Source: Stenotrophomonas acidaminiphila
Lineage (GTDB): Bacteria; Pseudomonadota; Gammaproteobacteria; Xanthomonadales; Xanthomonadaceae
Direction: 5' to 3'
DNA length: 64,000 bases
NCBI GenBank assembly: GCA_002951995.1
Contig: CP019797.1
Location: forward strand, 3,022,501-3,086,500
Part shown: one piece after another, positions 1-64,000 of the stretch
How the letters are laid out: the number at the start of each line of letters is the position of its first letter
Position numbering within the stretch: position 1 is the stretch's first letter
Notes under the pieces: generated by a model
The model's input: only the letters and a program-made list of their open reading frames with translations
What the model was told of the DNA's origin: nothing
Database searches by the model: none
Translations under genes and position numbers: made by a program

Positions 1-582
1 CGCGGTCAGCGCCGCCTTGCGGTCGCTGGCGCACCATACCGAGACCATGTCGGTGTGGTCCTTGCTGCCCAGCCCCATGCGCGGGAACGCCAGGTACTCG
101 ACGGCGATGCCCTGACGGTTCAGCTCGGCGATGTCCTGGTGCAGCTTGCGGCAGTACCCGCACTCGATGTCGGTAAACACGCTGATGGTGTACTTGGCAT
201 TCGGCGGCGCGAACACGATCCGGTCCGAATGCGGCAGCGACGCCAGCAGCTTGCGGCGGTGGGCCAGCAGGCCCTCGCTGGTGGCCAGCGCGCGCTTTTC
301 GATGTCGTAGGGCTGGGCCTGCAGCAGGTAGCGGCCGTCGTCGGTGACGTACAGCACCTGGCCGGACACCACCACTTCGCGGAAGCCGGCGAACGGCGCG
401 GCGCCGATGTAATCCGGGTTGAAATTCGGGTCCAGCTGCCGGAGCGCATCGCGCACCCGCTTCTCGACCGCGCCGTCCGCGCGGGCCGGCGCGGCGGCGG
501 CCGTCGTTTCGGGCGTTTTCGGCTGCGCGCAGGCGGTCAGGCTGATCGCGCCCAGCAGCGCGGCGATGGCGATTCGGAGCAT
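1..582 (-). CDS. dsbC: Thiol:disulfide interchange protein DsbC (C-terminus cut by window edge)
   Basis: Periplasmic disulfide isomerase. It reads leftward off the window, so only the first 194 codons are visible. The N-terminus MLRIAIAALLGAISLTAC is a signal peptide with a lipobox-like LTAC, so the protein may be lipid-anchored, which is unusual for E. coli DsbC but seen in relatives. An N-terminal dimerisation region follows (around residues 30-90, with GQVLYVTDDGRYLL), then a thioredoxin fold with the active-site motif CGYC in VFTDIECGYCRKLH. A second cysteine (VWCASDRKAAL) lies near the edge, as in the family. The start is the only ATG with a signal peptide. DsbC is known to need DsbD as electron donor; that gene is not in view. 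Family assignment is secure. Confidence 0.9.
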   Translation of the reverse strand, partial: MLRIAIAALLGAISLTACAQPKTPETTAAAAPARADGAVEKRVRDALRQLDPNFNPDYIGAAPFAGFREVVVSGQVLYVTDDGRYLLQAQPYDIEKRALATSEGLLAHRRKLLASLPHSDRIVFAPPNAKYTISVFTDIECGYCRKLHQDIAELNRQGIAVEYLAFPRMGLGSKDHTDMVSVWCASDRKAALTA

Positions 583-795
583 GGGGATTCCAGGTAAACG
601 GGAAGGACGGAAATCCTGGCGATTCTCGCATACCCCGCCGATGGCGACGTTCAGGGGTGGCGGGGGTGGCGCCGTCCGCAGGGGACATGCGAGGGATGGC
701 GGCGCGCGCAGCCTGGACCTGCACGGAGGTCATCCTGGCGCGAGGTCGCACGGCTAGAGGCTGGGCTCGCCCCGCATTGGCGCGGCATCGCTCGG

Positions 796-853
796 GTAGA
801 TGCGGGGCTTGCCCCGCATGCTCAACCCCGTGCCGGGCAAGCCCGGCACCTAC
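796..853. repeat. GTAG-type REP pair (BIME-like) in the dsbC-xerD gap
   Basis: Two inverted palindromes face each other: GTAGATGCGGGGCTTG... from 796 and the reverse-oriented ...AAGCCCGGCACCTAC ending at 853. The GTAG head and G/C-rich stem match the REP style known from Stenotrophomonas and Xanthomonas, which are mobilised by RAYT transposases. The same elements recur at about 21.4-22.0, 38.1, 41.3 and 59.1-59.9 kb. The rest of the 483-base gap between dsbC and xerD shows no gene I can support. Confidence 0.85.
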
Positions 854-1065
854 GCGGCGCCCCCGCACTCCGCTGCGGCCTGCCCCGCTGGTGCGTGCGA
901 GGCAGGCCTGCGCTACGGATGACGGACGCCGTCAGAGACATGGCCGGGGGTGCGGTTGGATCCGGGCGCGCGGCGGCGCGGCAGTCCGTACCGGCGCCCT
1001 TGTTTCGGCTTGGCGCGGCCGGGCGTTCGGCAGGCCGCGCGGCAGTGCCGCGCAAGCGGCCTGCC

Positions 1066-2070
1066 TCACCCCCTCGGGTGGTGGGTGCGGTGCAGCTTCT
1101 GCAGGTGTTCGCGGGCGACCAGGGTGTAGATCTGGGTGGTGGACAGGGAGCTGTGGCCCAGCAGCATCTGCAGGGCGCGCAGGTCGGCGCCGTGGTTGAG
1201 CAGATGGGTGGCGAAGCTGTGGCGCAGGCCGTGCGGACTGATCCGCGCCGGGTCGATACCGGCCGCCGCCGCGCTGGCTTTCACCAGCGCCCAGAACTGC
1301 TGCCGGGTAAGCGGCTTCTGCGCACGGGTCAGGAACAGCGGCACCTGGCCGTCGGCCGTGGCCTGCACCGGCCGGCCCGCCGCCAGCGCCGGGCGCGCGT
1401 CTGCGAGGTAGCGCTCCAGCCAGTGGCGGGATTCCTCGCCCAGCGGCACCAGCCGCTCCTTGCTGCCCTTGCCGGTCACCCGCAGCACGCCCTGGCGCAG
1501 GTTGACGGCATTGGCCGGCAGGTCGACCAGCTCGCTCACACGCAGACCGGCGGCATACATGAGTTCCAGCATGGCGCGGTCGCGCAGGCCCTCCGGCGTG
1601 GTGATGTCCGGCGCCGCCAGCAGCGCCTCGATCTGGCTCTCGGCCAGCGCCTTGGGCAGCGGCCGCGGCAACCGGGGCGGCTCCAGCAACGCGGAAGGAT
1701 CGTCGTCGCGCTCGCCGCGGCGCAGGCAGTCGGCGAAGAACGCGCGCAGCGCCGACAGCAGGCGCGCGTTGCTGCGCGGCGACCAGCCGTGGCGGGTGCG
1801 CCATGCCAGGTAATCGAACAGGCCGGCGCGGTCGAGGCCGGCCAGCAGTCCCGGCGGCGACGCGCCCGCGGCGTCGCCGGCGCGTGCGTTCGCCCAGCGC
1901 GCCAGCCCTTCCAGGTCCCTGCGGTAGCTGTCCAGCGTGGCCCGCGCCAGCCCCTGCTCGGCCCAGATCGCATCGAGGAAGCGCTGGATGTGGCGGCCAT
2001 CGGCCTCGCGCGGCGGCGGCAGCTGCATCACCCGCTGGCGGCGTTCGGCGGCGGTGGAAGGCGACGTCAT
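1066..2070 (-). CDS. xerD: Site-specific tyrosine recombinase XerD
   Basis: Tyrosine recombinase of 334 residues. With XerC it resolves chromosome dimers at dif. The SAM-like N-terminal core-binding domain (about residues 15-100) is followed by the catalytic domain, with the family residues visible: Arg in AAGLRVSEL, Lys in [12 protein letters not shown], His-x-x-Arg in [12 protein letters not shown], His in [10 protein letters not shown] and the nucleophile Tyr in [13 protein letters not shown] chose the ATG at 2070 ([12 protein letters not shown]) over the longer frame to 2181 because it gives a normal XerD length and leaves room for a divergent promoter with the RDD gene at 2142. Assignment as XerD rather than XerC rests on the overall sequence look. 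Confidence 0.92.
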
Positions 2071-2141
2071 GGCGCGCAGGATAGGCAATGCCGGCACCGC
2101 TGCCCATCCACATCGCGCACGCCAGCCCGTATGCTCGCGCG

Positions 2142-2609
2142 ATGAACGCCGATTCCGCCGCCCCGCCCCGCCCCTCGCCACTGCTGCTGCGCCGGCTGGC
2201 GGCGCTGTTCTACGACCTGTGGCCGGTGCTGGCGCTGTGGATGCTCACCGCCGTGCCGTTCACCCTGCTGGACGTGGTCGCCAGCGGCGGCAACACCCAC
2301 CACAACATCGCCCCCTACAGCCCGCTGCAGTGGCTGCTGTGGCTGTGCTGCTGGGTGGTCGCCGGTGGATACGCGACGCTCAGCTGGAGGCGCGGCGGGC
2401 AGACCCTGGGCATGCGTCCGTGGCGGCTGTACGTGCAGGGCACCGACGGCCCGCCATCAATGGCCCTGCTGTGGAAGCGCTATGCGCTGGGCACGCTGTC
2501 GCTGCTGTGCGGCGGGCTGGGGTTCTGGTGGGCGCTGGTGGATCGGGACGGGCTGACCTGGCATGACCGGCTGAGCAACACGCGGCTGGTGCACGTCCCC
2601 GACCGGTAA
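2142..2609 (+). CDS. RDD family membrane protein
   Basis: 155-residue inner-membrane protein of the RDD family. The N-terminal [17 protein letters not shown] segment is the typical first helix with its Arg and Asp, two further hydrophobic helices follow ([17 protein letters not shown] and [18 protein letters not shown]), and the family's [15 protein letters not shown] and [15 protein letters not shown] motifs are present. The function of the family is poorly known; some members are linked to Na+/H+ exchange. The ATG at 2142 removes an implausible 18-residue extension. The last 16 codons including the stop are the seed of the 132-bp tandem repeat that follows. Confidence 0.85.
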
Positions 2610-3350
2610 CCACCGCAAACAGCCCACCCTTCATTACCCCGGCGCGCGGCGGCGCGGCTGGGCAACCGGTGCTTGCGGTTCCCTGCGGCGCGGCATGACC
2701 GGCTGAGCAACACGCGGCTGGTGCACGTCCCCGACCGGTAACCACCGCAAACAGCCCACCCTTCATTACCCCGGCGCGCGGCGGCGCGGCTGGGCAACCG
2801 GTGCTTGCGGTTCCCTGCGGCGCGGCATGACCGGCTGAGCAACACGCGGCTGGTGCACGTCCCCGACCGGTAACCACCGCAAACAGCCCACCCTTCATTA
2901 CCCCGGCGCGCGGCGGCGCGGCTGGACAACCGGTACTTGCGGTTCCCTGCGGCGCGGCATGACCGGCTGAGCAACACGCGGCTGGTGCACGTCCCCGACC
3001 GGTAATCACCGCAAACAGCCCACCCTTCATTACCTCGGCGCGTGGCGGCGCGGCTGGACAACCGGTACTTGCGGTTCCCTGCGGCGCGGCATGACCGGCT
3101 GAGCAACACGCGGCTGGTGCACGTCCCCGACCGGTAATCACCGCAAACAGCCCACCCTTCATTACCTCGGCGCGTGGCGGCGCGGCTGGGCAACCGGTAC
3201 TTGCGGTTTCCCGCGGTGCGGCACGGCCGCCCGGGCAACACCCGGCTGCCGCATCTCCCCGACCGGTAATCACCGCAAGCAGCCCGGCCGTCATTGACCC
3301 GGCGCGCGACGGCGGCAGCGCAACCGGCGCGTTCGGCCTTGTGCGCCCGG
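2561..3350. repeat. 132-bp tandem repeat (about six copies) amplified from the 3' end of the RDD gene
   Basis: The motif GCATGACCGGCTGAGC begins at 2561, 2693, 2825, 2957 and 3089, an exact 132-base period. A sixth, diverged copy begins at 3221. Each unit contains the last codons and stop of the RDD gene ([15 protein letters not shown] plus TAA) followed by about 85 bases of downstream sequence. Copies 1-3 are nearly identical, copies 4-5 share a few substitutions (TAATCACC, CCTCGGCGCGTGG), and copy 6 is degraded, so growth was probably directional. Because 132 is a multiple of three, reverse frames stay open through it, but those frames look like non-coding shadows. This repeat fills the 788 bases between the RDD stop and lptG. 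Confidence 0.95.
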
Positions 3351-3397
3351 CAGCATCCGCGCGGCACCCGCCGCATCAGCCCGCGTGCGGCGCGGAC

Positions 3398-4504
3398 TCA
3401 GCTCGAGCGCCGCCTGAACAGCCAGCCGGACACCGCCAGCATGATCACCGGCGGCAGCGCGTAGGCGATGCGGTAGTCGAACTTGAGCGCGCCGGCCATG
3501 CGCCCGAAGAACATCTGCAGCAGCAGGAAGCCCAGCGCGAACAGCATGCCCAGGAACAGGCGCTTGCCCATGCCGCCACTGCGCAGCGAGCCGAACGCGA
3601 ACGGCACCGCGGCCAGGCACAGCGCCAGCACGTTCACCGGGTAGAACCAGCGGCTCCAGTAGGTGTCCTCGTAGTCGCGCGCATCCAGCCCGTTGCGTTT
3701 GCGGTACTCGATGCTGGTGCGCAGCTCGGCGGCGGTCAGGCTGCGCGGCTTGGCCAGGCCCGAGGCCAGGGCCGCCGCATCCAGGGCCGAGTCCCAGGGC
3801 TCGCTGGCCACCGTCTGGCGGCTGGCCGAGCGCTCGCCGAAGGTGTCGCGCCGCACCTGCTCCAGGGTCCAGCCGCTGGCGTCGTGGCGGGCGGTGACCG
3901 CATGGGTCAGGCTGGCCAGGCGACCGTCGGCGTCCAGCCGGTAGAGGCGGACGTCATGCAGCAGCAGGCGCGTGCCGCCATCGTCGCTGAGCTGTTCCTC
4001 GCCGCTCTGCGCATTGAGGAAGGTGTCGCCCTCGCGCGCCCACAACCCGGAATAGCGGGCCACGGCCATGTCGGTATTGAACTTGGCGCTGGCCTTGAGC
4101 GCATCGGCCTTTTCCTGCGCCCACGGCGCCAGGGTTTCGCCGTTGACCACCATCACCGCAGTCAGCAGCGACAGCGCGATGGCCACCGACAGCGCGATCC
4201 GGCGCCGCGACAGGCCCAGCGCGCGCAGCGCGGTCAGCTCCGAGGTCGCGGCCAGCTGCCCCAGCCCCATCAGCGCGCCGATCACCGCGGCCATCGGGAA
4301 CAGCGTGTAGGCGCGGCGCGGCAGGGTGTAGGCGCTCCAGGCCACGGCATGGCCGAAGGTATAGCTGCCGGTGCCGATGTTCTTGGCCTCGCCGGACAGC
4401 GACAGCATCGCGTCCAACCCGGTCAGCACCGCCCACGCCAGCAGCACGGTGAGCAGCACCGTGCGGCCGACGTAGAAATCGTGGATGCGCGGGCGCAGCA
4501 TCAT
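3398..4504 (-). CDS. lptG: LPS export ABC transporter permease LptG
   Basis: 368-residue inner-membrane permease that, with LptF and LptB2, extracts lipopolysaccharide and passes it to LptC. Helices are visible at the N-terminus (TVLLTVLLAWAVLTGLDAML), around residues 60-120 (LFPMAAVIGALMGLG and IALSVAIALSLLTAVMVV), then a periplasmic jellyroll-type region (about 130-280), and three C-terminal helices ending WLFRRRSS. The coupling-helix region ELTALRALGLSRRRIA is conserved. The start ATG at 4504 overlaps the lptF stop (ATGATG), so the two genes are translationally coupled. The downstream gap holds the 132-bp repeat. Confidence 0.93.
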   Translation of the reverse strand: MMLRPRIHDFYVGRTVLLTVLLAWAVLTGLDAMLSLSGEAKNIGTGSYTFGHAVAWSAYTLPRRAYTLFPMAAVIGALMGLGQLAATSELTALRALGLSRRRIALSVAIALSLLTAVMVVNGETLAPWAQEKADALKASAKFNTDMAVARYSGLWAREGDTFLNAQSGEEQLSDDGGTRLLLHDVRLYRLDADGRLASLTHAVTARHDASGWTLEQVRRDTFGERSASRQTVASEPWDSALDAAALASGLAKPRSLTAAELRTSIEYRKRNGLDARDYEDTYWSRWFYPVNVLALCLAAVPFAFGSLRSGGMGKRLFLGMLFALGFLLLQMFFGRMAGALKFDYRIAYALPPVIMLAVSGWLFRRRSS

Positions 4505-5583
4505 GCGCGGACTCCCCTGCGGCGCGACAGCCGGCCATCGCGGAAGTACATCCACAGCGCCAGCGCCAGCAGCGGCACCGTCAGCCACCACATGCCCAGC
4601 GCGGGCGGCAGGGTACCGTTGGCCAGCCATTGCCGGCCACTGATCATCAGGCTGACGCCCACCACATAGCCGAGGAAGGCCAGCATCACGCTTCCGTAGC
4701 GCTGCTGCCGCGGGGTGCTGCGCGACAGCGGCAGTGCCAGCAGGGCGAAGGCCAGCGCCAGCAGCGGCGGGGTGATGCGCCAGTGCAGCTGCGCCTGGGC
4801 CTCGGGCCGCTCGTCGCCGAGCAGGCGCAGGGTCGGCAGCACCTCGGGGTCGTCCTGCCCGCGCGGCTCGTCACGGTCCGGCAGGGCCACCTCGTTGCTG
4901 GCGTAGCGCATCAGGCGGTAGTCCAGCGCGCCGTTCTCCGGGCCCTCGACCCGGTGGCCGTCCTCCAGCCGCAGGAAGCGCTGGCGCTCGCCCTCGAAGA
5001 ACATGCTGCCGCTGTTGGCCGAGACCACGTCGATGCGCCCGTCCTTCTGCCGCTGGATGAACACCTTGCCCATCTTCGTGCCGTCTTCGTTCAGCGAGGA
5101 CAGGTAGACGATGCCGCCGCCGGAGAGCTGGGTGAACTTGCCCGGCTCCAGCCCGGCCACCACCACGCTGCGGCTGGCCGCCTCGACCATCGCGTCGGCG
5201 GTGCGGTTGGCCCACGGCCCCAGCCACAGCGAGCAGGCCCCGACCACCGCCACCACCGGCGCCACCAGCATCAGCACCGGCCGCAGCAGCCGCCGCGGGC
5301 CGACCCCGACCGCGGTCAGCACCGCCATTTCCGAGTCCCGGTAGAGCCGGGCGATGGCCAGCGACAGGCCCAGCAGCAGCGCCAGCGGCAGGATGATGGG
5401 CAGGTAGACGATGAACTGCAGGCCCAACTGCGACAGCAGCAGCCCGGCCGGCATGCGGCCGTCGGCAATCCGCCCCAGGATGTCCACCAGCACCCCGCCC
5501 ACGCTCACCACCAGCAGCACGGTCAGGGTCGCCAGGAAGCTCTGGATGAAGTCGCTCAGCAGGTAGCGGTCAAGCTTCGCCAT
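4501..5583 (-). CDS. lptF: LPS export ABC transporter permease LptF
   Basis: 360-residue partner of LptG. It begins MAKLDRYLLSDFIQSFLATL, the characteristic LptF start, with a first helix TVLLVVSVGGVLVDIL. The coupling segment DSEMAVLTAVGVGPRRLLRP lies near residue 85, followed by a periplasmic domain (about 125-260) and C-terminal helices. First gene of the lptF-lptG operon, divergent from pepA with 105 bases between. That gap has a short AT-richer stretch around 5655-5690 suitable for promoters but no motif I would score. The lptF/pepA divergent arrangement is common in gammaproteobacteria. Confidence 0.93.
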   Translation of the reverse strand: MAKLDRYLLSDFIQSFLATLTVLLVVSVGGVLVDILGRIADGRMPAGLLLSQLGLQFIVYLPIILPLALLLGLSLAIARLYRDSEMAVLTAVGVGPRRLLRPVLMLVAPVVAVVGACSLWLGPWANRTADAMVEAASRSVVVAGLEPGKFTQLSGGGIVYLSSLNEDGTKMGKVFIQRQKDGRIDVVSANSGSMFFEGERQRFLRLEDGHRVEGPENGALDYRLMRYASNEVALPDRDEPRGQDDPEVLPTLRLLGDERPEAQAQLHWRITPPLLALAFALLALPLSRSTPRQQRYGSVMLAFLGYVVGVSLMISGRQWLANGTLPPALGMWWLTVPLLALALWMYFRDGRLSRRRGVRA

Positions 5584-5688
5584 GGGGTGGGTGGTTTAAA
5601 CTCCCGGTTTCGTTCGCGGCGCGCCCGGCCGGTCTGGAGGGGTGGAAACAGTCCGCGATTGTACGGATTTGGCAATGGAATCTGATCA

Positions 5689-7161
5689 ATGTCTCTGCAA
5701 TTCACCCTGAACCACGCCGCCCCGGCCTCGGCCGCGGTCGACTGCGTCATCGTTGGCGCCTTCTCGGACAAGTCGCTGTCGCCGGCGGCCCAGGCGCTCG
5801 ACGCCGCCTCGGGCGGCCGCCTCGCGGCGCTGGTGGAGCGCGGCGACGTCGGCGGCAAGACCGGCAACACCACCGTGCTGCACGACCTGGCCGGCGTGGC
5901 CGCGCCGCGGGTGCTGGTGGTCGGCCTGGGCGACCCCGCCAAGTTCGGCGTGGCGCAGTACATCAAGGCGGTGGGCGACGCCGCCCGCGCGCTGCGCAGC
6001 GGCATCACCCGCAGCGCGCTGTTCACCCTGGCCGAGCTCGAAGTGAAGGGCCGCGACGCGGCCTGGAACATCCGCCAGGCGGTGATCGCCGCCAACCATG
6101 CCAGCTACCGCTACACCGCCACCCTGGGCAAGAAGAAGCCCGACGCCCCGGGGCTGGAAACCCTGGCGATCAGCGGCAGCGACGAGACCGCGCTGGCGCA
6201 GGGCCAGGCCATCGCCGCCGGCGTCGAGTACGCCCGCGAGCTGGGCAACCTGCCGCCGAACCTGTGCACCCCGGCCTACCTGGCCGAATCCTCGGTCAAG
6301 TTCGCCGCTGAGCACGAAGGCGCGCAGGCCGAGATCCTGGACGAGCAGCAGATGGAAGCGCTCGGCATGGGCTCGCTGCTGGCGGTGGCCCGCGGCTCGG
6401 CCAACCGGCCCAAGCTGGTGGTGCTGAAGTGGAACAACGGCGGCGACGCCAAGCCCTACGTGCTGGTCGGCAAGGGCATCACCTTCGATACCGGCGGCGT
6501 CAACCTGAAGACCCAGGGCGGCATCGAGGAAATGAAGTACGACATGTGCGGTGGCGCCAACGTCATCGGCACCTTCGTCGCCGCGGTCAAGGCCCGGCTG
6601 CCGCTGAACCTGGTGGTGGTGGTGCCGGCGGTGGAGAACGCGATCGACGGCAACGCCTACCGCCCGTCGGACGTGATCACCTCCATGTCCGGCAAGACCA
6701 TCGAAGTCGGCAACACCGACGCCGAGGGCCGCCTGATCCTGTGCGACGCGCTGACCTATGCGCAGCGCTTCGAGCCGGCCGCGCTGGTCGACGTGGCCAC
6801 CCTGACCGGCGCCTGCATGGTCGCCCTGGGCCACCAGACCGCCGGCCTGATGAGCAAGCACGACGACCTGGCCAACGAACTGCTCGCCGCCGGCGAACAC
6901 GTGTTCGACCGCGCCTGGCGCCTGCCGCTGTGGGACGAGTACCAGCCGATGCTGGATTCGACCTTCGCCGACGTCTACAACATCGGCGGCCGCTGGGCCG
7001 GCGCCATCACCGCCGGCTGCTTCCTGTCGCGCTTCACCGAGGGCCAGCGCTGGGCGCACCTGGACATCGCCGGCGTGGCCAGCGATGAAGGCAAGCGCGG
7101 CATGGCCACCGGCCGCCCGGTCGGGCTGCTGGCGCAGTGGCTGCTGGACCGGGTGGGCTGA
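5689..7161 (+). CDS. pepA: Leucyl aminopeptidase PepA (M17 family)
   Basis: 490-residue cytoplasmic metalloaminopeptidase; in E. coli also a DNA-binding accessory factor for Xer recombination. The M17 signature [12 protein letters not shown] is intact. The other metal and catalytic residues are visible in [15 protein letters not shown] (Lys and Asp) and [10 protein letters not shown] (Asp). The N-terminal macro-like domain spans about residues 1-165 and the catalytic domain the rest. The ATG at 5689 was chosen because the nearer upstream ATG (5674) is in another frame. It heads a run of co-directional genes (holC, YqaE-like, valS), a classic pepA-holC-valS order. Confidence 0.95.
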
Positions 7162-7259
7162 AGCCGGACCCGGGAACCGGGCACGGGGAATGGAAATTCC
7201 CCGTGCCGGCTCCCCGCCCCGCCCCCGTTCACTTCCCTTTCCCCTTCCGGTTACCCGCC

Positions 7260-7685
7260 TTGACCCGTGCCGACTTCTACCTGATCGCCAAGCCCCGCTT
7301 CCTCACCGAGCCACTGAAGCTGGTGTGCGAACTGGCGCGCAAGGCCAACGACACCAGCCAGTACACGCTGGTGCTGGCGCGCGACGCGGCGCAGGCCGAG
7401 GAACTGGACGAGCTGCTGTGGTCGTTCGACCCGGACGCCTACATCCCGCACCAGATCGTCGGCGAGGACGTGGACGAGGAAGAAGCCATCGTGCTGATCG
7501 CCGCGCCGGGCGCCGACGCGCCGGAGCGGCCGCTGGTGATCAACCTGCGCGACGAGCCGTACCTGGGCAGCTGCGAGCGGGTGCTGGAAGTGGTGCCGGC
7601 CGACCCGGCCGCGCGGGAACCGCTGCGCGAGCGCTGGCGCCAGTACAAGGCCGCCGGCTACGCGCTCAACAAGCACGACATGTAA
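7260..7685 (+). CDS. holC: DNA polymerase III chi subunit HolC
   Basis: 141-residue clamp-loader accessory subunit that links the replicase to SSB and pairs with psi (HolD). The sequence starts [28 protein letters not shown], typical of chi, and carries [19 protein letters not shown] and PLVINLRDE motifs. The start is probably the TTG at 7260: no in-frame ATG or GTG sits at the conserved boundary, and a frame extended to 7137 would add 41 residues of low-complexity, proline-rich sequence overlapping pepA. The Shine-Dalgarno is weak. Its presumed partner holD is also in this window at 12.2 kb. Confidence 0.9.
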
Positions 7686-7694
7686 GGGACCCGC

Positions 7695-7895
7695 ATGCGC
7701 CTGCTCATCGCCCTGCTGCTGCCATGGCTGGCCTTCTTCACCATCGGCCGGCCGCTGTCCGGCATCGTCTGCCTGGTCCTGCAGGTCACCCTGATCGGCT
7801 GGGTTCCGGCCGCGATCTGGGCCGCCTACGCGGTCAGCCAGTACCACACCGACCAGAAGATCAGGCGCGCGCTGAAAACCGGCGCGTTCCGCTGA
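7695..7895 (+). CDS. YqaE/Pmp3-family small membrane protein
   Basis: 66-residue protein with two hydrophobic helices ([19 protein letters not shown] and [24 protein letters not shown]) and a short basic tail, the typical pattern of the Pmp3/YqaE stress-associated membrane proteins. It starts 9 bases after holC and ends 32 bases before valS, so it is likely co-transcribed with them. Function in bacteria is not well defined. Confidence 0.8.
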
Positions 7896-7927
7896 TCCCC
7901 TCCCCGCCTTCCACCCGGTTTCCCCGC

Positions 7928-10753
7928 ATGACCCAACTCGCCTCCAGCTACGACCCGAAGTCCTTCGAAACCGCGCTCTACGATGCGTGGGAGAAAGCCG
8001 GCCATTTCAAGCCGTCCGGCAGGGGCGAGCCGTACACCATCCTGCTGCCGCCGCCGAACGTGACCGGCACCCTGCACATGGGCCACGCGTTCCAGCAGAC
8101 GCTGATGGACGCGCTGATCCGCTACCACCGCATGCGCGGCTACGACACGCTGTGGCAGGTCGGCACCGACCACGCCGGCATCGCCACCGAAATGGTGGTC
8201 AGCCGCAACCTGGCGCTGGAAGGCAAGGGCGAGACCCGCGATTCGCTGGGCCGCGACGGCTTCATCGACAAGGTGTGGGAGTGGAAGGCGCACTCGGGCA
8301 ACGTGATCGAAGGGCAGATGCGCCGCCTCGGCACCTCGGCCGACTGGTCGCGCAGCACCTTCACCATGGACCCGGGCCCGAGCGAGGCGGTGATCGAAGC
8401 CTTCGTGCGCTGGCACGAGCAGGGCCTGATCTACCGCGGCCAGCGCCTGGTCAACTGGGACCCGGTGCTGAAGACCGCCATCTCCGACCTGGAAGTGGAA
8501 AGCGTCGAGGAAGACGGCTTCCTGTGGTCGATCGCCTACGCGCTGGAAGACGGGGCCAGCTACGAGCACGTCGAGCTCGACGCCGACGGCAACGAGACCC
8601 TGCGCGAAACCCGCCATTACCTGGTGGTGGCCACCACCCGCCCGGAAACCCTGCTGGGCGACACCGCGGTCATGGTCCATCCGGAGGACACGCGCTACGC
8701 CCACCTGGTCGGCAAGCGCGTGACCCTGCCGCTGACCGGCCGCAGCGTGCCGGTGATCGCCGACGACTACGTCGACAAGGCGTTCGGCACCGGCGTGGTC
8801 AAGGTCACCCCGGCACACGACTTCAACGACTACCAGGTCGGCGTGCGCCACGGCCTGCCGATGATCAACCTGTTCACCCCGACCGCCGCGCTCAACGAGA
8901 ACGCGCCGGAGCAGTACCGCGGGCTGGACCGCTACGAAGCGCGCAAGGTGATCCTGGCCGAGCTGGAAAACCTGGGCATCCTGGTCGAGACCCGGGCGCA
9001 CAAGCTGCAGGTGCCGCGCGGCGACCGCACCGGCCAGGTGATCGAGCCGTACCTGACCGACCAGTGGTTCGTGAAGATGGACGGCCTGGCCAGGCGCGGC
9101 CTGGAGCTGGTCGAAAACGGCAGCATCAAGTTCGTGCCGGGCAACTGGATCAACACCTACCGCCACTGGATGGAGAACATCCAGGACTGGTGCATCAGCC
9201 GCCAGCTGTGGTGGGGCCACCGCATCCCGGCCTGGTTCGACGACGCCGGCAACTGCTACGTCGGCCGCAACGAGGCCGACGCCCGCGCCCGGGCCGGGCT
9301 CGGCGACGACGTGGCGCTCACCCAGGACAGCGACGTGCTGGAGACCTGGTTCTCCTCGCAGCTGTGGCCGTTCTCCACGCTGGGCTGGCCGGAGGAAGCG
9401 GCCATGGCGCAGCGCGGCTTCGCGCGCTACCTGCCGTCGAACGTGCTGGTCACCGGCTTCGACATCATTTTCTTCTGGGTGGCGCGCATGATCATGGCCA
9501 CCGACAGCTTCACCGGGCACATCCCGTTCAAGGACGTCTACATCACCGGCCTGATCCGCGACGCGCAGGGCCAGAAGATGTCCAAGTCCAAGGGCAACGT
9601 GCTCGACCCGCTGGACATCATCGACGGCATCAGCATCGACGACCTGGTCGCCAAGCGCACCCATGGCCTGATGCAGCCGAAGATGGCCGAGAAGATCGAG
9701 AAGGCCACCCGCCGGGAGTTCCCGGACGGCATCATCGCCCACGGTGCCGATGCGCTGCGCTTCACCATCGCGGCGCTGGCCACCCACGGCCGCGACATCA
9801 AGTTCGACATGAGCCGCGCCGAGGGCTACAAGAACTTCTGCAACAAGCTGTGGAACGCCAGCCGCTTCACCCTGATGAACACCGAAGGGGCCAGCTTCAG
9901 CGGCGCGCCGCAGCCGCGTACCGACGCCGAGCGCTGGATTCTTTCGCGCCTGGCGAAGGTTTCGGCCGAGGCGCAGCAGCATTTCGCCGATTACCGCTTC
10001 GACCTGCTGGCGCAGGCGCTGTACGAGTTCGTCTGGAACGAGTTCTGCGACTGGTTCCTGGAGCTGACCAAGCCGGCGCTCAACGGTGACAACGCCGCCG
10101 ATGCGGCCAGCACCCGCCACACCCTGCTGTATGTGCTCGAAGCGGTGCTGCGCCTGCTGCACCCGCTGATTCCGTTCGTCACCGAACAGCTGTGGCAGCA
10201 GGTGGCGCCGCGCCTGGGCATCGCCGTCGACACGCTGTCGCTGCGCCCCTATCCGACCGCAGCGGAGTTCAGCGGCGACTACGCCCAGGCCGAGGCCGAC
10301 GTGGAGTGGTTCAAGACCATGGTCAGCGCCCTGCGCCGGGTGCGCAGCGAGCTGAACGTGCCGCCGTCCCGGCTGGTCCGGCTGCTGCTGCAGGGGGGCC
10401 AGGCCGTGGACCAGGCGCGGGTGGAGCGCTTCACTTCGCAGCTGCGTTTCCTGCTGAAGCTGGAGCGCATCGAGTGGCTGGCCGCCGACGCGCAGACCCC
10501 GCCGGCCGCGGCCGCCATCGTCGGCGAGCTCAAGCTGCTGGTGCCGCTGGAAGGCCTGGTCGACCTGGATGCCGAGCGCGCGCGCCTGGACAAGGAGATC
10601 GCGCGGGTGTCGGCGGAGAAGGAGAAGAGCGAGACCAAGCTGTCCAGGTTCACCGACAAGGTGCCGGCGGCGGTGGTCGAACAGGAGCGCGTGCGCCTGG
10701 CCGACTGGAACGGCCAGCTGGCCGGCCTGCAGGCACAGCGCGCCAAGCTGTAG
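7928..10753 (+). CDS. valS: Valyl-tRNA synthetase
   Basis: 941-residue class I aminoacyl-tRNA synthetase. The HIGH-type motif appears as TLHMGHAF near residue 45, the KMSKS motif as [10 protein letters not shown] near 555, and a long CP1 editing insertion lies between ([13 protein letters not shown] is the conserved editing threonine/arginine region). A C-terminal coiled-coil arm ([32 protein letters not shown]) is typical of ValS. Start ATG at 7928 ([14 protein letters not shown]) matches the family; the open frame extends further upstream but that portion is not conserved-looking. A good terminator follows. Confidence 0.97.
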
Positions 10754-10772
10754 GCCGCCCCCGCGGTGACGC

Positions 10773-10799
10773 AAGCGCCGCCTGCGGGCGGCGTTTGTG
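10773..10799 (+). terminator. Rho-independent terminator after valS
   Basis: Stem CGCCGCC (10776-10782) pairs with GGCGGCG (10787-10793) over a TGCG loop, with AAG before and TTTGTGTTT after. It sits 20 bases after the valS stop and just before the DMT transporter start. Confidence 0.8.
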
Positions 10800-10841
10800 T
10801 TTGCGGCTATGCTGCGCGCTCCACCGCACCCCGGGCATGCG

Positions 10842-11666
10842 ATGTCGCTGGCGATCTTCTGCGCGGTGCTGTTCGCCGCCCTGCTGCACGCCGGCTGGAA
10901 TGCTCTCGTCAAGCGCGGTGGCGACCCCCTGCTGAACACGATCCTGGTCACCGGCTGGGCCGCGCTGCTGTCCGCGCTGGCGCTGCCGTGGCTGCCGCTT
11001 CCGGCGCCGGCAAGCTGGCCGTGGCTGGCCGCATCCACGCTGCTGCAGGCCGGCTACTACGTGCTGGTCGCGCGCGCCTACCAGGCCGCCACCATGAGCC
11101 TGTCCTACCCGCTGATGCGCGGCTGCGCACCGCCGCTGGTGGCGCTGGCCGCCGGCCTGGCATTCGGCGAACAACTGACCGCCGGGGCCTGGCTCGGCAT
11201 CGCCGTGGTCAGCGCCGGCGTCGTCGGCATGGCCGGCGGCGCGGCCCGCCGGCAGCTGCGGCTGCCGTTGTCCGTCGCCGTGCTGATCGCCACCTACACC
11301 CTGGTCGACGCGCGTGGCGCGCGCCTGTCCGGCAATGCCGCCAGCTATGCGCTGTGGTTGTTCCTGCTGTCCGGGCTGCCGCTGCCGCTGTGGGCGCTGG
11401 CCACCCGCCGCGCGCAGCTGTGCCGGCACCTGCGCGACCACTGGCGGCGAGGACTGGTGGGCGGCGCCGGCACCACCGCGTCCTATGGCATCGCGCTGTG
11501 GGCGATGACCCAGGCGCCGGTGGCGGTCGTCGCCGCGCTGCGCGAAACCTCGATCCTGTTCGCGCTGCTGATCTCGGCCCGGGTGCTGAACGAGCGCATC
11601 GACCGCAGGCGCCTGTCCGCTGCGGCGCTCATCGTGGCCGGCGTGGTCCTGCTGCGGCTGGGGTGA
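10842..11666 (+). CDS. EamA/DMT-superfamily transporter
   Basis: 274-residue inner-membrane protein with about ten hydrophobic helices in two repeated halves, the EamA (drug/metabolite transporter) layout; the helix starting SLAIFCAVLFAALLHAGWNALVK with its HAGWNALVK motif is typical of the first EamA repeat, and the second half starts near LSVAVLIATYTLVDARGA. Substrate cannot be predicted. ATG at 10842 is preferred to a GTG at 10797, because the latter overlaps the valS terminator. Convergent with rimI, with only 9 bases between stops. Confidence 0.82.
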   Translation: MSLAIFCAVLFAALLHAGWNALVKRGGDPLLNTILVTGWAALLSALALPWLPLPAPASWPWLAASTLLQAGYYVLVARAYQAATMSLSYPLMRGCAPPLVALAAGLAFGEQLTAGAWLGIAVVSAGVVGMAGGAARRQLRLPLSVAVLIATYTLVDARGARLSGNAASYALWLFLLSGLPLPLWALATRRAQLCRHLRDHWRRGLVGGAGTTASYGIALWAMTQAPVAVVAALRETSILFALLISARVLNERIDRRRLSAAALIVAGVVLLRLG

Positions 11667-11675
11667 ACGGGCCGC

Positions 11676-12173
11676 CTACAGCGGCGGCATGCGGGCGATG
11701 TCCGCGTCCACCAGTTCCATCGCCATCACCAGCGCGTCCTCGCGGCCGATCACCGCCGGGTAATAGCGCGGCCGCCGGCCGATCTCGTTGAAGCCCTCGC
11801 TGTGGTACAGCGCGATGGCCGCGGCATTGGACGGCCGCACCTCCAGGAACACCCGCGCCGCGCGGTGCTCGCGTGCCACCTGCACCAGCTCGCGCAGCAG
11901 CCGCCGCCCGAACCCGCGCGACTGCCGGAGCGGATCGACGCAGACGTTGAGCACGTGCGCCTCGTCGGCGGCGATGCTGAGCAGCCCATAGCCGAGCAGG
12001 CCGGTGTCGCCGACCAGCACCCGCCCCGGGTAACCGGCGCGCAGGCAGTCCTGGAAGATGCCGCGGGTCCACGGGAACGGATAGGCGCGCAGTTCGATCT
12101 CCATCACCGCGTCCAGGTCGCCCTCGTGCATCGGGCGCAGGACCGGCGCGGGCGTCGCCGCCACCGCGTTCAT
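11676..12173 (-). CDS. rimI: Ribosomal protein S18 alanine N-acetyltransferase RimI
   Basis: 165-residue GNAT acetyltransferase that acetylates the N-terminal alanine of S18. Visible are YPFPWTRGIFQDCLRAGYPG (typical RimI motif), the acetyl-CoA loop QSRGFGRRLLRELV with R-x-x-G-x-G/R, and the C-terminal ARVFLEVRPSNAAAIALYHSEGFNEIGRR. The start ATG at 12173 overlaps the stop of the upstream gene by four bases (ATGA). The order holD-rimI is the same as in E. coli, which supports both calls. Confidence 0.92.
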   Translation of the reverse strand: MNAVAATPAPVLRPMHEGDLDAVMEIELRAYPFPWTRGIFQDCLRAGYPGRVLVGDTGLLGYGLLSIAADEAHVLNVCVDPLRQSRGFGRRLLRELVQVAREHRAARVFLEVRPSNAAAIALYHSEGFNEIGRRPRYYPAVIGREDALVMAMELVDADIARMPPL

Positions 12174-12628
12174 TGCCGCTGCTTCCGCCGCAGTTCGCGC
12201 AGGTGCGGCCACAGCGCGCGCTTGGCCGCGGGGTTGGCGCGCAGCTCGTCCAGCGGCCAGCTGTCCATCAGCGCGCGGGTCTGCGGGTCGTTCGGATTGC
12301 AGCCGGACGCGCGCAGCAGCGCGATCTGCAGGCGGTCGGGCAGGCGCACCCCGGCGCGGCGCGGCGCGGGCCGCGCCAGGGGCGGGGCGGCGGGGGCATC
12401 GGGCGCCATGCGCGGCGGGGCCTCGCGCCGCGGCGGCGGGGCCGCGCGCGCGGGTGCCGGCGCGGCGACGGGGCCGGCATCCGGCACCGGCGGCGGTGCG
12501 CCGCGCGCCGCCGGCTGCGGCAGCGGCGCGTCCAGCGCGCCGCCTTCCAGGTAGACCGAATAGCCCATCGCCTGCAGCCACGCCTGCTGCTGCGGCGACC
12601 ACAACGGCGTGGACGCGGCCGCGTTCAC
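12170..12628 (-). CDS. holD: DNA polymerase III psi subunit HolD (linker-expanded form)
   Basis: 152 residues, three recognisable parts. The N-terminus TPLWSPQQQAWLQAMGYSVY followed by LEGGALD resembles the chi-binding N-terminus of E. coli psi (W-x-L-Q-x-L-G, then a short turn and G-A-L). The C-terminus LDELRANPAAKRALWPHLRE matches the E. coli psi segment containing LRANPTARAALW, from memory. Between them (about residues 35-95) is a proline/alanine/arginine-rich, probably disordered, linker. The start is a GTG at 12628 that overlaps the pssA stop (GTGA). Position directly upstream of rimI, as in E. coli, is strong support. Such proteins are often left as hypothetical. Confidence 0.72.
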   Translation of the reverse strand: MNAAASTPLWSPQQQAWLQAMGYSVYLEGGALDAPLPQPAARGAPPPVPDAGPVAAPAPARAAPPPRREAPPRMAPDAPAAPPLARPAPRRAGVRLPDRLQIALLRASGCNPNDPQTRALMDSWPLDELRANPAAKRALWPHLRELRRKQRQ

Positions 12629-13404
12629 TGCACCCTGCTGGCCGGTTGACGCCAGCGCTGCCACAGCCACATCAGCGGCCCGGACAGCGCATACAGCACG
12701 CCGACCACGAACAGCGTGCGCGGCAGGTCCACCACCATGATGGCGATCACGATCGGCACCAGCGCCAGCACCATGAACGGCACGCGCTCGGAGCGCGGGT
12801 CCTTCTCGCTGCCGCCCTTGAAGCTCCAGAAGCGGATGCGGCTGACCATCAGCAGCGCGGCGACGATGGACACCGCCAGCGCCACGTAGCGCAGCTCCTC
12901 GCCGCTCCAGCCCAGGCTGCCGTCGGCGAACGCCCAGACGAAGGACATCATCAGTCCCGCCGCCGCCGGGCTGGCCAGGCCCACGAACCAGCGTTTGTCC
13001 ACCGTGCCCACCTGGGTGTTGAAACGCGCCAGGCGCAGTGCCGCGCAGGCCGCGTACAGGAACGCCGCCAGCCAGCCGATGCGGCCAAGCACCTCGCCGT
13101 CGAACTTCAGCGAGGACAGCGACCAGTGGTACATCACCAGCGCCGGCGCCATGCCGAAACTGACCAGGTCGGCCAGCGAGTCGTACTGGACCCCGAACTC
13201 GCTGCTGGTGCCGGTCAGCCGCGCCACCCGGCCGTCCAGCCCGTCCATGACCCCGGCCACGAACACCGCCACGGCGGCGTTGACGAAGTCGCCGTTGGAG
13301 GCGGCGATGATGGCGTAGAAGCCGGCGAACAGCCCGGCGGTGGTGAACAGGTTCGGCAGCAGGTAGATGCTGCGCGAGCGCGGCGGCGGTCTGGTTTGGT
13401 CCAT
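12625..13404 (-). CDS. pssA: CDP-diacylglycerol-serine O-phosphatidyltransferase
   Basis: 259-residue integral membrane enzyme that makes phosphatidylserine, the precursor of phosphatidylethanolamine. The CDP-alcohol phosphatidyltransferase motif is complete: DGLDGRVARLTG, then SEFGVQYDSLADLVSFG, which supplies the D-G-x2-D-G-x2-A-R...G...D...D residues. Further helices follow (VALAVSIVAALLMVS, FMVLALVPIVIAIMVV, LFVVGVLYALSG). First gene of a tightly overlapping pssA-holD-rimI run; divergent from a DUF4124 gene with 80 bases between. Confidence 0.92.
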   Translation of the reverse strand: MDQTRPPPRSRSIYLLPNLFTTAGLFAGFYAIIAASNGDFVNAAVAVFVAGVMDGLDGRVARLTGTSSEFGVQYDSLADLVSFGMAPALVMYHWSLSSLKFDGEVLGRIGWLAAFLYAACAALRLARFNTQVGTVDKRWFVGLASPAAAGLMMSFVWAFADGSLGWSGEELRYVALAVSIVAALLMVSRIRFWSFKGGSEKDPRSERVPFMVLALVPIVIAIMVVDLPRTLFVVGVLYALSGPLMWLWQRWRQPASRVQ

Positions 13405-13484
13405 GCGGCCAGTTTAATCGACTTGCCAGCCGCGTCACCGGGTGCTGCAATCGGGTTCTGTCCCGTCAAGCGACCGGAGTCGCC

Positions 13485-13868
13485 ATGCGCGCCCTGCCCC
13501 GTTTCTGCTGCCTGCTGGCCCTGGCCGGCGCCGCCGGTGGTGCCGTTGCCGGCACCGGCAACCTGTACAAGTGGAAAGACGCCAATGGCGTGACCCAGTA
13601 CTCCGAGCGCCCGCCGGCCGGACAGAAGTACGAGACCCGCCGCATCACCACCTCCGGCGAGCCGGTGGCCGCGGCCGAGCCGGCCAAGGCCGACGAGGCG
13701 CCGGAGTGCACCGCGGCGCGGCACAACCTGGAGCTGCTCAAGGGCAGCGGCCCGCTGATGCAGGACACCAACGGCGACGGCAAGCCGGACACCCAGCTGG
13801 ACGACGCCCAGCGCAGCGCGCAGAAGCAGCTGGCCGAGGCCGCCGCGGCCGCCTACTGCAAGAAGTAG
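13485..13868 (+). CDS. DUF4124 domain-containing exported protein
   Basis: 127 residues with a signal peptide (MRALPRFCCLLALAGAAGGA VAG, cleavage likely near residue 23). The short domain NLYKWKDANGVTQYSERPP is the hallmark of DUF4124, a periplasmic/envelope domain of unknown role. A low-complexity region and a C-terminal pair of cysteines (APECTAARH and AAYCKK) suggest one disulfide. Xanthomonads carry several of these. Sits alone between pssA and proS. Confidence 0.82.
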   Translation: MRALPRFCCLLALAGAAGGAVAGTGNLYKWKDANGVTQYSERPPAGQKYETRRITTSGEPVAAAEPAKADEAPECTAARHNLELLKGSGPLMQDTNGDGKPDTQLDDAQRSAQKQLAEAAAAAYCKK

Positions 13869-13940
13869 GCGACGCCCCGGGCCTTGCGGCGCCTGGGCTT
13901 CTGGCAGAATAGGCGGTCCGCCGTTCCGTGAAGCCACCCC

Positions 13941-15635
13941 ATGCGCCTTTCCCGTTTCCACCTGCACACCACCAAGGAAACACCCGCCGACGCCGAGCTG
14001 GTCAGCCACAAGCTGATGCTGCGCGCGGGCATGATCCGCAAGCTGGCCTCGGGCCTGTACACCTGGTCGCCGCTGGGCCTGCGCGTGCTGCGCAAGGTGG
14101 AAGGCATCGTCCGCGAGGAAATGAACCGCGCCGGCGCGGTGGAACTGCAGCTGCCGACCATCCAGCCCAGGGAGCTGTGGGAAGAAACCGGGCGCTGGGA
14201 AAAGTTCGGCGGCCAGCTGCTGAAGATCAAGGACCGCAAGGAGCAGGAATACTGCTACAGCCCCACCGCCGAGGAAGCCATCACCGACTTCGCGCGCCAG
14301 GAGCTGTCCAGCTACAAGCAGCTGCCGGTCAATTTCTACCAGGTGCAGACCAAGTTCCGCGACGAGATCCGCCCGCGCTTCGGGGTGATGCGCGCGCGCG
14401 AGTTCCTGATGAAGGACGCGTATTCCTTCCACCTGGATGACGCCAGCCTGGTGGCCGAGTACGAAAACATGAAGGCCACCTACACCCGCATCTTCACCCG
14501 CCTGGGGCTGGAGTTCCGCGCGGTGCAGGCCGATTCCGGCGCGATCGGCGGCGACGCCTCGCAGGAATTCCACGTGATCGCCGATTCCGGCGAGGACGCG
14601 CTGGCGTTCTCCACCGGCTCGGACTACGCCGCCAACGTCGAGGCCGCCGTCGCCGCCGACCCGGCGCCGCGCGCGGCCGCGACCGAGGCGCTGCGCAAGG
14701 TCAAGACCCCGACCCAGAAAACCTGCGGGGACGTCGCCGCGCTGCTGGGCATCGCCCTGCCGCGCACGGTCAAGTCGGTCGCGGTGATGAGCGCCGACGG
14801 CACCTTCGTGCTGGCGCTGGTGCGTGGCGACCACGAGGTCAACGAGATCAAACTGGGCAAGGTGGCGGGGCTGGCCGACCACCGCATGGCCAGCGAGGCG
14901 GAGATCGCCGAGTACCTCGGCAGCGAACCCGGCTTCCTCGGCCCGCTCAACCCGCGCAAGGCGATCCGCATCGTCGCCGACCGCGAGGTGGCGGCGCTGG
15001 CCGATTTCGTGGTCGGCGCCAACGAACCCGGTTTCCACATCGCCGGCGTGAACTGGGGCCGCGACCTGCCCGAGCCGGACGTGGCCGATATCCGCAACGT
15101 GGTCGCCGGCGACCGCGCCCGCGACGGCGGCGAACTGAAACTCGCGCGCGGCATCGAGGTCGGCCACGTGTTCCAGCTCGGCCGCAAATATGCCGAAGCG
15201 CTCAAGGCCACGGTGCTGGACGAGAACGGCAAGGCCACGGTAATGGCGATGGGCTGTTATGGCATCGGCGTGTCGCGCATCGTCGCCGCCGCCATCGAAC
15301 AGAACCACGACGACGCCGGCATTATCTGGCCGGTGGCGATGGCACCGTGGCAGGCGGTGGTGTGCATGATCAACCCGAAACAGGACGCCGCGGTGACCGC
15401 CGCCGCCGAAGCGCTGCTGGCCGAACTGCAGGCCGCCGGCATCGACGCCGCGCTGGACGACCGCGGGCTGCGCCCCGGCGCGATGTTCGCCGACATGGAG
15501 CTGATCGGCATCCCCCACCGCATCGTGGTTTCCGAGCGCGGGCTGGCCGCGGGCACCTACGAATACCGCGCGCGCGCGGCCAGCGAGGCCGAGAACCTGG
15601 ACAAGGCCGGGCTGCTGCGGAAAATCGCCGGGTGA
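13941..15635 (+). CDS. proS: Prolyl-tRNA synthetase (bacterial type with editing domain)
   Basis: 564-residue class II synthetase. N-terminal catalytic part: [19 protein letters not shown]..., motif 1 around [16 protein letters not shown], motif 2 [30 protein letters not shown]. The INS cis-editing domain (about residues 225-400, YAANVEAA...[13 protein letters not shown]) clears mischarged Ala-tRNAPro. Motif 3 lies in [18 protein letters not shown], followed by the anticodon-binding domain. Length and order are standard for the bacterial type. A terminator follows at 15.71 kb. Confidence 0.97.
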
Positions 15636-15711
15636 CATGAAACAACAGCCCGGCAGCCGTTTCCCACGGCGAAGCCGCGCGAAGGGTGACGCACGGGGAA
15701 GTGCGCCACGG

Positions 15712-15741
15712 AAAAGGCCGGGGTCAAAACCCGGCCTTTTC
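15712..15741. terminator. Terminator after proS
   Basis: AAAAGGCCGGG pairs with CCCGGCCTTTT across the short loop GTCAAAA, giving an A-flanked, T-tailed hairpin 80 bases after the proS stop. Nearly symmetric. Confidence 0.85.
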
Positions 15742-15857
15742 TCATGTAATCAACACAACGCCCAGATTATCGTTGCCGTTACCGTGAAACAGCCGCTATG
15801 CTTTGCGTGCTGCCACGGATCGGCTATACCCACCCCATTATCCGGAGTAGCGATTCG

Positions 15858-16229
15858 ATGAGTATTGACCTCAGCGGCCTGTCGGCCCGAGAACTGGCAT
15901 CCCTGATCCGCGACGCGCAGAAGCGCAAGAGCGTGGTCGCCAAGCGCCAGCCCATCACCAAGGTCCGCGCGCAGCTGGTCAAGACCGCGCAGAAGGCCGG
16001 TTACACCATTGAGGAGCTGTTCGGCACCGGCGCGCCCAAGGCCAGCCGCGCCCCGCGCGCCGCCAAGGCCCCGGCCAAGAGCGCCAGCAAGGGTGTGAAG
16101 GTCGCGCCGAAGTACCGCGATCCGGCCAATGCCGCCAATACCTGGACCGGCCGCGGCAAGCAGCCGCGCTGGCTCGCCGAATACACCGCCGGCGGCCGCA
16201 AGGTCGAGGAATTCCTGATCCAGAAGTGA
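15858..16229 (+). CDS. H-NS family nucleoid protein
   Basis: 123 residues. N-terminal oligomerisation helix (SGLSARELASLIRDAQKRKSVVAK), a basic Ala/Lys/Pro-rich linker, and the C-terminal AT-hook-like H-NS DNA-binding domain KYRDPANAANTWTGRGKQPRWLAE, in which the TWTGRGKQPRW core is diagnostic. It resembles the xanthomonad H-NS/XrvA group. Likely a silencer of foreign AT-rich DNA and a global regulator. It is flanked by a terminator on each side, so it is monocistronic. Confidence 0.88.
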   Translation: MSIDLSGLSARELASLIRDAQKRKSVVAKRQPITKVRAQLVKTAQKAGYTIEELFGTGAPKASRAPRAAKAPAKSASKGVKVAPKYRDPANAANTWTGRGKQPRWLAEYTAGGRKVEEFLIQK

Positions 16230-16247
16230 TCAGGGCGGGAAGATGGC

Positions 16248-16285
16248 AATTAAAGAACGCCGGCATATGCCGGCGTTCTTTAATT
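16248..16285. terminator. Perfect 38-bp palindrome, bidirectional terminator
   Basis: AATTAAAGAACGCCGGCAT and its exact reverse complement meet without a loop. The A/T-rich outer arms and GC-rich centre give a terminator readable from both strands. It lies 19 bases after the H-NS gene stop and separates it from the convergent ThrE-type gene. Confidence 0.85.
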
Positions 16286-16290
16286 GGCAA

Positions 16291-16409
16291 GGAGCGGGTG
16301 AAGAGGAGTGAGAAGTGAGAAAAGGCAGGAGCAAAAGCCGTCATCTCCGCGAAGGCGGAGATCGCTCTTGCTTCTTCTCACTTCTCACTCCTCTTCACTC
16401 ACTCCTCGC
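16291..16409. repeat. Long imperfect hairpin with nested CTCCGCgaagGCGGAG core
   Basis: The left arm (16291-16321, GGTGAAGAGGAGTGAGAAG region) is the reverse complement of the right arm (16374-16398, CTTCTCACTCCTCTTCAC region), enclosing a second stem CTCCGC GAAG GCGGAG near 16345-16360. Whole structure about 115 bases. The inner motif resembles widespread intergenic repeat elements with GCG-aag-GCG cores. It separates the H-NS terminator from the ThrE-type stop. Role unknown. Confidence 0.7.
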
Positions 16410-17684
16410 TCAAAGATTCTTCCGCGCCGGCACCAGCAGGTTGCCGAACAGCAGCCCCGCCACCAGCGCCATCACCACGTTCAGCACCGTCAGCAGCGCC
16501 GACTCACCGGCATTCACGTTCTGCTGCTGGATCAGGCTCAATACCCCGCGCAGGCTGATGCTGCCGGGTACCAGCATGATGATGCCGGGCAGGCGGATGA
16601 TCGCCCCCGGGCGCTGCACCACGCGACCGAACAGATTGCCGGCGGCGGTCAGCATCATCGCCGCCAGGAATATCCCCGCCGGCCCGCCCCACTGCTGCCC
16701 GCCATAACGGGAAATGGCATACCCGGCCAGCGACGCGGCCATCACCCAGGGATAATCGCGGCGCGAGGCGCGGAACAGCATCGCGAAGGCGAACGCGGCC
16801 AGCATCACCGAGGCCCATTCCACCCATTCCGGTTGCGGGCGCGAGCCGCGCACCAGCGGATCGAGCCCGATCAGGTCGCTGATGGTCACCGCGATCATCG
16901 CGCCCACGGTCAGTTTCATGATCGTGGTCAGCGCACCGGCGAAACGCGCGGTGCCCGATACCCAGTGCTGGCTGGCCAGCTCGTTGACCGCATTGGTCAG
17001 CGCCATGCCCGGCAGCAGCACCACCAGCGAGGCGATGATCACCGAATTCTGGTTCAACGGACCGATGAAGGTCGCCACCAGCACCGCGACGAAACCGGCC
17101 AGCATCGCCGCCAGCGCGTCGCTGGCCTCGCGGGTGGCCACGCGGCGGTCGGTGTAGAACAGCATCAGCCCGATCAGCAGGCCGGTGAAACCGGCGGTGA
17201 CCACGTCCAGCCACGGCAGCCGCCACATGCCGGCCACGCCGGCCGAGCCGAGGCAGAAAGACAGCAGCATCTGCGCGTTGTCGCGCCAGGTCGGCGGCTT
17301 GTCGAGCCGGCGCAGCGCGGTATGGCCCTGGGCGATGCTCATCTGCCCGCTCGCCACCGCGTCGGCGATCTGGTCGGCCAGGGTCAGCTTGTGCAGGTCG
17401 TTGCTGCCCGGGTCCAGGCGCACCACGCGGGTGATGTCGCTGGAGCCGATCGCCTGGGTCGGGTCGCTGAAACTGAGGATCAGCCCGGTGGGGTTGGACC
17501 ACGGCTCGCAATCCAGGTCCAGCCGTTGCGCCAGCGCCACCACCGCCGCTTCCAGCCGCTGCGCGGTGGTGCCGTAGGTATGCAGGCGGCCGGCGATCTC
17601 CGTGACGAAGGCCACGCGCTGCGCATAGGTTGCGCGTCCGGGGACGATGGAAACGGAGGCGATGGATTCGGCGGACATGCGCAT
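16410..17684 (-). CDS. Threonine/serine exporter family protein (ThrE type)
   Basis: 424 residues. A soluble N-terminal domain of about 130 residues (VAFVTEIAGRLHTYGTTAQRLEAAV, the ThrE motif with H-x-Y-G) is followed by about ten hydrophobic helices in two blocks, the DUF1212-plus-DUF3815 arrangement fused in one chain as in Corynebacterium ThrE. Substrate is inferred from family only. The two possible starts 17684 and 17678 differ by two codons; I list the first. Divergent from the mla operon with 84 bases between. Confidence 0.83.
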   Translation of the reverse strand: MRMSAESIASVSIVPGRATYAQRVAFVTEIAGRLHTYGTTAQRLEAAVVALAQRLDLDCEPWSNPTGLILSFSDPTQAIGSSDITRVVRLDPGSNDLHKLTLADQIADAVASGQMSIAQGHTALRRLDKPPTWRDNAQMLLSFCLGSAGVAGMWRLPWLDVVTAGFTGLLIGLMLFYTDRRVATREASDALAAMLAGFVAVLVATFIGPLNQNSVIIASLVVLLPGMALTNAVNELASQHWVSGTARFAGALTTIMKLTVGAMIAVTISDLIGLDPLVRGSRPQPEWVEWASVMLAAFAFAMLFRASRRDYPWVMAASLAGYAISRYGGQQWGGPAGIFLAAMMLTAAGNLFGRVVQRPGAIIRLPGIIMLVPGSISLRGVLSLIQQQNVNAGESALLTVLNVVMALVAGLLFGNLLVPARKNL

Positions 17685-17768
17685 TAGTATCACCCGGAAG
17701 TGCGCCGGCTTGATCGCTTCATGGGCCCGCGACGGGGTGACAGGGTATGCTCGGCGGCGGACGCCCCC

Positions 17769-18881
17769 ATGAAGAACGCCGAACCGCCCCACTGCGCGAT
17801 GGACCCGGACGTCGACGGCCAACTCCGGCTGTCGGGCAGCTGGACCCTGTCCACCGCCCTGCAATCGGCCCAGGTGCTGGGCGACATCCGGGCACCGGTA
17901 CGCGGGCTGGACGCGCGCGGCATCGACCAGCTCGATTCGGCCGGGGTGCTGCAGCTGCTGCGTTACTCGCGCAGCGCCGGGCTGAGCGACGATGCGCTGC
18001 TGTTCCGCGACGAGCACCGCGCGCTGGTGTGCACCATCGACGAGGTCGCCGACGAGCGTCCGCCACCGCAGCGCGACTACGGCGTGGCCGCGGCGCTGGA
18101 ACGGCTCGGCCGCTCGGTGCATGCCATCGCCGGCAACATCGTGGTGCTGGTGGGCTTCTTCGGCGAGAACCTGGCCAAGCTGGCGCGCCTGCTGCGGCAG
18201 CCGCGGCGCCTGCGCCTGACCGCCACCGTGCACCAGATGGAAGAGGTGGGGCTGGACGCGGTACCGCTGATCGCGCTGCTGTCCTACCTGGTGGGTGCGG
18301 TGGTCGCCTTCCTCGGCTCGACCATCCTGCGCGACTTCGGCGCCGAGATCTACGTGGTGGAACTGGTCAACATCGCGTTCCTGCGCGAGTTCGGCGTGCT
18401 GCTGACCGCCATCGTGCTGGCCGGGCGCACCGCCAGCGCGTTCACCGCGCAGATCGGCGCGATGAAGGCGCGCGAGGAGATCGACGCGATCCAGACCCTG
18501 GGCCTGGACCCGATCGACCTGCTGGTGCTGCCACGGGTGCTGGCGCTGGTGGTGACGCTGCCGCTGCTGACCTTCATCGCCATGGTCGCCGGCCTGGCCG
18601 GTGGCGTCACCGTGGGCGCGTTCGACCTGGGCATCCCGCCGCAGATGTACATCGCCCGCATGCACGAGACCATGCAGCTGCGGCACCTGCTGGTGGGGCT
18701 GTCCAAGGCCCCGGTGTTCGCGCTGATCATCGCCCTGATCGGCTGCCTGGAAGGGCTCAAGGTGCAGGGCACGGCACAGTCGGTGGGCGAGCGCACCACC
18801 TCCAGCGTGGTGCAGACGATCTCGCTGGTCATCATCCTCGACGCGCTGGCCGCGTTGTGGTTCATGCACATGGACTGGTGA
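17769..18881 (+). CDS. mlaE: MlaE-like ABC permease with N-terminal STAS domain
   Basis: 370-residue permease of an Mla/Mce-type phospholipid transporter. Residues 1-105 look like a STAS domain (QLRLSGSWTLSTALQSAQVL, then GLDARGIDQLDSAGVLQLL), the role filled by the separate MlaB in E. coli. The rest is the MlaE permease (LIALLSYLVGAVVAFLGSTILRDFGAEIYVVELV, AFLREFGVLLTAIVLAGRTASAFTAQIGAMKAREEIDAI). The ATG at 17769 was chosen over longer starts because those add no conserved sequence. First of four co-directional genes; no mlaC is in view. Confidence 0.9.
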   Translation: MKNAEPPHCAMDPDVDGQLRLSGSWTLSTALQSAQVLGDIRAPVRGLDARGIDQLDSAGVLQLLRYSRSAGLSDDALLFRDEHRALVCTIDEVADERPPPQRDYGVAAALERLGRSVHAIAGNIVVLVGFFGENLAKLARLLRQPRRLRLTATVHQMEEVGLDAVPLIALLSYLVGAVVAFLGSTILRDFGAEIYVVELVNIAFLREFGVLLTAIVLAGRTASAFTAQIGAMKAREEIDAIQTLGLDPIDLLVLPRVLALVVTLPLLTFIAMVAGLAGGVTVGAFDLGIPPQMYIARMHETMQLRHLLVGLSKAPVFALIIALIGCLEGLKVQGTAQSVGERTTSSVVQTISLVIILDALAALWFMHMDW

Positions 18882-18893
18882 GGGGGCGGCACG

Positions 18894-19714
18894 ATGGCGA
18901 TTCCCTCCAGGGACAGGCCCGGCGGCGACGAACTGGCCATCCGCGTACGCGGGCTGGTCAACCGCTTCGGCGACCAGACCGTGCACGACGGGCTGGACCT
19001 GGACGTGCGCCGCGGCGAGATCCTCGGCGTGGTCGGCGGCTCGGGCACCGGCAAATCGGTGCTGATGCGCTCCATCCTCGGCCTGCGTACCCCGATGCCG
19101 GGCAGATCGAGGTGCTGGGCGTGGACGCGCGCTCGGACCAACCGGCCGCGCGCCTGCATGTGGAGCGCAACACCGGGGTGCTGTTCCAGGACGGCGCGCT
19201 GTTCTCCTCGCTCACCGTCGGCGAGAACGTGCAGGTGCCGCTCAAGGAGCACCACCCGGAGCTGCCCGAGCGCTGGCATTACGAACTGGCGCTGCTGAAG
19301 GTGAAACTCGCCGGGCTGCCGGCCGATGCGCTCGACAAGCTGCCCTCGCAGCTGTCCGGCGGCATGCGCAAGCGCGCCGGGCTGGCGCGCGCGCTGGCGC
19401 TGGACCCGCCGCTGCTGTTCCTGGACGAACCCACCGCCGGGCTGGACCCGATCGGCGCGGCCGCCTTCGACCGCCTGATCAAGACCCTGCAGGAAGCGCT
19501 GGGCCTGACCGTGTTCCTGATCACCCACGACCTGGACACGCTCTACGCCATCTGCGACCGGGTGGCGGTGCTGGCCGACCACAAGGTGGTCGCCAACGCG
19601 CCACTGCCGGAGATCGAACGCCTCGACCACCCGTGGATCCGCGAATACTTCCACGGCCCGCGCGCACGCGCCGCGCGTAGCAGCGGGGAACGCGAAGCCG
19701 GGGGGCGCGAATGA
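18894..19714 (+). CDS. mlaF: MlaF-like ABC transporter ATPase, broken by a one-base frameshift
   Basis: ATPase of the Mla-type transporter. Reading starts at 18894 (MAIPSRDRPGGDELAIRVRG) and gives Walker A GGSGTGKSVLM, then the frame is lost at the CCCC run 19090-19093. The next frame continues with DAGQIEVLGVDARS, Q-loop LFQDGALFSSL, signature LSGGMRKRAGLARA, Walker B PLLFLDEPTAGLDP and the switch histidine LITHDLDT, to the stop at 19714. One extra C at the run restores a full, normal protein of about 273 residues. All functional motifs are intact, so I read this as a sequencing or assembly error rather than a dead gene. Confidence 0.85.
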
Positions 19715-19830
19715 ACCGCTGCCATCGCTTCGCCTTCACCGCCCCGCTGCAGTCTTCATCCCCGCACCGGCCGGACGCGGCCGCGCACCGGCGTCCGCTG
19801 CTCCCCGCTCCCCTTCCCGGCCGTGACCCC

Positions 19831-20757
19831 ATGGAAACCAAAGCCCATTACGTCCTGATCGGCGCCTTCACCCTCATCGTCTCGCTGGCCCTGCTCGGCT
19901 TCGGGTTGTGGGCGGCCAAGTATTCGTCCGACCGCACCTGGCAGGAGTACCGCGTCGTGTTCGACGAAGCGGTGACCGGCCTGTCGGTCGGCAGCCCGGT
20001 GCAGTACAACGGCATTTCGGTCGGTTCGATCACCGACCTGTCGCTGGCGCCGGATGACCCGCGCAAGGTGATCGCCAAGCTGCGGCTGAACTCGACCACC
20101 CCGGTCAAGACCGACACCCGCGCCAAGCTGGCCATCACCAGCATCACCGGCCCGGCCATCATCCAGCTCAGCGGCGGCAGCCCGCAGGCGCCGGCGCTGA
20201 CCACGGTCAACCGCGAGCAGGTGCCGACGATCCAGACGTCGCCCTCGGCGCTGCAGAACATCACCGACGTGGCCAACCGCGTGGTCGAGCGCATGGACCA
20301 GCTGCTCAGCGACGAGAACGTGGAGCGCATCTCCAACACCCTGGCGCACCTGGAAACGGTCAGCGGCGGCCTGGCTGACCGTGACCAGGGCACCCAGGCG
20401 CTGCTGGTGGAAGCGCGCGACGCCGCGCGCAACCTCAACACCACCCTGGCCACCGCCAACGGTACCCTCCAGCACCTGGACCAGAACGTGGTGCGGCAGT
20501 TGCCGGCCACGCTGGACAAGCTCGACGCCAGCCTGGCCAAGCTCGATTCGGCCGCGGGCAACGCCAACGCGATCCTCGGCGAGAACCGCGCGGCCATCAA
20601 CAGCTTCGCCAACGATGGCCTGGCCCAGCTGGGCCCGACCCTGACCGAACTGCGCGGGCTGATCCGTGACCTGCGCCGGGTCAGCGACCGCCTCGAGAAC
20701 AACCCGGCGCGCTACCTGCTCGGCCGCGATGCACCGAAGGAGTTCGAACCCAAATGA
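19831..20757 (+). CDS. mlaD: MlaD/Mce-domain protein
   Basis: 308 residues. One N-terminal helix (YVLIGAFTLIVSLALLGFGLW) anchors a periplasmic MCE domain (VVFDEAVTGLSVGSPVQYNGISVGSITDL), followed by a long helical tail rich in Asn/Leu heptads (ARNLNTTLATANGTLQHLDQNV) that resembles the pore-forming helices of Mce proteins and is longer than in E. coli MlaD. ATG at 19831 (METKAHYVLIG) is the family start. It overlaps the following lipoprotein gene by four bases. Confidence 0.9.
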   Translation: METKAHYVLIGAFTLIVSLALLGFGLWAAKYSSDRTWQEYRVVFDEAVTGLSVGSPVQYNGISVGSITDLSLAPDDPRKVIAKLRLNSTTPVKTDTRAKLAITSITGPAIIQLSGGSPQAPALTTVNREQVPTIQTSPSALQNITDVANRVVERMDQLLSDENVERISNTLAHLETVSGGLADRDQGTQALLVEARDAARNLNTTLATANGTLQHLDQNVVRQLPATLDKLDASLAKLDSAAGNANAILGENRAAINSFANDGLAQLGPTLTELRGLIRDLRRVSDRLENNPARYLLGRDAPKEFEPK

Positions 20758-21395
20758 AGCGCTTCCCGTCGATGCGACTACTCGCCCCCTTCTGCGTCCT
20801 GGCCCTGGCCGGCTGCGCGGTGCTGGCCAGCGGCGACCGCCACCCGATCACCATCTACGCGCCGCAGGCGCGGGTCGCGGTGGACGCCTCGTGGCCACGG
20901 GTGGACTGGCAACTGGCCGTGGCCAAGCCCGCCGCCGCGCGGCTGGTGGACAGCCCGCGCATCAACGTGCGCCCGACCCCCGGCGAACTGGAGGTCTACC
21001 GCGGCGCCACCTGGTCGCAACCAGCCACCGACATGCTCGAGGACGCGCTGCTGCGCGGCTTCGAGGACTCCGGCCGGATCGGCGCGGTGGCGCGCATCGC
21101 CACCGGCATCCGCTCGGACTACAAGCTGGCCATCGACCTGCGCCGCTTCGAGGCGGACTACGCCGGCAACGCACGCCCGGCGGCGACCATCGAGCTCAAT
21201 GCCAAGCTGATCCACAGCCTGGACCAGCGCGTGGTGGCCTCGCGCACCTTCCTGGTCGCCGAGCCCGCCGCCGACACCGCGGTGCCCAGCGTGGCCACCG
21301 CGTTCGAGACCGCGCTGGCACGGACCACCACCGAGCTGATCGGCTGGACCCTGGCCGCCGGCCAGGCCGACTGGCAGGCCCACCCCGCCCCGTAG
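20754..21395 (+). CDS. ABC-type transport auxiliary lipoprotein (PqiC-like)
   Basis: 213 residues. Signal peptide with lipobox (LCVLALAGC-type: FCVLALAGCAVL), then the auxiliary lipoprotein domain (YAPQARVAVDASWPRVDWQLAVAKPAAARLVDSPRINVRPTPGELE, ...YRGATWSQPATDMLEDALLRGFEDSGRI) common to PqiC and the lipoproteins of Mce transporters. Probably an outer-membrane partner of the MlaEFD complex. Coupled to mlaD through ATGA. Its TAG stop is the TAG of the first GTAG REP element downstream. Confidence 0.82.
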   Translation: MKRFPSMRLLAPFCVLALAGCAVLASGDRHPITIYAPQARVAVDASWPRVDWQLAVAKPAAARLVDSPRINVRPTPGELEVYRGATWSQPATDMLEDALLRGFEDSGRIGAVARIATGIRSDYKLAIDLRRFEADYAGNARPAATIELNAKLIHSLDQRVVASRTFLVAEPAADTAVPSVATAFETALARTTTELIGWTLAAGQADWQAHPAP

Positions 21396-22000
21396 ATGCG
21401 GGGCTTGCCCCGCCTGCTTTTTGCACGCCCTCCCGCATCGCACCGTGCCTGGCGAGACCATCCCGCCCCGCGTGTTTTTTGCAGGGCGTCGTGCCGGGCG
21501 AGGGCGCCGTGCCGGGCAAGCCCGGCACCTACGGTGTGGCGGGCATCCGCGCTGATCACGCGTTCGTCCATCCGTATCCCGATACCGGCCCGGCCGCCCC
21601 GCACAAGCCCGGCACCCGCATTGACATACCCGTAGATGCGGGGCTTGCCCCGCATGCTTTTCTGCACGCCTCCCCGCACGGTGCCGTGCCGGGCAAGCCC
21701 ACCCCGCGCCGCGTGTTTTTTTGCATGGCACCGTGCCAGGCGAGGGCACCGTGCCGGGCAAGCCCGGCACCTACGGTGTGGCGGGCATCCGCGCTGATCA
21801 CGCGTTCGTCCATCCGTATCCCGATACCGGCCCGGCCGCGCCGCACGAGCCCGGCGCCTGCATGGCATACCGTCCTGTAGATGCGGGGCTTGCCCCGCAT
21901 GCTTTTTTGCACGCCCTTCCGCACGGTGCCGTGCCGGGCAAGCCCATCCCGCACCGCGTGCTTTTTGCATGGCACCATGCCGGGCAAGCCCGGCACCTAC
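21392..22000. repeat. Tandem 240-bp-period array of GTAG REP elements
   Basis: REP heads GTAGATGCGGGG start at 21392, about 21632 and about 21877, and inverted partners (...AAGCCCGGCACCTAC) end at about 21532, 21772 and 22000. Units 1 and 2 also share an identical non-palindromic block of more than 60 bases (21539-21604 versus 21779-21844) around CGCTGATCACGCGTTCGTCC. No credible gene lies in the 652 bases between the lipoprotein and the next minus-strand gene; open frames here are shadows of the repeat. Confidence 0.88.
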
Positions 22001-22047
22001 GGTGTGTGGCCTTCTCCGGTGCCGTGCCCGCGGCGCGGCGCGGCTGC

Positions 22048-22383
22048 TCAATCGTCCGCGGTGGCGGTTACCCGCGCATGCCACGCTGCATAGGGCGTGT
22101 TCTTCGCCAGGTGGCGGTTGTAGTCAGGGGCGCCATCGCTCCACCACACCGGGCCACGTTCGCCCAACACGCGCTTGGCCGCGTCCACCGCCTGGCCGGC
22201 ACGCGCCAGCGCCCGTGGGTCGCCGGCGCGGCGCGCGCGGCCGACTTCGCGACGCGCGGCCATCAGCTCACGCACCGCCGCCTGCCGCTGTTCCTCCGGC
22301 AGATGCGGATTGGTGGCGCGCCACAGGCGGCCGCGCACCACCAGGTAACGACCATCGGGGGTACGCAGCGGCGACGCGCTCAT
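22048..22383 (-). CDS. Conserved hypothetical protein
   Basis: 111 residues, cytoplasmic-looking: SPLRTPDGRYLVVRGRLWRATNP, a basic helical middle rich in Arg/Ala (AARREVGRARRAGDPRALARAGQA), and a tail with GERGPVWWSDGAPDYNRHLAKNTPYAAWHA. This pattern is familiar from small conserved proteobacterial proteins without an assigned function. Start at 22383 places the conserved part at the N-terminus; longer in-frame extensions run through a different gene's DNA. Located between the REP array and map. Confidence 0.75.
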   Translation of the reverse strand: MSASPLRTPDGRYLVVRGRLWRATNPHLPEEQRQAAVRELMAARREVGRARRAGDPRALARAGQAVDAAKRVLGERGPVWWSDGAPDYNRHLAKNTPYAAWHARVTATADD

Positions 22384-22457
22384 GCCGGTCGGGGGTGCGG
22401 GGACATGCCACCACCCTGGCCGCCGGTGCGTGCAGGGGGTGTCGATGCCGCGCGTGC

Positions 22458-23204
22458 TCAGTGCAGCGTCACCACGATCGGCTCGCCACGGGTGACGATC
22501 AGCGTGTGCTCGTACTGCGCGGAGCGGTTGCCGGGCGCGCCGCTCAGGGTCCAGCCGTCGTCGCCTTCCTCGACCACGCGGCTGCGCGTGGACAGGAACG
22601 GTTCGATGGTGATGACCATGCCTTCGTGCAGCCGCCGCGTGTCGTGCGGGTCGTGGTAGCCGGGAATGTGGTCCGGTTCCTCGTGCAGCGCGCGGCCGAC
22701 GCCATGGCTGCCCAGGTTCTCGATCACGCGGAAGCCGGCCTGGCGCGCGGTGCGCTCGATCGCCGCACCAATCCGGTTGAGCGGCTGGCCGGCACGCGCG
22801 ACCTTCAGCGCGTTGGCCAGTGCGCTGCGTGCGGCGTGGCACAGGCGCAGGTCGCGCGCCGCGGCCGTGGGCAGCACGCGGGTACCGCCGGTGTCGGCAA
22901 AGTAGCCGCCCAGTTCGGCGGAGACATCCACGTTGACCACGTCGCCCGCGGCCAGCACACGCGCGCCCGGCACGCCGTGGGCGGCCTCTTCGTTGACGCT
23001 GATGCAGGTCGCGCCGGGGAACCCATACACCAGGCGCGGCGCCGGCTGCGCGCCGTGCGCGGCGAGCAGATGCTCGCCGATCAGGTCGAGCTCGCCGGTG
23101 GTCATGCCGGGGCAGGCGGCGGCGAGCATTTCCTCGCGCACCCGCGCGACCAGCCGGCCGATACGTTGCAGGCCGTCGATGTCCGACTGCGATCCGATGG
23201 TCAT
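22458..23204 (-). CDS. map: Methionine aminopeptidase (type I)
   Basis: 248 residues, pita-bread fold. The five metal ligands of the family are visible: Asp in VVNVDVSAELGGYFADTGGT (two Asp), His in SHGVGRALHEEPDHIPGY (HGVGR), Glu in GMVITIEPFL and Glu in QYEHTLIVT. The gene removes N-terminal methionine. It stands alone here, not beside rpsB, so it may be a second map copy; xanthomonads often carry more than one. Expression signals are not obvious. Confidence 0.92.
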   Translation of the reverse strand: MTIGSQSDIDGLQRIGRLVARVREEMLAAACPGMTTGELDLIGEHLLAAHGAQPAPRLVYGFPGATCISVNEEAAHGVPGARVLAAGDVVNVDVSAELGGYFADTGGTRVLPTAAARDLRLCHAARSALANALKVARAGQPLNRIGAAIERTARQAGFRVIENLGSHGVGRALHEEPDHIPGYHDPHDTRRLHEGMVITIEPFLSTRSRVVEEGDDGWTLSGAPGNRSAQYEHTLIVTRGEPIVVTLH

Positions 23205-23271
23205 GGGGTTCCCCAGATGATTGGCGGGAACAGGCTAGCAGCGTCATGGCGATTTTATTCAAATCATTGAT

Positions 23272-23766
23272 TTACATCATTAATTTGGCGAGTATCGCGG
23301 CCCCGGCGAACAGTCCGGCACCAAACACGGCATGCGTGGCCAGGCTCTGCAGCCGCGCCTGCCACGGCCGCGGCGTGCGCGCGGCGGCGATGCCGGCGCC
23401 GAACGCCGGCTGCATCACCAGGAAGGGCAGCAGCACGCTGCCCACGCCGAACCCCAACGCCGCGCCCCACGTCGGCTGGTGCAGCCAGGTACTGCCCGGC
23501 ATCGCCATCAGCATCCCGGCCATGCCGACGCCGATGGCGCAATGCGCGCACCAGCCCAGCATGCGCTCATGCCTAACCGGCGCGGCGTCGCCGATGGCGG
23601 CATGGCGCCAGCGCCCGGCGCGCCAGTGCACGATCCAGCGGCCGAGCAGCGCGTAGTCCAGGGTGGGACGCCCGAGCCGGCGCAGCAGCACCGCCCACAG
23701 ATCGGTCGCCGCGGTAGCGACGACGCCCATGACCACGACCCGCAGGAGGATTCCCCCACCGTCCAT
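23272..23766 (-). CDS. DUF2938 family membrane protein
   Basis: 164 residues with four to five hydrophobic helices (LLRVVVMGVVATAATDLWAVLL; CAIGVGMAGMLMAM; ALGFGVGSVLLPFLVMQPAFGAGIAA; HAVFGAGLFAGAAILAKL). The start motif and RPTLDYALLGRWIVHWRAGRWRH match DUF2938. Function unknown. It is divergent from a MerR-type gene with 68 bases between, a pairing that suggests the regulator controls it. Confidence 0.78.
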   Translation of the reverse strand: MDGGGILLRVVVMGVVATAATDLWAVLLRRLGRPTLDYALLGRWIVHWRAGRWRHAAIGDAAPVRHERMLGWCAHCAIGVGMAGMLMAMPGSTWLHQPTWGAALGFGVGSVLLPFLVMQPAFGAGIAAARTPRPWQARLQSLATHAVFGAGLFAGAAILAKLMM

Positions 23767-23834
23767 CGCCCTTCCCGCCTGTGCGCAAACCTGTTTCCAT
23801 CCGTCTCGACGTTGAAGCCGACTTGAGGTCAAGC

Positions 23835-24266
23835 GTGCAGGAGATCGACATCGGGCAGGTCGTACGGCAGAGCGGGATCGCCGCGTCCACCCTGCGCTAT
23901 GACGAAACCCGCGGCCTGGTCCAGCCGATCGGTCGCAACGGGCTGCGGCGTGTCTATGCGCCCTCGGTGCTGCAGCGCCTGTCGCTGATCGCACTGGAGC
24001 GCGCGGCCGGGTTCCCGCTGGAGGAGATCGGCAGCATGCTCGGCGACGGCGCCATGCCCGGCATCGATCGCCCGCAGTTGCTGCGCAAGGCCGACCCGCC
24101 GGAGCGGCGCATCACCCGGCTGCAGGCCCTGCGCGATGGCCTGCGCCATGCCGCAGGCTGCCGTCACGCCGACCACCTGCAATGCCCCACCTTCCAGCGC
24201 CTGATGCGCGCCGCACTGCGCCGACAGCGCCGGCGGGGCGATGACCGCGGGCGGACTTCACCGTGA
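23835..24266 (+). CDS. MerR-family transcriptional regulator
   Basis: 143 residues. N-terminal winged helix: IDIGQVVRQSGIAASTLRYDETRGLVQPIGRNGLRRVYAPSVLQRLSLI, the MerR signature (with RYDETRGL in place of the usual RYYE). A helical dimerisation segment follows and a tail with C...C (AAGCRHADHLQCPTF) that may bind a metal or sense redox, inferred only. Start GTG at 23835 has GAGG eight bases upstream; a longer GTG start at 23781 is possible. Probably regulates the divergent DUF2938 gene. Confidence 0.78.
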   Translation: MQEIDIGQVVRQSGIAASTLRYDETRGLVQPIGRNGLRRVYAPSVLQRLSLIALERAAGFPLEEIGSMLGDGAMPGIDRPQLLRKADPPERRITRLQALRDGLRHAAGCRHADHLQCPTFQRLMRAALRRQRRRGDDRGRTSP

Positions 24267-24342
24267 CTTCGCCGCGCCCCCATCGAGGCGCCGCGAAACG
24301 CGCCGATGCTGCGGGCTCCTCCTTCCCTCGTGGAGTACCGCC

Positions 24343-24659
24343 ATGAAGCACCGCGTGATCCGCCCGGCCGTCGGCACCGGCCTGCTGCTGCTCGTCCCCC
24401 TGGCCCTGACCCTCCGCGACCGCCACGCGCCCGCCGGCGAAGGCTGGCATTGGGGCCCGCTGGACTTCGTGGTGATGGGCGCCCTGCTGTTCGCCACCGG
24501 GCTGGGCTACGCCTGTATCGCGCCCCGGCTCGGCGGCAGGGGCAGCGGTGGACGCTGGGCATCGCCCTGCTGTGCGCGCTGCTCGCGATCTGGGTGGAGC
24601 TGGCGGTGGGCGGCATCAGCCAGCTGGCCGCGCACCTGGCGGGCGCCCGCCCCGCCTGA
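24343..24659 (+). CDS. Small hypothetical membrane protein, broken by a one-base frameshift
   Basis: Begins MKHRVIRPAVGTGLLLLVPL at 24343 with a GGAG Shine-Dalgarno, then WGPLDFVVMGALLFATGLGYA. The frame is lost at the GGGG run 24539-24542, and the next frame continues QRWTLGIALLCALLAIWVEL then AVGGISQL to the stop at 24659. Adding one G restores a roughly 105-residue protein with three helices. The two halves belong together by hydrophobic pattern; the family looks like small hypothetical membrane proteins seen in Xanthomonadaceae. The lesion matches those in mlaF and aceE, so it is probably an assembly error. Confidence 0.7.
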
Positions 24660-24684
24660 GCGTGCGGCGCGGCGCCCCCGCGCC

Positions 24685-25881
24685 TCACGGCTTGAGCAGG
24701 CGCTCCTCGACCGCGGAGAACGCCGAGTGCTCGCCCTTGCGCGCTTCCGGCAGGCCGGTGGCGAAGACCGCCACGCCGGTGCCGCTGGCCGGGTCGACCC
24801 ACAGCCCCGACAGCAGCCCGTACGCCGAGCCGGAGTGGCCGATGCGCGCCACGCCATCGCCGAACGGATCGTCCCGGCAACCCTTCACCGGCGTGGCCAG
24901 GGTCTGCATCGCCAGGCCATAGCGGCAGAAGAAGCCGTCACCGCCCTGGCCGCTGTCGTCCTCTTCGGTGGTCATGCCGTCGCCGGGGGCGTAGGTCCAC
25001 TGCGGGCGCGCCAGTTCGCGCACGGAGTCGGCGCGCAACAGGCGCACGCCGTCCACTTCGCCCCCACCCAGCAACAGCCGCCCGATCTTCGCCAGGCCGT
25101 TGCCGGAAATGCGCAGCCCGCCCTGCGGTGCGAACAACGCACCGTTGTCACCGGCGCGCCAGCGGCCCAGGTCGCAGCTGCCATCGGCCGCGGCCACCAC
25201 CGGGCAATCGGGGCGACGGCCGCGGTTGTCGTCGCGCACCGGCCGGTGCGCTTCGTCGTACAGCACCACCGCGCGCGCCACGCTGGCATCGTCGCAGCTG
25301 GCCCAGTTGTAGCAGGCGGCGATGCCGAGCGGCTGCAGCACCAGGCGTTGCATTAGCCGGTCGAAGCGTTCGCCGCTGGCCTTCTCCATCACCGCGGCGA
25401 TGAGCGGGAAATCGATGTTGGCGTAGCGGAAGTACGTGCCCGGCGCGTGCGCCGTGTCCCACGCGCGCGGGTCGTCCAGCACGGTGCGCAGCGGCGCGCC
25501 CAGCGGCACGGCGTAGTAACCGGCGGCATCGGTGAGCCCGGCGCGGTGCGACAGCAGCAGGCGCAGGGTAATGGGCGTGTCCGGGAACTGCGGGTGGCGC
25601 AGCGGCCAGCCGAGCCAGCGCGACACGTCCGCGTCCAGCTCCAGCTGCCCGGCCTCGACCATGCGCATCACTCCCAGCGCGGTGACCAGCTTGGAGATCG
25701 AGGCGATACGCACCGGATCGTCGGCACTGACCGCGCGCCCGGCGGCGATGTCGGCCATGCCCTGCACCTGCGTGGCGGTCACGCCGTCGCGGTCGAACGC
25801 CACCCGTACCGTCGCCACCGGCTCGGCCGCCTGCAGGCAACCGGCCAACAGCCACATTCCCAGCACAAGCCCAACGCGCAT
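24685..25881 (-). CDS. Serine hydrolase of the beta-lactamase/class C family
   Basis: 398 residues with a signal peptide and possible lipobox (GMWLLAGCLQ). Active-site S-x-x-K in RIASISKLVTAL near residue 65, and Tyr-x-Asn in TYFRYANIDFPLI near 150; the third motif is likely HSGSAYG near 350. The domain is the beta-lactamase/D-Ala-D-Ala carboxypeptidase fold used by many periplasmic esterases and peptidases. Substrate cannot be predicted, and I do not infer antibiotic resistance. Start 25881 chosen for the signal peptide. Confidence 0.83.
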   Translation of the reverse strand: MRVGLVLGMWLLAGCLQAAEPVATVRVAFDRDGVTATQVQGMADIAAGRAVSADDPVRIASISKLVTALGVMRMVEAGQLELDADVSRWLGWPLRHPQFPDTPITLRLLLSHRAGLTDAAGYYAVPLGAPLRTVLDDPRAWDTAHAPGTYFRYANIDFPLIAAVMEKASGERFDRLMQRLVLQPLGIAACYNWASCDDASVARAVVLYDEAHRPVRDDNRGRRPDCPVVAAADGSCDLGRWRAGDNGALFAPQGGLRISGNGLAKIGRLLLGGGEVDGVRLLRADSVRELARPQWTYAPGDGMTTEEDDSGQGGDGFFCRYGLAMQTLATPVKGCRDDPFGDGVARIGHSGSAYGLLSGLWVDPASGTGVAVFATGLPEARKGEHSAFSAVEERLLKP

Positions 25882-25980
25882 TGCCCGCTCCCCTCGATTG
25901 GCGAAGCGCCGACCATAGGCAACAACCGCGTTGGCGTCGAGTGCGCATGGGCACATGCGCGGGCGCGCCGGCGCGGGGCG

Positions 25981-26478
25981 TCAGCTGAGCGCCGAGGTGG
26001 ATTCGTAGGGCAGCGGGCGCAGGCCAAGGCGCACGATGGCCGCGCCGGCCACGTCGAGCACCTCCGGTTCGGCGTCGATCACCAGCAGGATGTGGCCGGC
26101 CTGGATCTCGTCGTCGAAGGCCTGGCGCACCGGATCGGGCACGCTCGCCCCCAGCAGTGCCGATGCCAGGCTGCCGACCATCGCACCGGCCACGCCCACC
26201 GCCGCGGCACCAGCCAGGGTGATGCCCAGCGGCGGCACGGCAACGGCCACCAGTCCGGCCAACAGCCCGGTGGCGGCGCCGTAACCGGCACCACGGCCCA
26301 CCGCCGCCATCAGGTCGGTATCGGCCATCTTGCGCGTATCCGGAATCGCGCGCTTCTCGATGTCGGCGCGCGCGACCAGCAGGATGGCGTCGTTGTCCAC
26401 GCCGGCGCTGCGCGCGGCCGCCATCGCCTGTTCGGCCAGCGCCAGCCCGGGCGCACTGAATACATGGCGCTTGTTCAT
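25981..26478 (-). CDS. Hypothetical membrane-associated protein with glycine-zipper segment
   Basis: 165 residues. N-terminal alpha/beta part (KRHVFSAPGLALAEQAMAAARSAGVDNDAILLVARADIE) followed by a long Gly/Ala-rich hydrophobic hairpin (GRGAGYGAATGLLAGLVAV and GAAAVGVAGAMVGSLASALLGA) and a C-terminal alpha/beta strand pattern (GHILLVIDAEPEVLDVAGAAIV). The layout recalls stress-induced proteins with two ferredoxin-like halves around a glycine-zipper hairpin. I do not know its function. A very small open frame upstream (26475-26645) overlaps its start by ATGA but is not convincing. Confidence 0.7.
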   Translation of the reverse strand: MNKRHVFSAPGLALAEQAMAAARSAGVDNDAILLVARADIEKRAIPDTRKMADTDLMAAVGRGAGYGAATGLLAGLVAVAVPPLGITLAGAAAVGVAGAMVGSLASALLGASVPDPVRQAFDDEIQAGHILLVIDAEPEVLDVAGAAIVRLGLRPLPYESTSALS

Positions 26479-26768
26479 GGCCGCCCCCTGCCTGCGCGAC
26501 GACCGGCAAGCGCGCGCATGGCAGTGGCCGGAACGCTTGCCGCCACCCGCGCCGCCTGCCGTACGGGGGGATCGTGCGCGGGCCGGCCGCCAGCGGGGCG
26601 CGACGGCGCTTGCACCTGGCCGGTGCTGTCACGGGTATGGGCCATGGGAGTTCCTCGCGCATCGCGGCACCTGCCGCGGATCGAGCGTGCGCCGTGGCCG
26701 GTCAGCGTCGCGTGCCCGGGCGTGATGCGCGCGGACACAAACGTGAGCGCCGTGGGAACAACGGCGGT

Positions 26769-27860
26769 TCAGCCCTCCAGCCCAAGGAATACCCGCATCC
26801 GCGCCAGCTCCGCCTCCAGCGCGGTGTCGAACGCGGTGTCCTTCGGCGCGTGGCCGGCGACATAGTGCAGCCGCGCCTGCAGCGCGCCCGCCACGACCGA
26901 CAGGTTGCCCCAGCCGATCACCTGCCCGCGCCACAGCAACGGCATCGCGTAGTAGCCGAGCTTGCGCTTCGGCGCCGGGGTGTAAGCCTCGAACCGGTAG
27001 CTCCAGCCCCACAGTTGTTCGAAGCGGCGGCGGTCCCATACCACCGGGTCGAACGGCGTCAGCAGGCGCGCGTCCTCATCCAACTGCCAGCGCCGGCTTT
27101 CGGCACGCTCACCGTCAGGCCACAGCCAGTCCACGCCGTCCACGCGCGCGCACTGCAGGCGCTGCCGCGCGCGCAGCAGCGCCTGCCGGCACGCATCGCG
27201 CCACTGCGGCACGCCGTTGCCGAGGTAGCCGACCAGCTGCCGCAGGCTGGCGGCCGGCAGCGGCGCGTAGGTATTCACGATCAGGTCGAGCAACGCATCC
27301 AGCCGCGCCTGGATCTCTTGCGCCGCCACCGGCGGGGCGTCCTCGCGCACGGCGTACACGCGGGTGCCGCCGTCGCGCCGCGCCACCCGCAGCAGGCCGC
27401 GGTAGTGCATGCCGTCGAGCAGCTGCGTGCTGGCGTTGGACGTGCCGCCGAACCAATTTGTGGTCTTGCCGTGGGCGAAATGGGCATCGACCTGGCGCGG
27501 ATGCACCGCACCGTGCGCGGCGACGAACGCGCGCACCGCGTGCGCCTGCTTCCAGCGTGCCGGGGTCCATGCCACGCGCGCCTGCCGCGGATGCATCAGC
27601 GCCTGGTGCGCGCGCGGCAGGAAGCCGTAGTTGACGAAGAAATCCTCTTCCAGCGGCAGGCGCGGGTAGCGCCGTTCCAGCTCGCCGGCGCGGTAGTCCC
27701 TGACCCGGTGGCGCAGGGTCAGGTCCTGCGCGCGCGCCGGCGCACGGATGGGATCGGCCTGGACGAAGCCGAGTTTGGTGATCGCCCGCATCAGCGTGGT
27801 CGGCGCGAACAGCGAGCGGGCCACGGCATAGCGGCGGAGCTGGTCGAGGGTGGGCGGCAT
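26769..27860 (-). CDS. YcaQ/AlkX-type crosslink-repair DNA glycosylase
   Basis: 363 residues, winged-helix DNA glycosylase family (HTH_42). The catalytic Q-x-D motif is seen in GFVQADPIRAPARAQDL near residue 35, the family position that unhooks interstrand crosslinks in E. coli YcaQ. Other hallmarks: EEDFFVNYGFLPRAHQALMHPR, TTNWFGGTSNASTQLLDGMHYRGLL, and LLTPFDPVVWDRRRFEQLWGWSYRFEAYTPAPKRKLGYYAMPLLWRGQVIGW, all typical. Cytoplasmic DNA repair role inferred from family. Stands alone. Confidence 0.85.
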   Translation of the reverse strand: MPPTLDQLRRYAVARSLFAPTTLMRAITKLGFVQADPIRAPARAQDLTLRHRVRDYRAGELERRYPRLPLEEDFFVNYGFLPRAHQALMHPRQARVAWTPARWKQAHAVRAFVAAHGAVHPRQVDAHFAHGKTTNWFGGTSNASTQLLDGMHYRGLLRVARRDGGTRVYAVREDAPPVAAQEIQARLDALLDLIVNTYAPLPAASLRQLVGYLGNGVPQWRDACRQALLRARQRLQCARVDGVDWLWPDGERAESRRWQLDEDARLLTPFDPVVWDRRRFEQLWGWSYRFEAYTPAPKRKLGYYAMPLLWRGQVIGWGNLSVVAGALQARLHYVAGHAPKDTAFDTALEAELARMRVFLGLEG

Positions 27861-28008
27861 GCGCGCATCATGCCAGCCGCTGGCGCCCTGGCGCGCATCG
27901 CAGCATGCCGCTCACGCCACGCAGCGGCACGCCCGCGGCGGCGTGCGCGGGCACTTCCTGTACCATCGACCGCGAGAAGGACGCCATACGCAGACAGGGA
28001 GTCCGCCC

Positions 28009-28644
28009 ATGCGTGCGAACCGCTCCAAGAGCGCACTGCTCTACCGCCAGCTCCGGCGGGCCTTGCAGTCGGGGCGCTACCTGCCCGGGCAGCGGATCGA
28101 TCCGGGCACGCTGGCCGAGGAATTCAGCATCAGTCCCACGCCGGTGCGGTTCGCGCTGTACCGCCTGGTCGGCGAGGGGCTGATCGACGATCACGCCCGC
28201 GACGGACTGCATGTGCCGCTGCTCACCGAAGTCGCCCTGCGCGACCTCTACGACTGGATGGAACGCCTGCTGCTGATGGCCTGCGAGGTCGAGGCACCGC
28301 CCGCGGTGAGCGCCGGCGAAGCACTGCCGTACCTGCCTGGCGGTCCCCGCGGCGACCCGGTCAAGGGCACCTGGCAGCTGTTCGACGCCATCGCCCGCGC
28401 GCCCGGATTCCGCCCGCTGCACCATGCGGTGAAACAGGCCAACGACCGGCTCGCGCCGGTGCGTCGCGCCAAACGCGGCCTCATCGACCAGCCCGACGAG
28501 GAACTGGCGCGGCTCGGCGGCCACTGGCAGGCGCGCGACATGGTGGCGCTGCGGGCCGGGCTGCGCGCGTATCACGCACGCCGCAGGCAACTGGTGCCGC
28601 GGATCGTGGCACTGCTCGTCGACCGTCGCGACCAGCAGCCGTAA
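28009..28644 (+). CDS. GntR-like transcriptional regulator beside the lasso cluster
   Basis: 211 residues. N-terminal winged helix: LLYRQLRRALQSGRYLPGQRIDPGTLAEEFSISPTPVRFALYRLVGEGLI, the GntR recognition-helix pattern; the C-terminal half is alpha-helical and effector-binding in the family but not classifiable by eye. The ATG at 28009 (MRANRSKSALLYRQ) was taken because the upstream frame has no regulator sequence. The gene lies 253 bases before the lasso precursor on the same strand, so it is a strong candidate controller of the cluster, with a palindrome at 28818-28832 as possible operator. Confidence 0.8.
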   Translation: MRANRSKSALLYRQLRRALQSGRYLPGQRIDPGTLAEEFSISPTPVRFALYRLVGEGLIDDHARDGLHVPLLTEVALRDLYDWMERLLLMACEVEAPPAVSAGEALPYLPGGPRGDPVKGTWQLFDAIARAPGFRPLHHAVKQANDRLAPVRRAKRGLIDQPDEELARLGGHWQARDMVALRAGLRAYHARRRQLVPRIVALLVDRRDQQP

Positions 28645-28817
28645 CCGTCGCCCATGCACCATCGCCCGCGCGCATGCCATCACGCCGGTGCATGGTGCCG
28701 GCAGTGCCGGCCGGCGCATGCCGGAGCGGCGGCACCTCATGCATCGCACAGGGAAGCGGCGCATTGCATGACCGGCTGCACGTCTTCGGACAATCATCGT
28801 TTAGCAACGCAATAATC

Positions 28818-28849
28818 ATTTGATAATCAAATTTCCCGGCTCCTAGGCT
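28818..28849 (+). promoter_or_regulatory. Probable promoter and operator of the lasso precursor gene
   Basis: The palindrome ATTTGATaATCAAAT (28818-28832) overlaps a -35-like TTGATA (28820-28825); a -10-like TAGGCT follows at 28844-28849, spacing 18. Transcription would begin about 40 bases before the precursor ATG at 28898. The stretch is A/T-rich against a GC-rich background. Repressor identity (the GntR-like gene just upstream) is inference. Confidence 0.5.
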
Positions 28850-28897
28850 GGCTGTCGTCATGGAAACCGCCATGACGCAACCGCAGGAGAGGCAAAG

Positions 28898-29041
28898 ATG
28901 AACAGCAACGACAACCACCGCATGCACGCGGACGATGTGATCGTGCTCGGCGTCGCCAGTGTGGAGACGCAGGGAGGCGCCGGTCCCGGCGAGCCGACGG
29001 GCCCTGGTCTGCCGATGATTCCGGGCATTTCCGAAGAGTAA
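28898..29041 (+). CDS. Lasso peptide precursor (xanthomonin-like, seven-residue ring)
   Basis: 47 residues, preceded by a strong AGGAGA site. Leader of 25 residues: it contains ADDVIVLGVASVETQ, the proteobacterial leader pattern recognised by the RRE, with Thr at -2 from the core. Predicted core of 22 residues starts at the GG after VETQ: ring part GGAGPGE, tail PTGPGLPM then IPGISEE. Glu7 is the only acidic residue at positions 7-9, so the macrolactam must be Gly1 to Glu7, a seven-membered ring as in the known xanthomonins from Xanthomonas gardneri, whose precursors also end PGISEE as I recall. The tail has four prolines, which is unusual. Too short for many gene callers. Confidence 0.9.
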   Translation: MNSNDNHRMHADDVIVLGVASVETQGGAGPGEPTGPGLPMIPGISEE

Positions 29042-29050
29042 GCCACCCAG

Positions 29051-29072
29051 GACGCGCACTCCGGTGCGCGTC
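29051..29072 (+). promoter_or_regulatory. Intercistronic hairpin between precursor and processing genes
   Basis: GACGCGCAC and GTGCGCGTC form a perfect nine-base-pair stem over a TCCG loop, ten bases after the precursor stop and 16 before the B gene start. There is no T-tract, so it is more likely an attenuator or an mRNA-stabilising element that lets precursor transcript exceed that of the enzymes, as reported for other lasso clusters. Confidence 0.7.
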
Positions 29073-29087
29073 CTGCCGGGAGAACGC

Positions 29088-29753
29088 ATGCGCTGGCTCA
29101 TCAACCAGGACTTGTCCTGCTGCGAGATCGACGAACACCTGGTCTTCCTTGATCTTGCTCTCGACCGCTACTTCAGACTGTCGCCTCCGCTGGAGTCGGC
29201 AATGCGTGCCTATCTGGCGTCGGGAACGCTTGCCCGGCATCAGCGCGAGGCGCTGGAACGCAGCGGAATCGTGATCGCCTACGCCCCCGAATGCGCCACC
29301 ATGCCCGACCTGCCCGCCCCTACGGCCAGCGCCATCGAGTCGCCGGCCATGGCAATGCCCAGAACTGGGCCGTCGGTACTGGCGGAAGTCGCGGCAACCG
29401 TGTGGGGGACCAGGCGTCGCCTGCGACGCGACCCATTCAGGTCCGTTATCGACAATACCCTAACCGGCGGAGCTCCGCGCCCATCTGGTTCCTGCATGAC
29501 GTCGCACCGGGCACTGGAGGAAGCCACATTGCAGTTCATCAGGGCGCGTCGTTACGTGCCCATCGCCCCATGCTGCCTGCTGGATTCACTGGCACTGTTC
29601 CGCTTCCTCGCACGCCGTCGTCTGCCGGCGCGCATCGTCTTCGGCGTGACCCTGCTTCCGTTCGCGGCGCACTGCTGGCTCCAGGCGGGGGGCACCATCC
29701 TCAACGAGACCTTGTCAGACGCGGGTGCGCATACCCCGGTCAGGATAATCTGA
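29088..29753 (+). CDS. Lasso peptide processing protein B (RRE plus leader protease)
   Basis: 221 residues in two domains. Residues 1-80 resemble a PqqD-like RiPP recognition element (CCEIDEHLVFLDLALDRYFRLSPPLESAMRAYL), which binds the leader. Residues 130-221 are a transglutaminase-like cysteine protease: Cys in IAPCCLLDSLALFRFLARR, then LPARIVFGVTLLPFAAHCWLQAGGTILNE with the His of AHCW and the acidic residue of LNE as likely triad partners. Domains are fused, as in McjB. It releases the core for ring closure by C. Start ATG at 29088 has a GGGAGA site. Its TGA overlaps the ATG of the C gene. Confidence 0.88.
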   Translation: MRWLINQDLSCCEIDEHLVFLDLALDRYFRLSPPLESAMRAYLASGTLARHQREALERSGIVIAYAPECATMPDLPAPTASAIESPAMAMPRTGPSVLAEVAATVWGTRRRLRRDPFRSVIDNTLTGGAPRPSGSCMTSHRALEEATLQFIRARRYVPIAPCCLLDSLALFRFLARRRLPARIVFGVTLLPFAAHCWLQAGGTILNETLSDAGAHTPVRII

Positions 29754-31480
29754 TGGAACCACACTATCTTCTCCTGTTCGGCGAGAGCGCACGCGACGCC
29801 GCATCGACGGAAGCGTCCCTGCTTGCCCGGGGATTCCGCTGTGAACTACGTACCCCGCATGCCTGCCTGTACGTCTCCACCGCCACACCCGTGCTGAGGT
29901 GGCCTGGCCACGGCGTCCTGATAGGCCGGCTTTTCGACCGCAATGGCAAGGCAATCACCCTCCCCTTCGGTCTGGATTCAAACGCGGAGGAGCGCGAGCA
30001 CCAGGTACTGCACGACAGCTGGGGCGAGTACCTACTGGTACAGCTGGCTGGGTCTGCTGAGGACCCGATACTGCGACTTCTGCGCGATCCGTCCGGCGCG
30101 GTACCGTGTGTCTACCAGGTGACCGGCAAGGGGGGATTCGTGACCTCCGACATCGCCCTGGCCGCGCACCTGGGCCTGTACCACAAGACAGTGGACTGGG
30201 CCGCGATGGCACATGGACTGGCCTATCCCTACCTGAGGACGGGGCGTACCACGTTGGACCAGCTACGAGAGCTACTGCCGGGGTTTGTGCTCCACTGTGA
30301 CGGCACCGGCTCCTCCACGCGGATGGCCTGGACACCTTGGCGTTTCGTGTCTTCCGATAGGCGCCATGAGGATCGCGACGCGGCCGCGGCGGATATACGC
30401 TCAGCGGTCAGCATGGTGGTCTGCGCAATGACTGCCGCGGACCGGAAGTTGGTGGTGGAACTATCAGGCGGTCTTGATTCGTCCATCGTCGCGGTCTGCC
30501 TTCAGGAGCAAGCCGCGACCGCCATCTTCTGTACGCTGGTGATGCCGGTGGCCGGGACCGATGAGCGCCCCTATGCACGCCTGGTGACGGATGCCCTTGC
30601 AACCGAGCTCGTCACCCAGCAGGTTGGATTCCAGAATGTCCGCTTTGACTTTCCATTGGCGCCGTCGGCGTTCCTGCCGGCGATGGGTATCCTGCAGAAT
30701 GCGGTGAACGAAGCCTGGGAGGTGGCTGGCGCAGCCCACGCGGCGGACAGCTATGTGTCCGGCGGAGGCGGAGATACCGTCTTCTGCTACCTGAAGACAG
30801 CAGCACCGGCCGCCGACGCCTTCCGCGAGAACGGGCTGTTGGCCGGCATCGCCGCCATTGAAGACCTCTCCACCCTTCACCAGTGCACGTTCTGGACAGC
30901 ACTGCGGCTGACGCTGCGCAAGCTGGCTCGTCCAGGGCGCGACGTGTGGAAGCAGGACCGCCGCTTCCTTGCCATGGAACATGTGCCCGAAGCACCCGAG
31001 TACCATGGGTGGCTGGACATGCCGGTCGATGCGTTGCCGGGGGACCGGGAGAAGATCCAGGATCTCATCGGTACACAGTTGTTCCGTGATACCGCCCCCC
31101 GCCGCGGAGGGCGTTCCGTGCACTTTCCGCTGCTGTCACAGCCGGTCATGGAAGCATGCCTGCGCGTTCCTTCATGGATGTGGATAAATCGAGGCCGAAA
31201 TCGCGCGGTGGCGCGCGACGCCTTCTCAGACCGGCTGCCGCTGGCTGTTCGCGATCGGCGCAGCAAGGGCTCGTATACCGGCTACATGGCCGCCGCCTAT
31301 GCCCGCAACAGGCAGGGTATGCGCCGGTTTCTGGGAGAAGGACAGCTGGCTGCCCATGGGTTGCTGGACCACGCTGCGCTGATGGACTTCCTGGACCATG
31401 AACTGGCCCCCCGTGACCTTTCGTTCCTGCGCGTCTTCGACCTGTGTGCCGCGGAAAACTGGGCCAGGCAGCAGGTCTAG
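29753..31480 (+). CDS. Lasso cyclase C (asparagine synthetase-like)
   Basis: 575 residues. The N-terminal glutaminase-like part (to about 190) is followed by the ATP-pyrophosphatase core with VELSGGLDSSIVAVCL (PP motif) and DSYVSGGGGDTVFCYLK. It adenylates Glu7 of the core and lets Gly1 attack, closing the macrolactam. Start ATG at 29753 is part of TGATG with the B stop, so B and C are coupled. The stop TAG overlaps the stop of the convergent isopeptidase gene: the four bases CTAG at 31477-31480 serve both. Confidence 0.88.
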   Translation: MEPHYLLLFGESARDAASTEASLLARGFRCELRTPHACLYVSTATPVLRWPGHGVLIGRLFDRNGKAITLPFGLDSNAEEREHQVLHDSWGEYLLVQLAGSAEDPILRLLRDPSGAVPCVYQVTGKGGFVTSDIALAAHLGLYHKTVDWAAMAHGLAYPYLRTGRTTLDQLRELLPGFVLHCDGTGSSTRMAWTPWRFVSSDRRHEDRDAAAADIRSAVSMVVCAMTAADRKLVVELSGGLDSSIVAVCLQEQAATAIFCTLVMPVAGTDERPYARLVTDALATELVTQQVGFQNVRFDFPLAPSAFLPAMGILQNAVNEAWEVAGAAHAADSYVSGGGGDTVFCYLKTAAPAADAFRENGLLAGIAAIEDLSTLHQCTFWTALRLTLRKLARPGRDVWKQDRRFLAMEHVPEAPEYHGWLDMPVDALPGDREKIQDLIGTQLFRDTAPRRGGRSVHFPLLSQPVMEACLRVPSWMWINRGRNRAVARDAFSDRLPLAVRDRRSKGSYTGYMAAAYARNRQGMRRFLGEGQLAAHGLLDHAALMDFLDHELAPRDLSFLRVFDLCAAENWARQQV

Positions 31481-33651
31481 TCTGTTTCGCCGGTCCGCCC
31501 GCGATACTCCGCTCCTGATCCATGCGCGCGCATTTGGCGCCATAGACGGTACTGCACCGTCTTCCCGGGATCGGGATCCTCGTATGCCTGCAGCCAGAAG
31601 CGGAACCAGTCGATGTTGCGATGGTAGGCAGCCAGCTTGTGCCGTGGTTGGAACTTGATGTGGGCTTCTTCCGGGAACACGTACAGATCGCCCTGTTGCC
31701 TGCGCAGCAGAGGCAACGCGTAATCCAGCAGCATCCTGAACTCCTGTTCCGGCAACTGGAACAGCACCGGGACACGCACTCTGTCCAGCTGGAAAGCAGG
31801 TGATATCGTCTTCCAGCGCTCCGGAGTCTCGTCGGGCGCGCCAAGTTGCCACATCAGCTGCAGATTGCTGCGGAATGGCGCACGCAGGCTGTTGAGCAGG
31901 TAGTAGCTCGGCGTCGGTGAAATGCTGGATACGGACGCGGCTGCGACTACGTCAGAGTGCATGAGGGTCCACAACGTCACCTCGCTGCCGAAGCTGAGTC
32001 CGCCCATGCCGACCCGATGCGGATCGACCTTCCCTTCGGCAGCAAGGGCCGCAACCACGCTTTCCACGGCTGTCCGCCCCTGATCGTGGCGCTCGACGTA
32101 GTCCAGACGGAAGCCAGGCAGAGCATTAATGCACAGTGCCGATATGCCTTGCTCGGCAAGCGATGCCAGCGGCCATTCGTCACCCAGTCCACCACGCAGG
32201 AAGCCTTGGCAGGTATAGAACGTTACGAACAGCGGGGATGGCCTGCCAGCATTTTTCGCCTCGAAAAATTGCCCAGTGAACTCGCGCCCGCGTACGTCTG
32301 TCCAGCGGATCATCCGGGCAGGTGCCACGGCGGCGATGTCCTTTTCCAACCCCTTGTTGGGCTCGAACAGGATCCGCCGCTGTCCAGTGTCGATATCGAT
32401 CGCCTCCAGGCGTGGCGGACGGTCCGCCTCTGCGGCAACGCATACCAGCGTCATCGCCGATACCGCGCAAGGCACGTCCCAGTGGCGTTGGCTTCCGCTG
32501 ACCAGGCCGGCCGACACCACGACGGGCTGGACCGCTCCCGTGGCAACGTTCCAGCGATAGATGGACTGCGCGCGCCCACGCTCATGATCGGTGGTCGTGA
32601 ACAGCACTTCGTCGTGCCCAGGTCGCCAGCGCACATCGCTTATCGTCCGCCCGTTGCACAGGCGGTCGGTACAACGTCGCCACTGGGTTGACCGCATGTG
32701 CGGCAGTACGGCCAGCATTCCGTCCCGAGGCTGCAACATGCCGGACTCGGGCTCACCTGCCGGGAACACGACCGCGACACGGCCATCGTGTGGATGCGCC
32801 GCCCGCATCGTCGTTATTGGCAGGGCCGCAGAGAAGCTGGCGGCCTTCTTCGTCCCGCTCGGCAGCTCGTGCACAGCTGCATCCCGCACCACTCCGGTAT
32901 CCAGGTCAACGACTTTCCATCTCGCCGGCATATCCGCGAGCAACGGGCCGGTCGAGAACCAGTCGCCGAGAAACCGCTGGGTTGCGGCGCGGCCATTGAC
33001 CCTGGCCGAACGGTGCAGGCCGGCAGCCAACACGACCGTTTCGTCGATGCGCACGCCCTGCTCATACTCGCGCTGCTCGGCGGCCAAGACCGCATCGCGC
33101 GTAGCGCCGACGCTGTAGAACAGCCGGGCTCCGTCCGCGCCCAGCGCGAAGTCCTGGACGTCAGCCGGGTCGTGCACCATCTCAACGGCACTTGCACCGT
33201 CGCTGGCGGCGCGCAAAACCGATACGCGGCCATCGATTCGGGCACGGTAGTAGAGCCAGCGCCCATCCTGGGACCATACCGCGGGCGACGGCATGACCAG
33301 TCCGGTGACGAGTTCGCGGATCGGCTCCCCGCCCTCGCCGATCCGTAGCGGCGGCGAACGTCCATCCAGGCGTTGCACATACCAGATGCTGTCATAGGCG
33401 TTACGCTCGACGGATGCACGCTCCACACGGAAAGCTATCTGGCGGCCGTCGGGCGAGAGTGCAGGATTGCCCAGGTCACTCAGCTCAAGAAGCCGGCGTG
33501 GCGAGATTGTCACGGCACCCGCTCCCGGTGAGGTGCACGCCACCACCAGCACCAGCCCCAGTGCCGCCGGCCAGGTGTGGGTGCGGAAGATGCAGGAGGC
33601 GCGGGTGACGCATGGCCCCATCCGCCACGCTCCAAGAAGGTGACCACGCAT
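31477..33651 (-). CDS. Lasso peptide isopeptidase (AtxE2-like, S9 family)
   Basis: 724 residues. Signal peptide (MGPCVTRASCIF... WPAALGLVLVVAC) with a possible lipobox, seven-bladed propeller region (about 60-400), and alpha/beta hydrolase domain with nucleophile in MGGLSFGSEVTL and catalytic His in FPEEAHIKFQP. This class (AtxE1/AtxE2) opens the isopeptide bond of lasso peptides such as the astexins, known from caulobacteria, sphingomonads and xanthomonads. Start at 33651 or more likely 33621 (MGPCV, with GGAG eight bases before). It follows the TonB receptor by 14 bases in one operon, which fits uptake then linearisation. Confidence 0.88.
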   Translation of the reverse strand: MRGHLLGAWRMGPCVTRASCIFRTHTWPAALGLVLVVACTSPGAGAVTISPRRLLELSDLGNPALSPDGRQIAFRVERASVERNAYDSIWYVQRLDGRSPPLRIGEGGEPIRELVTGLVMPSPAVWSQDGRWLYYRARIDGRVSVLRAASDGASAVEMVHDPADVQDFALGADGARLFYSVGATRDAVLAAEQREYEQGVRIDETVVLAAGLHRSARVNGRAATQRFLGDWFSTGPLLADMPARWKVVDLDTGVVRDAAVHELPSGTKKAASFSAALPITTMRAAHPHDGRVAVVFPAGEPESGMLQPRDGMLAVLPHMRSTQWRRCTDRLCNGRTISDVRWRPGHDEVLFTTTDHERGRAQSIYRWNVATGAVQPVVVSAGLVSGSQRHWDVPCAVSAMTLVCVAAEADRPPRLEAIDIDTGQRRILFEPNKGLEKDIAAVAPARMIRWTDVRGREFTGQFFEAKNAGRPSPLFVTFYTCQGFLRGGLGDEWPLASLAEQGISALCINALPGFRLDYVERHDQGRTAVESVVAALAAEGKVDPHRVGMGGLSFGSEVTLWTLMHSDVVAAASVSSISPTPSYYLLNSLRAPFRSNLQLMWQLGAPDETPERWKTISPAFQLDRVRVPVLFQLPEQEFRMLLDYALPLLRRQQGDLYVFPEEAHIKFQPRHKLAAYHRNIDWFRFWLQAYEDPDPGKTVQYRLWRQMRAHGSGAEYRGRTGETD

Positions 33652-33665
33652 GCCTTATCTCCCCG

Positions 33666-36098
33666 TTACCAGCGCATCGAAACCGACGCACTGACGAGCC
33701 GTCCGATGGCCGGATAGTTCGTGGCGTCATAAGGCACATACGTCGCGACGGCCGGTGCATACAGCGGAGGAGCGCGATTGAGAACGTTCTGCACCGACAG
33801 ACCCAGCGAAAGCGCCGGGACAATGCCGTCGCGGGTAGCCAGGTCGTAGCCCAGCGTGGTGTCCAGCGTGGTGAACGATGCGCCCTTCTCGGACATCGCG
33901 CCGCGGCGATCGGTTACCCCGCTGGTGTGATTGGCAAATGCGGACGCGGTGAATCCCCCTGACGTCCAAACCGCACCGAGGCGTCCGTTGAACCGTGCTG
34001 GATTGGCAACCGTGCCGGCCAGGGCATGAACCGGTTGGTTCGCGCTGGTCCGCTGTTCGCTGTCGAGCCAGCTGGACGCCCCCCTGATTGACAGCTGTCC
34101 CCGCGGCAGATCAAGCCGGTATGACACCGACAGATCGATGCCCTGGATGCGCTGTCGTGCCGCATTGACATACTGATCGCGGATGATTGCCACCACCTTC
34201 GTGGGATCGTAGGGCGCTCCGGCCAGGTTGTAGAACGCGCTGTTGTAGATCGACAGCAGCTGCGTTATCTGCTCGGGTGTCGGCGCATGGTCCACGAACT
34301 CCGCATATGCCGGATTTGAAAGCGCCTGCGCATAGCTCACCGGCTCCACCACGCGGTCCGTATAGTCGACATCGAACCAGGTCAGTTCTGCTTCCAGCCC
34401 GGGTGCCGCCAGCGGATGTACCGCCAGCGAGGCGGTCCAGGTGCGCGCGCGCTCGGCTTCCAGTTCCGCGTTGCCGCCATAGGACATCAGCACGGTGGCA
34501 TCGGCGGGGCCTGCCGTCGCTCCCACCGCGGATGCACGCCACAGGTACGCCATCCGGTCCTGATGCCGCTGCAGCAACGTCGGCGCCTTGAATGATCGTC
34601 CCCATGAGGCCTTGAGGGTAAGGTGGGCATTGGGATCGTAGATCACGCCAAGCTTCGGCGTGGTCACGGCTCCGAAGCTGGCGTAATCCTCACTGCGCAG
34701 CGCCGCACTTAGTTCCAGGCGATGCATGCCGGGTACGCGACGAGACGGGGTGACCAATGGCGCGCTGAGCTCGGCGTAGGCCGAACGCGCGCGTTCGTCG
34801 CCGCCATAAGGTGTCCCGGTGACGCGCGGACGATACCGGAACGTGTCCTCACGCGAACCGATACCGACCGCCACGCGCGCCTCCCCTCCTCCAATCGCGA
34901 ACAGCGGCCCTTCCGCGCCGATCTCATAGGAGCGGCTGCGGTTGCAGTAGCACGTCTGCGTCACCCGCCTGCTTCCGGCCGCGGAGACGAAATAGCGCTC
35001 GTCGGTGTTCTCGTCGCTGCCGTGCGCGCCGCCGACGGTGAGTGTCCAGCTTCCCAGGAAGAACGCGACGCTGGGCGAGACCAGCGCGATGTCGGTCTGT
35101 GGGGTATAGCGGTAGTAGGAGTTGCCCTGGCTCGCGTAGCGCAACATGTCGCGCCGGGTACGCAGCGCATCGAGTCTCAGCTCGGCCACCTCGCCCAGCG
35201 CCTGGTGGAGGCTGAGCAGTCCGCTGCGCGCGTCGCTGCCGCCGTGGATCGTGTAGTGCTCGCCCAGATGCCGGGTGTAGGCGCGTTGACGCGCATGGAT
35301 CGGATCGGACGTGGTGTCCTTGAAGGTGGCGATCATCCCGCCGCGTTGCCACTGCGCACCAGCGGTCGCGGTGTACTCCTGCGTGGCGAACCCGCCGTCG
35401 GCGGTGGTGGCGCGCCGCATCCCCAGCGCCACGCCATCAAAGTCACGCTTGAGGATCACGTTGGCCACGCCCCCGACGGCGTCCGAGCCATAGATCGCCG
35501 ACGCGCCATCGGCAACGATCTCCAGGCGCTCCACCGCCTCCACCGGAATGGCGCTGATGTCCACCGCCTGCGAGAACCCGTCGTACGCCATGCGGCGGCC
35601 ATTGAGCAGCGTCAGCGACGCATCCGCACCCAGACCGCGCAGATTCAGGGCGGACCCGCCGGTGAGGTCCTGGTTGCCGACACCCGACGCCGCGCCGGTA
35701 ACCCCCGGGTTCTGCCCACCATTGAAGTTCTGCGGCAGGCTGCGCACCACCTCGCCCAGCGTACTGAAACCCTCCTGGCGGATCTGCTCGCTGTCGATGG
35801 CGATCACCGGCGAGGGCGTGGTGCCACCGCGGATGCGGGTGCCGGTGACGGTCACCGTTTCCAGCTCGGTCGTCGCGTCGGCCGGTGGTGTCGCCGCCGC
35901 GGCGGCCGCGCGCGGCGCACCGGCGCCCTGCCCTGCTTCCTTGTCCACCGGCGGCGCCTGCCGCGGCGTGGCGCCCTGCCCTGCGCCCGGCGCGGCGCGG
36001 GCCGCGCCTGCCTCGCGCGCCGGGGCGGTGCCAGCCTGGCCATAGAGCGTGGCGAACAGGGCGATGGAAATGGCGTTGCGTAAAGCGCGGGTCTTCAT
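33666..36098 (-). CDS. TonB-dependent outer-membrane receptor of the lasso cluster
   Basis: 810 residues. Signal peptide MKTRALRNAISIALFATLYG, a low-complexity Pro/Ala-rich stretch (30-75), TonB box-like TTELETVTVTGTRIRGG, plug domain (FSTLGEVVRSLPQNFNGGQNPG..., GADASLTLLNGRRMAYDG, RLEIVADGASAIYGSDAVGGVANVIL), then a 22-strand barrel with the terminal Trp (SVSMRW). It resembles receptors that accompany lasso isopeptidases, probably for import of the lasso peptide or its metal complex. Start 36098 has AAGGA upstream. First gene of a receptor-isopeptidase operon. Confidence 0.9.
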   Translation of the reverse strand: MKTRALRNAISIALFATLYGQAGTAPAREAGAARAAPGAGQGATPRQAPPVDKEAGQGAGAPRAAAAAATPPADATTELETVTVTGTRIRGGTTPSPVIAIDSEQIRQEGFSTLGEVVRSLPQNFNGGQNPGVTGAASGVGNQDLTGGSALNLRGLGADASLTLLNGRRMAYDGFSQAVDISAIPVEAVERLEIVADGASAIYGSDAVGGVANVILKRDFDGVALGMRRATTADGGFATQEYTATAGAQWQRGGMIATFKDTTSDPIHARQRAYTRHLGEHYTIHGGSDARSGLLSLHQALGEVAELRLDALRTRRDMLRYASQGNSYYRYTPQTDIALVSPSVAFFLGSWTLTVGGAHGSDENTDERYFVSAAGSRRVTQTCYCNRSRSYEIGAEGPLFAIGGGEARVAVGIGSREDTFRYRPRVTGTPYGGDERARSAYAELSAPLVTPSRRVPGMHRLELSAALRSEDYASFGAVTTPKLGVIYDPNAHLTLKASWGRSFKAPTLLQRHQDRMAYLWRASAVGATAGPADATVLMSYGGNAELEAERARTWTASLAVHPLAAPGLEAELTWFDVDYTDRVVEPVSYAQALSNPAYAEFVDHAPTPEQITQLLSIYNSAFYNLAGAPYDPTKVVAIIRDQYVNAARQRIQGIDLSVSYRLDLPRGQLSIRGASSWLDSEQRTSANQPVHALAGTVANPARFNGRLGAVWTSGGFTASAFANHTSGVTDRRGAMSEKGASFTTLDTTLGYDLATRDGIVPALSLGLSVQNVLNRAPPLYAPAVATYVPYDATNYPAIGRLVSASVSMRW

Positions 36099-36387
36099 GC
36101 TGCGTCCTTTGGTTTCCATGGTGGGTACTCGGTGCTGCGGTGCTGCTGTCCCACAGCCCGGACGGTGGCCGGTGCGGCGGGCACGCGATGCCGGCGCACA
36201 GGCGGCCGCGCGCCATGGCAGCGGCGCGCACCGACGGTGCGGACGAATTGCAGGTGGTGTTTCCCGTGGCCCTGTGCGGCGGCGGTGTGTGCGCCGTCGC
36301 GGCGCGGTTGCGTTGCCGCCCGCGCTTCCGCCGAGGGAGCGGAAGCGACATGCACGCATTGCGTTCATTCATTAACCCGGTGCGCAC

Positions 36388-36404
36388 ACTACGTTTAACG
36401 TAGT
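36388..36404. promoter_or_regulatory. Palindromic operator between lasso receptor and XRE gene
   Basis: Perfect 17-base palindrome ACTACGTTTAACGTAGT centred on one T, in the 354-base gap that separates the minus-strand receptor from the plus-strand XRE gene 48 bases downstream. Its A/T-rich character is unlike the surrounding GC-rich sequence. The rest of the gap shows no gene. Confidence 0.7.
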
Positions 36405-36452
36405 ATCGGTGTCAAGCGCCCTTCCGGAAGCTTCCATGCACCGAAGCCCGGG

Positions 36453-36749
36453 ATGTACACGGCCTTGTCCGAGAAGAGAGAGCTCCCCGTCTACAGCGTG
36501 CGTCTGCGCGAAGCGCGGGAGACCTATGGCATCTCGCAGCGCAATCTCGGCATCAAGGCCGGGCTGGACGATTTCGTCGCCAGCACCCGCGTCAACCGCT
36601 ACGAAACCGGCGTCCACCAGCCCGACCTGCAGACCCTGCAGCGCATCGCCGAGGTGCTCGACCTGCCGGTGGCGTACTTCTTCGCCGAGGACGACGCGCT
36701 CGCGGAATTGATCAAGCAGTACGGGCGCGGGAAGCACGGCAAAGGCTGA
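36453..36749 (+). CDS. XRE-family helix-turn-helix regulator
   Basis: 98 residues. The HTH is VYSVRLREARETYGISQRNLGIKAGLDDFVASTRVNRYETGVHQPDLQTLQRIAEVLDLPVAYFFAEDD, a Cro/CI-type fold with recognition helix around ASTRVNRYE. It diverges from the receptor operon, with the palindrome ACTACGTTTAACGTAGT between, so autoregulation and control of the receptor are likely. Start ATG at 36453; other starts do not add conserved sequence. The following 177 bases to the next gene show nothing. Confidence 0.85.
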   Translation: MYTALSEKRELPVYSVRLREARETYGISQRNLGIKAGLDDFVASTRVNRYETGVHQPDLQTLQRIAEVLDLPVAYFFAEDDALAELIKQYGRGKHGKG

Positions 36750-36926
36750 TCGCCGATACTGCGGCGCGTCGTTTCCCTACAGTCCCGTGCGGCAACTTCC
36801 TACGCCGCGTAGCGCACTTGCCCGACGGCTCTGCATCAACGCTTCCCCTGCCACCCACGCCTCCGGTGGCGTCCCGCACGCTACCCTGTCGCCCCGCACC
36901 GCCCCGCATCACCGGTTTATCCCGCC

Positions 36927-38051
36927 ATGACCGCCTGCTCCCACCGCGTCCAGGGCCTCAACAACGACGAGGTGCCCGCCGACTGGCCCGCCATCGCCCC
37001 GCACGAGATCGCGTGGCTGGCCGGGCGCTTCGCGCAGCTGCGCGGCGCGACCGCCGCGCAGTGGCACAGCCCGCGGCCGCTGTCGGCCGCGGCGCTGGTG
37101 GAAACCGCCACCGGGCGCGTGTTCGTCAAGCGCCACCACCACAGCGTGCGCGACGCCGCCACGCTGGGCGAGGAGCACCGCTTCATCGCGCACCTGGCGG
37201 CCGCCGGCGTGCCGGTGGTGCAGGTGCTGCGCGACCACGACGGTGCCACCGCGGTCGAACACGACGGCTGGACCTACGAACTGCACACACCGGGCAACGG
37301 CGAGGACCTGTACCGCGACGCGGTGTCATGGACACCGTTGACCAACGTGGCCCAGGCACGCGACGCCGGGCGCATGCTGGCGCGCCTGCACCAGGCCGCC
37401 ACCCGCTACCACGCCCCGCAGCGCGGCACCCACCTGCTGGTGGCGCGCGACGACCTGATCCGCAGCCACGACCCCATCGCCGCACTCAAGGCCGACCTGG
37501 ACAACCGCCCCGGCCTTGCCCGCTACCTGGCGCGCATTCCGTGGGAGGAACAACTACGCAGGATCGTGCTGCCCTGGCATGCGGGCCTGGCCGAGCGCCT
37601 GCGCGACGAACCGCGGCTGTGGGCGCACAACGACTGGCACGTTTCCAACCTGCTCTGGCAGGGCGACACGGTGAGCACCGTGCTCGACTTCGGCCTGGCC
37701 TCGCCCGCCAGCGCGCTGTTCGACCTGGCCACCGCCATCGAGCGCAATGCGGTCGCCTGGCTGGAGCTGGAACGCGGCGCGCAGGCCGTGCGCATCGACA
37801 TCGCACTGGCGCTGCTCGACGGCTACCGCCAGCTGCTGCCGCTGTCCGCCGCGCGCATGCACCTGCTGGCCGACCTGCTGCCGGTGGTGCACCTGGACTT
37901 CGCGCTGTCCGAAGTGGAGTACTTCGAAGGCGTCACCGGCTCCACCGCCAACGCCGACGTCGCCTGGCAACCGTTCCTGCTCGGCCACGCGCAATGGTTC
38001 GGCAGCGCCGAAGGCCAGGCGCTGTTGGCGGCGCTGCACGCGGCCGCCTGA
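36927..38051 (+). CDS. Phosphotransferase-family kinase (APH fold)
   Basis: 374 residues, aminoglycoside-phosphotransferase/choline-kinase fold. The N-lobe includes the nucleotide-binding Lys in TGRVFVKRHHHSV near residue 70, the catalytic loop is LWAHNDWHVSNLLWQ (H-x-D-x-x-x-x-N) and the metal-binding motif is VLDFGLASPASALFDLATAIER. Substrate unknown; APH-fold kinases also act on sugars and antibiotics, but nothing here points to resistance. Its last 264 bases recur almost identically at 38927-39191. Confidence 0.83.
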   Translation: MTACSHRVQGLNNDEVPADWPAIAPHEIAWLAGRFAQLRGATAAQWHSPRPLSAAALVETATGRVFVKRHHHSVRDAATLGEEHRFIAHLAAAGVPVVQVLRDHDGATAVEHDGWTYELHTPGNGEDLYRDAVSWTPLTNVAQARDAGRMLARLHQAATRYHAPQRGTHLLVARDDLIRSHDPIAALKADLDNRPGLARYLARIPWEEQLRRIVLPWHAGLAERLRDEPRLWAHNDWHVSNLLWQGDTVSTVLDFGLASPASALFDLATAIERNAVAWLELERGAQAVRIDIALALLDGYRQLLPLSAARMHLLADLLPVVHLDFALSEVEYFEGVTGSTANADVAWQPFLLGHAQWFGSAEGQALLAALHAAA

Positions 38052-38055
38052 ATCC

Positions 38056-38170
38056 GCATGCGGGGCAAGCCCCGCATCTACGGAGTGCGGACCATGCAAG
38101 GCAAACCCGCCCCCACGGAGCGCAGCGCTCCGGGACCCGCACCCGTAGGTGCCGGGCTTGCCCGGCATAA
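38056..38170. repeat. Two GTAG REP palindromes after the kinase gene
   Basis: An inverted element (GCGGGGCAAGCCCCGCATC TAC) covers 38060-38081 and a direct element (GTAGGTGCCGGGCTTG...) covers 38146-38168. They interrupt copy 1 of the duplicated region; copy 2 at 39192 lacks them, so they probably inserted after the duplication. Confidence 0.8.
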
Positions 38171-38480
38171 GGTTATGGAATGCCGGTTGGCTGGACATTC
38201 CCAGTCGAGTTGGTCAAACACCGATGCCGGCTGCACTGGCCGGCGATACCGACGAACTGAGTAGGGCGTCCTTTCACTGCGCCGGCGGCAAACGCCCCAT
38301 CGCGGACATGGGTGCCGTCGCCGAACCTGCCGCCGGGTCCGGCTATACGGTCGGCTTGTTAGCCGGACCCGATTAACCCTAAGCTCAAGCTGTATCAAGG
38401 CGGCAGCGAACCATACGATGCGCCATGGATAAGTCGTATAACCGGACCCACGAGTCCGGCTATTGGATAGTTAGGCGGCC
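38171..38480 (+). repeat. Diverged non-coding element, copy 1 (copy 2 at 39200-39503)
   Basis: The two stretches share blocks in the same order: GGTTGGyTGrACATTC, GTCCGGCTA...CTTGTTAGCCGGACCC, ACCATACGrTGCGC, CGTATAACCGGA and TCCGGCTATT. Each contains an 11-base-pair stem GGGTCCGGCTA / TAGCCGGACCC with a 14-base loop (38335-38370 in copy 1), and ends close to a downstream gene start with a GTTAGG or GCTAGA motif that recalls attC right ends. I see no gene in either copy. Confidence 0.65.
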
Positions 38481-38918
38481 ATGAGAAATTACATCGCACT
38501 TGCAGCTCTCCTCTGGTCAGCCACCGCCTGCTCCGCAATGCCAGCCGCTGGCGCGAAGAAGGCCGCGGTGTCGGAGCCCGCGCCAGCCCAAGTGACGGGT
38601 CGGTGGCAGTTTCGTGTGGCCGGGAAAGACGGGGTCCGGGAGCCGGTAGTCACGCTCACCAAGGAGCCTGCAAAGACCTGCCAATCGGGTGATTGGCTCA
38701 AGGCTGTAGTCGTCTCTCCGGGCAGCTTGGCCTTCTCGCAACCCGCCTACACTTACTCAAACGGCCGGCTTGAACTCCTCCTGTCGTCCGAACTCTGCGA
38801 TGCATACACTTCGCTTGTCGGCAACGTATCTGGCGGGCGCTTCAGTGGCACGCATGTGTCGGATGGCCTGTTCGGCAGCATCGAGCATGGCAAGGTCACT
38901 GGGGTGCGCCAGCCGTAG
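38481..38918 (+). CDS. Hypothetical lipoprotein between duplicated blocks
   Basis: 145 residues with signal peptide and lipobox (LAALLWSATAC). The mature part has a beta-rich look (VTGRWQFRVAGKDGVREPVVTL; LSSELCDAYTSLVGNVSGGRFSGTHV) with two further cysteines. I do not recognise the family. GTTAGGC sits 11 bases before the ATG. It is bracketed by the two copies of the kinase-3' end plus non-coding element, so it may have come in by recombination between repeats or as a gene cassette. GC content is moderate. Confidence 0.68.
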   Translation: MRNYIALAALLWSATACSAMPAAGAKKAAVSEPAPAQVTGRWQFRVAGKDGVREPVVTLTKEPAKTCQSGDWLKAVVVSPGSLAFSQPAYTYSNGRLELLLSSELCDAYTSLVGNVSGGRFSGTHVSDGLFGSIEHGKVTGVRQP

Positions 38919-38926
38919 TCGCTGGC

Positions 38927-39191
38927 CGTGCGCATCGACATCGCACTGGCGCTGCTCGACGGCTACCGCCAGCTGCTGCCGCTGTCCGCCGCGCGCATGC
39001 ACCTGCTGGCCGACCTGCTGCCGGTGGTGCACCTGGACTTCGCGCTGTCCGAAGTGGAGTACTTCGAAGGCGTCACCGGCTCCACCACCAACGCCGACGT
39101 GGCATGGCAACCGTTCCTGCTCGGCCATGCGCAATGGTTCGGCAGCGCCGAAGGCCAGGCGCTGTTGGCGGCGCTGCATGCCGCTGCCTGA
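38927..39191 (+). pseudogene. Duplicated 3' fragment of the APH-fold kinase gene
   Basis: The 87 codons from VRIDIALALLDGYRQLLPLS to the stop match 37787-38051 at about 97% (differences are a handful of third-base changes and one Ala-to-Thr). It has no 5' part, catalytic loop or start of its own, so it cannot make a kinase. The non-coding sequence after it diverges much more from its partner than the coding part does. Confidence 0.88.
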
Positions 39192-39199
39192 GCACGCAG

Positions 39200-39503
39200 A
39201 CGGTTGGTTGAACATTCTCGGTCAAGCTAGTCGAACACCGCCCCAGCTGAGCTGGACAGCAGCGCCAAGGAATTGGACACGGCTCCCTTTCGCTGGGCGG
39301 ACGACCCAAAGCGGAAATCCGCCTGAGTGCACGCTCGGGACTCCGCTGGGTCCGGCTATTTCATCAGCTTGTTAGCCGGACCCAGACGTCCTAGTATCGG
39401 GCCGCATCAAGGGGATAGCTCACCATACGGTGCGCTGTGGATAAATCGTATAACCGGATCCGGGATCCGGCTATTAGGTAGCTAGACCTCAAATAAGAAT
39501 TCA
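39200..39503 (+). repeat. Diverged non-coding element, copy 2
   Basis: Second copy of the element described at 38171-38480, without the REP insertion. The 11-base-pair GGGTCCGGCTA / TAGCCGGACCC stem lies around 39350-39385, and ATAACCGGATCC...GGATCCGGCTATTAGG ends about 30 bases before the next ATG. No gene seen. Confidence 0.65.
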
Positions 39504-40061
39504 ATGAGCCTTCGCAACTTCCACGTCGACTCAAACGTCACTGATGCCCAGCTACTGAAGCGGGCTGCGGCGCTCTATAAGAATTTTGCTGGCTCTTTCC
39601 GGCAAGCGGCCGCGAATGGGCACTTCACATTCGGTGGCATCACACTCCAAGATCGCGATCTAAACCGCGTTCATTCCATCGTTACCGAGATTGACGCACG
39701 CCGTTTGTTCTATGCTTGCGGCGAAGACGAGTCGCCTCAGTATGCTATGCAAAGCCCCTACGAAGCGCGCAAGGCGATTATGCAAGAGACCAAGGGTGTT
39801 TGGGCCGATCCGTCCTGCGAACGTCTCATTCAAGAGATAACAGCCACTCTGAGCGAGCACTGCACAGCAGCAGAGAAGCTGGCAAATGCAGGTGGAGACG
39901 TGTGGTCACCTGACAGGGTCAAGTTCATGATGGTTATGACCGAGATGCGTTTGGGCACTTGGTTGCTGGTTGCAGCTCTCAAGAAGAAACTCGGCTCAAT
40001 AATTCAGCCTCGCAATCTGCCGATAGACCTCGAGAACCTTGTTCAGGCAGGTGAGGTCTAA
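39504..40061 (+). CDS. Integron-cassette hypothetical protein
   Basis: 185 residues, soluble, mostly helical (ALYKNFAGSFRQAAANGHF; KLANAGGDVWSPDRVKFMMVMTEMRLGTWLLVAALKKKLGS). I do not recognise it. Its stop overlaps the attC R''-type box GTCTAAC, the usual compact layout of an integron gene cassette. Codon use and base composition are less GC-rich than the flanking chromosome, in line with foreign origin. It has no promoter that I can see, as usual for cassettes. Confidence 0.8.
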   Translation: MSLRNFHVDSNVTDAQLLKRAAALYKNFAGSFRQAAANGHFTFGGITLQDRDLNRVHSIVTEIDARRLFYACGEDESPQYAMQSPYEARKAIMQETKGVWADPSCERLIQEITATLSEHCTAAEKLANAGGDVWSPDRVKFMMVMTEMRLGTWLLVAALKKKLGSIIQPRNLPIDLENLVQAGEV

Positions 40062-40114
40062 CAATCATTCAAGCCGACGCTGCTTCGCGGCGCGACCTAA
40101 TTCAGGCGTTAGCA
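40056..40114 (+). other. attC recombination site (59-base element) 1
   Basis: 59 bases from GTCTAAC (40056-40062) to GTTAGCA (40108-40114). Inside are the L-box stem CAAGCCGACG and the complementary region around GCTTCGCGGCGCGAC. The overall sequence looks very close to the attC of the aadA1 cassette. It follows directly on the stop of one cassette gene and precedes the GTG of the next by 15 bases. Confidence 0.88.
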
Positions 40115-40129
40115 GTTACAGGGGGAATT

Positions 40130-41071
40130 GTGGCATACGAGTTGAAAGACAGGCTTGTGGTTGGCGTGGCATCAAGCGCCATGTTTGATCTGACTGAATC
40201 AGACAAAATTTTCAGGGGGCAGGGGGAGGAGCCGTATCGACAGTATCAAGAGGCTCATAAGAACAACCCGTTGAATGAGGGGGTCGCTTTCTCATTCATC
40301 AAGCGCTTGCTCACACTCAATGACCTAAGTCCAGCAGGTACAGGGCCATTGATAGAGGTTGTCTTGCTCTCTCGTAATGATCCAGATACGGGACTTCGCG
40401 TGATGAAGTCCATCGAACATCACGGATTAGGAATAACTCGTGCGATCTTTCAGCAAGGCGTGTCTCCATACGACTACATACCAGCCCTGAATATTTCGTT
40501 GTTCCTTTCATCCAACCAGAGCGATGTTCTTGAAGCCATCGCCAAGGGTTTTCCAGCCGGCTACGTGATGGAATCAAAGAAGATTGATGACCCTCAAGAC
40601 AAGACCTTGCGGATCGCATTCGACTTTGATGGCGTAGTGGCTGATGACACTGCTGAGACCGTTATGCAGCAGACGAAAGATGTCCTGAAATTCCACGACC
40701 ATGAGACTGCCAACGTAATGGAGCCACTCGGCGGTGGTCCACTCAAGGAATTTTTGCTGAAAGTTTCAAAAATACAGAAGGTCGAAGAAGAGAAACGAAA
40801 AGAAGACCCATCCTATAAGAATCGTCTTCGCGTATCTATTGTCACGGCAAGGAATGCGCCTTCCCATGAGCGAGCTATCAATACACTGAAGAGTTGGGGA
40901 GTAATGGCGAATGATGCATTCTTTCTTGGAGGGGTAGAGAAGAAGCTTGTCTTGGATGTTCTACAACCGCATATCTTCTTTGACGACCAATCCGGGCATC
41001 TTGCGACCGCAAGCGAGGTGGCTCCATCAGTCCACATTCCTTTCGGCATCGCGAACAAACCAAAAGATTGA
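40130..41071 (+). CDS. Cytosolic 5'-nucleotidase family protein in an integron cassette
   Basis: 313 residues. Similar in order to the cN-I nucleotidase family: VVGVASSAMFDLTESDKIF, AFSFIKRLLTLND, VEVVLLSRNDPDTGLRVMKSIEHHGLGITRAIFQQGVSPYDYI, then the acidic motif LRIAFDFDGVVADDTAE and late DLDVLQPHIFFDDQSGH. It should dephosphorylate nucleoside monophosphates. Start is a GTG at 40130 with a GGGGG site. It is the second cassette, flanked by attC sites, and lower in GC than the host. Such cassettes can affect nucleotide pools; any defence role is only a guess. Confidence 0.82.
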   Translation: MAYELKDRLVVGVASSAMFDLTESDKIFRGQGEEPYRQYQEAHKNNPLNEGVAFSFIKRLLTLNDLSPAGTGPLIEVVLLSRNDPDTGLRVMKSIEHHGLGITRAIFQQGVSPYDYIPALNISLFLSSNQSDVLEAIAKGFPAGYVMESKKIDDPQDKTLRIAFDFDGVVADDTAETVMQQTKDVLKFHDHETANVMEPLGGGPLKEFLLKVSKIQKVEEEKRKEDPSYKNRLRVSIVTARNAPSHERAINTLKSWGVMANDAFFLGGVEKKLVLDVLQPHIFFDDQSGHLATASEVAPSVHIPFGIANKPKD

Positions 41072-41072
41072 C

Positions 41073-41130
41073 TGCTAACAGTTCATTCAAGCCGACGCCT
41101 CTTCGCGGCGTGGCCTAACTCAGGCATCGA
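41073..41130 (+). other. attC recombination site 2 with decayed right end
   Basis: TGCTAAC at 41073, then ATTCAAGCCGACGCC, TCTTCGCGGCGTGGCC and TAACTCAGGC, parallel to attC 1. The last bases read CATCGATG where a GTTAG core is expected, so the site has lost its R' box and this end of the array is probably fixed. Confidence 0.8.
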
Positions 41131-41280
41131 TGTCCGCTCCTAGCCGACTCCTGCCATTAATTACCCACAGCCCGCTAAAGCGCCTCTACTGCGTCCAACT
41201 CGCTGGCGGCGGTGTCCAGTCCGATGGCAGAGCTTTCCCGCTCCTTGGCTGCACATAAGGGGCTTCGCCGGGAAGGCTCC

Positions 41281-41304
41281 ATGCGGGGCGAGCCCCGCAT
41301 CTAC
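41281..41304. repeat. Single GTAG REP palindrome (reverse orientation)
   Basis: ATGCGGGGCGAGCCCCGCAT followed by CTAC, the inverted form of the element seen elsewhere in the window. It lies between the attC array and the thiamine riboswitch. Confidence 0.8.
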
Positions 41305-41385
41305 GAGGTGCGAGGCCCCATGCGCGCAAGCACCCCCAACCCACCCACGGGCCAAGCCACGCTATTTGTGGTCAAATACGCCCCT

Positions 41386-41464
41386 GAAGCGGGGGTGCCT
41401 GGGCTTGTCCAGGCTGAGAGAGTCCCTTGGAACCTGATCCGGTTTGCACCGGCGTAGGGAGCTT
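41386..41464 (+). promoter_or_regulatory. TPP riboswitch (thi box)
   Basis: The conserved parts appear in order: GGGGGTGCC, a short stem, GGCTGAGAGAG, CCCTTGGAACCTGATCC, a GGTT...ACC hairpin, GGCGTAGGGAGC. The CTGAGA and GAACCTGATC cores are diagnostic. It sits in the leader of the following receptor-transporter operon, 71 bases before the ATG, so thiamine pyrophosphate should switch the operon off. Confidence 0.94.
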
Positions 41465-41534
41465 TGAGCAGCAGGCACACCGCCTTCGTGGCCGGTCGCG
41501 CGTGCGCGCCTTCGCTTCGTCTCCCCCACGGCTG

Positions 41535-43715
41535 ATGACGAAACGAATGAACCGCTGCCCCTCCCTTTCGCTGTTGACCGCCGCGCTGGCCGCGGCCCTG
41601 CCGCTGCACGCGCACGCCCTGGACACCGCCGCCGAGCGCTCGCCCACCGAGCTGGCTGCCGTGCGTGTACAGGCCAAACAACCCGGCGCAAAGGAGCCGC
41701 AGTCCAACAGCTTCGGCAGTGGCGACTGGAAGAACACCCCGGCCTCCATCAGCGTGCTGGACCGCGGGCTGCTCGACCGCCGCGTGGTGCGCACGCTGTC
41801 CGAGCTGGCCGACAACGATGCCTCGCTGGGCGACAGCTACGCGCCGGTGGGCTACTACCAGAACGTCGCCATCCGTGGCTTCGCACTGGATACCGCCACC
41901 GGCTACCGCTTCAACGGCCTGAGCATCGCCGGCGAACAGCGGCTGGCGCTGGAGAACGTGCAGCAGGTGGAAATCCTCAAGGGCGAGGCCGGGCTGGCCG
42001 CCGGGGTGATCGCCCCGGGTGGCGTCATCAACTACGTTGGCAAGCGCCCGGCCGAGGTGCGCAAGGTCACCTTGGGCACCGACGCCGAAGGCTCGCGCTA
42101 CGCCGCCATCGACATGGGCCACTGGCTGACGCCGCGCATCGGCGTGCGCTTCAACGCCGCCTGGGACAACAGCCACTCCTACATCGACCATGCCGATGGC
42201 CGCCGCAACTTCTACGCGCTGGCCACCGACTGGCTGATCGGCGAACGCGGCAAGCTGGAGGTGGACGCCAGCTACCAGACCAGCGCGCAGCGCTCGGCCT
42301 CGGGCTACCAGCTGCTGGGCGCCGGCGCGCTGCCGCAGCACGTGGACCGCACGCAGATGCTGGGCTACCAGCGCTGGCAGAAGCCGGTGGGCATCGACAG
42401 CACCAACCTCAGCGCACTGCACACCTACGATTTCAGCCCGGCGTGGCAGTCGCGGGTGTCGGCCAGCCACAGCCGCTCGGTGATCGACGACAACGTGGCC
42501 TTCGCCTACGGCTGCTACTACGCCGAAGCCTGCTGGGACGGCAGCGTGCCGGGCAACTACTTCGCGCCCAACGGCGACTACGACATCTACGATTACCGCA
42601 GCCCCGACGACACCCGCCGCAACCAGCAGCTGCGCGCCGAACTGCGCGGCCGCTTCGCCACCGGCGCGGTCGGGCACCAGCTGGTGCTCGGCGCCGACTA
42701 CTTCCACCGCAGCGTGGACAAGCGCCGCAACGTCAACGCATACGTCGGCACCGGCAACATCCATGACCCCGCGGTGCCGCAGTTCGAGCCCTCACCGCTG
42801 CAGCCGGGCCCCTCCGTGCGGCGCGTGGACAGCCGCCAGAAGGCGCTGTTCGTACTGGACCGCATGCAGCTGGCCGACAACTGGCAGTGGCTGGCCGGTG
42901 GACGCTTCGTGCGCCTGGACGAGCGCGCCTGGGACAAGCGCGGCAACCCCGAGCGCGACAGCCGGGTGTCGCACTTCCTGCCGCAGACCGCGCTGATCTG
43001 GAGTGCCAACCCGCAGCTCAACCTGTACGCCAGCTACGTGCGCGGCATCGCCCTGGGCCAGGAAGCGCCGTTCTGGACCAGCAACGAAGGCAGCTTCCTG
43101 CCGTCGGTGCTGTCGCGCCAGCTGGAAGTGGGCGCCAAGTACACGCCCACCGACGCGCTGACCCTGGGCGCGGCGCTGTTCCGCATCAGCCGGCCGTTCC
43201 AGTACGCCAAACCGGACGCCAGCGACTACGGCTACACCTTCGTGCAGGAAGGCCGGCAGACCCACACCGGGCTGGAACTGAGCGCGCGCGGGCGCGTGGG
43301 CGACAACCTGCAGCTCAGCGCCAGCGCCAGCGTGCTGCAGGCGCGGGCGCGCGGCACCGGCACCCCGGCCTACGAAGGCCACCCGCTGATCAACGTGCCC
43401 ACCACCCGCGCCAGCGTGCACGCCGACTACGCGCTGCCGTGGGTGCCCGGGCTGGGCGTGACCGGCGGCTGGCGCTTCGCGTCTTCCAACGTGGCCACTG
43501 CCGACGGCCGCGTGCGCGCCCCCGCCTACGGCGTGGTCGATGCCGGCCTGCGCTTCCGGCATGAGCTGCACGGCCGCACGCTGGACTGGAACCTGAGCGT
43601 GGACAACGTGTTCAACCGCTTCTACTGGCGCGACACCGGCAGCAGCTCGGGCGACTACTACCTGTTCCCGGGCGCCCCGCGCCAGGCGCGGCTGACGGTG
43701 AGCTTCGCGCTATGA
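41535..43715 (+). CDS. TonB-dependent receptor, predicted thiamine uptake
   Basis: 726 residues. Signal peptide ending LPLHAHA, TonB-box-like TELAAVRVQAK, plug (TLSELADNDASLGDSYAPVGYYQNVAIRGFALDTATGYRFNGLSI, NVQQVEILKGEAGLAAGVIAPGGVINYVGKRP) and a barrel ending SFAL. By sequence alone this looks like a ferrisiderophore-type receptor, but the TPP riboswitch before it and the PnuC-type gene after it (overlap ATGA) make thiamine or a precursor the likely cargo. Start 41535 (MTKRMNRC) or 41547. Confidence 0.88.
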   Translation: MTKRMNRCPSLSLLTAALAAALPLHAHALDTAAERSPTELAAVRVQAKQPGAKEPQSNSFGSGDWKNTPASISVLDRGLLDRRVVRTLSELADNDASLGDSYAPVGYYQNVAIRGFALDTATGYRFNGLSIAGEQRLALENVQQVEILKGEAGLAAGVIAPGGVINYVGKRPAEVRKVTLGTDAEGSRYAAIDMGHWLTPRIGVRFNAAWDNSHSYIDHADGRRNFYALATDWLIGERGKLEVDASYQTSAQRSASGYQLLGAGALPQHVDRTQMLGYQRWQKPVGIDSTNLSALHTYDFSPAWQSRVSASHSRSVIDDNVAFAYGCYYAEACWDGSVPGNYFAPNGDYDIYDYRSPDDTRRNQQLRAELRGRFATGAVGHQLVLGADYFHRSVDKRRNVNAYVGTGNIHDPAVPQFEPSPLQPGPSVRRVDSRQKALFVLDRMQLADNWQWLAGGRFVRLDERAWDKRGNPERDSRVSHFLPQTALIWSANPQLNLYASYVRGIALGQEAPFWTSNEGSFLPSVLSRQLEVGAKYTPTDALTLGAALFRISRPFQYAKPDASDYGYTFVQEGRQTHTGLELSARGRVGDNLQLSASASVLQARARGTGTPAYEGHPLINVPTTRASVHADYALPWVPGLGVTGGWRFASSNVATADGRVRAPAYGVVDAGLRFRHELHGRTLDWNLSVDNVFNRFYWRDTGSSSGDYYLFPGAPRQARLTVSFAL

Positions 43716-44305
43716 ACCCGGCCCTGCTGGAATGGTCGGCGGTCATCGCCAGCGCCCTGGGCGTGTGGCTGATGGCGCAGCGGCGCATGCTGGCCTGGCC
43801 GGTGGGGCTGGTGTCGGTGGGCATGTACGCGCTGGTGTTCTTCGAGGCGCGGCTGTATTCGGACATGCTGCTGCAGGGCGCGTTCGCCGCGTTCCTGGGC
43901 TACGGCTGGGCCACCTGGCACCGCCAGGACAAGCCCGACGGCCGCGTCGCCATCGCCCCGCTGGCCATGCAAGCCGGCGCCCGCGACCTGGCCATAGGCG
44001 TGGCCTTCGGCCTGGCCCTGGGCGCGGCCATGCACACCTGGACCAACGCCGCCCTGCCCTGGCTGGACGCCATGCTCGCCGCGCTCAGCCTGGTGGCGCA
44101 GTGGTGGCAGGCGCGCCGCCACGCCGCGGCATGGTGGCTGTGGATCGTGGTGGACGTGGTCTACGTGGGCATGTACCTGGTGAAAGCGCTGCACGCCACC
44201 GCCGCGCTGTACCTGGTGTTCGTGGCGCTGGCGGCCACCGGCCTGCATGCGTGGAAGAAACAGCAGAAGCGGGCTCGGGAGCACGCGCCGGCATCGTTTC
44301 CCTGA
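43712..44305 (+). CDS. pnuT: PnuC-family transporter, predicted thiamine permease PnuT
   Basis: 197-residue inner-membrane protein with seven helices, beginning MNPALLEWSAVIASALGVWLMAQ, and with WLWIVVDVVYVGMYLVKAL and the Trp-rich WPVGLVSVGMYALVFFEARLYSDMLLQ motif of the PnuC family. Coupled by ATGA to the TonB receptor and under the TPP riboswitch, hence PnuT rather than nicotinamide riboside PnuC. A diverged fragment of the same gene lies at 45.85 kb. Confidence 0.85.
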   Translation: MNPALLEWSAVIASALGVWLMAQRRMLAWPVGLVSVGMYALVFFEARLYSDMLLQGAFAAFLGYGWATWHRQDKPDGRVAIAPLAMQAGARDLAIGVAFGLALGAAMHTWTNAALPWLDAMLAALSLVAQWWQARRHAAAWWLWIVVDVVYVGMYLVKALHATAALYLVFVALAATGLHAWKKQQKRAREHAPASFP

Positions 44306-44421
44306 CCCCGTCAAACGCCCTCGTTTGCCGGCGGCCATCGAAGCACGGGTGGCCGCCGGCGGGCGACAGGCCGCCCTGGTTGGCACAGGGAAGGGTAGCG
44401 GCGCTCCAAGGGAGGCCGCAC

Positions 44422-45588
44422 TCAGTGCTCCAGTTCGCAGTGCAGCTCGATGCGGTTGCGGCCAGCGCTCTTGCCGCGGTACAGGGCGACGTCGGCCTGG
44501 CGCATGGCCTGCTCCAGCGAGGCTTCCCCGATGAAGCCGTGCGAGACGCCGATGGTCACCGTGCAATGCACCCCATTCCGGCGCGCTCCCTGCGACATGG
44601 ATTTCTGCTCGATGGCGCTGCGCACACGCTCGGCCACCTGCAGCGCAGACGCGCTGTCGGACTCCAGGCAGATGGCGGCGAACTCCTCACCCCCCAGCCG
44701 GCAGACCAGGTCGCCCTTGCGCACCGCCCCGCGCAGGGCGTCGGCGACGCCACACAGCACGGCATCGCCGATGTGGTGGCCATGGGTGTCGTTGATGCGC
44801 TTGAAGTGGTCGATATCGATCAGCAGCAGATGCGCGGTACCAGCCCCGCGCCGGAAGTGAGTGTTCAGCGCCGCATCCAGGCCGCGGCGGTTGAGCAGCT
44901 GCGTCAACGGGTCGCGCGCCGCCGCGGCACGCAGCGCATCGCTCATGCGCCGCAACACCAGCCACACGATCAACGGCGGCAGAATCGTCGCCAGCGAACA
45001 CATGTAGACGTAGAAGACCATCTGGAACTGGCTGTCCATGCGCAGCGCCTCCAGCCCGCCGCCGAGCAGCTTGGCGAACTTCATGGCGTTGAGCACGCTG
45101 ATGCCGCTGATCAGGCAGACGAACAACACCATCTCGCCACGCAGATCCCGCGCGAAGCTGCGCATGCCACGGAGCAGCACCAGCACCATGCCGGCGAACA
45201 GCACCGCACAGGTGGCCGCGAGCAGGGCATAGCGCCCCACCGGCCCCCAGACCGCCTGCGCCAGCCCCTGCAGGGCGACGTAGCCCAGCGCCACGGCCAG
45301 CAACGGCCGCAGCAGCGGCGCCGAACGCCCGAAGAAGCGTAGCCCACCCACGCAATACGCCACCGGCGCGCACAGCGTGAGCATGTGGTTGGTCACGCTC
45401 ATCCAGCCCCAGCCCTGCGTACCCTCCAGCAACTGCAGCACATACGCCCCGCCCAGCATGAGGTTGCCCAGCGCAAACACTTCCATCCCCATCCGGTCGC
45501 CCTCCAGGCGCCGGCTGATGAGCAGGAACATCACGGCAAAGCACAGCAGGTGGACGCAGAGCATGCCGACCAGGAGGGTTGCGATCAT
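44422..45588 (-). CDS. Membrane-bound diguanylate cyclase (GGDEF)
   Basis: 388 residues. Six or seven N-terminal helices (LLVGMLCVHLLCFAVMFLLIS through FYVYMCSLATILPPLIVWLVL, about 1-210), then a GGDEF domain: RDPLTQLLNRRGLDAAL, LLLIDIDHFKRINDTHGHHIGD, and active site RLGGEEFAAI. An RxxD I-site (RKGD) lies five residues before GGEEF, so product inhibition is expected. Makes cyclic di-GMP. Start ATG 45588; a GTG at 45648 would add 20 residues. Convergent with pnuT. Confidence 0.88.
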   Translation of the reverse strand: MIATLLVGMLCVHLLCFAVMFLLISRRLEGDRMGMEVFALGNLMLGGAYVLQLLEGTQGWGWMSVTNHMLTLCAPVAYCVGGLRFFGRSAPLLRPLLAVALGYVALQGLAQAVWGPVGRYALLAATCAVLFAGMVLVLLRGMRSFARDLRGEMVLFVCLISGISVLNAMKFAKLLGGGLEALRMDSQFQMVFYVYMCSLATILPPLIVWLVLRRMSDALRAAAARDPLTQLLNRRGLDAALNTHFRRGAGTAHLLLIDIDHFKRINDTHGHHIGDAVLCGVADALRGAVRKGDLVCRLGGEEFAAICLESDSASALQVAERVRSAIEQKSMSQGARRNGVHCTVTIGVSHGFIGEASLEQAMRQADVALYRGKSAGRNRIELHCELEH

Positions 45589-45852
45589 CGGGTAGTTCGA
45601 AGTTGGAGGGACAAAACCGGGGGCAGATTCGAGTGGTGAGTGGCTCACCTGCCGGCACGCAACGTTCGTTGCAGTGAACGTATCCGCTCACAGGCGGCGC
45701 GCCATGGTGGCGGCACGCATTGCGTGCAGTGCCGCAATTACTATCGGCATGCGCAGGCGTTCTTTGAACGCCCACGGGAAAGCGGAGCGGAAAACCGGAG
45801 TGAGAACCGGAGTCAGAGTGGCGTTTTCTCGAACGCAAACATGCGAGTTGGG

Positions 45853-45945
45853 CATGGACGCGCGCATGCACGCCTGGACCAACCCCGTCCTGCCATCGTT
45901 GGACGCTCGGCTGGCCGCGCTCCGCTTGGTGGCGCAGTGGGGCGA
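45853..45945 (+). pseudogene. Remnant of a pnuT-like gene
   Basis: The frame reads RMHAWTNPVLPSLDARLAAL then RLVAQWGDG, closely matching AMHTWTNAALPWLDAMLAAL and SLVAQWWQ of the intact pnuT (44028-44110). Only this block is alike; both sides are unrelated. It lies inside a 610-base stretch between the GGDEF gene and the YjjJ gene that otherwise holds no gene I trust. The intact gene and the fragment flank the GGDEF gene. Confidence 0.72.
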
Positions 45946-46258
45946 TGGGCCTACGCGCCTGTGGCAAGGCCGTCAAACAAGCCTGAAAGGCGAAGGGCTC
46001 TCTACTGGCTCGAAGGGAACAAGGGCAGGCGTGTTGCCTGCAAATCACGGGTTTGCAGACGCCGGAACGCCCGGCGACCATGCCGGTCCCAAGGGGTTGG
46101 AAAGAGAAGCCATTGCTTCTGAATCAACCCGGGAATCGTAAAGAAACCAACCCTCCAACCTCCAAAATCTCTACAAATACTCCTTTTAAAGCAATAACTT
46201 GAAAACCAGCCAAGGCTTCTATATCGTCCATAAATCGTAAAGAAAAAAAACCCATCCC

Positions 46259-47653
46259 GTGCCCCGTCGCCCAGCCGCTACGCTCGTCGATCTGCTTGCC
46301 CTGCTGCGGGAAGGCGACCCGGTGCCCGCTGGCATACTGACCGAGCGACTCGGCATCACCCGCCCGGTACTGGCCCGGCTGATAGCCGAAGCCGGCAATC
46401 AGGTGTTGCGTATCGGCAATGCCCGCGCCACCAGCTATGTGGCCCGCGCCACGGGCAACACCAACGCATGGCCGCTGTTCCGTATGCGCGCCGATGCGAC
46501 GCTGGAAGAACTCGGCACGCTGCATGCGTTGCGCGGCGACCGCTTCCACTTCCAGCCCTCGGGCAAGTGTCCCAACCTGACGCGGCCGGTGGATGCCGTC
46601 AGCGGCTACTTCCCCGGCCTGCCATGGTTCCTCGATGACCTGCGTCCACAAGGCTTCCTTGGCCGCACCTTGGCCCATCGCATGGGCCGGCAACTGGGCG
46701 TGCCGGAAGACCTGGCCCGCTGGCAGGTACGCGACACCCTCACCGCCATCCTCCATGGCGGCACCGGCATGGGTGACCTGTTGCTGGGGCAGTTCGCCGT
46801 CGAGCGCGCGCTTGCCGAGCTGGACACCCCCACCGATGCGGTCACCTCCGCACAACGCGCCCAGCGTTACCCGGCGTGGGCAAAGGAAGCACTGGCCGGC
46901 GAGGAGATAGGCTCGTCCCCGGGCGGCGAACAACCCAAGTTCACCGCCACGGTGGACACCGGGCACGGCCGCTACGCCGCGCTGGTGAAGTTCGCCCCGC
47001 CCGATGAAGGCCAGGCCGCACGGCGCTGGGCCGAACTGCTTGCCTGCGAACACCTCGCCCTGGACTGCCTGCGCGACGCCGGCCTCGATGCCGCCGAATC
47101 GGAGCTGATCCAAACCGACGGTCACACCTTCCTCGAAGTGCGCCGCTTCGACCGCGTACCCGGCACGCTGGGCCGGCGCGGCTTCGTCTCACTACTGGCG
47201 CTGGACGCCGCGTTCATCGGCGAAGGCACGCGCGACTGGGGCCTGGCCGGCGAACAGCTGCTGGCAGAGCATTGGATAGAACGCGGCACTGCCGACACCA
47301 TGGCCCGCCTGCACTGGTTTGGCCGCTTCATCGGCAACAGCGACATGCACCTGGGCAACCTCGGCTTCCACCTGACCGACGCCGGCCCACTGCCCCTGTG
47401 CCCTGCCTACGACATGCTGCCCATGTACCTGGCCCCCTCGCGCACCGGCATCGTACGCCCGGCCGGCCCATTGCCACTGGCCGCCCCGGCCCGTGGCGGC
47501 CAACTGCCCCACATTGCATGGGCCGCAGACGCCGCACTGCGCTTCTGGGGTGCCGTGGCCGACAACGACCACATCACCTCGCCCGAACTCAACCGGCTCG
47601 CGCGCGAGAACCACACGGCCGTGGCTACGTTTGCGCGCAGGTTTGTGGGCTAG
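46259..47653 (+). CDS. HipA-like serine/threonine kinase, YjjJ type
   Basis: 464 residues. N-terminal HTH (LVDLLALLREGDPVPAGILTERLGITRPVLARLIAEA) fused to a HipA kinase: SPGGEQPKFTATV corresponds to the Gly-rich/autophosphorylation loop, YAALVKFAPP to the ATP-binding Lys, FIGNSDMHLGNLGF to the catalytic Asp/Asn loop, and PAYDMLP to the metal site. E. coli YjjJ is likewise a stand-alone HipA homologue with its own HTH. No hipB partner is next to it. Start GTG at 46259. Two copies of AATCGTAAAGAAA (46134 and 46233) lie upstream and may be operators. Confidence 0.86.
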   Translation: MPRRPAATLVDLLALLREGDPVPAGILTERLGITRPVLARLIAEAGNQVLRIGNARATSYVARATGNTNAWPLFRMRADATLEELGTLHALRGDRFHFQPSGKCPNLTRPVDAVSGYFPGLPWFLDDLRPQGFLGRTLAHRMGRQLGVPEDLARWQVRDTLTAILHGGTGMGDLLLGQFAVERALAELDTPTDAVTSAQRAQRYPAWAKEALAGEEIGSSPGGEQPKFTATVDTGHGRYAALVKFAPPDEGQAARRWAELLACEHLALDCLRDAGLDAAESELIQTDGHTFLEVRRFDRVPGTLGRRGFVSLLALDAAFIGEGTRDWGLAGEQLLAEHWIERGTADTMARLHWFGRFIGNSDMHLGNLGFHLTDAGPLPLCPAYDMLPMYLAPSRTGIVRPAGPLPLAAPARGGQLPHIAWAADAALRFWGAVADNDHITSPELNRLARENHTAVATFARRFVG

Positions 47654-47699
47654 CCTGCAGCGTCGCAGCCACCGAGATGACAACGGACACAATCGTTGC

Positions 47700-47930
47700 A
47701 TGGCCGTCAGGAAAACCGACATGCAATGCAACGTTGATCCAAATTGGCTGCAGGACTTTGATACCGCGTTGAAGCGCTACTTTCTGATTGACCATGCAGA
47801 AGCTGGCATGGGTGAGACGGAGCTAGCCCGCTATGCAGACCTTCGCCCGCACGACGCCGCTCTGCAGTATGGGGAAGACTATGACCTGCAACGGGTGGAC
47901 ATTGACTGGGTGTCGCCTACGCGACGGTGA
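47700..47930 (+). CDS. Small hypothetical protein
   Basis: 76 residues (or 69 from the ATG at 47721): acidic, with NVDPNWLQDFDTALKRYFLIDHAEAGM and ELARYADLRPHDAALQYGEDYDLQRVD. Composition is protein-like and unlike the surrounding shadows, and similar short proteins are familiar in proteobacteria, though I cannot name the family. It follows the YjjJ gene by 46 bases on the same strand. Confidence 0.6.
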   Translation: MAVRKTDMQCNVDPNWLQDFDTALKRYFLIDHAEAGMGETELARYADLRPHDAALQYGEDYDLQRVDIDWVSPTRR

Positions 47931-48004
47931 TTCACCGGCCAATGCCTACCACCTTTCGAGGGTGTGGCTGCGGCTGTCAGATGAGCTGTCGCAGCTATTA
48001 GCTA

Positions 48005-49285
48005 TTAGTCCCAAAGCACTTCTTCGGGCCGTCGGCTGCTCACTTGGTCTTCGTACCCCGCATCCACATGCTCCAAGAACTGCTGATCGGTTGCGAAGCC
48101 GCCCGCAAGCCGCATCTTGGCCACTTCGCCGGCCAAGCTTGCGCCGTTGAGCAAGATGACGGGGTACTGATCGTCGTGCACCTCACGCTGCACCGCCTCG
48201 GAGAAAAACGAGGTAGTTACATAAGCGCCCACCCAGCCACGGCGCAGCCTTGCCACGGTGCGGGCGATATGAACACCGCCGGTCGGCGTGTCGACCTTCT
48301 CGCACTTGGCCTGTCCCAGCACCACTAGCTTCGTTCCCCAAGTGCCCTCGCCGATGTCGATACGGCCCACAAAGTCCAAGCCCCCATCCCCCGTTCCACG
48401 GGTTAGCCACCCACGCCTGTAGCCAGCGCCTGTACCGCGGACCATGGACTCACAAGCGAGACTAGCAAGCGCCTCGAATCGGTGCTTCTTCCCTTCATAG
48501 AAGCGATACACGGTGTCCAACGTTTTGCCGATTGTCGAGCTCGCCGGCATCACTTGGTCCTGCCTGCACACTATGTGATAGCGCGCAACACGCCGCTTGA
48601 TGCGCTCGATCTCTGGACTTCCGTACTTCACCCATTGCTGCCAAGCCTTCGGCGCATGGGCGTTTGCAACCATTGCGTCATGTTTCGGATTGCGGCGGTC
48701 GCTGATCCAGAGCATCGCCAAGCTCTCGTCCTCTTCTGTTAAGGACAAAATGGCCAGGTCGAACAGATAGTTGGTAAAGAAGCCGCCGTTCTTTTCCGAG
48801 AACTGCGTAACCCGCTGAGCACCGGTAATCAGCCCCAACCCTGCAAATTCTTTGAACCCCTTCCGCGAGGAGCGGAACAGGAGAATAGGAGCTGCACGCT
48901 CGCGCTTGGTACGGTCAGGCGATGTATGAAGATCGAACTGACGCAGCAATGTACGGTTGCCCAGCGTCGTACCGGGGTCAACATCCGGCAGCTTGTTGTC
49001 GCCAAAGTACCTGGCGAAACCCTCGTCCGGCGCCAAGGTATCGTGCCACGGGTTCTCTGCCGAGCCGCGCTTGTGCTCATTACTAGAGAGCAAGATGACC
49101 GCAAGCCGCTCCCCGTCTACAGCGCGCGTGGCGCTAGGGGCATTGATTCCCCGCTCCAGCTGCAGCGTAGGCTGCCCGGGGGCTGCGACTACGTAGTGGA
49201 AGTTAGGCAGCCCATCAATCACAGGCTCCTCGGGCAGCGTGGGGCGTGCATACCGGTACAGCTCCCCCATACGAAACCGCTTCAT
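48005..49285 (-). CDS. Restriction endonuclease, Mrr-like with AspBHI-type N-terminus (probably modification-dependent)
   Basis: 426 residues. The C-terminal nuclease core reads GGLDFVGRIDIGEGTWGTKLVVLGQAK, the Asp...Q-x-K pattern of Mrr-type PD-(D/E)XK enzymes, near residues 300-330. The N-terminal part (YFGDNKLPDVDPGTTLGNRTLLRQFDL; APILLFRSSRKGFKEFAGLGLITGAQRV) looks like the SRA-like recognition part of AspBHI relatives. There is no methyltransferase next to it, which fits a type IV enzyme that cuts modified DNA. The subfamily is from memory and less certain than the nuclease fold. Confidence 0.75.
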   Translation of the reverse strand: MKRFRMGELYRYARPTLPEEPVIDGLPNFHYVVAAPGQPTLQLERGINAPSATRAVDGERLAVILLSSNEHKRGSAENPWHDTLAPDEGFARYFGDNKLPDVDPGTTLGNRTLLRQFDLHTSPDRTKRERAAPILLFRSSRKGFKEFAGLGLITGAQRVTQFSEKNGGFFTNYLFDLAILSLTEEDESLAMLWISDRRNPKHDAMVANAHAPKAWQQWVKYGSPEIERIKRRVARYHIVCRQDQVMPASSTIGKTLDTVYRFYEGKKHRFEALASLACESMVRGTGAGYRRGWLTRGTGDGGLDFVGRIDIGEGTWGTKLVVLGQAKCEKVDTPTGGVHIARTVARLRRGWVGAYVTTSFFSEAVQREVHDDQYPVILLNGASLAGEVAKMRLAGGFATDQQFLEHVDAGYEDQVSSRRPEEVLWD

Positions 49286-49831
49286 GACTTCCCCTTACGA
49301 TAGCGAGCTACAGGGTAACTAAGTGATTTGAAGCTACCAAGTAGCTGAAACAGCAGGCCCTGCCGATGCGTTGATGCCGGCGAATGGCACCCTACGTCTA
49401 CCCAAGCTCATGAATTGCCCATCTTTGCTGCGCGCGATCGATATCGTCGCTGCTCCCAGTCACATGGATACTGCCCCTTGATCGAGGTAGGTATCTGTGG
49501 AAAATCAACACGGGTGCCTACCACTGCACGAGCGGCCAGCACTACGACGTCACCATGCGCAGCCGCTTCGCGCCCGAGCACGAAGCAGCGCAACACGGTC
49601 ACCGCGCCGCCCATGGCCGCATCCGCTCCCCAGGCTTAACCATCGCCTACACAACGACAGTGATATCAAGTCGGCGCAGCCGGGCGAGCACCGTACGGAT
49701 ACGCGTTAAGACACATAGCCCCCTCATAGGTTGTGATCAGAATATCGCCGCTGCATAAAAAAGACCACCCCACTCAAGAAGGAAAACCAGCAACCGATAT
49801 ATGGAGTACATTAGCGAGAGAAACAAGAAGC
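49286..49831. other. 546-base gap with no supported gene
   Basis: No start-plus-Shine-Dalgarno frame with protein-like composition is evident on either strand. Base composition changes from GC-rich (about 49.5 kb) to AT-rich (about 49.73 kb onward), marking a boundary inside the accessory island. Confidence 0.5.
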
Positions 49832-51025
49832 ATGAGCTCCAAGCCAACAATCAGCAAAGAAGCACGAGCTTCAAAATTACTTACTAACTTCCTCAAAGAC
49901 TACAAGTGGCTGGGAATTAGCCTAGGAACACTCACTGTCCTGGCACACTTCTGGCGCATCCGCTATCTTCCAACGCTCGGAATTGCGGACGTAGGGCTAT
50001 TGGCCTTGGCGATCCTCCTATTCTCATCAATAGCCTTGCTGTTGGTGGGAATAATGTGTGTCATGCCTGGATTTGCCCTACTCGGCTGGTCAACTCAGAG
50101 GGTTATCGCACGCCCCCGAGGATCAACTGAGCGCAGCCCTCGCAGGAGAGTGGCCCGAAACAAGGTACGCACTACAGATCCTGCCAGGCAGCCCCAATCC
50201 CGTAAGCGCTTAACAGGGATGGGCTTGGTGCTTCTGCAGATTTATGCCGGCTCTCTGGTCGCCTTCTTGCTCTATTGGAGCGTGACCCTGCTTCCCAAAG
50301 GCGCTCAAAAGCCGGCGTTTCTGTTTGTATTCTTTTTATCGCTAGTCGTTGTTGTTCTTTCCTCCATCCTCTTGGACATTCGTTGGATTCGCTATCGCGC
50401 ACTAAAGGCCAAACATAAGAAGCTACTTTCATTTTGCCTAATAGCCTTCCTATACGGCGCCTCCACACCTTTCATGTGGGTAGTGTTCCGAGAATTAAGA
50501 ACCCCAGCATTGACTCTAATCCCCCTCCTCGTCCTCTTTCCGCTTATCCATTGGGCCATATATGCGACGCAGCGCATGCCCCTGAAATTTCGAACGGTGA
50601 TTACCGGGGTTGCTCTTGTCTATAGTTTGTTCGTGGCAGGACTGCCACTTCGCTTGATTGACGAATCTCTACGCACCTTTGGTGTTGGCCTCATGGACAA
50701 TCAGACAGTCTTAGTGACGCAACGCGGCTGCGACATATCGAAAGCTGCCGGCATAAGGGCAATCTGCACCCGAATTGGTACAACCAATAGCGACCTCTTT
50801 GCCCTTGGCCCCGTCATAATTCAGACACGGCTCGGATCACACCTGTTGATAGCGGAACCGAGCTGGACACCAGAAACCCCCTTTCATCGCGCCCCAGTAC
50901 CCGCTTCTGAGATCGCGTCTTGGTTCACCCGGGCAGACAAGATGGTCTCTAAAGAGGGGAAAGCTGAGAACACATCTTCAGCAGGTACGTCAAAGAAAGG
51001 ATTGACAAAAGATGCCGAGCTTTAA
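49832..51025 (+). CDS. Unknown multi-helix membrane protein
   Basis: 397 residues from the ATG at 49832 (a longer start at 49733 is open but less likely). Hydrophobic segments: GIADVGLLALAILLFSSIALLLVGIM, GLVLLQIYAGSLVAFLLYWSVTL, FLFVFFLSLVVVVLSSILL, FCLIAFLYGASTPFMWVVF, LTLIPLLVLFPLIHWAIY, VITGVALVYSLFVAGLPL. A soluble tail of about 130 residues follows (GVGLMDNQTVLVTQRGCDISKAAGIRAICTRIG). I do not recognise the family. Lower GC than the chromosome, lying between a restriction enzyme and a toxin gene, so an accessory role is likely. Confidence 0.7.
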   Translation: MSSKPTISKEARASKLLTNFLKDYKWLGISLGTLTVLAHFWRIRYLPTLGIADVGLLALAILLFSSIALLLVGIMCVMPGFALLGWSTQRVIARPRGSTERSPRRRVARNKVRTTDPARQPQSRKRLTGMGLVLLQIYAGSLVAFLLYWSVTLLPKGAQKPAFLFVFFLSLVVVVLSSILLDIRWIRYRALKAKHKKLLSFCLIAFLYGASTPFMWVVFRELRTPALTLIPLLVLFPLIHWAIYATQRMPLKFRTVITGVALVYSLFVAGLPLRLIDESLRTFGVGLMDNQTVLVTQRGCDISKAAGIRAICTRIGTTNSDLFALGPVIIQTRLGSHLLIAEPSWTPETPFHRAPVPASEIASWFTRADKMVSKEGKAENTSSAGTSKKGLTKDAEL

Positions 51026-51174
51026 CCATCAGCATCAAACTCCTTAGAAGGCAAAATTAAATCCAAATAGGCGAATCCTTCCTCACTACTACCGCCTGGC
51101 AGCCATATCCGCTCCCGCCTCGAACATCGCTGGAGAATACCCGAGCCTAAGGACAGATACGCAACCACATCGCC

Positions 51175-51531
51175 TCACCCCTGCGCCTCAATTACCAGGC
51201 GCCCCTCCTGCGCGGTGATGCGCAGCTTGGCGCCGATGGCGAAGCCCAGCTGCTCCAGCCACAGGCCGCTCAGGCGCAGGTGCGGGACGGGTTGGTCGCC
51301 GCCGTGGCCGTGGGCGCCGGGGTAGTACGTGCAGCTGACGGTGCACTGGCGGGGCTGGCGTGGGCGGCGGGGTGCGCTCAGGCGGCCGCGGCGGGCGGGG
51401 AGTGGATCGGGTTGCAGGTCGGGGGGCGGCAGGGGCGGCAAGGCGTCGAGTAGCGTTTGGGCCAGGGTGCGTGTATCGCGGCGGGTCGGGCGCTTGGCGC
51501 GCGAGCTGGTGGAAGCACGGCGGCGGCTCAT
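51175..51531 (-). CDS. SymE-like toxin domain protein
   Basis: 118 residues. The N-terminal 75 residues are basic and Pro-rich; the C-terminal VPHLRLSGLWLEQLGFAIGAKLRITAQEGRLVIEAQG is the SymE toxin fold (AbrB-like strands; L-x-L-x-G-x-W-L-x-x-x-G-F). SymE in E. coli is an SOS-induced RNA-associated toxin kept low by an antisense RNA. I cannot see the antisense RNA. Its ATG overlaps the stop of the upstream open frame (ATGA), which the IS3-type element has cut. Confidence 0.75.
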   Translation of the reverse strand: MSRRRASTSSRAKRPTRRDTRTLAQTLLDALPPLPPPDLQPDPLPARRGRLSAPRRPRQPRQCTVSCTYYPGAHGHGGDQPVPHLRLSGLWLEQLGFAIGAKLRITAQEGRLVIEAQG

Positions 51532-51773
51532 GGGGCCTCCTGCGCGGCGCACGCGGATTGGGCCACGCCACTGCATTCGCGCAGGGCGGCGTTGATGCGG
51601 GCGGAAAGGCTGCGCAGGCATTGCGTCAGCACGCCGGGCTGGCACAGCAGGTGCGCGGTGAGGTCGTGGTTGCCCTGCTCGGTGGCCGCCAGTGCGGCCA
51701 GCCGCTGCATGACGTCGCCCACTTCAAGCAGCAGGGCGTGCGCGCCCTCGGGCAACAGGTAGCCCGGCGCGGG
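51528..51773 (-). pseudogene. Gene fragment truncated by IS3-type insertion
   Basis: About 80 codons of C-terminus (GYLLPEGAHALLLEVGDVM, then LTAHLLCQPGVLTQCLRSLS) are open up to the IS end at 51774. The reading frame has no start of its own at the IS border except an internal TTG. The right IS flank (52988-53056) is open in the frame that would continue it for about 24 codons and then hits a stop without a start. The gene was probably the first member of an operon with the SymE-like gene. Family not recognised. Confidence 0.65.
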
Positions 51774-51801
51774 TGTAATGACCCAGCACTTCCTGCACAG
51801 G

Positions 51802-52620
51802 TTAGGCCGCTAAAGCGTATGCCTCGGCGGGTGTCTTCATGCCCAGCGCCTGATGCGGCCGCCGGTGGTTGTAGAACTGGATCCAGTCGCCGATCACGCG
51901 CATCGCATGCTGTTGGCTTTCGAAGCGGTGCCGGTGTGCGCATTGCTCCTTCAGTGTCCGGATGACGCGTTCGACCATGCCGTTCTGCTGTGGACAGTGC
52001 GGGGTGATGAATTCCTGCCGCAATCCGTAGCTGCGCACCAGGCGCGTGTAGTGGCGGCTGGTGAAGACCAGTCCGTTATCCGAGCGCAGCAAGAACGGTT
52101 CGGGAACGCGGCCGAGCGTACCGAAGCGCGTGATCAACGCCTGCTCTAAAGCCGCTGCCGCCGTCGTCGCACGGCCGGTTCGCGACAGATGCCATCCCAG
52201 CAGTTGGCGGGTGTGGCAGTCGATCACCAGCGCCAATGTGAGCCAACCATCACGGCCGCCCCAGATCCGGCACAGATCGGTCGCCCAACGCTGGTTCGGC
52301 GCCGAGGCCACCGAGGGCAGTGCTTGGATGCGGGGACGCATACCCACAGCGCGTTTGCGCACCTGCCAGCCCATCAACTGGAAGATCCGTTGCACCGTGT
52401 TCTTGTTCATGCCCAGCAATCCGGCGACCGTGCGATAGCCAAACGAAGGTTCGGCCTCGATCAGTTGCTTGATCGGGCCGGCCAGCTCCGGGCGCACCGC
52501 CGGTGCAGTTCTCACTGGCCGGTAGTAAACCGTCCGACGCGGCACGTCGAACCAGCGGCACAACTGCGACATCGAGACCGCCACGCCGTCATTGCGCAGT
52601 CCCTGCTGGATCGTGACCAT
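51802..52620 (-). CDS. IS3-family transposase OrfB (DDE integrase domain)
   Basis: 272 residues. HTH-21-type N-terminus (RNDGVAVSMSQLCRWFDVPRRTVYYR) and rve core: first Asp in NQRWATDLCRIW, second in FLLRSDNGLVFTS, Glu in QQNGMVERVIRTLKEQ. Start ATG at 52620 overlaps the orfA stop (TGATG). Its frame is -1 to orfA and open back to an A7 run in orfA, so an OrfAB fusion by -1 slippage is possible. Looks intact and possibly active. Confidence 0.92.
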   Translation of the reverse strand: MVTIQQGLRNDGVAVSMSQLCRWFDVPRRTVYYRPVRTAPAVRPELAGPIKQLIEAEPSFGYRTVAGLLGMNKNTVQRIFQLMGWQVRKRAVGMRPRIQALPSVASAPNQRWATDLCRIWGGRDGWLTLALVIDCHTRQLLGWHLSRTGRATTAAAALEQALITRFGTLGRVPEPFLLRSDNGLVFTSRHYTRLVRSYGLRQEFITPHCPQQNGMVERVIRTLKEQCAHRHRFESQQHAMRVIGDWIQFYNHRRPHQALGMKTPAEAYALAA

Positions 52621-52934
52621 CAGGTCTCGTCCTTGCCCAGCAGGGACGCCAATTTTTTTCGTGCACGTAGCTCCAGCATCGCCTCGCCATACGCCTCCTG
52701 CAGATCCTTGAGCTGCCGCTCATACTGCTCGCGCACGTCCTCCGGCTTGGCACGCAGCGCGTTCTCCATTCCGCGCTTCCCGTCATCGACCCAGCTCTCG
52801 ATCTCTGATGGCGGCAAGTCGAACTGGCGACTCGCCTCCGACACAGTGGTCTTGCCCTGGATGATCTCCAACACCAGCGCCGACTTCCGCCGTGCTGTCC
52901 AACGTTTGATCTCTTCTTCCATTACCGCGCTCAT
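52620..52934 (-). CDS. IS3-family OrfA (helix-turn-helix protein)
   Basis: 104 residues: MEEEIKRWTARRKSALVLEI then GKTTVSEASRQFDLPPSEIESWVDD, a transposase-type HTH, followed by a coiled-coil (VREQYERQLKDLQEAYGEAMLELRARKK) for multimerisation. The codons for RKK are in CGAAAAAAATTG, an A7 slippery site typical of IS3 frameshifting. Confidence 0.88.
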   Translation of the reverse strand: MSAVMEEEIKRWTARRKSALVLEIIQGKTTVSEASRQFDLPPSEIESWVDDGKRGMENALRAKPEDVREQYERQLKDLQEAYGEAMLELRARKKLASLLGKDET

Positions 52935-53226
52935 CGGTGTCTCCTTGAAAAGGTTACACCTGAGCAGGAAATCACTGGGTCATTACAGAGGTGGGTACCG
53001 CTGTGTGAGGAGTTTCGACGCTCCTTGAGGGCCGAGAGTGCTACTGCCTTCGCGCCATGTCAACTGCAATTCAGACAGAACAACAAAGATCGGGGAGAAG
53101 TCTTACATTGCTCTCATACGAGCGCGGCCTAATTGAGCTGCATCTATGCGCGTGCGAGAAAGAGTAGACATAGATGGAAGCAACCAGGCTCTCAGTAGAA
53201 GGCAAAAATCGAGCCAAGCCCACAAA

Positions 53227-54231
53227 CTAACAAAAATTCAACGCCACTCCTGAAATACACACAGGCTCATGCAAATTCGTCGGAACTAATATTGATGTAT
53301 CAAAAAAAGCGAAATTGTAACCGCCCTCCTTTAAAGAACTCCGATATCTCACGCCATCGTAGCCAATAGTCTTAATAAGCTCGCAAAGGTATTGCGTAGC
53401 AAGATAATCATAGAAGGCCCTATGCGGCGGCGTGGGCCTAGTCAGGTCTTCGCTGAGCATCGTCAGCAGCCCCATCGCATCCCGAACATTTCCAAGCGCC
53501 CCCAGATCTAACCGAAAGGGAGATATTAATGACCTTGGATCTGAAAGATCCACCAATTTAAAACCGCAAGCAGGCTCAAATCGCCCTACCGCGACCAAAT
53601 CAGCCACGGTAGGACGAACTTCGCTAATCGCCGTTTCACGATCACTCGCAGCGTACAAGTATGAAAGACCCGCAGGATTGGCACGTCCCGCTTGAGCTAC
53701 TCCCAACGGCGGCGCTTTAAGATCATCCAATTCGAATGGATTATCATCTCTTTGAACCCTAGCTCGAAAAAAATGCCTGGGAAGATCCTCATGAGAGATG
53801 ACCAGCAGTCCAAGCAACTGAGAAAGCTCATCTCGATTTGGCGCAGACTCTGGAAAAAATCTATTTTTATACTTAAGCTCATCCTTGAGAGCCACCCAAC
53901 GTTCTTCGGCAGTCCTTGTAACGGGCTGGCTCGTTACATACTTAAGCCCCGCAGTATCTGGAAGCAGATCTTTCAGTAACTCCGCTTTATCAATAACGCC
54001 TGGGGAAAAGAGCGCCCAATCACGCTCCAGAAGAGGCAAAAGATCATCCCCATCCTCCGACTCCCGATAGAGAGAAAGAAGAATAGAAAACTCACTACCG
54101 AGTTCTGCACAATCGATTCGGATCGCACGCGGAGTCAAGCAGCGTTCGCAATAGCCTTCATCTGAGCTTTGCCTTGCAATTTTTTGGCCTATAGCTCTAT
54201 CCGAAAAGCATGCCATGCAGCACTTAGCCAT
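53227..54231 (-). CDS. RES-domain protein with N-terminal zinc ribbon
   Basis: 334 residues. Residues 1-35 carry C5-x2-C8 and C28-x2-C31, a likely zinc ribbon. The RES domain occupies the C-terminal 190 residues: conserved Arg in LPRHFFRARVQR, Glu in AGLSYLYAASDRETAISEVRP, Ser in GYDGVRYRSSLKEGGYNFAFFD. RES domains in toxins such as MbcT and in Xre-RES modules degrade NAD+. The ATG at 54231 overlaps the preceding gene by eight bases. Last gene of the sce7726-sce7725-RES operon. No adjacent Xre antitoxin, so this is not a standard Xre-RES pair. Low GC. Confidence 0.82.
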   Translation of the reverse strand: MAKCCMACFSDRAIGQKIARQSSDEGYCERCLTPRAIRIDCAELGSEFSILLSLYRESEDGDDLLPLLERDWALFSPGVIDKAELLKDLLPDTAGLKYVTSQPVTRTAEERWVALKDELKYKNRFFPESAPNRDELSQLLGLLVISHEDLPRHFFRARVQRDDNPFELDDLKAPPLGVAQAGRANPAGLSYLYAASDRETAISEVRPTVADLVAVGRFEPACGFKLVDLSDPRSLISPFRLDLGALGNVRDAMGLLTMLSEDLTRPTPPHRAFYDYLATQYLCELIKTIGYDGVRYRSSLKEGGYNFAFFDTSILVPTNLHEPVCISGVALNFC

Positions 54232-55162
54232 GAAGAAAGCTCGCCATAAGCTCAAGGTGATGCTGCATACTTAGCTTTTTTACATAACCCAGACCCGGAT
54301 AATGACCCCGGTCGTGCAATTCTAGGAATTCAGCCACTGCTTTCGTCACGGCGATTTTTGAGTTAGGCGCACGTACAGCGGCGGCGAGTTTAGCTAAAGC
54401 TTCGCTAAACTTACCCGCCGGATCGGCCGGCGTCAGGTTTGAATCAGAAACAAAATGACGAATAAACATTGACGATTCTTTATCTTCATCTAAAAATGTA
54501 AGATGAATCGCCACTGCGTAAGCCGGCCCACCTCCGTCTGCATACTCATCACCAACAGTAAGGAAATCCCCGAACCCATCCATCCCCTCCTCCTGATAAG
54601 TCAGGTGCAGATCGGAAAAATGTTCAATTTCGGGATCGAGATAGTCAGAATTTTTCTTCTTACGAAAGCCATCTCGAACAAGAACCCTGTCCTCGCCCTT
54701 AAAATTTCGGCGATATAAGGTGCCCGAATCCTTCGCATCAATGAATATATTTCTACTAAAGCTTGCCTCCGATTTCGTCACTGATGCCTTGATAGCGGAA
54801 GCATCAGCTGATCGATCATGTAGCAAGGCTACTGGCTCTGCGGGAATCTTAGTACTACCGTCCTCCAACCCTTGCGTCCGATAAATCCAGGCCAACCCTG
54901 TCGAAGCATCGATCAGCTTGGAAAGACTTGCCCGAAATTCATCCCCAAGCCCGACCTTTAAAGTCCCGCAACCCGGGTTGGCGACGATGTATGCGCGCCC
55001 TTTATGCTTTTCTATCTCTGACAAACAACGAAGCATTGAGCCAATATCATTCCTAACCGGCTCAACGACAGGACAAAAGCCAGCGTTTGACAAAAGCTCG
55101 GCATTTTCCTTGATACAGATAAGCTCGTACTGCTTACCACGAAAATAAGGATGATAGCTCAC
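54224..55162 (-). CDS. sce7725 family protein
   Basis: 312 residues beginning with GTG (VSYHPYFRGKQYELICIKENAELL), matching the start pattern of the sce7725 family named from Sorangium cellulosum (Y-x-P-x-L/F-R-G-K-Q-x-E-L). It has EPVRNDIGSMLRCLSEIEKHKGRAYIVANP and LTYQEEGMDGFGDFLTVGDEYADGGGPAYAVAIHLT; the latter resembles an oligomerising beta fold. No enzymatic motif is clear. Function unknown; the family typically sits beside sce7726, as here, where it overlaps that gene by 29 bases. Family name from memory. Confidence 0.75.
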   Translation of the reverse strand: MSYHPYFRGKQYELICIKENAELLSNAGFCPVVEPVRNDIGSMLRCLSEIEKHKGRAYIVANPGCGTLKVGLGDEFRASLSKLIDASTGLAWIYRTQGLEDGSTKIPAEPVALLHDRSADASAIKASVTKSEASFSRNIFIDAKDSGTLYRRNFKGEDRVLVRDGFRKKKNSDYLDPEIEHFSDLHLTYQEEGMDGFGDFLTVGDEYADGGGPAYAVAIHLTFLDEDKESSMFIRHFVSDSNLTPADPAGKFSEALAKLAAAVRAPNSKIAVTKAVAEFLELHDRGHYPGLGYVKKLSMQHHLELMASFLHG

Positions 55163-56078
55163 ACCGCCCTCCCCTAGTGACGTCCATTTCGAATAGATCT
55201 ATTAACCTTGCGATCTGAACACCTGTCAAGTCTTGCGCCAAGGCAGATGCCGCGAGTGATGCAGGCAACCCACTTACAAGAGCTTTCTTCGGAGCAGACC
55301 TAGCCAGAAGCCGCTTTGCTACAAAGGCATTGATCGCCACGGGATCCATTGCCAATGATGCAGAAAGAGCCTCTTGATAGATTTTTGTATTAGGAATTCG
55401 CTCACCATCACGCCCCAACTTGCATAAGAGGTCAAGTAGATCTTTGCGACGAAGAAGAGCCAACATATCGGTGTGGGACAACAATGAGTCAAATGTTTCC
55501 GCAGGCCTAATTACACGAAGTTGATATCTACCGGTTAATACAAGCAGACCGATCTCTGGACCGATTAGCCGTTCAACTATCGGCGCATAGCGTTCGCTTG
55601 TGACGACAGAGACCTGCCTGCACGCCTTTTGATATGAATTTAACTGCGTCGGTAGACGTGCCAGCTCGTCGTAGTCAGTCTTGATCTCGTAGGCACTCAA
55701 ATATTCCCTTGCAAGCAGCACATCGAGCTTAGCCTCTGCAATTCTGACCTCCAGGCACGCAGTCGCTGTACTCAGAGAGTGCCGACCAAGTACCAGCTTT
55801 TGCACTATGGCATTTTTGTAAAAATACTCGACACGCTGATTTTTCAAGCAAAATTTGAATGCTGATTCATATAGGTCGGACAAGGTCATGCCTTCAGCTA
55901 ACTGACCTGTGCCATCCAGAGACCGTAGAACGATCACCAGTTCCTTGGGTAATTCTCCGCTTCCAAGCTCTTTCAACACCCTACTAGAAAAGAGGCGCCG
56001 AACAAGAACTGGGTTGGTTCCTGCAAAGTTAACGTGCACTGCTGTCCTGAGCTGTTGTGCTTCCCGCTTCGAACTCAT
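55134..56078 (-). CDS. sce7726 family protein, PD-(D/E)XK-like
   Basis: 314 residues. Residues 105-160 contain LEVRIAEAKLDVLLAREYLS then AYEIKTDYDELARLPTQLNSYQKAC: E110, D119, E131-x-K133 and Q145 are spaced like the catalytic core of PD-(D/E)XK nucleases or the related Holliday-junction/REase fold. The C-terminal half has helices and MDPVAINAFVAKRLLAR. It is the first gene of the trio, starting 8 bases past the tail of the aceE terminator. I recognise the family by its core and its partner. Confidence 0.77.
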   Translation of the reverse strand: MSSKREAQQLRTAVHVNFAGTNPVLVRRLFSSRVLKELGSGELPKELVIVLRSLDGTGQLAEGMTLSDLYESAFKFCLKNQRVEYFYKNAIVQKLVLGRHSLSTATACLEVRIAEAKLDVLLAREYLSAYEIKTDYDELARLPTQLNSYQKACRQVSVVTSERYAPIVERLIGPEIGLLVLTGRYQLRVIRPAETFDSLLSHTDMLALLRRKDLLDLLCKLGRDGERIPNTKIYQEALSASLAMDPVAINAFVAKRLLARSAPKKALVSGLPASLAASALAQDLTGVQIARLIDLFEMDVTRGGRCELSSLFSW

Positions 56079-56085
56079 CTCCGCA

Positions 56086-56113
56086 CCAAAAAGAAGAGGG
56101 GCCGAAGCCCCTC
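56086..56113 (-). terminator. Terminator of aceE
   Basis: Read on the minus strand: GAGGGGC, TTCG loop, GCCCCTC, then TTCTTTTT. It lies just past the aceE stop at 56122 and marks the edge of the accessory island. Confidence 0.88.
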
Positions 56114-56121
56114 GTTCTCCA

Positions 56122-58808
56122 TCAAACCCCAACAGGATTCGCCTTATCCGGATCGATGTTGTACTGCTTGATCGCCCGGGCCACATCCTTCGCGGTCATC
56201 TTGCCGTCCTTCGCCAGCGCCGCGATGGCGGCGTGGGCGATGTAGTAGCGGTCAACCTCGAAGAAGCGGCGCAGGTTGGCGCGGGTGTCGGAGCGGCCGA
56301 AGCCGTCGGTGCCCAGCACCGAATAGGTCATCGGCACGAAGGCGCGGATCTGGTCGGCGTAGGCGCGCACGTAGTCCGTGGCGGCGATGGCCGGGCCCTG
56401 GCGGCCTTCCAGCAGCTGGGTGACGTAGGCCTTGCGCGGTTCGGCTTCCGGGTGGAGGCGGTTCCAGCGTTCGACGTCAAAGCCGTCGCGGCGCAGTTCG
56501 TTGAAGCTGGGGCAGGACCAGATGTCGGCGGTGACGCCGAAGTCCTTGTCCAGCAGTTCGGCCGCGGCAATGGCTTCGCGCAGGATGGTGCCGCTGCCCA
56601 GCAGCTGCACGCGCAGCTCGCCCTTCTTGGGCTTGCCGGCGTCGGTGAGCAGGTACATGCCCTTGATGATGCCGTCGGCTGCACCTTCCGGCATGGCCGG
56701 GTGGGTGTAGTTTTCGTTCATCAGGGTGATGTAGTAGTACTCGTCGACCTGGTCTTCCATCATGGCCTTGGTGCCATGCTGCAGGATCACCGTGACTTCG
56801 TAGCCGAAGGTGGGGTCGTAGCTGCGCACGTTGGGAATGCCGCCGGCCACGATGTGGCTGAAGCCGTCTTCGTGCTGCAGGCCTTCGCCGTTGAGCGTGG
56901 TGCGGCCGGCGGTGCCGCCCAGCAGGAAGCCGCGGGTACGCATGTCCGCCGCCTGCCAGGCCAGGTCGCCCACGCGCTGGAAGCCGAACATCGAGTAGTA
57001 GATGTAGAACGGCAGCATGGGCACGTTGCTGACCGAGTAGCTGGTGCCGGCGGCCATCCACGAGGCAATGGCGCCCGGCTCGCTGATGCCCTGCTGCAGC
57101 ACCTGGCCGCTCTGGTCTTCGCGGTAGTACATGAGCTGGTCGGCGTCGACCGGCTTGTACTTCTGCCCGTACGGGGCGTAGATGCCGATCTGGCGGAACA
57201 GGCCTTCCATGCCGAAGGTGCGGGCTTCGTCGGCGACGATGGGCACCAGGCGCGGGCCCAGTTCCTTGTCGCGCAGGCTGATGTTCAGCGTCTGCACAAA
57301 GGCCATGGTGGTGGAATAGGTGCGCTCGCCCGAATCCTTGAGCAGGCGCTCGTAGGTTTCCAGCTTGGGGGCGTTGAACGACTTATCGGCCTTGCGGCGG
57401 CGCTGCGGCAGGTAGCCGCCGAGCGCGGCGCGGCGCTCCTGCAGGTACTGCACTTCCGGCGAATCCGGGCCCGGGTGGTAGAACGGCACCTGGCCATCCT
57501 TGAGCTGTTCGTCGGTGACCGGGATGTTGAAGCGGTCGCGGAAGTGGCGCACCGCTTCGTCGTCCAGCTTCTTGGTCTGGTGGGTGGGGTTGAGCGCCTC
57601 GCCGGCGCTGCCCATGCCGTAGCCCTTGACCGTCTTGGCCAGGATGACGGTGGGCATGCCCTTGGTGTTCACCGCCTGGTGGTAGGCGGCGTACACCTTG
57701 TGCGGGTCATGGCCGCCGCGGTTCAGGCGCCAGATGTCGTCGTCGGACAGGCTGGCCACCATGGCGGCGGTTTCCGGGTACTTGCCGAAGAAATGCTCGC
57801 GCGTGTACGCGCCGCCGAAGGCCTTGCAGTTCTGGTATTCGCCGTCGACGGTTTCCATCATGAGCTTCTTGAGGACGCCGTTGGTGTCCTTGGCCAGAAG
57901 CGGATCCCAGTAGGAGCCCCACAGCAGCTTGATGACGTTCCAGCCGCCGCCGCGGAACACGCCTTCCAGTTCCTGGATGATCTTGCCGTTGCCGCGCACC
58001 GGGCCGTCCAGGCGCTGCAGGTTGCAGTTGACCACGAAGATCAGGTTGTCCAGGCCTTCGCGGCCGGCCAGGGCAATGGCGCCCAGGGTTTCGGGCTCGT
58101 CGCTCTCGCCGTCGCCGATGAAGCACCACACCTTGCGGTCGGACTTCTCGATCAGGCCGCGGTTTTCCAGGTAGCGCATGAACTGCGCCTGGTAGATGGC
58201 CGCCAGCGGGCCCAGGCCCATGGACACGGTGGGGGTCTGCCAGAAGTCCGGCATCAGCCACGGGTGCGGGTAGGACGACAGGCCGCCGCCGTCCACTTCC
58301 ATGCGGAACTTGTCCAGCTGCTGCTCGCTGATGCGGCCTTCCAGGAAGGCGCGGGCGTAGATGCCCGGGGCGCTGTGGCCCTGGATGAACAGCAGGTCGC
58401 CGGGGTGGTTGTCGCTGGGGGCACGCCAGAAGTGGTTGAAGCCCACGTCATACAGCGTGGCGCCGGAGGCGAAGGAGGCAATGTGGCCGCCCAGGTCGCC
58501 CGGCTTGCGGTTGGCGCGCACCACGGTGGCCATGGCGTTCCAGCGGATGATGGAACGGATGCGCCATTCCAGCTCGGCGTTGCCGGGGCTCTTGGCCTCC
58601 AGCTGCGGCTCGATGGTGTTGACGTACTCGGTGGTGGGGGAGAACGGCAGGAACGCGCCCGAACGACGGGTCAGCTCAACCATGCCTTCCAGCAACTGAT
58701 GCGCGCGCTCGGGGCCCTCGACATCGATAACGGCCTTCAACGACTCGATCCACTCCTGGGTTTCCAGGGGTTCGGGTCGTTGTGCAGCACTTCATTCAAC
58801 CAGTTCAT
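56122..58808 (-). CDS. aceE: Pyruvate dehydrogenase E1 component AceE, broken by a one-base frameshift near the start
   Basis: Thiamine-diphosphate-dependent E1 (homodimeric type) of the pyruvate dehydrogenase complex. Thiamine-binding motif CFIGDGESDEPETLGAI near residue 225 and the GAGGGH-like and C-terminal halves (GYGMGSAGEALNPTHQTKKLD, LMNENYTHPAMPEGAADGI) are complete. The true start is the ATG at 58808 (MNWLNEVLHNDPNP), but the frame is lost at the CCCC run on the minus strand (58767-58770); adding one C gives ...NP-LETQEWIESLKAVIDVEG and joins the long frame to about 896 residues. Since aceE is usually essential for aerobic growth, a sequencing error is likely. Confidence 0.9.
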
Positions 58809-59106
58809 TGGCGCTCCCAGGTACGGCACGCACGCGCGCGCTTGTTCAGTAGTTTTGAGCCGCAAAGTGTAGCGCACCCGCCCGCCTGCGAAGCTGGCTA
58901 CGCCTGCGTATGGGCGTGCCGGCGGCGGTGTCTGGCGGACAACGCGCGACAGTGCGTTGGCCGCCCGCGGGACAGCGGCGGACAGGTGCAACGCCCTGTG
59001 CGCCTTGTTGCGGCACGTTGCGCGTGGAGCGGCCGCGCGCCCGCGTTGAGGCAGTGCCGGCCAGGCACCCGTGGCGACACGCAGCGCCACGGAACAGCGT
59101 GTTCCC

Positions 59107-59887
59107 CGTGGATGCGGGGCTTGCCCGCAGGGGCCCGCATTTCGTAGATGCGGGGCTCGCCCCGCATGGGGGCTTTCCCGGTGAAGCCCCGTGCCAGGCA
59201 AGCCCGGCACCTACGGGGGCGTTTGCCCGCTCTCATATCTCGTGAATGCGGCGCTTGCCGCGCGTGGAGCCTGTCACCGTAGATGCGGGGCTTGCCCCGC
59301 ATGGGGCTTTCCCGGTGAGGCCCCGTGCCGGGCAAGCCCGGCACCTACGGGGGCGTCTGCCGCTCTCTTGGCCCGTGAATGCGGCGCTTGCCGCGCGGGG
59401 AGCCGCGCATTTCGTGGATGCGGGGCTTGCCCCGCATGGGGCTTTCCCGGCGAAGCCCGTGCCGGGCGAGCCCGGCACCTACGGGGGCCTCTGCCCGCTC
59501 TCTTGGCCCGTGAATGCGGCGCTTACCGCGCAGGGAGCCGCGCATTTCGTAGATGCGGGGCTCGCCCCGCATGGGGGCTTTCCCGGCGAACCCCGTGCCG
59601 GGCGAGCCCGGCACCTACGGGGGCGTCTGCCGCTCTCTTGGCCCGTGAATGCGGCGCTTGCCGCGTGGGGAGCCGCGCATTTCGTAGATGCGGGGCTTGC
59701 CCCGCATGGGGCCTTCCCGGCGAACCCCGTGCCGGGCAAGCCCGGCACCTACGGACACGTTTGCCCGCTCTTTTGCCCGTGAATGCGGCGCTTGCCGCGC
59801 GTGGAGCCGGGCAGCGTAGATGCGGGGCTTGCCCCGCATGGGGCTTTCCCGGTGAGGCCCGTGCCGGGCGAGCCCGGCACCTACGGG
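59107..59887. repeat. 135-bp-period array of GTAG REP units
   Basis: Six full units begin at 59144, 59279, 59414, 59549, 59684 and 59816 (periods 135, 135, 135, 135, 132), preceded by a broken unit from 59107. Each unit has three palindromes: GTAG/GTGG-ATGCGGGGC..., the inverted ...AAGCCCGGCACCTAC, and GTGAATGCGGCGCTTGCC. It fills most of the 1.2 kb between aceE and the PadR gene, which otherwise contains no supported gene. Open frames on both strands are products of the repeat. Confidence 0.92.
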
Positions 59888-59977
59888 GGCGTTTGCGCAT
59901 TTTTGCTCCGTGAATGCGACGGTGCGGTGCGATGCGGCCAGGCGCTGGCTGGGGCGCCGGTTTGCGACAGGGTGGTT

Positions 59978-60014
59978 TTCGATATATCGTCACGACCAAA
60001 TTCGATATATCGAA
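59978..60014. promoter_or_regulatory. Twin palindromic operators of the PadR regulator
   Basis: TTCGATATATCG at 59978-59989 and TTCGATATATCGAA at 60001-60014, centre spacing 23-24 bases, ending four bases before the PadR ATG. The same half site in a double arrangement suggests binding of two PadR dimers over the promoter. Confidence 0.8.
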
Positions 60015-60017
60015 ATC

Positions 60018-60524
60018 ATGCCGCCCGCGCCGCCGCCCACCGCCCGTAAACGCCCCACCGCGCGCCCGCTCGGCCGTGGCGACCTGCGCCTGCTGCTGCT
60101 GTCGCTGCTGGGGCAGGCGCCGCGGCATGGGTATGAGCTGATCCAGCAGGTCGGTGAGATGTTCATGCACGTGTATGCGCCCAGTGCCGGCTCGGTGTAC
60201 CCGCTGCTGGCCGATTTCGAGAAGCAGCGCTGGGTGGTGGCCGAGGAAGACGGCGGCCGCCGGCGCTACCGCATTACCGCCCTCGGCCAGGCGCAGCTGA
60301 AGCTGCGGCAGGCCGAGGTGGAAGCGGCGCAGCTGCGCGCCCGCCACAGCGCGCGCGCCATCACCAAGGCCAACCTGCCGCCGCCGGTACGCGAGGCGAT
60401 GCACCGGCTCAAGAAGGCGCTGGTGCTGCGCGGCGGCCGCTGGCAGGACGTCGATGCCGGGCGCGTGGCCGCGCTGCTGGAACAGGCCGCGGCGCTGGTA
60501 CGCCAGGGCGACGCCGACGCCTGA
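60018..60524 (+). CDS. PadR-family regulator, YqjI-like
   Basis: 168 residues. PadR winged helix: RGDLRLLLLSLLGQAPRHGYELIQQVGEMFMHVYAPSAGSVYPLLADFEKQRWVVAEEDGGRRRYRITALGQ, followed by a C-terminal helix for dimerisation. Its place directly upstream of a siderophore-interacting reductase matches E. coli yqjI-yqjH, where YqjI represses yqjH and is metal-responsive. The N-terminus here lacks the His-rich extension of E. coli YqjI. Start 60018 sits just behind the operators, so autorepression is likely. Confidence 0.83.
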   Translation: MPPAPPPTARKRPTARPLGRGDLRLLLLSLLGQAPRHGYELIQQVGEMFMHVYAPSAGSVYPLLADFEKQRWVVAEEDGGRRRYRITALGQAQLKLRQAEVEAAQLRARHSARAITKANLPPPVREAMHRLKKALVLRGGRWQDVDAGRVAALLEQAAALVRQGDADA

Positions 60525-60608
60525 CCTTTCTGTTTCCCCACGACCGAGCCAGACGCCTCCCACCAGGTCACCCCGGCGCACAGCGCCCACCGCCCCCCAG
60601 GTATGCCC

Positions 60609-61400
60609 ATGTCATTGCACGAAAACCGCACCCTTCGCCTCACCCCGCGTTTCCGCCAGCTGCAGGTACTGCGCAGCGAGCGCCTGACCCCGCACATGCA
60701 GCGCATCGTGGTGGGCGGCGCCGAGCTGGAAGGCTTTGAAAGCCCGGGGCCGGACGACCACGTCAAGCTGTTCTTCCCCAATGCGCAGGGCGCGTTCGTG
60801 CTGCCGGAGCTGACCGCGCAGGGCCCGCGCTACCCGGACGGGCTGATGCCCTCGCCCAGCCGCGATTACACCCCGCGCCTGCACGACGCCGCAGCCGGTG
60901 AGCTGGTGCTGGATTTCGTGCTGCACGGCCACGGCGTGGCGTCGGGCTGGGCGCTGCGCGCGCAGCCGGGCGATGCGCTGGTGGTGGCCGGGCCGCGCGG
61001 TTCATTCCAGGTAGCCGACGACTACGACGCCTATGTGCTGATCGGCGACGAGACCGCGCTGCCGGCCATTGCCCGGCGCCTGGCGGAACTGCCGGAGCAC
61101 GCGCAGGCCGAAGTGCTGGTCGAGATTCCCGAGGATGCCGACCGGCAGCCGCTGCCCAGCGCCGCGCAGGTGCGGGTGTCGTGGCTGGAGCGCAATGGCG
61201 TGGACGCGGCCAGCAGCACCCTGCTGGAGGACGCGCTGGTGGATTTCGAAGTGCCCGACGGCGATGCGTTCTACTGGATCGCGCTGGAATCGCGGCGCGC
61301 GCGGGCGATGCGGCAGTTCTTTGCCGGGCACCTGCAGGTGCCGGCGGACTGGATCCGCGCCACCGGGTACTGGAAGGCGCACCCCGGCGATGCCGACTGA
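60609..61400 (+). CDS. Siderophore-interacting protein (NADPH ferric-chelate reductase, YqjH-like)
   Basis: 263 residues, FAD-binding 9 plus SIP domains. FAD motif SPSRDYTPRLHD (R-x-Y-T/S pattern) near residue 75, GHGVASGWALRAQPGDALVVAGPRGSF, and the NAD(P) part YVLIGDETALPAIARRLAELP with conserved FYWIALESRRARAMRQFF and IRATGYWKAHPGD near the end. It releases iron from imported chelates in the cytosol. ATG 60609 fits the AGG eight bases upstream; ATG 60603 is an alternative. Probably regulated by the upstream PadR protein. Confidence 0.9.
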   Translation: MSLHENRTLRLTPRFRQLQVLRSERLTPHMQRIVVGGAELEGFESPGPDDHVKLFFPNAQGAFVLPELTAQGPRYPDGLMPSPSRDYTPRLHDAAAGELVLDFVLHGHGVASGWALRAQPGDALVVAGPRGSFQVADDYDAYVLIGDETALPAIARRLAELPEHAQAEVLVEIPEDADRQPLPSAAQVRVSWLERNGVDAASSTLLEDALVDFEVPDGDAFYWIALESRRARAMRQFFAGHLQVPADWIRATGYWKAHPGDAD

Positions 61401-61470
61401 GCCGCCCGCGCCACGACGCCGGCGCGGACGCCCGCTGCTATGCTGCGGGCAGTTGATCCGGTTGCCTGCC

Positions 61471-61782
61471 ATGACCCCGCGCCCGCTGAACCTGCTGCTT
61501 GTTCCCGCCACCGCCGTGCTGCTCGCCGCCGGCCTGGGTGGCTGCCTGTCCACCCCCGGCCCGACGGTGGCCGGCGACGGCCGCTGCAGCGACACGCAGC
61601 TGCAGTGGGCGGTGGGCCAGCCGGGCAACGAGGCCAACATGCGCCGGCTGGCGCGCGAGAGCGGCGCCGGGCTGGTGAATCCGATCGGCCCGGCCACCAT
61701 CGTCAGCCGCGATATCCGCCAGGACCGGCTGCGGGTGTTTCTGGACGCGGGCAACACCATCACCGCGGTGCGCTGCGAATAG
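61471..61782 (+). CDS. I78-family peptidase inhibitor lipoprotein
   Basis: 103 residues with lipobox (LLAAGLGGC) and the I78 fold: CSDTQLQWAVGQPGNEANMRRLARESGAGLVNPIGPATIVSRDIRQDRLRVFLDAGNTITAVRC, including the conserved pair of cysteines and the DxRxDRLRVFLD pattern. Such proteins inhibit serine proteases in the envelope. Separate from the reductase gene by 70 bases. Confidence 0.85.
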   Translation: MTPRPLNLLLVPATAVLLAAGLGGCLSTPGPTVAGDGRCSDTQLQWAVGQPGNEANMRRLARESGAGLVNPIGPATIVSRDIRQDRLRVFLDAGNTITAVRCE

Positions 61783-61821
61783 GCGCCGCGCGGCACGACC
61801 GGCGACGAACGACGGACGAGG

Positions 61822-61846
61822 AAAGGCCCGCCCCCGGCGGGCCTTT
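61822..61846 (+). terminator. Terminator after the I78 gene
   Basis: AAAGGCCCGCC and GGCGGGCCTTTT pair over a CCC loop, 39 bases after the stop. Confidence 0.85.
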
Positions 61847-61914
61847 TGCGCATGGGCGATGCGACAATCGCGCCCGGTCATGACGGAACAGGCGGCAACG
61901 TGGGCAAGCTGACG

Positions 61915-62301
61915 ATGGCGGTGATGGATACCCTGCAGGCACGCGTGGCCGACGATGGCCAGTGCGACACGCTGCTGGCCGGGTTTGCGCAGCCGCAGGC
62001 GCTGCGCGCGCCGCTGCGGGCGCTGGTGCAGGCGCAGCAGCAACTGCTGCAGGCCGAGCACGAAGTGGCGCAGGTGGCCGACGTGCTGCGCCGCGACCAG
62101 AAGTACGCGCCGGCCGGGCGGCCGTCGATCCATATCGTGCAGCTGCGCAAGCAGCAGGCGGCCGCAAAGCAGGTAATGCTGATCGCGCGGCAGCGGCTGG
62201 CGCAGGTGGCGCAGACCTTCGTGCAGGCCAGCGGGCTGGCGCTGAAGCCGAAGCAGTCGCCCAGCGAGGCGGTGGCGGCGTGGCTGCAGGCGCTGCGCTG
62301 A
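61915..62301 (+). CDS. Hypothetical helical protein
   Basis: 128 residues (frame is open from 61846). Almost all helical: QALRAPLRALVQAQQQLLQAEHEVAQVADVLRRD, and KQQAAAKQVMLIARQRLAQVAQTFVQAS, separated by QKYAPAGRPSIHIVQLR. It is Gln/Ala-rich with heptads, so a coiled coil is likely. No family recognised. Flanked by terminators on both sides, so it is a single-gene unit. Confidence 0.6.
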   Translation: MAVMDTLQARVADDGQCDTLLAGFAQPQALRAPLRALVQAQQQLLQAEHEVAQVADVLRRDQKYAPAGRPSIHIVQLRKQQAAAKQVMLIARQRLAQVAQTFVQASGLALKPKQSPSEAVAAWLQALR

Positions 62302-62354
62302 GCCACCGGTGCCCCCGCGGCGCGGCTCGGCGCCGCGGCGGCCGCGATGAAAAG

Positions 62355-62381
62355 CACAAGGCCCGCCATTGGCGGGCCTTG
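62355..62381. terminator. Bidirectional terminator between 62.3-kb gene and YceI gene
   Basis: AAGGCCCGCC and GGCGGGCCTT pair over ATT/CAT-like loop. Located between convergent genes. Confidence 0.8.
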
Positions 62382-62414
62382 CGCGTATTGCGTGCGGACC
62401 AGGTGCCCGGCGGC

Positions 62415-63107
62415 TTATTCGGCCTTCGGGATCGAGGCTTCGGTGGTGATGCGCACCTTGACCTCGTCGCTCACGGCTGGAGCGTAGGCGCCCACGCCGA
62501 AGTCGCTGCGCTTGAGGGTGGTGGTGGCGTCGAAGCCGACCGACGGCAGCTTCAGCATCGGGTGTTCACCGGCGCCGTTGATGGTGACGTCCAGGGTGAC
62601 CGGCTTGGTGGTTCCCTTGACGGTCAGGTCGCCGGTGACGGTGAGCTTGTTGGTGCCGGCGGCTTCGACCTTGGTGCTCTTGAAGGTGGCGGTCGGGAAC
62701 TTGGCGGCGTCGAAGAAATCGGCGCTGCGCAGGTGTTCGTCGAACTTGCCGGTGAAGGCGTTCAGGCCCGACAGCGGCAGGGTCACTTCCACGCTGGACT
62801 TGCTGACGTCGGCGGCGTCGTAGACCAGGGTGCCGTCGACGTTGCCGAAGTGCGCGCTGGGGTTGGAGAAGCCCATGTGGGTCCACTGCACCAGCACGTC
62901 GGTGTGGGTCGGGTCGAGCTTGTAGGTACCGGAAGCGACCTGGATCGGGGCGACTTCGGGCGCGGCCGGGGCGGCGGCGGCTTCGGCCGGGGCGGCGGCG
63001 GTGGTGTCGGCCGGGGCGGCCGGGGCAGCGGTGTCGGCCGGCTTGGAGCAGGCGCTGATGGCGGCGGCCAGGGCCAGCGGGAGCAGCAGCTTGGTGACGG
63101 TGGACAT
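62415..63107 (-). CDS. YceI-family lipoprotein
   Basis: 230 residues. Signal peptide with lipobox (LALAAAISACSK), an Ala/Pro-rich linker (about 20-55), then the YceI lipocalin-like domain: GTYKLDPTHTDVLVQWTHMGFSNPSAHFGNVDGTLVYD, FDEHLRSADFFDAAKFPTATFKSTKVE, KLTVTGDLTVKGTTKPVTLDVTING. YceI proteins bind isoprenoid quinones or are base-induced envelope proteins. GGAGACACC lies upstream of the ATG at 63107. Confidence 0.9.
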   Translation of the reverse strand: MSTVTKLLLPLALAAAISACSKPADTAAPAAPADTTAAAPAEAAAAPAAPEVAPIQVASGTYKLDPTHTDVLVQWTHMGFSNPSAHFGNVDGTLVYDAADVSKSSVEVTLPLSGLNAFTGKFDEHLRSADFFDAAKFPTATFKSTKVEAAGTNKLTVTGDLTVKGTTKPVTLDVTINGAGEHPMLKLPSVGFDATTTLKRSDFGVGAYAPAVSDEVKVRITTEASIPKAE

Positions 63108-63192
63108 GGGTGTCTCCTGGGATGCGGAATGGGAAGGCGGGAACGGTCTTTTCAGCATGCCGGCGCGCCTGTTACGGCGCCGGGTGGAGCGG

Positions 63193-63783
63193 TCAAACGA
63201 TACGCGCGGCTTCGTCGAAGGACAGGCGCGGCAGGCGCGGGAACACGCCGGAAGGATCGCCATAGCCCAGGTTGACGAGGAAGTTGGACTTGATGGCGGT
63301 ACCGGCGAAGAAGGCGGCGTCGACCTTGGCGTTGTCGAAGCCGGACATGGGGCCGGCGTCCAGGCCCAGCGCGCGCGCGGCCAGCATCAGGTAGGCGCCC
63401 TGCAGGCTGCCGTTGCGGAAGGCGGCCTCGTGGCGGCCTTCGCGCGGGCCGTCGAACCAGGACTTGGCGTCGGTGTGCGGGAACAGGTACGGCAGCTTTT
63501 CGTGGAAATCCTCGTCGTAGCCGACGATCACCGTGACCGGCGCGGCCAGGGTCTTGGCCAGGTTGCCTTCGGACAGCGCCGGGGCCAGCTTCTGCTTGGC
63601 TTCGGCGGACTTGACGAACACGAAGCGCGCCGGCGTGGAGTTGGCCGCGGTCGGGCCCCACTTCAGCAGGTCGTACAGTGCGCGCAGCTGGCTGTCCTCG
63701 ACCGGGCGGTCCTGGAAGGCATTCTGGGTGCGCGCGGTGCGGAACAGCTGGTCGAGCGCGGCATCGGCAAGAACATCAGACAT
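63193..63783 (-). CDS. Nitroreductase-family protein, malonic semialdehyde reductase RutE/HadB-like
   Basis: 196 residues, FMN-dependent nitroreductase fold. Begins [53 protein letters not shown], where R-T-x-x-A-F-x-x-x-P-V and [10 protein letters not shown] are the YcdJ/RutE group's flavin-binding signatures; later [18 protein letters not shown] [33 protein letters not shown]. No rut operon is nearby, so a general role in reducing toxic aldehydes or nitro compounds is as likely. Confidence 0.87.
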
Positions 63784-63913
63784 GGAAACTCCGTGATGGA
63801 TTGGCTACGGTCGTGGCCTTGTACGGGCAAGCCCCGGACAATGCCAGCGCAGCAGAGGCCGCAGTGTAGGGCGTCGTGACTGTTGCAACACCCGGCCTGA
63901 CTGAAACGAATTA

Positions 63914-64000
63914 ATGCCACACGCGAAACGATCGACGCTTCCCTGGACGATCACCGACGGCCGCGCCGGCAACGTGCGCCAGGCCGTGGCGTTGGCGTCG
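63914..64000 (+). CDS. ELM1/DUF1022-like protein (N-terminus only)
   Basis: The first 29 codons read MPHAKRSTLPWTITDGRAGN then VRQAVALAS and run off the window. The WTITDGRAGN-x-RQAVALA start is typical of the mitochondrial-fission ELM1-like family, common in proteobacteria beside LPS genes. Only the start can be judged. Confidence 0.7.
   Translation, partial: MPHAKRSTLPWTITDGRAGNVRQAVALAS

Follow-up and report, generated by a model that had tools for sequence, protein, structure and literature searches.

A lasso precursor core of Stenotrophomonas acidaminiphila and its processing and receptor genes differ in history from their flanks

In Stenotrophomonas acidaminiphila, the core of a lasso peptide precursor, the processing genes B and C, the isopeptidase gene, and most of the gene for a TonB-dependent receptor have a history that differs from that of the genes flanking them. 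On balance, we think that in the Xanthomonadaceae the core, B, C, isopeptidase, and binding part of the receptor form one exchangeable specificity cassette between homology arms that stay in place, namely promoter plus leader at one end and the N-terminal part of the receptor at the other, so that strains of the same species would switch peptide and receptor together. Peptides with 22-residue cores and a predicted seven-residue ring would be one such lineage. The stretch of DNA analyzed (64,000 nucleotides, hereafter the window) is part of a single-contig genome of 3,660,864 bases.

The pairing of core and receptor bears on what isopeptidase-type lasso peptides do, and we regard the cassette reading as the part of the result worth following. 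Should core and receptor indeed be passed on together and independently of the flanks, the receptor would very probably belong to this peptide, and the function of the peptide would become testable, with two core-receptor types occurring under one species name. The cassette reading also predicts that the isopeptidase and receptor prefer their own peptide over the GILQGNEPMGGEPVPG peptide, and it would make the leader/core junction a natural border marking where cores may be exchanged.

Precursor gene and cluster

The precursor translates as the leader MNSNDNHRMHADDVIVLGVASVETQ followed by the core GGAGPGEPTGPGLPMIPGISEE (window list of open reading frames). A sequence-only reading had proposed a 47-codon gene with a leader ending in VETQ, Glu7 as the only possible ring acceptor, and a tail with four prolines, a PGISEE end, and Thr at position 9. 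The open reading frame and its translation agree with the gene as described, and the precursor scores over the cut-offs of two curated models, Pfam PF24178 (Subterisin; 49.3 bits, cut-off 27, E = 4.8e-13) and NCBIfam NF033522 (benenodin family lasso peptide; 48 bits, cut-off 33, E = 8.5e-13). The features of the tail are likewise all present in the translation, with prolines after the ring at P8, P11, P14, and P17. Since the only acids of the core are E7, E21, and E22, E7 is the sole acceptor for a ring of seven, eight, or nine residues, as had been claimed; rings of eight or nine are ruled out because neither core position 8 nor 9 is acidic. Further marks of a lasso precursor and its cluster are Thr at leader position -2, which passages of PMC10368454 and PMC4960549 describe as the key recognition residue, Gly1, an acidic residue within core positions 7 to 9, and adjoining B and C genes. 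The core is free of cysteine, as in class II. On these sequence features, positions 28898 to 29041 very probably encode a class II lasso precursor with a predicted seven-residue ring.

A search of the same genome gave no convincing second copy of the precursor (the next-best match, at E = 0.59, was not taken as real). No phage carriage was found in the viral_contigs collection (26 pattern stretches, 0 confirmed), and the plasmids collection returned no match at E = 1e-5. The features of the locus are as follows.

26769-27860 and 36927-38051: AlkZ-like and APH-like flank genes
28009..28644, forward strand: GntR-family regulator, conserved first gene of the cluster (PF00392, 1.7e-11)
28856..28877, forward strand: inverted repeat CGTCATGG-aaaccg-CCATGACG, -42 to -21 from the precursor start
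28898..29041, forward strand: lasso precursor gene A, 47 codons plus stop (29039-29041)
28898..28972, forward strand: leader, 25 residues, Thr at -2 (...SVETQ), from the translation
28973..29038, forward strand: core, 22 residues, GGAGPGEPTGPGLPMIPGISEE, with a predicted Gly1-Glu7 macrolactam
29048..29075, forward strand: A-B intergenic hairpin, 12-pair stem, 4-base loop
29088..29753, forward strand: B, leader-processing protease (NF033537, 63.5 bits, cut-off 33; PF13471)
29753..31480, forward strand: C, asparagine-synthetase-like macrolactam synthetase (PF00733, 2.9e-25)
31477..33651, reverse strand: E, AtxE2-family lasso peptide isopeptidase, convergent with C (NF033523, 640.9 bits, cut-off 400)
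33666..36098, reverse strand: TonB-dependent receptor (PF00593, 2.9e-30; PF07715, 3.7e-17)
36453..36749, forward strand: XRE-type helix-turn-helix (HTH) regulator, divergent from the receptor gene (PF01381, 1.2e-9)
28963..35691, no strand: putatively exchanged block of core, B, C, E, and most of the receptor (two-breakpoint fit)

We compared 29 clusters, comprising all nine with 22-residue cores and 20 others of our choosing. In all 29, B and C share a strand and E and the receptor gene occupy the opposite one; the GntR gene was found in 28. An isopeptidase model hit over its cut-off with a receptor gene adjacent places the window cluster in the AtxE2 family; E also matches the solved AtxE2 structure 5txc (E = 4.5e-44), and its N terminus, read by eye, resembles a signal peptide. 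The NCBIfam B2 model covers residues 97 to 218 of B, with the Cys/His present, and C matches NCBIfam lasso cyclase models, but below their cut-offs. B has Glu (LNE) where most other clusters have Asp (LND), presumably the catalytic Asp; the Glu form occurs in all nine 22-residue-core clusters and in 3 of the 20 others. The receptor was taken to start at MKTRALRN, the probable start in a frame that is open to 36368. XRE-type matches were found in 19 of the 29 fetched stretches, some of them incomplete: 18 lie beside the receptor gene and one (G108) beyond the GntR gene.

Upstream of A, the inverted repeat (GTCATGG-N-CCATGAC) shows matching changes in both arms between species. A script found it in 21 of 28 clusters, and the remaining seven slices ended within the repeat. 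At 28856 to 28877 in the window, it is possibly an operator, perhaps of the adjacent GntR regulator, or a 5' hairpin. A strong G+C-rich hairpin follows the precursor stop in 28 of 28 clusters (of the 29, G352b was not included), and its window counterpart at 29048 to 29075 may balance expression of A against that of B and C.

Ring size, core length, and the 22-residue group

Of 91 genomes of the genus, four gave precursor matches (E up to 0.01), and the benenodin model matched in 46 of 395 genomes of the family (41 over the cut-off), representing 14 of 54 genera. From the search loci, extra fetched stretches, and named loci, a script kept 51 distinct cores with the lasso leader motif; rows without the motif were dropped, and the weak match G439:C2 (E = 0.0072) was not included. 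Within core positions 7 to 9, 24 of these cores are acidic at 7 alone, 19 combine an acid at 7 with one at 8 and/or 9, a case in which ring size is not set by sequence, and eight are acidic at 8 alone. With an acid at position 7 in 43 of 51 distinct cores, predicted seven-residue rings are the rule in the sampled family, which within that sample contradicts the earlier statement that such rings are rare. Few lasso peptides with seven-residue rings have been characterized. One locus (L060, genome G143) has a 109-codon open frame with three consecutive precursor-like matches, as if cores were fused in one precursor.

An acid occupies position 7 in 31 of the 34 cores with 20 residues, and among those 31, position 9 is Met, Ile, Val, or Phe in 26, while Gly10, Gly16, and Ile17 each occur in 30. 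All nine 22-residue cores have Glu7, Gly12, Gly18, and Ile19. Their position 9 is Thr in four, Gly in two, and Ile, Leu, or Ala in one each, and three of the four with Thr9 are the window core and its two near-copies. Thr9 is also found in one 20-residue core, GPGGSVEPTGINVLPGITEE. The combination of 20 residues, a bulky residue 9, and Gly10, a pattern drawn from the sampled cores and not a published definition, does not describe the window core, which has 22 residues and Thr9, with Gly10 present.

MAFFT placed the two extra residues after position 8, which makes Gly12 the counterpart of Gly10. The mean profile score was highest, at 17.8, with placement after 9, compared with 17.2 after 8 and 16.8 after 10; the window core alone scores equally well with placement after 9, 10, or 11. 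The two extra residues of the window core thus fall within positions 8 to 13, and its loop is predicted to be two residues longer than in the xanthomonins. Since the extra residues lie just behind the ring, numbering from residue 1 may not compare like with like. The sequence-only reading had argued that Thr9, where the xanthomonins have Ile or Met, means a different plug. That argument is weak and unsupported in this form, given a core two residues longer and the presence of Thr9 in a 20-residue core. A plug assigned to position 9 by simple numbering was rejected as an argument, the register having been tested by the alignment and profile above.

Trees of B+C, E, the receptor barrel, and GntR were built under a plain LG+G4 model. 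A single branch separates the nine 22-residue cores from the rest in both the B+C tree (100/99) and the E tree (100/100). In the receptor barrel tree, the group needs two changes, and a single clade is not rejected (p-AU 0.255). In the GntR tree, the 22-residue cores are scattered, with eight changes, a number reached by 379 of 500 shuffles (chance level), and a single clade is rejected (p = 4e-5); two long branches meet there. The window peptide therefore belongs to a group with 22-residue cores whose processing enzymes group together, and this group supplies enzymes that presumably handle a longer loop behind a seven-residue ring.

History of the block at the AlkZ-APH site

Three genomes of the genus hold a lasso cluster at the AlkZ-APH site: the window, G001 (probably a genome of the species S. 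acidaminiphila), and S. nitritireducens. In G009, G017, G071, and G075, which were picked by eye because both flank genes lay within 3 kb of each other and the precursor had no match there, AlkZ and APH are 1.4 to 2.7 kb apart, and blastn found no lasso cluster between them. In many other genomes of the genus, the two genes are far apart or AlkZ is missing (AlkZ was found in 58 of 91 genomes at E = 1e-60, and APH in 89 of 91).

Between the window and G001, protein identity is 90, 96, and 93% for AlkZ, HTH, and APH, respectively, and 38, 44, 51, and 50% for B, C, E, and the receptor barrel. The corresponding identities to S. nitritireducens are 84, 86, and 89% and 66, 70, 74, and 81%. The nearest relative examined, G001, diverges sharply from the window over a stretch that starts near the leader/core border and ends within the receptor gene (plug region), and S. 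nitritireducens is moderately close throughout. As a background gene, we used the second, parE-like match of each genome, which we take to be parE and for which only DNA identities were used; gyrB was rejected because the sole gyrB match of G001 was below the cut-off. DNA identity of the parE-like gene to the window is 97.0% for G001 and 94.0% for S. nitritireducens, and the parE-like tree joins the window and G001 (100/99). So does the GntR tree (97/94), in which the window GntR groups with G001 and not with relatives of the cassette; GntR identity is 76% to G001 and 73% to S. nitritireducens. In the block tree, by contrast, G001 groups with the other-genus cluster G107 (100/100). Pairing the window with G001 on the block is rejected (lnL lower by 786.84, p-AU 7.8e-55, 10 rows), this pair having been named after the identity profile was seen.

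A two-breakpoint fit limited to 28000-30500 and 34000-37000 placed the borders at 28963 (28834-28980) and 35691 (35685-35738), with ranges within 2 lnL; the first base of the core is 28973. This fit makes the borders look cleaner than they are, since informative sites from 28500 to 29000 are nearly balanced, and two 250-base bins beyond the fitted block, at 27750 and 36000, favor S. nitritireducens. The divergent block aligns poorly as DNA. We are inclined to attribute the discordance to the swapping of a specificity cassette at one fixed position of the chromosome, presumably by recombination.

An ordinary xanthomonin-like peptide, with neutral length and Thr9, might instead have diverged from its sibling in G001 by vertical descent at a diversifying locus that changes quickly. 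Rapid evolution is common in receptors and RiPP cores, the 51 distinct cores reflect a diverse family, and core similarity tracks most genes of the cassette no better than it tracks GntR. Across 28 clusters, Spearman correlation with core similarity was 0.30 for the isopeptidase (1 of 2000 shuffles as high), 0.10, 0.11, 0.14, and 0.09 for B, C, the receptor barrel, and the receptor plug, and 0.18 for GntR (127 of 2000 shuffles as high). The family-wide correlation of core and receptor is weak, at a level not above that of GntR in these 28 clusters, and a correlation that is clear with the isopeptidase only is not what a strict cassette would predict. However, fast evolution would not join G001 to G107 on the block while the parE-like and GntR genes join it to the window. 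The rejected pairing of window and G001 already disfavors this explanation, and two gene trees place the nine 22-residue cores together; we consider it decidedly unlikely. Hidden paralogy, in which an ancestor had two clusters and the window and its sibling kept different ones, draws support from genome G185, where two lasso clusters (L118 and L119) with different cores lie apparently in tandem across a contig break. Their GntR-promoter-leader stretches are 97.5% identical over 907 bases and about 84% identical in the last 100, and the likeness stops at the leader/core border (cores start at 906 and 903), which we also count as a second case in favor of cassette exchange. Nevertheless, at the shared AlkZ-APH site, GntR, promoter, leader, and outer flanks have the look of orthologs, and the switch falls within two genes, A and the receptor gene, so intragenic recombination would be needed in any case. 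We regard paralogy as unlikely and exchange of a cassette as the preferred reading.

Proposed role and comparison with known systems

By analogy with the family, B would remove the 25-residue leader after ...VETQ, and C would activate Glu7 and close it onto the amine of Gly1, enclosing the folded tail. The calculated [M+H]+ of the core minus water is 2001.959 for 22 residues. Cellular trimming may shorten the tail, perhaps to ...PMIPG (18 residues, [M+H]+ 1543.757); a passage of PMC13352647 describes the crystal structure of xanthomonin I as lacking four tail residues. Once released, the peptide might bind something, be taken back through the adjacent TonB-dependent receptor, and be linearized by the isopeptidase. 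Killing is most likely not its use. A role in uptake is a tentative suggestion, plausible rather than probable in our judgment, and a siderophore-like role of such clusters is put forward as a hypothesis in a section of PMC11006600. More broadly, a history shared by core and receptor is in keeping with a peptide that has to be recognized by its own receptor, be it for scavenging, signaling, or competition.

Competition systems also show coupled exchange of core and receptor, which counts in favor of a secreted antibacterial, or bacteriocin, with receptor and isopeptidase serving self-protection. In addition, xanthomonin I/II clusters are listed as bacteriocins in a part of PMC9062649. Against this, no ABC exporter gene was seen between 26.7 and 38.1 kb or among the nine cluster and flank proteins searched with Pfam. 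According to an excerpt of PMC7549694, an exporter gene hints at antibacterial activity, and proteobacterial clusters without one mostly carry an isopeptidase; a bacteriocin thus seems improbable. We hold it very unlikely that the product is a branched-cyclic, unthreaded peptide or the cluster silent. The four prolines might hinder threading, but the frames of A, B, C, isopeptidase, and receptor are open and present in other species. Furthermore, the core is nearly unchanged across three species of two genera while the leader N terminus varies: the cores of S. nitritireducens DSM 12575 (GSAGPGEPTGPGLPMIPGISEE) and "Xanthomonas massiliensis" SN8 (GGAGFGEPTGPGLPMIPGISEE) are each one residue from the window core.

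The whole precursor matches the benenodin and subterisin families (NF033522 and PF24178) over the cut-offs, family names that span isopeptidase-type lasso precursors at large; their name-giving members have rings of eight to nine residues. FecI/FecR-type proteins occur with some clusters of the astexin-2/-3 type, and none was found among the nine cluster and flank proteins searched with Pfam. Like the astexin-2/-3 clusters with AtxE2, as their arrangement is given in a section of PMC11006600, the window cluster has an isopeptidase and a TonB-dependent receptor beside it, and unlike them, it has GntR and XRE-type regulators. A lasso cluster of another S. acidaminiphila strain is reported in a passage of PMC8194134 that gives no core, and in the genome paper on the clinical isolate SUNEO (PMC5966563), "lasso" occurs in the reference list only. 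AlphaFold models miss the lasso fold of xanthomonins, according to an excerpt of PMC11639067.

The window peptide resembles xanthomonins I to III, as excerpted descriptions present them, in being class II with a seven-residue ring, here a prediction from sequence. The xanthomonin-type cluster of G400 also has the same gene order as the window cluster. Xanthomonin-type precursors with GGPLAGEEIGGFNVPGISEE and GGPLAGEEMGGITTLGISQD, which we take to be xanthomonins I and II, were found in genomes of other genera; they have 20-residue cores with Ile or Met at 9, whereas the window core has 22 residues, Thr9, and four tail prolines.

Our literature search found no report of the window core or of cassette exchange in lasso clusters. 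The closest published relative is the precursor StcA of S. acidaminiphila ZAC14D2_NAIMI4_2, for which a seven-residue ring was predicted in 2015 (PMC4675943). It shares with the window precursor the species name, a near-identical leader, Glu7 as the predicted acceptor, and the PGISEE end (PMC4675943). Its core, GILQGNEPMGGEPVPGISEE, has 20 residues (PMC4675943), compared with 22 in the window. G001 has the same core as StcA, with one difference in the leader, and its B-C-E-receptor block is from another lineage than that of the window. The proposal of a new xanthomonin-like lasso precursor thus stands as to the precursor, with its predicted seven-residue ring, proline-rich tail, and complete A-B-C-isopeptidase-receptor cluster, and falls short as to novelty, since StcA made this kind known in 2015. 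What the window adds is a new core of a known kind, with a loop that is probably longer.
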